A DNA stretch of 23,969 nucleotides from a virus, in IMG/VR virus record IMGVR_UViG_3300033571_005114, positions 1 to 23,969 of that record. The stretch is one strand, 5' to 3'. Below, one piece after another: positions 1 through 23,969 of this stretch (positions are counted from its first letter, which is position 1; each line of letters opens with the position of its first letter). The notes under the pieces are model-generated. The model worked only from the letters and a program-made list of their open reading frames with translations. It was not told the origin of the DNA and ran no database searches. A program made the position numbers and the translations under genes.

Positions 1-46
1 CAGCCAGTACAATCTCTAATTGTTGGTTTGTATTAGTTAAATACAT
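1..46 (-). CDS. 5' end of a probable tail/appendage gene, cut by window edge
   Basis: An ATG at 46-44 lies one base after the stop codon of the upstream gene (TGA-T-ATG). This is the same junction geometry as elsewhere in this operon. The frame stays open to the window edge and gives MYLTNTNQQLEIVLA, a start of the kind seen in small phage virion proteins. Only 15 residues are visible, so no function can be assigned. The call rests on position, junction style and open frame. Confidence 0.5.
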   Translation of the reverse strand, partial: MYLTNTNQQLEIVLA

Positions 47-47
47 A

Positions 48-353
48 TCAGTATGCAGCTATATAAGCCATTATTTTTTTCTGGTCAAATCCACCTGTAC
101 TAAATGCAGCAAAGTCTGCAGCAGATAAGTATCCACTTTGTAATGAAGTAGCCTGTGGAATGCTAATAGTAGGAGTAGCGCCTCCGCTACTTGCAAGTGG
201 AGCAGCAGCTGTAACAGCAGTAACACCAGCAGCTGGAACTTGACTTGCTACATATGCAACTACAGCAGACTGACTTGGTGCTACCATGTTACTATTTAAT
301 GCCATAGTACCATCGGTACTAATTGGTATTGCTTTAGTATATCCTTGTGCCAT
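48..353 (-). CDS. Small tail-fibre-type structural protein (101 aa)
   Basis: The protein is low in complexity and rich in Ala, Ser and Thr. It carries the phrases SQSAVVAYVASQV and LQSGYLSAADFAAF, which are typical of the repetitive shaft segments of phage tail fibres. Its first six residues, MAQGYT, are identical to those of the gene just upstream, which suggests a shared N-terminal docking or initiation segment. The start overlaps the previous stop as TAATG, so translation is probably coupled. I infer a short appendage or fibre-tip protein. At 101 residues it is far shorter than a full fibre, so it may be a remnant of a longer one or a fibre extension. No enzymatic motif is visible. Confidence 0.65.
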   Translation of the reverse strand: MAQGYTKAIPISTDGTMALNSNMVAPSQSAVVAYVASQVPAAGVTAVTAAAPLASSGGATPTISIPQATSLQSGYLSAADFAAFSTGGFDQKKIMAYIAAY

Positions 354-1630
354 TATCTTATCTCTTTGAATTTCATTGTAAAGTATAAGTCTGTAGCCCC
401 ACCTAATCCCTCTGCAGCTATACTAAGTGTGCCAAAATCTCTTTGGTTTCCTAGGGCATCAAGTGTGATTGGGTATTTTGAAGCTATAGCTGTACTTGAA
501 GAGCCACTTCTACCGCCACCTCCTGATGGAGCATAACCACTGTCTATAATTATTTGAGGTGATACGCCAAATGTACCAGTATAATCAAATTGATAACCAG
601 AATAAAGAGCATTTACATCATTCCATGCTGGACTAACCAAAGAAGCACCAATACCAAGATACCACTGAGCTGCTCTATTACCAGTATTGATAACCTCTAT
701 ATCAACAAGCGAAAACTTAGACCTGTTTGCATAACCTCCAAATGTAGATTTTGGCTGTATGGACATTACATGCTGATATATATTTACACCAGCAACTATT
801 GGTGTAGACGCAGTAAAAGTGTAACCAAATCTTTCTGCATCTTCAATTCCACCTTCACTAGACACAGAACAACAGATGAAGTGCATCCTGTCATTCAGGT
901 TTGTAGCCAAAGCAGTCATACCCACCCTTACAGGAAGATTAGCTGTTGCAATGTAAGGAGCAATTAGAGTAGAGTTGTTATTCAAAAACTCATGAGCATA
1001 TACAATTTGACCATCTATATCAAAGCCAAATCTTACCCTACCTACATACAGCGCCTGAAAATCTATTACCAAAATCTGAGTTTTAGTTAAATCAAGTGTT
1101 GCTTGACTTGGACCACTACCGTCTAGTTTGTCAATGTTCCAGTTTGCTTGCTGAATAATTTGACTACCAGCTGTAGTAGATGAATATATGGTAAATGCCA
1201 TTCCAGCAAACCCACCGTCATACTGAAACTCAAAACCATTTGTTCCGTCAGATAAACCTACCGATCTTAACGTATCGTTGTTTATAGAACCAGCAGGGAA
1301 CATATTAAAGGTAATGAATACAAGCTGAGACCTTCCTGGTTGATAAGGAATGTACTCATAACTCTGCATGTATATAAAATCACCGATATTACCATTATTA
1401 TTAAATATAATTTCAGCAAGTCTATCTGCAGGTTGATGATCTGCATAACATCTAGCAGGATCACTTGAATACTCCTCAAAAACAAGAGGACTTAAATCAT
1501 ATGTAAATTGGTTATTGAATATATTCAACGGGTTACTAACCCTCAATCTACTAAACGCATCAAGGTTTGCAGAATCCTTAATGGTTATGGAGTTATCAAG
1601 TATGGTATATCCTGTGTATCCTTGTGCCAT
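353..1630 (-). CDS. Conserved phage virion protein with DAFSRLRVSNP motif (425 aa)
   Basis: Near the N-terminus (about residues 23-33) the protein carries DAFSRLRVSNP. From memory this signature recurs in structural proteins of many unrelated large phages. The rest is a predicted beta-rich body with aromatic and glycine-rich strands, for example FNMFPAGSINNDTLRSVGLSDG. A flexible SGGGGRSGSSS linker near residue 373 precedes a roughly 45-residue C-terminal domain. It starts with MAQGYT like its downstream neighbour and overlaps the upstream gene as TAATG. Its place in the run of fibre genes suggests a baseplate, tail or capsid-decoration component. The exact location in the virion cannot be told from sequence. 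Confidence 0.7.
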   Translation of the reverse strand: MAQGYTGYTILDNSITIKDSANLDAFSRLRVSNPLNIFNNQFTYDLSPLVFEEYSSDPARCYADHQPADRLAEIIFNNNGNIGDFIYMQSYEYIPYQPGRSQLVFITFNMFPAGSINNDTLRSVGLSDGTNGFEFQYDGGFAGMAFTIYSSTTAGSQIIQQANWNIDKLDGSGPSQATLDLTKTQILVIDFQALYVGRVRFGFDIDGQIVYAHEFLNNNSTLIAPYIATANLPVRVGMTALATNLNDRMHFICCSVSSEGGIEDAERFGYTFTASTPIVAGVNIYQHVMSIQPKSTFGGYANRSKFSLVDIEVINTGNRAAQWYLGIGASLVSPAWNDVNALYSGYQFDYTGTFGVSPQIIIDSGYAPSGGGGRSGSSSTAIASKYPITLDALGNQRDFGTLSIAAEGLGGATDLYFTMKFKEIR

Positions 1631-1989
1631 TATACCGTGTAAATTTCAGATCCAAACAATTGAAAAGCTATACCACTGGCAGATGAACTTTGTACATATA
1701 CCTCATCAGTCTGCTCAAGTGTTATACCAAATGTAGCAGCAAATGTATCAGTCTGTGCTATTGTCACATCAAGATACAAGTATTGATATGTAGTTGATGG
1801 TGCTCCACCAGCCTTTACAATAGCCACACTAAACTTCTCGTTTGAGCCAAGAGAATTGCATACAGTTAATGTACTGCACACAGCTTCTGTCCTTGTGAAT
1901 CCACCTCCACTAGGAACAGTGTATAGTAAGTCCCAACCACCAGTGCCCTCTATCTGACCCAATACTTTGTATTCTACTTTATTTGGCAT
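1630..1989 (-). CDS. Small beta-rich virion protein (119 aa)
   Basis: This compact protein has the look of a small beta-sandwich. Its N-terminal half reads as GTGGWDLLYTVPSGGGFTRTE, followed by alternating strands through VAIVKAGGA and YLYLDVTIAQTDTF and a C-terminal VYVQSSSASGIAFQLFG. Proteins of this size and layout occur as decoration or fibre-associated domains in phages. It lies between two appendage genes. Its start is one base after the previous stop (TAA-T-ATG), and its own stop overlaps the next ATG. No signal peptide, membrane segment or catalytic motif is seen. The role is inferred from context only. Confidence 0.65.
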   Translation of the reverse strand: MPNKVEYKVLGQIEGTGGWDLLYTVPSGGGFTRTEAVCSTLTVCNSLGSNEKFSVAIVKAGGAPSTTYQYLYLDVTIAQTDTFAATFGITLEQTDEVYVQSSSASGIAFQLFGSEIYTV

Positions 1990-1990
1990 A

Positions 1991-2689
1991 TTATCCTCCC
2001 ATTAGTAAGAATGGTGAAACTACTGTACTTATTTCAAAATTAGGTGATGTACCATCTACTATAACATCACCTGTTCTACCTGTAATAGCTACCCCACTTG
2101 CAGGACTAGTATTATTTATTGTAATAGATCCTGCTGCATTAGTTATACTAATATCAGTACCTGCAGTTATAGTAGACAAGGTATAACCTGTACCATTACC
2201 TATAAGCACTTGACCATTTGTTGGAGTTGTGCTAAGGCCAGTACCCCCATTTGCAACTACTAAAGTACCTGCAAGAGTTACTGCACCTGAAGTAGGAGCT
2301 GCAGGAGTTAACCCTGTAGTACCACCTGAAAATGTAGTAACGCCTCCTCCACCTCCTCCAGGACCATTGATCCAGATATTATTTATTGCATCATATGTAA
2401 GTACATCTCCAGGTGCAGGAGCTGTAATAGTAACATCTGCTAAATCATCTAAAGTTATAGCTGCTATAAGATTAGTGACATATGCAGTAAGATCTGTTTG
2501 GTTAAGAATATCTCCAGATATGTTACCCCAAGTAAGAGTTATATCTAATCCATCAGAAGTAGCAACTACCTCTTGCTTTTTTAAACGACCGTCTTTCTGT
2601 CCTATATATACAGTACCATCCTTGCCAAGATATTTATAATTAAGCTTAGCAAGTTTATTAGTATGTATGTATGAGATATTATCAGCCAT
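1991..2689 (-). CDS. Tail-fibre protein with glycine-rich shaft (232 aa)
   Basis: The N-terminal 60 residues form a charged segment (NKLAKLNYKYLGKDGTVYIG) that could attach to the virion. The middle contains a Thr/Asp-rich stretch and a poly-glycine hinge (GPGGGGGG, around residue 110). The C-terminal half has the LVVANGGTG and QVLIGNGTGYTL type repeats that typify trimeric phage fibre shafts, ending with SITINN. The start overlaps the previous stop (TAATG). I am confident that it is fibre-like. Whether it is a head or a tail fibre cannot be decided. It lacks an obvious C-terminal chaperone or peptidase domain. Confidence 0.75.
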   Translation of the reverse strand: MADNISYIHTNKLAKLNYKYLGKDGTVYIGQKDGRLKKQEVVATSDGLDITLTWGNISGDILNQTDLTAYVTNLIAAITLDDLADVTITAPAPGDVLTYDAINNIWINGPGGGGGGVTTFSGGTTGLTPAAPTSGAVTLAGTLVVANGGTGLSTTPTNGQVLIGNGTGYTLSTITAGTDISITNAAGSITINNTSPASGVAITGRTGDVIVDGTSPNFEISTVVSPFLLMGG

Positions 2690-3405
2690 TAAGTGAAATT
2701 CAATGTTACTATATCTAATAAGATATTACCTGCAGTCACATTGTATATACGTACTTCCTCTTGCATAAAACTTCCTGAGTAGCAACAAGAAAAATTAGCA
2801 CGTATAGCTATAAAATCATTAGGAGATACATTAGCAATAATATTGTTTAAGTACTGAAGCTTATAAATAGCACCTCCCCATTGTGGCACACTATTTACAC
2901 AAAAGAATACTTCAATATTTGTATCAAATAAACCTACTCTTTCAAACTCTAAATCTATAGGTTTACTCATTCCAATCATTGATTTGAAAGGAGTAATAGC
3001 TGTAAAACCTGCTGTTGCAAACCCATAAGCATCAGGAAAATCTGATGAAGTAGGAGTATCAGTAACTGTAGAAGTAACTATATTATCAAACGTAGCTATT
3101 ATTGCAGCAGGACTAGCAGATAGGTTAGTTAAAGTTACAGGCTCTGTTACATCAAAAGGACTAGGACTTATAATCTCTACTCCAAAATTTAAAAAATGAT
3201 TTGGAGCTACAATTATTTCTATTGTATCAGGCGCAAGCTTAAAGTCTAGTAAAGTACTTGGAGCTACGTTAGAATCAAAAATTAAAGGTTCAGGAGTTAC
3301 ACGAAAATATAATTGAGTATCTACATTAGCATACGATATTTGTATTACAATAGGAGCATCAATTTCTGTAATCCTAGAAGAAGTATATCCGTAAGTAAGA
3401 GACAT
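2689..3405 (-). CDS. Beta-sandwich appendage protein (238 aa), related to the large upstream gene
   Basis: I place the start at the ATG ending at 3405, one base after the upstream stop (TGA-T-ATG). A longer reading from 3468 would overlap the upstream gene by 62 bases and begin with an unlikely hydrophobic run. The protein appears to contain two modules resembling those of the 1045-residue neighbour. Each has a strand ending LYFRV or VFFCVN, an APNHFLNFG or SPNDFIAIR segment, and a closing strand such as IYNVTAGNILLDIVTLNFT. This shared pattern suggests duplication or splitting of one multi-domain appendage. The function is probably structural, possibly carbohydrate contact. The visible segments argue for homology, but an alignment was not run. 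Confidence 0.65.
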   Translation of the reverse strand: MSLTYGYTSSRITEIDAPIVIQISYANVDTQLYFRVTPEPLIFDSNVAPSTLLDFKLAPDTIEIIVAPNHFLNFGVEIISPSPFDVTEPVTLTNLSASPAAIIATFDNIVTSTVTDTPTSSDFPDAYGFATAGFTAITPFKSMIGMSKPIDLEFERVGLFDTNIEVFFCVNSVPQWGGAIYKLQYLNNIIANVSPNDFIAIRANFSCCYSGSFMQEEVRIYNVTAGNILLDIVTLNFT

Positions 3406-3406
3406 A

Positions 3407-6400
3407 TCAATAATTATTAGTAGGATTATTAAAGCTTGTAGTACCAGGATTAGGATCACTACCTGCAAATGCAGTATTCCATGTCACAGAGAAAGTATCT
3501 AAAGTTACATTTCCTCCTGATTGATTGTTTACTGTTAAAGTAGTACTACCTCCTAACTGTATATCTTGAACTATAGCTATAGCCATATACATACCATTTT
3601 GTACAGGAGTAGTTACAAGAGTGTCAGCTGGATATGTAAACGCAGGATAACTTGCAGAAGGAGTAAATATACTTGCTCCTGGAATAACATTGTCTGTTGC
3701 TATTCTAACAAATCCTTGGTTACCTGGATGTGTAGTACTAGTTATTGTAAAAGGTGTAAGAGAGTATTTATAAAATACTGTAAATCCAGCTGAAGAACTA
3801 TAAGTTTCTATACTCCAATTTAATGTATTTGTAACATCTTTTACTTGCAAGACTTGAGTAAATCCATATTTTCCATCTACTTGATTACCTATTATAATAT
3901 CATTAAAATTTATAGTATTAGGAATTACATCAGCAACATTTTGTAATTGAGTAGTACAAGTAGTAGCTTGTTCTGCCACTCCACTAGGTGTTACATACGT
4001 TTTTTTTACAGATCCATTACTAGAAAAAGAAGTTGCAGATATAGGATATACACTAGAAGTAGGTACTATTTCTATAAATAAATCTGCAGGTAAAGAAGCG
4101 TTATTAAAATAAGTATCTAGTCCTAATACACGATTATTAATAGTAAGTACGCCATTTACAAATGTAAAAGATCCAGATAGTAACCTAGTATAATAAGGCA
4201 CAGTAGCTGGATCTAAGAAAGGATCAAATGCAGGAGAAGCTGTACCTGTGTAAATTCTATAATAAAGTTGTATTTGTCCTGTAAAGTTTATTACACTGTA
4301 AACATTAAAAGGATAATTAAAGGTAGTACCACTTTTTAAAGATAATCTAACTATAGCAGCAGCTCTTTTATAACCATCTATTCCAGGACCTAATTGATTA
4401 GGATATGGAGTTTTATTAATACTAGCTGTACTAGCTATTACAGCATTAGCTGAATTATTATCAGGATAAACAAATGCTGTAAATGTACCTAATGTAGTAT
4501 TAGTAGTAACAGAGTTTACTGTAATAACATACCCTCCAAAATTTACAACTTCTCCTGTAGTACTTGTATAACTTACGGCAAATTGTAAATATTGTCCTAT
4601 AGCTACAGAAATTGTACCTCCACTATTTATAGCTATAAATAAAGGACTTGTTGCAGTAGGATTATTATTACTTGGAGGTAAAGTATTTGTAGCGCTTACT
4701 CTATAATAAAGTTGGACATAACTAGGTGCGTTATGCTGTATTTGAAGAGTAAACGGTCCACCAGAACCAGATATTAAATTACTTGAGTATAACCAAGAAG
4801 GACTAGTAAAATTGGGAATAACTTGATCTTGGTTAACATTAGCAAACGAGGCATTTATAGAAGTTACAGCTGCAAAAGTAATTACAGTATTAGCTAATAA
4901 TGTACTAGTAGTATTATTATTAATATTTAAATTAATATTAGTAGAAACAGTATTTGTAGGATAACTTCCCCAATCTAAAAACCATGTAACGTATTGACCG
5001 TTAGTTACAGTAATAGGTCCTGTGTATACATTAAAAGGAGGTGATTGAAGTGCCGGAGAAGAAGCTGCATTATAATCAATTCCTGCTACTAAAGGTGCAG
5101 CTGTTACAGCATACCAAACTACTAAAGTATTTGTACCAAAAACTGCAGGATTTGTAGGAATAGGATTAGCAGATAAAGTAATAGGTTGATTAATCCCTGT
5201 AATTTGAGCGCTAGAAGTATAAATCCAAGGATCTAAAATAGATTGATTAGTACTATAATTTCCCCATGATACAGTATTAGGAGTATAATCAGGTCCTTGG
5301 ACTAAAGAGACTTGTACAGTATTTACTAAAGTCCCACCTAAGCTATTATTATACACATAGAATTGACCGTTTGTTACTGCATTTACAACAGGTACTGTAG
5401 TAAATGATACAGTAGTTCCAGTAAATACTGTAAAAGTAGATCCTGTAGCACCAAAAGGAACTAGTGTCCAGTTAGGATCTGTAGTAACATCTAACAATTC
5501 ATTAAAAGGTCCAATAGCTGTAGTACTGTAATAAATATCTGCCTCTACTACGTCTGTATTTTTCACAGTAATACTTGCACCACTTGTACCTAATGAGTTA
5601 GCAGGTATAATTTGTGAAGCAAAAGTTTTTGAAAATCCTTGTCCTACATAAGCAGGAAATTGTGCACTTACAGAAGTCCAACCAGCACTAAAATTTAATT
5701 TAGATAAAGTAGTAGCAGTAAAAGAATCTAATAAAACATTATTATTTGATGCATTACGAATATTAAAAACTGTAGTACTTAAACCTATTGAAGGCCCGTT
5801 AGCAGTAAAAGTAATATATGAACCATTATTTACTGTAATATTTACACCTGGTACCCATCTTACAAATCCTTCAGAATTATTATCGAATAATACTAAACTT
5901 GAACTAAATGTAGGAGGGGCTAATGGAGATACTCTATACCATAAAGTGGACACTTCTGCTGAAGAACTAGTTATAGATAACTCAATAAGAGTGTTAATAC
6001 CATTAATCTGTTGAGTAGTATACTGCCTTGTAATGCTAGGATTAGTAGTAGGATCAAAAGTAATATCACTCCAATTTACTGCGTCAGGAGTTACATCTGA
6101 AGCAATACTATTTACAGTTACTGAAAAAGAGTCAATAAAAGTAGCATCATCATACACAGTTACTAACTCAATAGCTGATTGAGCTGGAACTGCTTGAGAA
6201 AATATTTCTACTCCAAACGTAACATAATCTAAATCATTTACTAGGATAAAATCTCCAGGTGCTACATACACCATGTTAGTAACTCCATCTATTAAAATAC
6301 TAGAAGGGGGAGTACCTGACGCACTAGATAAAAAGTTTGTAGGGCTTACAAAAGCATACACACGAGCTAAAATATTATTATACTGAATAGTAAGTTTTCC

Positions 6401-6544
6401 TGTAGCAGGAGCAGGAGTTACTTGCTGAGAAGTATAAGTATATAAAGCTGTAGAATCATTTCCTTCAATATCACTCCAGTTAGCAGTAATAGGAGGAGGA
6501 GGTACAGGCGCAGACGTCTGTGATAGTATCCCTATTTTAAACAT
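3407..6544 (-). CDS. Large multi-module beta-sandwich virion protein (1045 aa)
   Basis: I count about seven successive modules of 120-150 residues. A typical module opens with NWSDI, SWGNY or NFNDI and continues to a strand like YTTQQINGI. It then has LYYRVS, LWYRVS or VFYKYS, a VNNGSYITF or VTNGQYVTW strand, and closes with an NNNVLLDSFT or GGNVTLDTFS strand. The pattern recalls the repeated Ig-like or BACON-like modules of gut-phage appendages that bind mucin or capsule glycans; that functional link is inference. A proline-rich N-terminal segment (PVPPPP, residues 13-18) may be a hinge. There is no signal peptide and no enzymatic motif. The gene is very AT-rich and low in complexity. Confidence 0.75.
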   Translation of the reverse strand: MFKIGILSQTSAPVPPPPITANWSDIEGNDSTALYTYTSQQVTPAPATGKLTIQYNNILARVYAFVSPTNFLSSASGTPPSSILIDGVTNMVYVAPGDFILVNDLDYVTFGVEIFSQAVPAQSAIELVTVYDDATFIDSFSVTVNSIASDVTPDAVNWSDITFDPTTNPSITRQYTTQQINGINTLIELSITSSSAEVSTLWYRVSPLAPPTFSSSLVLFDNNSEGFVRWVPGVNITVNNGSYITFTANGPSIGLSTTVFNIRNASNNNVLLDSFTATTLSKLNFSAGWTSVSAQFPAYVGQGFSKTFASQIIPANSLGTSGASITVKNTDVVEADIYYSTTAIGPFNELLDVTTDPNWTLVPFGATGSTFTVFTGTTVSFTTVPVVNAVTNGQFYVYNNSLGGTLVNTVQVSLVQGPDYTPNTVSWGNYSTNQSILDPWIYTSSAQITGINQPITLSANPIPTNPAVFGTNTLVVWYAVTAAPLVAGIDYNAASSPALQSPPFNVYTGPITVTNGQYVTWFLDWGSYPTNTVSTNINLNINNNTTSTLLANTVITFAAVTSINASFANVNQDQVIPNFTSPSWLYSSNLISGSGGPFTLQIQHNAPSYVQLYYRVSATNTLPPSNNNPTATSPLFIAINSGGTISVAIGQYLQFAVSYTSTTGEVVNFGGYVITVNSVTTNTTLGTFTAFVYPDNNSANAVIASTASINKTPYPNQLGPGIDGYKRAAAIVRLSLKSGTTFNYPFNVYSVINFTGQIQLYYRIYTGTASPAFDPFLDPATVPYYTRLLSGSFTFVNGVLTINNRVLGLDTYFNNASLPADLFIEIVPTSSVYPISATSFSSNGSVKKTYVTPSGVAEQATTCTTQLQNVADVIPNTINFNDIIIGNQVDGKYGFTQVLQVKDVTNTLNWSIETYSSSAGFTVFYKYSLTPFTITSTTHPGNQGFVRIATDNVIPGASIFTPSASYPAFTYPADTLVTTPVQNGMYMAIAIVQDIQLGGSTTLTVNNQSGGNVTLDTFSVTWNTAFAGSDPNPGTTSFNNPTNNY

Positions 6545-6545
6545 G

Positions 6546-6887
6546 TTATGTCAAATCTCCAATAATAGTCCAAGCATTATCAAAAGTCTTAATCATAGTA
6601 GCGCCTGTATATTGACTAGCTAAGGTCAAAGCTCCAGCTTTACTATTTAAGGTAGTACCAGACGCAGCAAATGAAATAGCCCCTGTACTATAATTGATAA
6701 TGTCAATTTGAGTTCCTACTAAAGTATCTAGTGCAGGTAAAGTTACTGCACAAGGATTCATAAATACTAAAACTTTACCTGTGTCATCTGAATTCATTAT
6801 ATAAGTAGCTACACTAACTACTTTAATAGTATTTATAAATTCTATATGCTCAGGGTAATCTCTTGTTTTAACAGATGAAAGACTCAT
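6546..6887 (-). CDS. Small fibre-associated protein (113 aa)
   Basis: The second half of the protein (VTLPALDTLVGTQIDIINYSTGAISFAA and then a C-terminal TMIKTFDNAWTIIGDLT) matches a pattern I know from phage fibre C-termini. There a small beta-domain ends with a tryptophan-containing 'WxxxGDL' strand. Here it stands alone after a 35-residue N-terminal segment. It is spaced one base from both neighbours (TAA-A-ATG upstream, TAA-C-ATG downstream), so it is part of the coupled fibre operon. It may be a tip domain or a capping protein for a neighbouring fibre. No other function is visible. Confidence 0.65.
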   Translation of the reverse strand: MSLSSVKTRDYPEHIEFINTIKVVSVATYIMNSDDTGKVLVFMNPCAVTLPALDTLVGTQIDIINYSTGAISFAASGTTLNSKAGALTLASQYTGATMIKTFDNAWTIIGDLT

Positions 6888-6888
6888 T

Positions 6889-8433
6889 TTATTTTATAGT
6901 ATAAATGTTATAATAAACTTTAGTTTTTAGTGTACCGTTACCACCCAGTGGTGTTGTAGAGCCAACAGGTGAAGAAAGAGTTACTGCAGTATTATTAGGA
7001 CTAATAAATAAATTTGTAGAGGCACTAGCGTTTAAAAATACACTAGAATTTGCACTAAATACACTAGTAGTTTTAAGTGTATCTACAGGAAAAGTAGCTA
7101 AAAGTTGGTTACCATAGCGTAATTCATAAGGTAACGAAGGATCAGTAAATAGTATGCTACCCTCTTTAAATTCAAAAATTACTTTAAAATCGTAGTATGT
7201 ATTAGGATTTGATAATTGTGGTAATATTGTTAAAGGAAAATCTTTCATAATCTCTATGTCACTAGTTAAAAATACACGCTCTCCATAATAATCATAGCCA
7301 TTAAAATGCACATTATTAGCAATAGTCGTATAATCTAGTGCCCCACCTTCTCCTTTTATAACACTATCCCTAAAATCTAAAGAAGTAATTGTAGGAATTA
7401 AACGTCTAGTATAAGAAAAAGCACCATCACCACTAGTACTCCAATTTGTAAATTCTACAGTATAATAGTATCCAGTAGCTTGATCTAACATGACAAGTTC
7501 TAAATTATCTGGTATATTAATAACATCATCAGCTAAAGCTCCCCATAGATTACCATAAACTCTATTTTTAATAGTAGTTAAATTAGACCAACCGTTATAG
7601 TTTTCTCGATTATCTGTGTGTCTACTATTCCACAAAACTCCTATAGGAGAACCAGGAAATTGATAAGGAGGAGGAGGTACGGATGCATAAGTAACTTTAG
7701 TTTCTTTATATGCATTGTATAAAAGATCATTATCAACATTATCTCTTTTTAATGCTGTACCTGGACTAATTATATCTATTGTATCAGGACTATTAGGAGG
7801 TCTTACAAAATCAGTTTTAAGAAAAATTTCCCATCTATCATAAGCAAAACTTCTGTTTGCTATATTACCTTGCCCCCAATCTTTAAATTTAATTAACCAG
7901 TATCTATCGCTAGGAGTATGCTTCATTACAAACTCTAACTCTTGCATTACCATTGAAGGTGGTACAGACCCCCATCCTGCAGTTTCAAACGAATCTATCC
8001 AAATAGCAAAGTCAAAGTTTTTTGCATTTGATACTGCTACCCATCCGTAATTAATACCAGAATTTTTACTATAACTACTAATTTCATCTGTAGGCTTTAG
8101 TTTAGAAGACCATAAAGTATTTAGAGGACTTACACTATAATTATAAACAGATTCTACTGCAATATTTATAAGACCTCCACCACCACTATCAGGTCTAGTA
8201 AGTTCTAAAACTCCAGGAATAATAACATCTTTTTCTAAACCTGTAGCACTTTTTGCAAAAGATACTTTAGGTCCTAATGTGCCTTCTACAAAATCAGATT
8301 TAAAAATACCTCCAGCAGCACTCATACTATTTAATGAGTCTACTATAGCGTTTAAATGCCCTAATTGAGCTACCTGAGCATCATTAGAAGTTTTAATGTA
8401 CCTCTCAGCATTTGTTTTTGTAAATTTTTCCAT
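6889..8433 (-). CDS. Fibre protein with N-terminal anchor shared with the collagen-like fibre (514 aa)
   Basis: The start is set at the ATG ending at 8433, one base after the upstream stop. From here the protein begins MEKFTKTNAERYIKTSNDAQ and lines up with the first about 43 residues of the neighbouring fibre, through QLGHLNAIVDSLN and a GGI. A reading from 8472 would add 13 residues without counterpart. After the anchor comes a long beta-rich body with many Trp and Asn residues (WSSKLKPTDE, WAVAFY-like strands and a TPTITSLDFRDS region), and a C-terminal beta-domain with TTPLGGNGTLKTKVYYNIYTIK-type strands. It has no collagen repeats. I infer a second receptor-binding or decoration fibre docking at the same type of site. 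The body is not recognised. Confidence 0.75.
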   Translation of the reverse strand: MEKFTKTNAERYIKTSNDAQVAQLGHLNAIVDSLNSMSAAGGIFKSDFVEGTLGPKVSFAKSATGLEKDVIIPGVLELTRPDSGGGGLINIAVESVYNYSVSPLNTLWSSKLKPTDEISSYSKNSGINYGWVAVSNAKNFDFAIWIDSFETAGWGSVPPSMVMQELEFVMKHTPSDRYWLIKFKDWGQGNIANRSFAYDRWEIFLKTDFVRPPNSPDTIDIISPGTALKRDNVDNDLLYNAYKETKVTYASVPPPPYQFPGSPIGVLWNSRHTDNRENYNGWSNLTTIKNRVYGNLWGALADDVINIPDNLELVMLDQATGYYYTVEFTNWSTSGDGAFSYTRRLIPTITSLDFRDSVIKGEGGALDYTTIANNVHFNGYDYYGERVFLTSDIEIMKDFPLTILPQLSNPNTYYDFKVIFEFKEGSILFTDPSLPYELRYGNQLLATFPVDTLKTTSVFSANSSVFLNASASTNLFISPNNTAVTLSSPVGSTTPLGGNGTLKTKVYYNIYTIK

Positions 8434-8434
8434 A

Positions 8435-10954
8435 TTATTCTTTTTTCCAAAGGAATGCTGTTGATGACTCAACTAATCTAAATGTAGCAGTTTCTCCAGC
8501 TGCTAATGTGTAAGTTCCAGAAACAGTAGCAGCTGCAATATTAGCACCTAGTCCAGCATCTACTGTAATAGTAGAAGCCCCAGCTCCTACGTCAGAAACA
8601 ATAAATTTATTTCCTTTTACTACTGCAGTTCTACCAGATGAAGAAGGAAAAGGTCCAACTCCAGTAAATGTTTTAGAAACTCTATAAAAACCTGTTCCAC
8701 CTGTAGCGCCTACTCCAAATGCTACAATTATAGTTCCTCGTGGAACATTAGCAGCAATTAACTCTTGCCCTAATTGAATAGTACCAGAAGTCATAGCAGT
8801 AACATTTATTATATTATAAGCACTATATGCAAACGTAAATACAGCAGATGTAGGTAAGTTTACAATAGTAGCTCCAGTCCCAGCAGCACCTACTATAAGA
8901 TTTACAGGTTTTGTAGTAAGGTTAGTTGTACTTCCATAGTTTACACTTTGTAATGGAGGTGCGCTAAGTAACACATCACTTTGCATTACAATACCTTCTA
9001 TAGTCTGACTGTTACCTGTAAAATACAAAGTACTATCAACAACTTTAGAATTTTTTATAGCGCAATTAGTAAAGTTATTTAAATAAATAAATCCTCCTTG
9101 AATATCAGAACCTGTAAAATCTGTAAATAAGTTTGCATCTACAGTACCTTTATCAATAAAAGGTACATCTACATAATTAGTATTATTCCAAGATTTAATA
9201 TAACATTGACTTGTAGTTCCAAATATTACTGGAGAAAGAGTGTCTACTCTTTCTGGATTATACACTGTATTTATTAATCGTATTTTACCTCCTGATAAAG
9301 AAGCAAAAAGATCTTGCCCATCTATATTTTCATCAGTTCTTTGAATAATACAGTTTATAACAGTAAGCAATCCTCCATTTTCACAATGAAATATACCATC
9401 TGTCTTACCAAAAGCAGATCCTGTAGAAACTATAGTCGTTCCTTCTATAGTGAGGTTTGCATAACCGTTAACTACAATACAATCTGAATCACTTTCTATT
9501 CTTTTTATATTAGCGTAAAAAGTACCATCACCATACGTCCAAAAACACCAACCGTCACCAGACTTTAAAAAATTTATATTAAAATAACCTACATCACTTG
9601 CTGAACTTTCGTCTACATAAATACATAATCCTTTGTTAGTAGGTGAGTTATTTAAAATTTTATCTGCAGTCAATGAAATTTTTTGAAAGTATATATAAAA
9701 GATAGGACCACTATCAGCATTAAGAGCATCATCTGCTATAATCTCTGTAACACTAGCAGTAAGTTGAGCATATTGTCCTCCTATACAGCAATTAAATCCA
9801 GAAGCTACAGATTTTTTACGAATTAAATTAGCTTTTACATCTAAAATAGGAACTATCGCTCCAACATAACTTGGTAAAACAGCTGTACCTTGGCTACCAT
9901 TTAAATATATAACACAGTCTTCTGCTAATATTTGATCAGCTACAAACTTTACATTACTAGCTTTTGATAATTTTAAAACTCCTTTTTTAAAACCTCTTTC
10001 AGCAAGAGGTAAGGTTAAATCAGTTCTTGTACTACCTCTACCTTCAAATGTCCAACCTGGAGCATTGATAAAGCAAGTTACTGATGTAGTAACAGCTGAA
10101 GTATCATCAAATAAAGGTTTCTGTACTGCTAATGCTAATCTTAATAGACCAGTTCCTAAAAAATTAAAGTTAATCCCATCACGTAAAGTCAAACCATCAG
10201 GCATTTCATATGTACCAGGAAATACTACTACAGTATCTCCAGTTAATGCTGCAGCTAATCCTGCATTAATGGTAAGATAGGGAAGACCTAAGTTATTACG
10301 TTGACCTGTAGAATCACTCCCAGTAGGAGAAACATATACAGCATTACCTGCTACTACTGAACCTACACCAGCTGGGCCTTGAGGTCCGACAAGTCCTTGT
10401 ATACCTTGTATACCTTGAGGTCCTTGAGGACCTTGTAATCCTACAGGACCTTGTACACCTTGTGGCCCAGTATTACCTGTAGCACCTGTTGCTCCAATTG
10501 GACCTTGTGGTCCTGTAGCTCCTTGAGCTGCAAGTAAAGCCCAGTGTACAGTATCTACTGCAGGAGTAGTATTAGCAGGGTTTCCTGCAATAGCTAAAAT
10601 GCAAAAATAAGATGAGCCGTTATATGCTACTGCATCATCAGCTATATAAGAAGTAGCAGGTGCCCAACTACCTTTCCAATCTAAACCTGCAGGACCAATA
10701 GGACCCGCAGCACCAGTTGCACCTTGTGGACCAGTTGGGCCAATAGCTCCAGCAGCTCCAGCAGAACCTGTTGCACCCTGTGCACCAGCAGGACCTTGTG
10801 GTCCAGTAGGACCTTGAGGACCAGCTATTCCACCTTGTTGTGCAATAGTATTTAGTTCCTCAATAACAACATTAAGATTACCTAATTGAGCAATACCCGC
10901 ATCATCAAAAGTCTGAATGTCTTCTTTGGCTCTGACTCTGGTATACTTCTCCAT
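8435..10954 (-). CDS. Collagen-like/beta-helix tail or head fibre (839 aa)
   Basis: Domain order is readable. Residues 1-43 are an anchor shared with the next gene. Residues 45-90 are a collagen-like Gly-X-Y tract ([13 protein letters not shown]). Residues 91-142 resemble a CBM5/12-type carbohydrate-binding module ([20 protein letters not shown], with a closing HWALLA). Residues 144-197 are a second Gly-X-Y tract. From about 204 ([13 protein letters not shown]) a right-handed parallel beta-helix of the pectin-lyase type runs to about 650, and a beta-rich C-terminal domain follows. Such proteins are trimeric fibres that contact host surface glycans. The start overlaps the portal stop as TAATG. 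No catalytic residues of a depolymerase could be assigned. Confidence 0.85.
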
Positions 10955-13374
10955 TATTTATCGTATTTATTCTTGTTAGTTTTGGCAACCTTTAATGCTG
11001 TATCAGCTTTCATCTTTTCAATCTTTTCTTTAGATTGAATCTCTTTCTCTTTAATGTTCAGCTCTTTAGCTTTAGTAACCTTATCAGCTTGAAGCTTAAG
11101 GTTCTCAATAAAGTTCTTAGAGTCAAGCTCTCTTTGTTTTAAAGCTTGTGCTCCTATTTCAAGAGGATCAGGAATAAGATTCTCATTTACATCAAGATCC
11201 ATCTGCCTGTTGTAGGTAGCAATCTGTGCAACTTGAATCTTAGTTTCATTAGTAGTATCAGCAATATACTGCTTAAGCTGCATATCTTCTACATGCATCT
11301 GTTGTTGTGCAGCTATCTTCTGCTGTTCAATCTGAGATACTTGCTCTTGTTGAGCTTGCATCTGCTGCTGCTTATCTTCATAATATTTAGACAGAGTAGC
11401 ACGAATCTCAGATACTGACTCAGTAGTATATATATCTGCAATCTGATGGAAAGCCATTTGGTCATTCTGAAGAGCAAACTTCATATGTTCCTTCATAGCT
11501 TGGAATACTTCCATATCCTTGTTCTCATCAGTTACAAACACTCCGTAATCTGCATTATTGAACTCCATACCATCAAGCTGGAAAAGTACAGTCTGTAAAT
11601 CATCAGTAACATACTGAAGGGCTTTACTTTTATCCTTATAAACATCTTTTGCCACTTCAAGCATAGCTTCACATACGTCAAGCTTAGTCAAAGTGTGCAT
11701 TCTAAACAGATCTTCTGTTACAAGGCTAGACTGTGTAATACTTCTTTCAACATTGCCCACGAGCTCTTGATTAGAGATAGCTCCAAGACGCTGTGGAGGT
11801 ACACCTGCTGTATTTTGGATTTTTCGTTCAATTTCTTGTAGGAGTTGAATGTTAAACTGAATGTAATTACCCATCTCAAGGTTAAGCTCCTTGTTTTGGG
11901 TAGACATATTCTGGTTAATACCCATACGCTTGTTACCCTCATTAAGAGAATTAACAAAGCCTATACGCATTGCACGGGCATAATACATCCACTTATCAAT
12001 TTCCCATCCATCAGGAATCATGGATACATCTACAAGTGCAATCTTACCCATGTTGGTAGCTAAGGCTAGCTCAGTATCATACCAAAGGATGAAATAAAGG
12101 TATACCCAAGGTACAAGCCTATCCATAAGACTAGTACTTTGAGTATTAGTAGCAGAGCACATACGTCCAAAGTAACCTGACTTACACTTAGACAGGTTAT
12201 CCATATTCCTGAACTGCTGAGGTCTCCTACGAATTGTAGGTTCAATGTACATATCCATACCAATACGTACACCTTCCCAATACTCAGATACCCAATACCA
12301 TTCTACTCTCTGTTGTGGGTCTTTTTTATCCCATTTCCAATCCTCATCTACAGTAAAGCTTTGCTCTTCTCCAGTCTGAGGGTCAATATAATAGAATGTA
12401 CCTATCTTACGAAAAGACTTCCAGCGTACTCTGTACACAGGAATCCTATCAATAAAGCTTTCTTGGTTTTGAAAGTGATAGATAGTCTCAACTTCTTTAA
12501 TAGTCAAAGGATTGATTACCTGATTACCTGGAATACCACTAGGATAGTAGTTCTCAAGTTCATCAATCTGGTCAGGAGTCAATAATTCATAAAACTCATC
12601 AATAATTTGATTGACAGTTAGGTAATTCTCTTCAAGAATCTGATCACATTCTTCAATAGAATCATTGTTCTCACCAATCTTAAAGAAAAGCTGCAAGGGG
12701 TTAACCCTTTTCACAGACACTTCGCCTGCTACTTCTTCAACTCTATAAAACTCCTCGCCTGCAATCAGCCAGTCCTTCCATCCTGTGGCAAAGACATCTT
12801 TTAAACGGAATTTTTTCTTGTAGTACGAAAGAAATTTCTCAGCTGTAAGTTCACGCATGTCTTTTGCAGACATCTGCGCTGCTTTAAGAACTTCTTCAGG
12901 AGGAGGTTGAGGGTTATTAGGATCTTGTTCCACCCCTTGCATGAGGTATTGGAACAACGCCTGGACGATAAGTTCTTTAGTTCTTTCCTCTTTTTCAGTG
13001 ATTGCTGTCTCATTGACTACCCGTACTATAGGATTAAAAAATCTCTTATGCTCTTCACCAAAAAGAACATTAAAAATCGGGTATAAGACGTCGTAAGGCT
13101 GTAATGTAGCTGGAAGCTGAAACTTGTTAGGCTGGTTCTTCCCTAAATTAAAAGGATTAGTGATATGCTCAAAGTGAGTAATATCAATCTTATTATTTAT
13201 AAGATCATAATTCCTCTTTCTCTCTGTAACAGACCTTCTCCTTTGAGAATCCTTACCCTTGGTAGAGGCTATAATAGCATCTACACACTTATGTTTCCAT
13301 TCAAGTGTTTCTTTCACTGAACGGGCAACTTTCTGCCTGGGTAGTATTACCCTATCTTGATATACAACTTCCAT
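10954..13374 (-). CDS. Portal protein, crAss-like (806 aa)
   Basis: The portal forms the dodecameric DNA channel at one capsid vertex and is the docking site of the terminase. Evidence is the position directly after the large terminase and a core I recognise from crAss-like portals. That core includes QQFRNMDNLSKCKSGYFG (about residues 386-403), the helix-rich stem region and GAISNQELVGNVERSITQ (about 531-548). The last roughly 150 residues are a charged, glutamine-rich predicted coiled coil (KQQQMQAQQEQVSQIEQQKI). It ends in a lysine-rich tail that may reach into the tail barrel or capsid. The length suits this family. A 59-base gap with a promoter-like sequence separates it from the terminase gene. 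Confidence 0.9.
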   Translation of the reverse strand: MEVVYQDRVILPRQKVARSVKETLEWKHKCVDAIIASTKGKDSQRRRSVTERKRNYDLINNKIDITHFEHITNPFNLGKNQPNKFQLPATLQPYDVLYPIFNVLFGEEHKRFFNPIVRVVNETAITEKEERTKELIVQALFQYLMQGVEQDPNNPQPPPEEVLKAAQMSAKDMRELTAEKFLSYYKKKFRLKDVFATGWKDWLIAGEEFYRVEEVAGEVSVKRVNPLQLFFKIGENNDSIEECDQILEENYLTVNQIIDEFYELLTPDQIDELENYYPSGIPGNQVINPLTIKEVETIYHFQNQESFIDRIPVYRVRWKSFRKIGTFYYIDPQTGEEQSFTVDEDWKWDKKDPQQRVEWYWVSEYWEGVRIGMDMYIEPTIRRRPQQFRNMDNLSKCKSGYFGRMCSATNTQSTSLMDRLVPWVYLYFILWYDTELALATNMGKIALVDVSMIPDGWEIDKWMYYARAMRIGFVNSLNEGNKRMGINQNMSTQNKELNLEMGNYIQFNIQLLQEIERKIQNTAGVPPQRLGAISNQELVGNVERSITQSSLVTEDLFRMHTLTKLDVCEAMLEVAKDVYKDKSKALQYVTDDLQTVLFQLDGMEFNNADYGVFVTDENKDMEVFQAMKEHMKFALQNDQMAFHQIADIYTTESVSEIRATLSKYYEDKQQQMQAQQEQVSQIEQQKIAAQQQMHVEDMQLKQYIADTTNETKIQVAQIATYNRQMDLDVNENLIPDPLEIGAQALKQRELDSKNFIENLKLQADKVTKAKELNIKEKEIQSKEKIEKMKADTALKVAKTNKNKYDK

Positions 13375-13397
13375 GAAGCTCTAATTAACCCAATTTA

Positions 13398-13430
13398 CAA
13401 AAGTACTTTTTTAAGTATGGATTAACCAAT
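13398..13430 (-). promoter_or_regulatory. Possible Bacteroidetes-type promoter for portal and fibre genes
   Basis: On the minus strand, TACTTTTG (13405-13398) fits the TAnnTTTG -7 box and ATTG (13430-13427) fits three of four bases of the -33 TTTG box. The spacer is 21 bases. The predicted start site is about 19 bases before the portal ATG. This is the only gap of any size inside the packaging and fibre operon, which adds some weight. The match is imperfect. Confidence 0.45.
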
Positions 13431-13433
13431 AGT

Positions 13434-15509
13434 TTACATGAAAAATTGTCCCTTCCCTATAGCAATTTTTTTATTTGAGGTAATACCATTGTGGAAAAAT
13501 TCATGGTCCAAGAAGGTTTTTACCTTCTCTTCTACCTGTACTTCATACTTACGCATCTCTTCCTTTTGATAAAGTGCTAGCATTAAAGCCATTACACGGT
13601 CAAAGTTACCATCAGGATTATATAAAATCAACTCTTTAAGCAAAGGTACGCATCTAATCTTATGTGAAACCTTAACATCACCCTCATATGTTCTTCTAAG
13701 CCAGCTGTTAATCAACCCTTCGCCATACCTTTTGATTTCCATAGGCATGTGCATACCATAACCTCTGTCTACAGTACTAGATGCTACTACATCTTTTACC
13801 AGTTTAGGTTGCTTAGCAAGTAAATAAAGGGCTCCACATGACTCAAAGTAGGTAAACACACCTTTTTTCTCATTTTCATACAAGGCCAAAGCATTATAGT
13901 AAACAAGTAATCTTCTACAATTCTCATAAAAGTCATTTGCCGTCTCAGGCCTTCCGCTATATTCAGCTACTATTCTATTTGTCAGATTATCTAGCAGGAT
14001 GATAGAACCCAAAGACCCAGAATTAGACTTATCATGGTCATAAGGGTCAATACCTGCGATGTAACGTCCCCAAGGTATATGGCCTTCATCAGACTTAATT
14101 GGATGTTCATATATAACAACTGAGCCTTCTGTATTAGCTTCTGCTTTAAGTGGGAAATCATATATAGGTCTGTTTTTAGCATTATTCCTCCACTCAACTT
14201 CTCCCTCAGGTGTAATAGCTATATCTCCTACCCAGTCTGCATCTGCAAGTTTAGTAGTCTCAATATGTGCAAGAGTATATTGTAGATCTTTAAGAGGGAA
14301 TATATTATTAGTCTTAGAAAGAAATACCTCACTAGGTACAATCGGATTATACACTACATACTCATCATATGCAGACGCATCCTTAGCAAGCTTCTTCTTC
14401 TCTCTCTGATCTTCTTCTCCAGCTTTAGCTAATGAAAAGTTCGTATTACCAAACTCATCCTTATAATTAATCTTGGTATAAGTAGCAGGAAAGAATAAAG
14501 CTATCTTTCCTCTGTTCTCATAAATATCCTCAAATACCAGACAATCATACGCCTCTGGGTCGTAGAACATCTTTTGAGCTGCGAGGGTGCCACCGCCAAC
14601 CATGTCACCACCAGTACCAATATACAAAGTGGAACCAAATTTATAATTATTAAGGCGTTGAGTATTTTCGTCAGCAAAGTGTGACTCAATAAGATTTTCC
14701 CAAAGACCAATTTCTTCTCCTATTTTAACTGTATTACGACCACCCACACCTGCAAGTGGTTTATCCTTGTAAACCCTAGGCTTAAAGCAACTTCTGGTAC
14801 CTACCATTTGCCATTTACCACCTACCTTTTTCTTGTAGTAGTTCTCTGCTTTCTTACCAATAGCCCAAGTTCCTGCCAAAGTCTTAAGAAATGGTGCTGG
14901 ATAGTATACACCATTGACTTCCATACCACCAGGATAATTATTAAGTACGTCTTGAATCTTTGTAATAAGGTCATTAACATAAGGCGAGTTATAAGCAGAC
15001 AATAAAATCTCTGCAGTTTCTTTTGGTACCTCTCCAGGAGTATACTCTTTCTGCCCGTCTGTCAAATACTCATGAGCTGCTACATTAGCTCCCCAATAAG
15101 ACTTACCCCAACCACGAGGACCCAAGACAAGCAAATTCTGAGCCTCATTATTATACAAAGGTTTACCTAAATCTTCTTTCTGCTTCTGCCTAAGGAAAGA
15201 CCTAATATCATCTACATCTCCTACCTTCTCAAAGCCAGACAATCCTCTAGCTTCAATCCAATAGTAAGCTAAGTCCCAAACATAATCTAGATCCCAAGGC
15301 CTATCCTTCTTTCTACTTTTCTTGTCTCCAAGAACTATAGTAGCATAGTTAATGTAATGATATAACTGGGGAGGGCACCATACTCCATTTATCCAAACAC
15401 CTTCAATAACCTTCTTTTTTTCAGACCTCCAGAAATCCAGATAGCCCTGACTAAGAGGGTGCAGTTTAGGTACAGATGGTAATGCAAATGCCTTCCTATT
15501 GTCCCACAT
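13434..15509 (-). CDS. terL: Terminase large subunit (691 aa)
   Basis: This is the ATPase-nuclease that packages the genome through the portal. The Walker A motif GPRGWGKS is at residues 130-137. An acidic segment, VKIGEEIG (about 261-268), is the likely Walker B with catalytic glutamate, and GSTLYIGTGGD (about 292-302) fits the coupling motif. The C-terminal RNase H-like nuclease has YIAGIDPYDHD (metal-binding aspartate near 488), FESCG (about 555-559) and DRVMALMLAL (aspartate near 637). The length is normal for crAss-like terminases. The start overlaps the upstream stop as TAATG. No intein or frameshift is seen, although inteins and introns occur in terL of some phages. Confidence 0.95.
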   Translation of the reverse strand: MWDNRKAFALPSVPKLHPLSQGYLDFWRSEKKKVIEGVWINGVWCPPQLYHYINYATIVLGDKKSRKKDRPWDLDYVWDLAYYWIEARGLSGFEKVGDVDDIRSFLRQKQKEDLGKPLYNNEAQNLLVLGPRGWGKSYWGANVAAHEYLTDGQKEYTPGEVPKETAEILLSAYNSPYVNDLITKIQDVLNNYPGGMEVNGVYYPAPFLKTLAGTWAIGKKAENYYKKKVGGKWQMVGTRSCFKPRVYKDKPLAGVGGRNTVKIGEEIGLWENLIESHFADENTQRLNNYKFGSTLYIGTGGDMVGGGTLAAQKMFYDPEAYDCLVFEDIYENRGKIALFFPATYTKINYKDEFGNTNFSLAKAGEEDQREKKKLAKDASAYDEYVVYNPIVPSEVFLSKTNNIFPLKDLQYTLAHIETTKLADADWVGDIAITPEGEVEWRNNAKNRPIYDFPLKAEANTEGSVVIYEHPIKSDEGHIPWGRYIAGIDPYDHDKSNSGSLGSIILLDNLTNRIVAEYSGRPETANDFYENCRRLLVYYNALALYENEKKGVFTYFESCGALYLLAKQPKLVKDVVASSTVDRGYGMHMPMEIKRYGEGLINSWLRRTYEGDVKVSHKIRCVPLLKELILYNPDGNFDRVMALMLALYQKEEMRKYEVQVEEKVKTFLDHEFFHNGITSNKKIAIGKGQFFM

Positions 15510-16033
15510 TATATCTCTCCTTTTTCAGTAAGACTTTCCATAGCTCCACCAAGCATAGTACCTGCTTCACCATCTTGTACAAGTCTTGACATAATCTCTT
15601 CATACTCTGCATATAGCTTAGAGTTAGACAAAAGTCTCTTCTCAATTTCATCAGCAGTCTCTGCAGAGTACTTTAAAGTCTTCATGTACTCAGTCTTTTC
15701 ATTCATAAGCCTTTCCCATTCAGACATCTGCTTCATAGGTACAGACTTGTACCTTTCCCAGTCCTTAATATACTTATCAAGCTGAGACCAGTCAAAAGAT
15801 TCCTCCTTCAACACATCTTCAGCTATAAGCTTCTTTCTTTCAGGTTCAGATAAAGGCCTATACTTAGACTCAAAGTCAGCATAAAAAGCCACTGCCCACA
15901 TAAGTTTGCTAGAGTGGGATTTATTCTTAGACTTGTCCTCTATATAAAGCTTATTATACAGGGCAGGGGCTTTAAGCTGTGGATTTACTTCCCAAAAGTT
16001 TGCTAGTAAATCCCATGAATCTATTACTTTCAT
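15509..16033 (-). CDS. Putative small terminase or packaging accessory protein (174 aa)
   Basis: The protein is strongly charged and predicted all-helical. It has a Trp-containing N-terminal region (SWDLLANFWEV), a segment SKLMWAVAFYADFESKYRPLSEPERKKLIAEDVL, and a C-terminal coiled-coil-like part with TADEIEKRLLSNSKLYAEYEEIM. It lies immediately before terL with overlapping stop and start codons. That is the usual place of the small terminase, which recognises phage DNA and regulates the motor. The sequence itself has no clear helix-turn-helix, so the assignment is positional inference. A conserved crAss-like protein of other function is equally possible. Confidence 0.6.
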   Translation of the reverse strand: MKVIDSWDLLANFWEVNPQLKAPALYNKLYIEDKSKNKSHSSKLMWAVAFYADFESKYRPLSEPERKKLIAEDVLKEESFDWSQLDKYIKDWERYKSVPMKQMSEWERLMNEKTEYMKTLKYSAETADEIEKRLLSNSKLYAEYEEIMSRLVQDGEAGTMLGGAMESLTEKGEI

Positions 16034-16260
16034 CTTAGAGTAAGATCTTCTTTAGGTTCAGGTAAACCATTAGTACGTACAAGAATATAATCAAAGTTTA
16101 AAGCTTTAATCTTCTTAACAGCTCTCCTAAGATTTACATCACTAGCATATCCTTTATCAGAATATGCTATGACATTGTTCTTCCTACCTAATAGTCTCCA
16201 GAACCATAGTTTACTACTCATACTTTGAAAGTAATACAAAGTATAACCTTTCTTAACCAT
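16030..16260 (-). CDS. Small protein resembling YegP/DUF1508 domain (76 aa)
   Basis: The protein reads YYFQSMSSKLWFWRLLGRKNNVIAYSDKGYASD followed by a helix RRAVKKIKALN. This is the strand-strand-strand-helix layout of the DUF1508 (YegP-like) family: 'WFWRL...NxxVIAxSxxGYxS' and then 'A...IK'. The biochemical role of that family is poorly known. The gene overlaps the next one by an ATGA and starts one base after the upstream stop. I regard the family match as plausible rather than certain because the protein is short. Confidence 0.6.
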   Translation of the reverse strand: MVKKGYTLYYFQSMSSKLWFWRLLGRKNNVIAYSDKGYASDVNLRRAVKKIKALNFDYILVRTNGLPEPKEDLTLR

Positions 16261-16261
16261 T

Positions 16262-16693
16262 TTATTGTAAGTTTTCCAGCTTGTAAATAGTAGTATAGAA
16301 CAGAGCTACAATCTCATCTACTTGATTCTGTACATAAGTCTCAGAACAAATAGCTTTACGCTCAGTCTCTACATAGCTAAGACACTTCTTTACATAAGTA
16401 AGTGCGTTACCTACATTACTATCTACAGAATGAGAATAATCATACTTCAGGATTCCATACTTACCCTGAATAGATTCTGCGAGAGCATCCACCATGTCAG
16501 GCAAAGCATCATAAAGACCACCAAGTGCCATATGCATAGCAAAAGCACCTGCACCTTTTGTGCACAAATGATAAACATGGACTTGCATACTGCAGCCCAA
16601 TAAATAAGAAATAAATTCACCTTCTTTAGAAGATTTAGACCCCATAGATTTGGGAGGTTTTGGTAGGTTCATAATATTATAAGCGTTAGCCAT
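16262..16693 (-). CDS. Dps/ferritin-like helical protein, DUF5856-type (143 aa)
   Basis: The protein is predicted almost entirely helical. The core FISYLLGCSMQVHVYHLCTKGAGAFAMHMALGGLYDALPDMVDALAE resembles the first two helices of Dps-like four-helix bundles, where an 'LxxLYDxLxDxxDxLAE' pattern is typical. From memory a crAss-like phage family (DUF5856) has this layout and size. Whether ferroxidase residues are present cannot be judged; several His, Asp and Glu residues lie at suitable places. It sits in the packaging operon just before the YegP-like gene. Possible roles are DNA protection or a structural helical bundle. Both are inference. Confidence 0.6.
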   Translation of the reverse strand: MANAYNIMNLPKPPKSMGSKSSKEGEFISYLLGCSMQVHVYHLCTKGAGAFAMHMALGGLYDALPDMVDALAESIQGKYGILKYDYSHSVDSNVGNALTYVKKCLSYVETERKAICSETYVQNQVDEIVALFYTTIYKLENLQ

Positions 16694-16694
16694 T

Positions 16695-17072
16695 TTAGTT
16701 TAAAATAGATTTAGCACTGTCTTTAATAGCTTGCTTGTACTCCAACTCATCCTTAATGTAATTCATATCTACTTTCATGAGTACATCAAAGTCACGAATA
16801 AGAGCAAACTTCCTATTATACATTTTAAAAATATCTACGTTCATTGGACGCAAAGAAACCCAGTCACCAATTTCTATGCCCTGTACTTTATCTCCTGTAC
16901 TAATAACAGGGTGAGCAATAGATTTAGTTTCTTCAGAACTAACAGGTAGAAAAATCCCACCTGAGGTCTTAAGGTTCTCTACAAATTCAATAAGCATATG
17001 GTCACTCATAGGAGTAAAGTGCTTACGCATTTTTTCGTGGATTTCCACGGTTACTTGATCTTGGTTTGACAT
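16695..17072 (-). CDS. GroES-like co-chaperonin (125 aa)
   Basis: The central part HMLIEFVENLKTSGGIFLP, then ISTGDKVQGIEIGDWVSLRP, and FALIRDFDVLMKV follow the GroES (Cpn10) fold in order. They correspond to a first strand, the 'S-A-G-G-I-x-L' mobile-loop boundary, the 'V-x-x-G-D-x-V' barrel strand and the closing 'D-I-L-A-x-V' strand. Phage GroES analogues (T4 gp31 type) adapt the host chaperonin to fold capsid proteins. The loop between GGI and the barrel is of ordinary length. I choose the ATG at 17072 (MSNQDQV) over an upstream one at 17126. The shorter form matches GroES length better and overlaps the preceding gene by only 50 bases. The last 30 residues are an extra helical tail. Confidence 0.75.
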   Translation of the reverse strand: MSNQDQVTVEIHEKMRKHFTPMSDHMLIEFVENLKTSGGIFLPVSSEETKSIAHPVISTGDKVQGIEIGDWVSLRPMNVDIFKMYNRKFALIRDFDVLMKVDMNYIKDELEYKQAIKDSAKSILN

Positions 17073-17418
17073 TATTTTTAGGTTTTGTTTTACACTTTTT
17101 AACTTTTGGCTTAGAGACCCTACCATAGAACCTCTGTTTAAAGCCTGTCACTCTTATAGTACCATCCATCTTTAAATGAACCATTTCATCATAAGGCTCC
17201 TGTAATACCATCCAGCCTATATCTTCATGAAATATCCTACATCTTGAAAGATCAATAATACCCTTATCTGTAAAAAAATTATCTACTAGCTTGACGTCAG
17301 ACAAATGCATTACAGTAACACCTTTCACATTCCTGCGAATGATTTTATCCTTCTCTCCAGTAAGATGCGTAATGTACCTTACCTGAATAGTCCCACCACC
17401 TAGTTTTACAATGGCCAT
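17023..17418 (-). CDS. Unrecognised protein with basic C-terminal tail (131 aa)
   Basis: The first 95 residues look like a small alpha/beta domain: GGGTIQVRYITHLTGEKDKI, then KLVDNFFTDKGIIDLSRC and VLQEPYDEMVHLKMDGT. The last 30 or so residues are strongly basic and disordered (KPKVKKCKTKPKNNVKPRSS), which suggests nucleic-acid contact. The tail is encoded where the start of the GroES-like gene overlaps, so tail and chaperonin start share 50 bases in different frames. I know no family for it. Position in the packaging operon suggests a virion or assembly role. Confidence 0.7.
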   Translation of the reverse strand: MAIVKLGGGTIQVRYITHLTGEKDKIIRRNVKGVTVMHLSDVKLVDNFFTDKGIIDLSRCRIFHEDIGWMVLQEPYDEMVHLKMDGTIRVTGFKQRFYGRVSKPKVKKCKTKPKNNVKPRSSNRGNPRKNA

Positions 17419-17654
17419 TTGTCTTTAGGGCATTTACCGTTTTGAGTCCTAGCCTTAGCTTCCAATACACATCCACAATCTCTACACCTACTACCTAAAT
17501 TAACATTAGGTTTAGTAGTATTAGATACACAATCCTTACATACCATCAGCCTCTTCAAAGCCTTCTCCTCTATCTCCTGATCCCTTACTATCAGGTTGCT
17601 CCACCCTTCCACTATATCTGGAAAGCTGTTGAACATATCTTTCAGTGTTGACAT
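17406..17654 (-). CDS. Zinc-ribbon protein (82 aa)
   Basis: Cysteines at 39, 42, 57, 60 and 62 (CKDC and CRDCGC), followed by C75, give a zinc-ribbon. The preceding residues MFNSFPDIVEGWSNL and the closing KCPKDKW match a small protein common near packaging genes of Bacteroidota phages, from memory. The metal site is clear; the partner (DNA or protein) is unknown. The start at 17654 lies 118 bases inside the HU/IHF-like gene in another frame. I keep it because the N-terminal sequence agrees with what I recall of relatives. It overlaps the next gene by 13 bases. Confidence 0.75.
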   Translation of the reverse strand: MSTLKDMFNSFPDIVEGWSNLIVRDQEIEEKALKRLMVCKDCVSNTTKPNVNLGSRCRDCGCVLEAKARTQNGKCPKDKWPL

Positions 17655-17841
17655 ACTTTAACTTTCTTAACGGTACAACAAATTTTCCCATTTTAGGAAC
17701 CATAATATTATGCCCCTTTTCTTCACGCATAGTACTTACAATCATCTCAAAGACAGACCTAAACGCCAGTTCTACATCCTTTTTAGAAATTCCTGATTTC
17801 CTAGCCACATCCTCATATACTTCCTTCAGCTCTAACTTCAT
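17536..17841 (-). CDS. HU/IHF-like DNA-bending protein (101 aa)
   Basis: Residues 1-60 follow the HU/IHF layout. There is a helix pair (LKEVYEDVARKSGISKKDVELAFRSVFEMIVSTMRE) and then a strand pair (NIMVPKMGKFVVPLRK), where the usual 'GFGxF' turn appears as MGKF. The long DNA-clasping arm motif is shortened. The C-terminus is Gly/Glu/Asp-rich and is encoded within the overlap with the zinc-ribbon gene, so it may be little constrained. IHF-like subunits are a recurring component of crAss-like genomes. A role in DNA bending during packaging, replication or transcription is likely but not shown. It overlaps the upstream gene by ATGA. Confidence 0.8.
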   Translation of the reverse strand: MKLELKEVYEDVARKSGISKKDVELAFRSVFEMIVSTMREEKGHNIMVPKMGKFVVPLRKLKYVNTERYVQQLSRYSGRVEQPDSKGSGDRGEGFEEADGM

Positions 17842-18188
17842 TTCTCAAACTCAAATGCTACAAATAACCTAAACTTTCCATCCTTAGGATAATTAGTCAG
17901 CTTAGGGTTTAACCCATTAGGCTCTATAAGTCCCTTATCTTTTAATCCTTGCAGCAACTTCTCAAATAACCTAGCATTAATCTTCATCTTCTTACGAATA
18001 GCCTCCAAAGTGTTCTTTGAAAGTAAGTATTCCTCTAGCACATGAGTAGGATAATCCTTATGTGCAAAGTGCAAAGTCAATAAAGCAGCTAGTATATCAA
18101 TCTCTCCCTTACTAAGATGTAGTACAGGATTTAGCCAATTTAAATAAGTCACAAAGAACTTATTTCTAGGCGTTTTGATAGTTATCAT
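17838..18188 (-). CDS. Winged-helix-like protein, first gene of the packaging operon (116 aa)
   Basis: The predicted fold has helices around LSKGEIDILAALLTLHF and NTLEAIRKKMKINARLFEKLLQGLKDKGLIEPNG, followed by a beta hairpin with FRLFVAFEFE. The middle resembles the recognition helix, turn and wing of a winged-helix DNA-binding domain (ARLFEKLLQGLKDKGLI). The ATG lies only four bases after a near-perfect -7 box, so the message may be nearly leaderless. As first gene of a 17-kb operon it could be a regulator of late genes. It could also be a structural protein with a helical fold; the motif is moderate. Confidence 0.65.
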   Translation of the reverse strand: MITIKTPRNKFFVTYLNWLNPVLHLSKGEIDILAALLTLHFAHKDYPTHVLEEYLLSKNTLEAIRKKMKINARLFEKLLQGLKDKGLIEPNGLNPKLTNYPKDGKFRLFVAFEFEK

Positions 18189-18192
18189 GCAC

Positions 18193-18224
18193 CAAATATA
18201 AAGGACTTCCTACATTAAAACAAA
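18193..18224 (-). promoter_or_regulatory. Bacteroidetes-type promoter of the packaging/structural operon
   Basis: On the minus strand, TTTG (18224-18221), a 20-base spacer and TATATTTG (18200-18193) match the consensus TTTG-N19-21-TAnnTTTG exactly. The start site is expected about 5 bases after the -7 box, at or next to the ATG at 18188. This predicts a leaderless or nearly leaderless transcript. The -33 box lies in the U-tract of the terminator of the upstream noncoding RNA. Confidence 0.8.
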
Positions 18225-18255
18225 AGAAAAAGCCCAACTCATTGAGAGTCAGGCT
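18225..18255 (-). terminator. Intrinsic terminator of the structured RNA
   Basis: On the minus strand AGCCUGACUC (18255-18246) pairs over 10 bp, with two G-U wobbles, with GAGUUGGGCU (18240-18231) across a 5-base loop. UUUUUCUUUU follows at once. It ends the noncoding RNA just before the promoter of the packaging operon and would insulate the two units. Confidence 0.85.
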
Positions 18256-18612
18256 AATTCTTGGGTTGATGAGTATCTTTAGAACCTAATCTATAAGCAA
18301 CACCTTTGTCCTAAATTAGAAAAATCTACCTTTTCTAACTTTATTATTTTTGCACACTTATGCCCTTGGGATTTTCATCCTTTAAGCACTTGCGTGCATC
18401 ATTTTACTGTCTTTCCTTCAAGTCGTCTGAGCCTTTCAGCTTTTACCGTTATACTGGAGGCATCTCTATCAACCCTTAGCCTTTAACCCAGTCAAGAAGC
18501 GTATGAACAGTAAGGGTTTTTCACTTGTATTCCAAGGTTTATTACCCCCAAGAGAGTCTGCCTTTGTACTCCAAGTGTGCAGGAGTAGGTCTAACAGACG
18601 AGTCTTGTATTA

Positions 18613-18636
18613 AAAAGTAGCTTACGGGCTACTTTT
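18613..18636 (-). promoter_or_regulatory. Hairpin with U-run near the 5' end of the structured RNA
   Basis: AAAAGUAGC (18636-18628) and GCUACUUUU (18621-18613) form a perfect 9-bp stem with a 6-base loop. A short run of U and then UAAUAC follows. It starts roughly 10 bases after the predicted transcription start. Because it is palindromic it could also end plus-strand transcription. It may be a 5' cap helix of the RNA or an attenuator. Confidence 0.5.
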
Positions 18637-18651
18637 GCATGACATGCGGGG

Positions 18652-18683
18652 CAAATATAATACTCATTTTTACAAACACCAAA
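18652..18683 (-). promoter_or_regulatory. Bacteroidetes-type promoter of the structured RNA
   Basis: On the minus strand, TTTG (18683-18680), exactly 20 spacer bases and TATATTTG (18659-18652) match the host vegetative consensus fully. This is the same spacing and the same -7 sequence as the promoter of the packaging operon. It predicts a start near 18647. Confidence 0.85.
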
Positions 18684-18699
18684 AAAATGTAAAAAAAAG

Positions 18700-18891
18700 T
18701 TATGGGGCTATAGCATTTTTAACCCTATCCAAACTAGGATTGTGGCAAAACCTCAACTTCTTATTAGATATAGTCCATATCTCCCCATTATCCAAAGCAC
18801 AGGTAAACAGCAAATCATGCTCCTGACTATAATCTATCACTAAAAAAGCATACCCCTCCATTTTATGCTCAATAGAATAAATAGGTATCAT
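18700..18891 (-). CDS. Small unrecognised protein (63 aa)
   Basis: Starting at MIPIYSIEHK, the protein has strands EGYAFLVIDYSQEHDLLFTCALDNGEIWTISN and a C-terminal basic stretch. This resembles a small beta-barrel or beta-sheet domain. A promoter -7 box ends at 18913, which places the transcript start at about 18908. That makes the ATG at 18891 (14-17 base leader) the best start; a longer reading to 18975 would begin upstream of the promoter. Right after the stop comes a run of eight T on the coding strand that, with a weak hairpin, may end the transcript. It is the first gene leftwards of the divergence point, so early expression from host polymerase is plausible. The function is unknown. 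Confidence 0.6.
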   Translation of the reverse strand: MIPIYSIEHKMEGYAFLVIDYSQEHDLLFTCALDNGEIWTISNKKLRFCHNPSLDRVKNAIAP

Positions 18892-18912
18892 AGGATTTAA
18901 TTGTAGCATATA

Positions 18913-18920
18913 CAAATATA
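18913..18920 (-). promoter_or_regulatory. -7 promoter box of the small 63-aa gene
   Basis: TATATTTG on the minus strand is identical to the -7 boxes of the structured RNA and the packaging operon. The expected -33 region has TTCC instead of TTTG and lies in an A-rich tract, so this promoter is weaker by consensus. The box decides the choice of start codon for the gene that follows. Confidence 0.6.
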
Positions 18921-19022
18921 AATTTTTTTTATTTTTTATGGGAATTAGAGAGTTACCCACCCCACCAAAGGGCACCCCTTCCTTATAATAGCGGAATATA
19001 TCCCCCGCATAAAACTATCCAA

Positions 19023-19286
19023 ATGGAAAAAGAACTTGAATTGTTAACCTTAGCAGAAATTAAGGAAGCATTAGGTGCATCTGAATTGCGTGTTGTAGAT
19101 TCTAACAATACGGATGACAATGGTGAAGCACTACGTAGCACTGTGTACCACGGATCTACCAAGTTAGGCTTAGTAAAGAAAGGATTACTTGCTAAAGACC
19201 TAAAGGATAACCAAGACTATGTAGTTGCAGTCAAGAATCCTGAACTTGGTTGGGTATTTACTATTAGGAAAGGGGAGATTATCTAA
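19023..19286 (+). CDS. Unrecognised small protein (87 aa), first gene of the right block
   Basis: This acidic protein begins with a short helix (LLTLAEIKEALG). A beta-rich remainder follows: RSTVYHGSTKLGLVKKGLLAKDLKD and then YVVAVKNPELGWVFTIRKGEI. The layout suggests a compact alpha-beta domain. No signal, membrane segment or catalytic motif is visible. The leader is CA-rich and has no Shine-Dalgarno. The stop codon sits in the loop of an intrinsic terminator, so the gene is probably a single transcription unit and perhaps among the first expressed on this side. Its function is not known to me. Confidence 0.75.
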   Translation: MEKELELLTLAEIKEALGASELRVVDSNNTDDNGEALRSTVYHGSTKLGLVKKGLLAKDLKDNQDYVVAVKNPELGWVFTIRKGEII

Positions 19287-19300
19287 TCCCCTTTTCTTTC
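19268..19300 (+). terminator. Intrinsic terminator overlapping the stop codon
   Basis: AAAGGGGA (19269-19276) pairs with TCCCCTTT (19287-19294), and the flanking G adds a wobble pair. The loop is 10 bases and contains the TAA stop. TTTTCTTTC follows. It would release RNA right after the 87-aa gene. Confidence 0.8.
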
Positions 19301-19339
19301 TTCCCTTGTCTACACCATACTACACACTACACGTTACTT

Positions 19340-19540
19340 ATTGTGTATAGCATTATACCTAAAAAACTCAATCTCTTCCCAAAGGATAGCAGATGTAATA
19401 GAGTATATATTAGGGTTGGGATATAAAGAGTTATGCCTCCAACATCTATTATACATCTGAGTGCAGAGGGATTACATCAGGACTTTATCTATTGGACTTC
19501 ACACAATAGAAGCTTTACGGTGAGGCTTAAACCGTTCTAT
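19340..19540 (+). ncRNA. Candidate structured RNA or long structured leader
   Basis: This gene-free stretch (19287-19595) has several nested complementarities on the plus strand. GUAUA-GCAU-UAUAC is at 19345-19358. GAUGU/ACAUC plus AAUAGA/UCUAUU (19392-19402 with 19445-19457) form an 11-bp helix with a 2-base bulge. Within it UAUAU/AUAUA (19404-19408 with 19421-19425) encloses GUUGG (19415-19419), which can pair outside with CCAAC (19439-19443). UCUAUUG/CAAUAGA is at 19488-19510. AAGC/GCUU (19510-19513 with 19525-19528) encloses ACGGU (19517-19521), which is complementary to ACCGU (19531-19535). It could be a small RNA or the leader of the next gene. Many of these stems are AU-rich, so the case is weaker than for the large RNA. 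Confidence 0.4.
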
Positions 19541-19595
19541 TAGATTTTACTCAATACCATTAATATAGCATTCTCACTAAAATCCCACAAACATC

Positions 19596-19757
19596 ATGTC
19601 AAACTCAAGCAAAGCAGTTCTATCAATGTTAATGGCATTAATCTGTAGTTTCTTTTTCTTTAGTGCATTAGAATTAGAGATATACATAGTAGCATTAGTA
19701 TTCTGTCTTATGATGGGAGGCTTTGCTATGGTAGGCTTACATTACGATCGTAAGTAA
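19596..19757 (+). CDS. Small membrane protein (53 aa)
   Basis: The ORF encodes two hydrophobic segments: AVLSMLMALICSFFFFSA (about residues 7-24) and IVALVFCLMMGGFAMVGL (about 31-48). They are joined by the short acidic turn LELEIY, and the tail is HYDRK. This is a hairpin membrane protein of holin-like or superinfection-exclusion size; neither role can be proven. The ATG follows a leader ending ACAAACATC, in the CA-rich style of this block. The stop lies six bases before a tRNA-Arg gene, so both may share a transcript. The small size makes it easy to overlook. Confidence 0.65.
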   Translation: MSNSSKAVLSMLMALICSFFFFSALELEIYIVALVFCLMMGGFAMVGLHYDRK

Positions 19758-19763
19758 TAGTAA

Positions 19764-19838
19764 GGTCCTGTAGGTAAACGGATATACCAGTTGCCTTCTA
19801 AGCATCTATTCTACGTTCGATTCGTAGCAGGACCACCA
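19764..19838 (+). tRNA. tRNA-Arg (anticodon UCU)
   Basis: Acceptor GGTCCTG pairs perfectly with CAGGACC. The D-stem GGTA/TACC, the anticodon loop CTTCTAA giving anticodon TCT, and the T-arm CTACG-TTCGATT-CGTAG are all present. Discriminator A and an encoded CCA follow at 19835-19838. The anticodon stem has one mismatch. It reads AGA, the preferred arginine codon of an AT-rich phage. It stands alone, 3 kb away from the other tRNA genes. Confidence 0.92.
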
Positions 19839-19860
19839 ATCAACCAACCACATCACACAC

Positions 19861-20007
19861 ATGCAACCAGTTAAACCTAAACCTAGCCTCAGGCTAATCA
19901 CATTACTGTGGTTTGTCAGAGCTACACCAAGAGACAGGAATAACTATCCTGTAGCAGAAGTAATAGAAACTAAAGAACTAGGATTTCTACACATCCATCT
20001 TAACTAA
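19861..20007 (+). CDS. Small unrecognised protein (48 aa)
   Basis: A short ORF with a proline/lysine-rich start (MQPVKPKPSLR), a hydrophobic stretch (LITLLWFV, residues 12-19) and a polar remainder (RDRNNYPVAEVIETKEL). It could be a small amphipathic or membrane-anchored protein. The leader CAACCACATCACACAC matches the CA-rich leaders of neighbouring genes, and the ORF fills the space between tRNA-Arg and the next membrane protein. It may well be real, but 48 residues alone are weak evidence. Confidence 0.5.
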   Translation: MQPVKPKPSLRLITLLWFVRATPRDRNNYPVAEVIETKELGFLHIHLN

Positions 20008-20036
20008 CACACTAACACACACTACACACACTCACA

Positions 20037-20393
20037 ATGGACAAAGCATCTAATTACATCAAAGGATTTATTGGAGCATACCTATTCATTATAAGCACAG
20101 TAGGCTCAGGTATTTCAGTTTATCTGTTTACAGAGAATGCATTTTACCCATTCCTTGCAATAGTGTTAAACATGGTATTATTCTATACACATGATACACT
20201 ATGGAATAAGGCTGTAATAGAAGAAAAAGAAGAAACTGAACAGATTAAATTAAAGCAAGAACCTATTAAAGTAATAGGTACACGCACAGTAAACTATTAT
20301 GAAGAGGTACAAGACATACCTACAATAGATCATGATAGACCATTCAAATTCAACTTGGCTAAGACTTACTACGAACCAAAGAAACCAGTATAA
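20037..20393 (+). CDS. Two-segment membrane protein with cytoplasmic tail (118 aa)
   Basis: Two hydrophobic segments are visible, FIGAYLFIISTVGSGISVYLF (about residues 11-31) and FYPFLAIVLNMVLFYTHDTLW (about 36-56). A charged tail of about 60 residues follows, rich in Glu and Lys (EEKEETEQIKLKQEPIKVIGTRT). The tail with its tyrosines and prolines is probably cytoplasmic. The architecture fits a phage inner-membrane protein of unknown job, for example a holin-like, exclusion or takeover factor. A CA-repeat-like leader (CACACACTACACACACTCACA) precedes the ATG. No family recognised. Confidence 0.7.
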   Translation: MDKASNYIKGFIGAYLFIISTVGSGISVYLFTENAFYPFLAIVLNMVLFYTHDTLWNKAVIEEKEETEQIKLKQEPIKVIGTRTVNYYEEVQDIPTIDHDRPFKFNLAKTYYEPKKPV

Positions 20394-20435
20394 TACACAC
20401 ATAGTTCCATTAACAATCAAACCATCCTACACATC

Positions 20436-20723
20436 ATGCCAAAAAGGATCTACAAAGCCTGGACAAAGGCTGAGCGCAAAGCGCTAATCAAGACAGTCTT
20501 TACATCTGGTGAAGACATTACTGCATTTGCTCGTCAAACGGGCCGTACCTATTCTTCTGTAACAGCAGCATACAGAAGATTTACAAAGAAGAATATATTA
20601 GAAAGTAGCACTGCTTCTGTACCTAGTAAATCAAAAAAGCTAGGTAATAAGCAGACTACTTATGTATTTAAGAACTGCAAATCTGTAGAAATTAGTGGTA
20701 ACACAGTAATTATACAGATATAG
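20436..20723 (+). CDS. SANT/Myb-like helix-turn-helix protein (95 aa)
   Basis: The N-terminal half, YKAWTKAERKALIKTVFTSGEDITAFARQTGRTYSSVTAAYRRF, follows the Myb/SANT pattern. It has a tryptophan starting helix 1, an acidic turn, a short helix with A-R-x-T-G-R, and a recognition helix with S-S-V-x-A-x-x-R-R-F. It should bind DNA. The C-terminus is a beta-like segment (TTYVFKNCKSVEISGNTVIIQI) that could dimerise. A role in regulating the right block or host genes is inference. It is separated by only two bases from the next gene and is probably co-transcribed with it. Confidence 0.75.
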   Translation: MPKRIYKAWTKAERKALIKTVFTSGEDITAFARQTGRTYSSVTAAYRRFTKKNILESSTASVPSKSKKLGNKQTTYVFKNCKSVEISGNTVIIQI

Positions 20724-20725
20724 TT

Positions 20726-21025
20726 ATGACAGAAGCCCAAATCCTGATGCGATGGAACAATATTCCTATTGCACGAATCAATGAGAATTACAAACTAAAG
20801 ATTTTAAGAAAGATTCGGCAGAATGCAAGTACTAAATGGTACGGGCATTCTGCTCAAGATTGGATTGAGGCTTTTGCCGCCAAGGACAGTGCAGAGCAAA
20901 AATGCTATTTGGATAATATTGAAGCTGCAATACAATTGGCACAAATGAGGCGTAGAAAAGAGTATGAAAATAACCGTATAACATTCAGATTACTTACGGG
21001 TATTTGTCGTGCTGCAAATCTGTAG
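20726..21025 (+). CDS. Unrecognised helical protein (99 aa)
   Basis: The protein is basic and predicted helical: MRWNNIPIARINENYKLKILRKIRQNASTKW, then AQDWIEAFAAKDSAEQKCYLDNIEAAIQLAQMRRRKEYENNR. It starts two bases after the SANT/Myb-like gene, so the two are probably co-translated. Arginine-lysine clusters suggest nucleic-acid or acidic-protein contact. No zinc site, signal or catalytic motif is seen. Confidence 0.7.
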   Translation: MTEAQILMRWNNIPIARINENYKLKILRKIRQNASTKWYGHSAQDWIEAFAAKDSAEQKCYLDNIEAAIQLAQMRRRKEYENNRITFRLLTGICRAANL

Positions 21026-21181
21026 TACCATAGTATAAGAATAACTAAATCCAGCTAGTCTACACAGCCAAGGCATGAAACAGAGACTAATGACTGGTCA
21101 CAGTGAAGGTAATACTATTACTATATCTAATACAAAATTTAAATTAACTCAAACAGTTCAACAATTCAAAAAACAAAAATC

Positions 21182-21649
21182 ATGTCAACAGTAAAAGTAA
21201 CAACTGCTTCTAACAGCACATCAGAAATTATCGGAGTATCTAACAACAATCCAGAGTTTGGCTACATTCGTGTAGAAGCAAATGAAGGATTATCATTTGG
21301 CAATGGAGGCTGGCTTAACTCTAAGAGCAAATCAGCTCTGATTAAAGGTAAAGTAGCAGACTTGCAGACATTCATTCGTAAGAATAATGTATCTGTAGGC
21401 TATGAAATTCCTGGTCAGATTGTAGTAATGGAACAGGCTGGAACGCCTTTCTATGAAGGACAACAGCCTAAGCGTGCTGGTGTAGATGGTGAAGTTCTCT
21501 TTGTAACCCGCAATGGTGAAAAACTTCCTATCTACCGTCAAACTGAGTTCACTATGGATATGAACAAAGTTGACATGCTTGTACAGCATGAAAATGCACT
21601 GTCTACTGCAGCTAAAGTAATTGCTGCTAATGATATTGCAGTAAAGTAA
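21182..21649 (+). CDS. Unrecognised beta-rich protein, probably strongly expressed (155 aa)
   Basis: The sequence reads as mostly beta-strand (FGYIRVEANEGLSFGNGG, GYEIPGQIVVMEQ, VDGEVLFVTRNGEKLPIYRQTEF) and may be an OB-type or small barrel fold. A single-stranded-DNA-binding role would suit such a fold, but I see no defining motif. Base composition and codon use differ from the structural genes, with many Ala and Gly codons. A strong double hairpin-terminator follows the stop, and a 156-base leader region precedes it. Both suggest a separate, well expressed unit. The leader just before the ATG (CAATTCAAAAAACAAAAATC) is A-rich without Shine-Dalgarno. Confidence 0.7.
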   Translation: MSTVKVTTASNSTSEIIGVSNNNPEFGYIRVEANEGLSFGNGGWLNSKSKSALIKGKVADLQTFIRKNNVSVGYEIPGQIVVMEQAGTPFYEGQQPKRAGVDGEVLFVTRNGEKLPIYRQTEFTMDMNKVDMLVQHENALSTAAKVIAANDIAVK

Positions 21650-21669
21650 TAGATTGATAATCAATCTAT
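21649..21669 (+). repeat. Perfect 9-bp inverted repeat after the 155-aa gene
   Basis: ATAGATTGA and TCAATCTAT flank a 3-base loop (TAA) directly after the stop codon. It may be an mRNA 3' stability hairpin or a protein-binding palindrome. It lies just before the terminator hairpin. Confidence 0.55.
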
Positions 21670-21671
21670 AG

Positions 21672-21719
21672 AAGTAATTAGGGGGAAGTTAGGGATAGTC
21701 TTCCCCCTATTACTTTTTT
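21672..21719 (+). terminator. Strong intrinsic terminator
   Basis: AAGTAAT-T-AGGGGGAAG pairs with CTTCCCCCTATTACTT over about 16 bp with one bulged T. The loop is 11 bases (TTAGGGATAGT), and a run of six T follows. This is the strongest terminator of the right block. Confidence 0.9.
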
Positions 21720-21762
21720 GTTATTATCTTTATCAACCAAAACCACACAATAACCACAAACA

Positions 21763-22062
21763 ATGGATTATTCAGTAACAATAATGCATGTATTCTACCA
21801 TCCTGAAACACAGGAAGAAGAACACGTATGGATTGATGCAGATATTGTAGATGAGCCTGAGGTACACACATACTACAATGGTAACCCAGGACATCCAGGT
21901 TCAAGATCTGTAGAGATTACAAGTTGGGGTAAATGTCTTGATGATACACACCCTGAATGGATTACATTAAACATGCTACATGATGCATTAGACTCTATAG
22001 ATCTATCAAATCATAGTAGTAGTGACAATGACAATGAATATGAATTTAACTCAGATAAATAA
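21763..22062 (+). CDS. Unrecognised protein with acidic tail (99 aa)
   Basis: The N-terminus has strand-like segments (YSVTIMHVFYHP, EEEHVWIDADIVDEPEV). A glycine/proline-rich loop (YYNGNPGHPGSRSVEI) follows and then a helix (WITLNMLHDALDSI). The last 20 residues are acidic and polar (SSDNDNEYEFNSDK). I know no family. It ends two bases before the i-spanin-like gene, so it may be part of a lysis-related transcript or a spacer gene in front of it. The leader is CA-rich (ACCACACAATAACCACAAACA). Confidence 0.65.
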   Translation: MDYSVTIMHVFYHPETQEEEHVWIDADIVDEPEVHTYYNGNPGHPGSRSVEITSWGKCLDDTHPEWITLNMLHDALDSIDLSNHSSSDNDNEYEFNSDK

Positions 22063-22064
22063 CC

Positions 22065-22454
22065 ATGCAAATTGACTACAAACTTGTAATAGTATGTGTA
22101 TTAGGTATACTACTATTCATGTGGTACAAGAAAGACCACAAAGCAAACGAACAGATTGAAACACAGCTGTATCAGAATGACTTACGCATAGACAGCCTAC
22201 AAGTCGTACTGAATGCATATGACTTTGATCGTAAAGCACTCAACATTAAGATTAATACACTTAATGATTCTATCAGTGTACTTAATGCACTGCTTGCCTC
22301 TAATGAACTTCAAATCCAACAACTTAAAAGAAAGAGAAATGCAAAACTTAATTCTATTAACAAGTATGCTTCTGATGACATCATCAAGTTTTTGTCAAAC
22401 AGATACTACGGAAGTAAAGACTCCACCACCACCCCAAAAGACACTATCAATTAA
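22065..22454 (+). CDS. Probable i-spanin (Rz-like) inner-membrane protein (129 aa)
   Basis: One N-terminal membrane segment (LVIVCVLGILLFMWYKKD, about residues 7-24) is followed by a helical region with heptad spacing (QLYQNDLRIDSLQVVL... ALNIKINTLNDSISVLNALL... QIQQLKRKRNAKL). The C-terminus is polar. N-terminal anchor plus periplasmic coiled coil is the layout of phage i-spanins, which reach the outer-membrane partner and fuse the membranes at lysis. The reading rests on architecture, since spanins share little sequence. It overlaps the next gene by 116 bases in another frame, as spanin genes often do. A tail or holin accessory protein is the alternative. Confidence 0.6.
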   Translation: MQIDYKLVIVCVLGILLFMWYKKDHKANEQIETQLYQNDLRIDSLQVVLNAYDFDRKALNIKINTLNDSISVLNALLASNELQIQQLKRKRNAKLNSINKYASDDIIKFLSNRYYGSKDSTTTPKDTIN

Positions 22455-22824
22455 TACTCTTAAGAACGATACTATCATAGGCATTCCTAAGACTCTTACA
22501 TTGTATCTTATACAAGATGCAATTAAAGCAGACTCTTATGCTGAAGAGATTGTATTACTTAAGAAAGGCTTAGACATCAAGCAAGAGGTAATTACTAAAC
22601 AAGATACTGTAATTCAACTGCATAAACAGAAAGAAGCAGGGTTTAGAAAGCAGATTAATGATTGCAATGACTTGGTATCTGAGTTTGAAGCAAAGAATAT
22701 TGGTTTAGAAAAGCAAGTAGTTAAGAAGACTAGAGCTAAAAGATTCTGGTTTACAGTAGCTATTGCTGCAACAGCTAGTATATTTATCACACACTATTCA
22801 TGGAAAGAATCTGTGCCTTGGTAA
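22339..22824 (+). CDS. Protein with N-terminal signal and C-terminal membrane segment (161 aa), spanin-like layout
   Basis: I start at MQNLILLTSMLLM because the following 15 residues form a typical signal peptide ending near SSSFCQT. A longer reading upstream lacks such sense. The body is a proline-rich stretch (VKTPPPPQK) and then long helices with heptads (EIVLLKKGLDIKQEVITKQD, GFRKQINDCNDLVSEFEAKN). The end is a single membrane segment (FWFTVAIAATASIFITHY) and a short tail. Signal plus periplasmic coiled coil plus C-terminal anchor resembles a unimolecular spanin. The cysteine near the signal end lacks a proper lipobox (SFC), however. It overlaps both neighbours. Confidence 0.55.
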   Translation: MQNLILLTSMLLMTSSSFCQTDTTEVKTPPPPQKTLSINTLKNDTIIGIPKTLTLYLIQDAIKADSYAEEIVLLKKGLDIKQEVITKQDTVIQLHKQKEAGFRKQINDCNDLVSEFEAKNIGLEKQVVKKTRAKRFWFTVAIAATASIFITHYSWKESVPW

Positions 22825-22940
22825 TACTTATTGTTTTGTGTACAGGCTGTGCACAACAAGTGACAGATCCTACAAGACCTGATGTAGCTCGTAAAGCATA
22901 CAAGACTCAGCAGATTAATCTGCAACATTTTTCTTACTAA
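22800..22940 (+). CDS. Small lipoprotein, o-spanin (Rz1-like) candidate (46 aa)
   Basis: MERICALVILIVLCTGC is a short hydrophobic signal ending in C17, and CTGC is close to a lipobox. The -3 residue is Cys rather than Leu. The mature part would be about 30 polar residues (AQQVTDPTRPDVARKAYKT). Its ATG lies 24 bases inside the 3' end of the previous gene in another frame, an arrangement typical of Rz/Rz1 pairs. Its stop is five bases before the tRNA-Met gene. A very small outer-membrane lipoprotein next to coiled-coil inner-membrane proteins fits an o-spanin. It is too short to be certain. Confidence 0.55.
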   Translation: MERICALVILIVLCTGCAQQVTDPTRPDVARKAYKTQQINLQHFSY

Positions 22941-22945
22941 TAGTA

Positions 22946-23019
22946 GGGCCTTTAGCTCAGTAGGTTAGAGCGACAGACTCATAATCTGTATGTCGTAGGT
23001 TCAATCCCTACAGGGCCCA
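22946..23019 (+). tRNA. tRNA-Met or tRNA-Ile2 (anticodon CAU)
   Basis: Acceptor GGGCCTT/AGGGCCC, D-stem GCTC/GAGC, anticodon arm ACAGA-CTCATAA-TCTGT and T-arm GTAGG-TTCAATC-CCTAC are all complete, with discriminator A. The anticodon is CAU. The first pair is G-C, so it is not an initiator. Elongator Met versus Ile (lysidine-modified) cannot be decided by eye. It is the first of a three-gene tRNA cluster. CCA is not encoded. Confidence 0.93.
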
Positions 23020-23024
23020 CTATT

Positions 23025-23109
23025 GCCTAAGTGGTGGAATTGGTAGACACGAGGGACTTAAAATCCCTTTCTACAAAATAGAGTGCAGGTTCAACTCCTG
23101 TCTTAGGTA
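23025..23109 (+). tRNA. tRNA-Leu (anticodon UAA)
   Basis: Acceptor GCCTAAG/CTTAGGT (with one G-U), the D-arm GTGG...ACAC region, and anticodon arm AGGGA-CTTAAAA-TCCCT giving anticodon TAA are present. There is a long class II variable arm around CTACAAAATAGAG and T-arm GCAGG-TTCAACT-CCTGT. The discriminator is A. It reads UUA, a codon favoured in AT-rich genomes. Confidence 0.92.
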
Positions 23110-23114
23110 CAAAT

Positions 23115-23219
23115 AGTCAGGTGGCGGAATGGTAGACGCTAAAAATGTAAGGAAGGAAGACATAAATCAAAAGTCCTGAAAGAAGGATTCCATGCAGGTT
23201 CGAATCCTGTCCTTGACTA
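23115..23219 (+). tRNA. Aberrant tRNA-Leu-like gene with insertion at the anticodon arm
   Basis: The D-arm (GCGGAATGGTAGACGC) and T-arm (GCAGG-TTCGAAT-CCTGT) are those of a tRNA-Leu. AGTCAGG can pair with CTTGACT as acceptor, but one extra base (C at 23211) lies after the T-stem. Between D-arm and T-arm there are about 54 bases. TCAAAAGTCCT looks like the 3' half of a Leu(CAA) anticodon arm, yet its 5' half is interrupted by about 20 extra bases (AAAAATGTAAGGAAGGAAGAC region). The variable arm can form TCCT-GAAAGA-AGGA. It may be a pseudogene, a tRNA with a very short intron, or a tRNA-like RNA with another role. Confidence 0.6.
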
Positions 23220-23229
23220 GACAAGATGT

Positions 23230-23270
23230 ATGTAGGAGGTAGAAATATCTCCTACATCTCTTGTTTTACT
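23230..23270 (+). terminator. Terminator of the tRNA cluster, GNRA-capped
   Basis: ATGTAGGAGGTA (23230-23241) pairs with TATCTCCTACAT (23246-23257) over 12 bp with one G-U, capped by a GAAA tetraloop. CTCTTGTTTT follows. The hairpin lies 10 bases after the last tRNA-like gene and just before the HNH promoter. Confidence 0.75.
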
Positions 23271-23290
23271 AACATAGGTTCGTATATTTG
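23260..23290 (+). promoter_or_regulatory. Bacteroidetes-type promoter of the HNH gene
   Basis: TATATTTG (23283-23290) is a perfect -7 box and CTTG (23260-23263) is a three-of-four -33 box, with 19 bases between. The start is expected about 5 bases after the -7 box, leaving a leader of roughly 15 bases to the ATG at 23310. This is the only clear host-type promoter on the plus strand. Confidence 0.65.
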
Positions 23291-23309
23291 TGACTACAAA
23301 TGTATAACT

Positions 23310-23723
23310 ATGGAAAGATTCTTTAATAAAATTAATAAGACAGATACTTGTTGGTTATGGACTGCAAGTTTGAGAGGTAAAACAGGATATGGCGCATTCA
23401 AACTTAATGGTAAAGTTATAGATGCTCATAGAATATCTTATGAATTGCATAATGGTATTATTCCTGAAGGAATGTATGTATGTCACACCTGTGATACTAG
23501 AAAATGTGTAAACCCTAATCATTTATTTTTAGGTTCTCCTAAAGATAATTGGCAAGATGGGTTTGATAAAGAAAGAATTAAATTATCAGGAGGAATAGAT
23601 GCTAAAAAACTTAAAAAACATCCAAGTAGAGGCGCTTATTTAAGGGGATGTAGATGTAATGAATGTAAAGCTATCAATAATATGATGGTTAAAAGATATA
23701 GGGAAGGATTAAAAAGTAAATAA
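23310..23723 (+). CDS. HNH homing-type endonuclease (137 aa)
   Basis: The HNH fold is readable in order. CWLWTASLRGKTGYGAFKLNGKVIDAHRISYELHNG includes H40 of the AHR motif. PEGMYVCHTCDTRKCVNPNHLFLG includes the zinc-binding and catalytic residues (C58, H59, C61, C66, N68-N70, H71), and the KDN tail follows. A second cysteine group at the C-terminus (GCRCNEC, residues 113-119) may bind another zinc and DNA. I use the ATG at 23310, which follows the promoter and gives the usual MERFFNKI start. The reading from 23226 would run through the terminator. Such free-standing enzymes cut near their own insertion site and spread; here it lies behind a tRNA cluster. Confidence 0.9.
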   Translation: MERFFNKINKTDTCWLWTASLRGKTGYGAFKLNGKVIDAHRISYELHNGIIPEGMYVCHTCDTRKCVNPNHLFLGSPKDNWQDGFDKERIKLSGGIDAKKLKKHPSRGAYLRGCRCNECKAINNMMVKRYREGLKSK

Positions 23724-23759
23724 TCCTGTCCTGACTACTAACATTAAATCAGAAACACT

Positions 23760-23966
23760 ATGACACCAAAAGAAAAAGCAGAAGATTTAGTAAGCAGATA
23801 TAAAAGAGAAATACTAAGGGGAAAGTATCGCATTGATGGATTTGTAATTGAAGAACTAGCTGAAGAATGTGCATTAATAGCTGTGGATGAGATATTCAGG
23901 AATAATACTGATGAATCTAAACATGACTATTGGATAAACGTAAAAGAAGAAATAGAAAAACTATGA
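23760..23966 (+). CDS. Small conserved phage protein (68 aa)
   Basis: The sequence MTPKEKAEDLVSRYKREI ... ECALIAVDEIFRN ... DYWINVKEEIEKL is a pattern I have seen in many small hypothetical proteins of Bacteroidota phages. It has an N-terminal helix with KEKA and LV, a middle A-x-x-x-VDEI helix, and a C-terminal YW-x-x-VK-x-EIEKL. It is probably a helical hairpin. No function has been described to my knowledge. It is the last gene in the window and its stop codon is included. Confidence 0.75.
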   Translation: MTPKEKAEDLVSRYKREILRGKYRIDGFVIEELAEECALIAVDEIFRNNTDESKHDYWINVKEEIEKL

Positions 23967-23969
23967 CAC

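Follow-up and report, generated by a model that had tools for sequence, protein, structure and literature searches.

Homologues in related phages, compensatory base changes among them and the lack of a match in Rfam support the initial annotation of a structured noncoding RNA of unknown family in a crAss-like phage. The sequence analyzed, a 23,969-base virus record (the window), is a fragment of such a phage, and the RNA would occupy about 425 nt of it. Many related phages have the RNA at the corresponding genome position, with its structure better conserved than its sequence. CrAss-like phages rank with the most abundant of known viruses. As far as searched, the RNA family is confined to them, and in the published literature searched we found no structured noncoding RNA of crAss-like phages other than tRNA. 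Sequence comparison suggests that the family is new and that its kind, the large structured noncoding RNAs of phages, is known.

An RNA unit ahead of the packaging operon

The gene for the terminase large subunit (13434..15509, minus strand) places the phage among the crAss-like phages. The terminase and the portal protein of the window match PHROG families 6681 and 6547, and the closest protein to the terminase is that of Cellulophaga phage phi14:2 (order Crassvirales), at 34% identity. Packaging and structural genes occupy the minus strand, and beyond position 19,000 the genes mostly run in the opposite direction. The structured-RNA unit is located on the minus strand, between this point of divergence and the packaging operon. 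On the far side of the RNA from that operon, the window contains a tRNA-Arg gene (19764-19838), and farther along the other arm an HNH endonuclease gene (23226-23723) adjoins two tRNA genes (22946-23110).

The consensus promoter and the 10-bp terminator that the initial annotation had claimed are both present. Upstream of the RNA is a Bacteroidetes-type promoter, TTTG-N20-TATATTTG (18683-18652, minus strand; consensus from PMC7366714), and at its end is an intrinsic terminator (18222..18255, minus strand), formed by a 10-pair stem at 18255-18231 followed by a T-run. A transcript with its start set by this promoter and its end by this terminator would span 18222..18646 of the minus strand. The pattern TTTG-N18-21-TANNTTTG occurs twice in the window, before the RNA and before the next operon, relative to a chance mean of 0.8, which makes the count weak by itself. 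The second occurrence (18193..18224, minus strand) would be a separate promoter of the downstream operon, whose first gene (17838..18188, minus strand) encodes a 116-aa protein with no match in Pfam or PHROG. Taken together, the RNA's own promoter and terminator and the promoter of the next operon argue for separate transcription of the RNA.

These elements recur in the relatives described below (class I and class II). TAnnTTTG is found about 6 to 90 bases before the RNA in nearly all of them, and T-runs follow its 3′ end in most. The L016/L020 group of class I lacks a visible T-run or clear terminator, and transcription of the RNA might continue into the operon in these phages. The description of the stretch as gene-free also held: the longest forward ORF within the RNA is 19 aa, and no ORF within it is conserved.

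Predicted structure and covariation in class I

Homologous loci were found in phages with terminases 84-100% identical to that of the window and among the loci from a motif scan (class I). The RNA is present in those relatives whose contigs extend to its position. L023 and L029 show no RNA within 1.7 and 1.2 kb, respectively, beyond the gene for the 116-aa protein; these stretches are possibly too short, since inserted genes in L010 and L011 shift the RNA by ~1.7 kb upstream. With near-identical copies removed, the class I set comprises 12 distinct sequences besides the window (L004, L036, L005, L044, L020, L041, L049, L016, L018, L010, L011, and L008 with L028).

The predicted structure, given here 5′ to 3′ on the minus strand with helix names of our own (our P1 and P2 differ from those of the initial annotation), begins with hairpin HP1 (18613..18636), which has a conserved CCGUAA loop and a covarying stem (GUAGC, GAAGC, AGGUC). 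The 5′ strands of P1 (CAAGA, 18603..18607) and P2 (GUCUGUU, 18593..18599) pair with 18549-18553 and 18556-18562, respectively, so that the two 3′ strands together fill 18549..18562; every P2 pair is kept in every sequence. Between the strands of P2 is hairpin H3 (UACUCC...GGAGUA, 18567..18587), the loop of which is the 5′ strand of a long-range pseudoknot. H4 (18513..18548) is a two-part hairpin with an (R)AAUA loop, its covariation strong in the inner helix and weak in the outer.

A junction of four helices, Po, Pa, Pb, and Pc, follows. Po pairs UACUGU (18507..18512) with ACAGUA (18405..18410) and has 11 distinct helix sequences in 11 phages, with 66 of 66 pairs kept. The Pa 5′ strand CUUC (18496..18499), partner of 18416-18419, is followed by a conserved UUG linker. 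Pb (18453..18492), an ACUGG/CCAGU helix, bears the highly conserved cap AAAGGCUAAGGGUUGAUAGAGAUGCCU (18484-18458), in which the segment GGCUAAGGGUUGAUAGAGAUGCC is invariant in ten class I sequences, whereas neighboring Po differs in nearly every phage. Pc (18430..18441) is an AGCU-GAAA-GGCU hairpin with two-sided changes in 4 of 4 pairs. The conserved strand CAGACGACUU and the Pa 3′ strand GAAG complete the junction (18416..18429), and GACRACUU within this region is invariant in class II as well. Beyond it, hand comparison of the sequences supports a two-part hairpin, H5 (18360..18389), with an outer GUGCUU/GGGCAU helix and an inner GGAU-GAAA-AUCC helix.

The proposed 9-bp pseudoknot is present in the window, where UGCACACUU in the H3 loop (18581-18573) can pair with AAGUGUGCA (18359-18351), and its strands change together in the relatives: ACACUU/AAGUGU becomes GCACUU/AAGUGC in L016 and L049, and ACACCU/AGGUGU in L010. 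At least five of the six pairs form in 10 of 10 class I sequences checked; the pseudoknot was not identified in L008. Considered alone, it is matched by 329 of 5000 shuffles, a moderate level of statistical support that reflects the invariance of four of the six pairs. In L036, the 3′ strand GAAGUGUGCAAA occurs twice in the 3′ part of the RNA, and the L016/L049 group has a second AAGUG copy in the RNA.

Other elements of the initial annotation fared unevenly. The two-part hairpin H3 with its pseudoknot loop, corresponding to our P2 and H3, is strongly supported by covariation. The helix named P1 there is most likely the cap loop GGGUUGAUaGAG paired with CUCAUCAACCC (18273-18263), a strand just 5′ of the terminator. 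This pairing exists in the near clade (the window, L004, L005/L044, and more weakly L036) and, in a compensated version, in L008/L028; it is absent from the other class I groups and from class II. The helix named P2, reconstructed as AUGCCU/GGGCAU, found no support: the partner of GGGCAU is the 5′ strand of H5, and the two change together. Two hairpins with GNRA caps had also been proposed. The one capped by GCAA (GCAC-GCAA-GUGC) is not conserved; for the GAAA cap, the Pc helix is kept with a variable loop, and the inner helix of H5 is kept.

The strand CUCAUCAACCC (18263..18273, minus strand) bears on the idea that the RNA is a cis-acting leader of the structural arm, either a riboswitch-like attenuator or an antiterminator that alters the polymerase, as in phage HK022, where the put RNA makes it read through terminators. 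A strand that lies ahead of the terminator and pairs with the conserved cap loop, with compensation in L008, could couple the cap to termination, and the order of RNA, terminator, and long operon at a conserved place would suit a leader. However, the cap-tail pairing is limited to the groups named above, and the operon of the window has its own promoter after the terminator. The first downstream gene, which a riboswitch or attenuator would be expected to keep, also differs between lineages: it encodes 116 aa in the window, 109 and 403 aa in L010/L102, and 173 aa in L108. This variation argues against cis regulation of one gene, and we regard a leader as unlikely.

Compensatory changes were counted in two ways. 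Among the 11 helices listed by hand for class I, 41 of 53 pairs show two-sided changes. Because these strands were picked by hand, the window-derived structure was also counted on an unedited MAFFT alignment. There, 88.7% of cells pair, relative to 75.6% after shuffling, and the covariation score is 0.42, relative to 0.19 for shuffled alignments and at most 0.14 with the partners slid; these counts, like those for class II below, include alignment errors, as MAFFT misplaces Pb in L010/L011 and shifts it by one column in some class II sequences. Covariation extends to HP1, P1, P2, H3, H4, Po, Pa, Pb, and Pc and to the H3-loop pseudoknot. A covariance model, R2, built from the class I alignment without L008 and L028, detects these two over their full length at about E 1e-11.

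The minimum free energy of the window RNA (−126.2) is well below that of shuffled sequences (−101.0 ± 5.3; z −4.75). One class II sequence has a predicted fold that is not unusually stable (z −1.28), as might be expected if the conserved block were a DNA element or a chance fold instead of a functional RNA. Given the strong folding energy in the window and, for two alignments, pair-specific covariation that far exceeds both the shuffled and the slid controls, that explanation is extremely improbable.

Class II and comparison with known RNA families

The motif scan also reaches L043 and L048, two crAss-like phages that carry the core of the RNA and whose terminase shares only about 31% identity with that of the window. 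Their relatives have a shorter RNA of ~190 nt (class II), of which a second scan brought the total to about 20 distinct sequences; 18 of the 20 class II contigs encode a crAss-type terminase. Po, Pa, and Pb covary in class II, together with a pseudoknot in which the Pc position pairs with the 3′ end (score 0.636, relative to 0.233 shuffled), and GACRACUU and UUG are invariant. For L168, the 3′ strand of the pseudoknot was chosen wrongly by the automatic procedure, which took an earlier GGAAA, so that this row understates the pairing. In L116, a tRNA-Thr gene (2206-2279) directly precedes the class II RNA, apparently under a shared promoter.

The two classes have in common the UUG linker, the GACGACUU strand, the geometry of Pa, Pb, and Po, and the position in the genome. 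In L043, L048, and L108, 32 nt of the core (UUAAAGGCUAAGGGUUGAUAGAGAUGCCUCCA) are the same as in the window, and model R2, which was not trained on it, detects the L043-lineage core at about 1e-11. A model built from class II (R3) does not find class I; for this reason, we call the common origin of the two classes probable and no more on the strength of these sequences. The cap that L043/L108 share with the window may have been exchanged by recombination.

Neither class corresponds to a family in Rfam. The window RNA has no match at the gathering thresholds, and at E values up to 10 it gives only noise far below the cut-offs; class II gives nothing credible at gathering or permissive thresholds. 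The comparison with Rfam that had been proposed, including GOLLD, ROOL, and HEARO, thus left the RNA without a known family. The GOLLD covariance model (RF01998) does not match at its gathering threshold or at E up to 10, and neither does the ROOL model (RF03087) match. HEARO/omega RNA was set aside for want of an Rfam match and of an IscB/TnpB-like nuclease among the proteins scanned around the RNA; the HNH gene lies on the other arm, at a distance of about 4.5 kb. Group I and II introns were rejected because Rfam gave no match and because the RNA, which has a promoter and a terminator of its own, is located between genes; RNase P was likewise dropped.

The RNA resembles tmRNA in being a large, pseudoknotted noncoding RNA, but ARAGORN and Rfam find no tmRNA at its position, and it lacks tRNA-like ends and a tag reading frame. 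A genuine tmRNA gene is present in another crAss-like contig (L154:25-403, minus strand; 81.9 bits, gathering threshold 47), about 10 kb upstream of the terminase gene and on the other strand. ARAGORN also calls a tmRNA in phi14:2 (L105:4031-4500), with the unusual tag GSSVQKLAMVA, and this call is probably spurious.

A structured RNA partner of a Ro60 (TROVE) protein, such as a Y RNA or YrlA, is conceivable because a TROVE protein was reported among the early genes of crAss001 (PMC10136315). The TROVE domain (PF05731) was found in 0 of 39 crAss-like and related records, several of them fragments and the carriers of this RNA among them, while a positive control genome gave a match; a Y RNA was therefore not retained.

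GOLLD and ROOL are of comparable kind. GOLLD is phage-borne, large, elaborate, often near tRNA genes, and of unknown function, and ROOL is phage-borne and pseudoknotted, with no known protein partner (PMC12286853). Both form homo-oligomers (PMC12286853), and copies of the RNA described here might likewise assemble, RNA only, into a cage or another oligomer. It too is phage-borne, large, and pseudoknotted, and it is near tRNA genes, with tRNA-Arg in the window and tRNA-Thr directly before it in L116. Yet it is about half the length of GOLLD or less, has other helices, and has so far been seen only in crAss-like phages; it is also shorter than ROOL, and the abundance and the cage are features of ROOL, whereas the present RNA is known from sequence alone. 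Since class II is only about 190 nt, the models of GOLLD and ROOL do not match, and no oligomer interface was identified, we hold such an assembly to be distinctly unlikely.

Genomic position and possible roles

With few exceptions, the loci of both classes have upstream genes that run away from the RNA and downstream genes that run with it (gene calls in the relatives' loci are simple longest-ORF calls). The RNA thus has a constant position: it comes first in the arm of packaging and structural genes, where transcription diverges. Two contigs have further features upstream of the terminase gene: a cluster of 20 tRNA genes in the crAss-like phage contig L161 (1376-6093), and a GroEL-like chaperonin gene directly before the terminase gene in L095 (13005-14489); a GroEL gene is part of this operon in phi14:2 too.

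The exact class I motif has no match in 84,980 cellular species genomes, and the sole match of the exact class II motif in these genomes (L189) is inside a reading frame, with the rest of the RNA absent. Models R1 and R3 found nothing in 395 genomes of one Bacteroidota class, a search with stricter filters and no positive control. None of the three models gave a credible match in ten phage records, among which were phi14:2 and gut crAss phages; weak R3 matches in isolates were discarded as short fragments joined end to end. A blastn search of annotated phages and plasmids gave no match, and looser viral patterns produced false matches inside genes (L055-L057 and L069-L076). Many relatives of the class II phages, plus ten isolates or complete genomes, have no match, which indicates that the RNA is not universal in the order.

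Location beside the terminase operon raises the question of a packaging or virion RNA with a role comparable to that of the phi29 packaging RNA, also a noncoding phage RNA. In the loci examined, the RNA shares its strand with the packaging and structural genes and stands at the head of their arm, and the crAss-type terminases of the class II contigs fit the same idea. However, several kilobases separate the RNA from the terminase gene, and no copy is detectable in phages whose terminases are homologous. There is no sequence or structure match to the phi29 RNA, and phi29 is a different phage with a different terminase type; to our knowledge, the two RNAs do not resemble each other in size or structure. 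We consider a packaging role very unlikely.

The divergence of the arms also invites the view that the RNA is linked to an origin and primes or licenses replication there, as transcripts do in RNA II of ColE1 and the R-loop origins of T4. The minimum of cumulative GC skew is near the RNA in the two genomes examined, one of class I and one of class II. But skew follows gene direction and is confounded with transcription, and the common 3′ T-runs suggest termination and not extension. An origin-linked RNA is likewise unlikely on this evidence.

The joint reading that we prefer, with a chance that we put at about even, is that of a noncoding RNA of a new family, made by the host polymerase, closed into a compact form by its pseudoknot, and acting in trans through the Pb cap and junction. 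The virion polymerase of phi14:2 transcribes early genes (PMC10136315). Because that polymerase serves early genes and the promoter here is of host type, the structural arm would be left to the host RNA polymerase, which would transcribe the RNA during infection. HP1, P1/P2/H3, H4, the junction of Po, Pa, Pb, and Pc, and H5 would then fold into a compact particle, with the long-range pseudoknot closing the whole. Action in trans is suggested by the terminator, by the promoter that the operon has to itself, and by neighbor genes that change; the RNA would offer its Pb cap and its junction to a partner, either a protein or another RNA. The cap, invariant while the surrounding helices change, is probably the contact site. 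Such an RNA could serve as a scaffold or decoy for host takeover or late development. Against action in trans, the position of the RNA varies so little that a locus-bound role (origin, divergent promoters, or operon head) would fit too.

A bolder version, which we offer only tentatively, is that of a phage RNA family spread over distant crAss-like branches and made at the switch to structural genes, with a swappable Pb cap that would recognize a host factor conserved across hosts, for instance the ribosome or RNA polymerase. Lineages would exchange this cap, as suggested by the 32-nt identity between phages with such dissimilar terminases.

The RNA is a defined and testable object, for which there are now covariance models, a prediction of the secondary structure, and some 30 natural sequences. 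Strong selection on its structure across distant lineages, at the point where the two arms diverge, would point to a step in the life cycle of crAss-like phages that has yet to be described.
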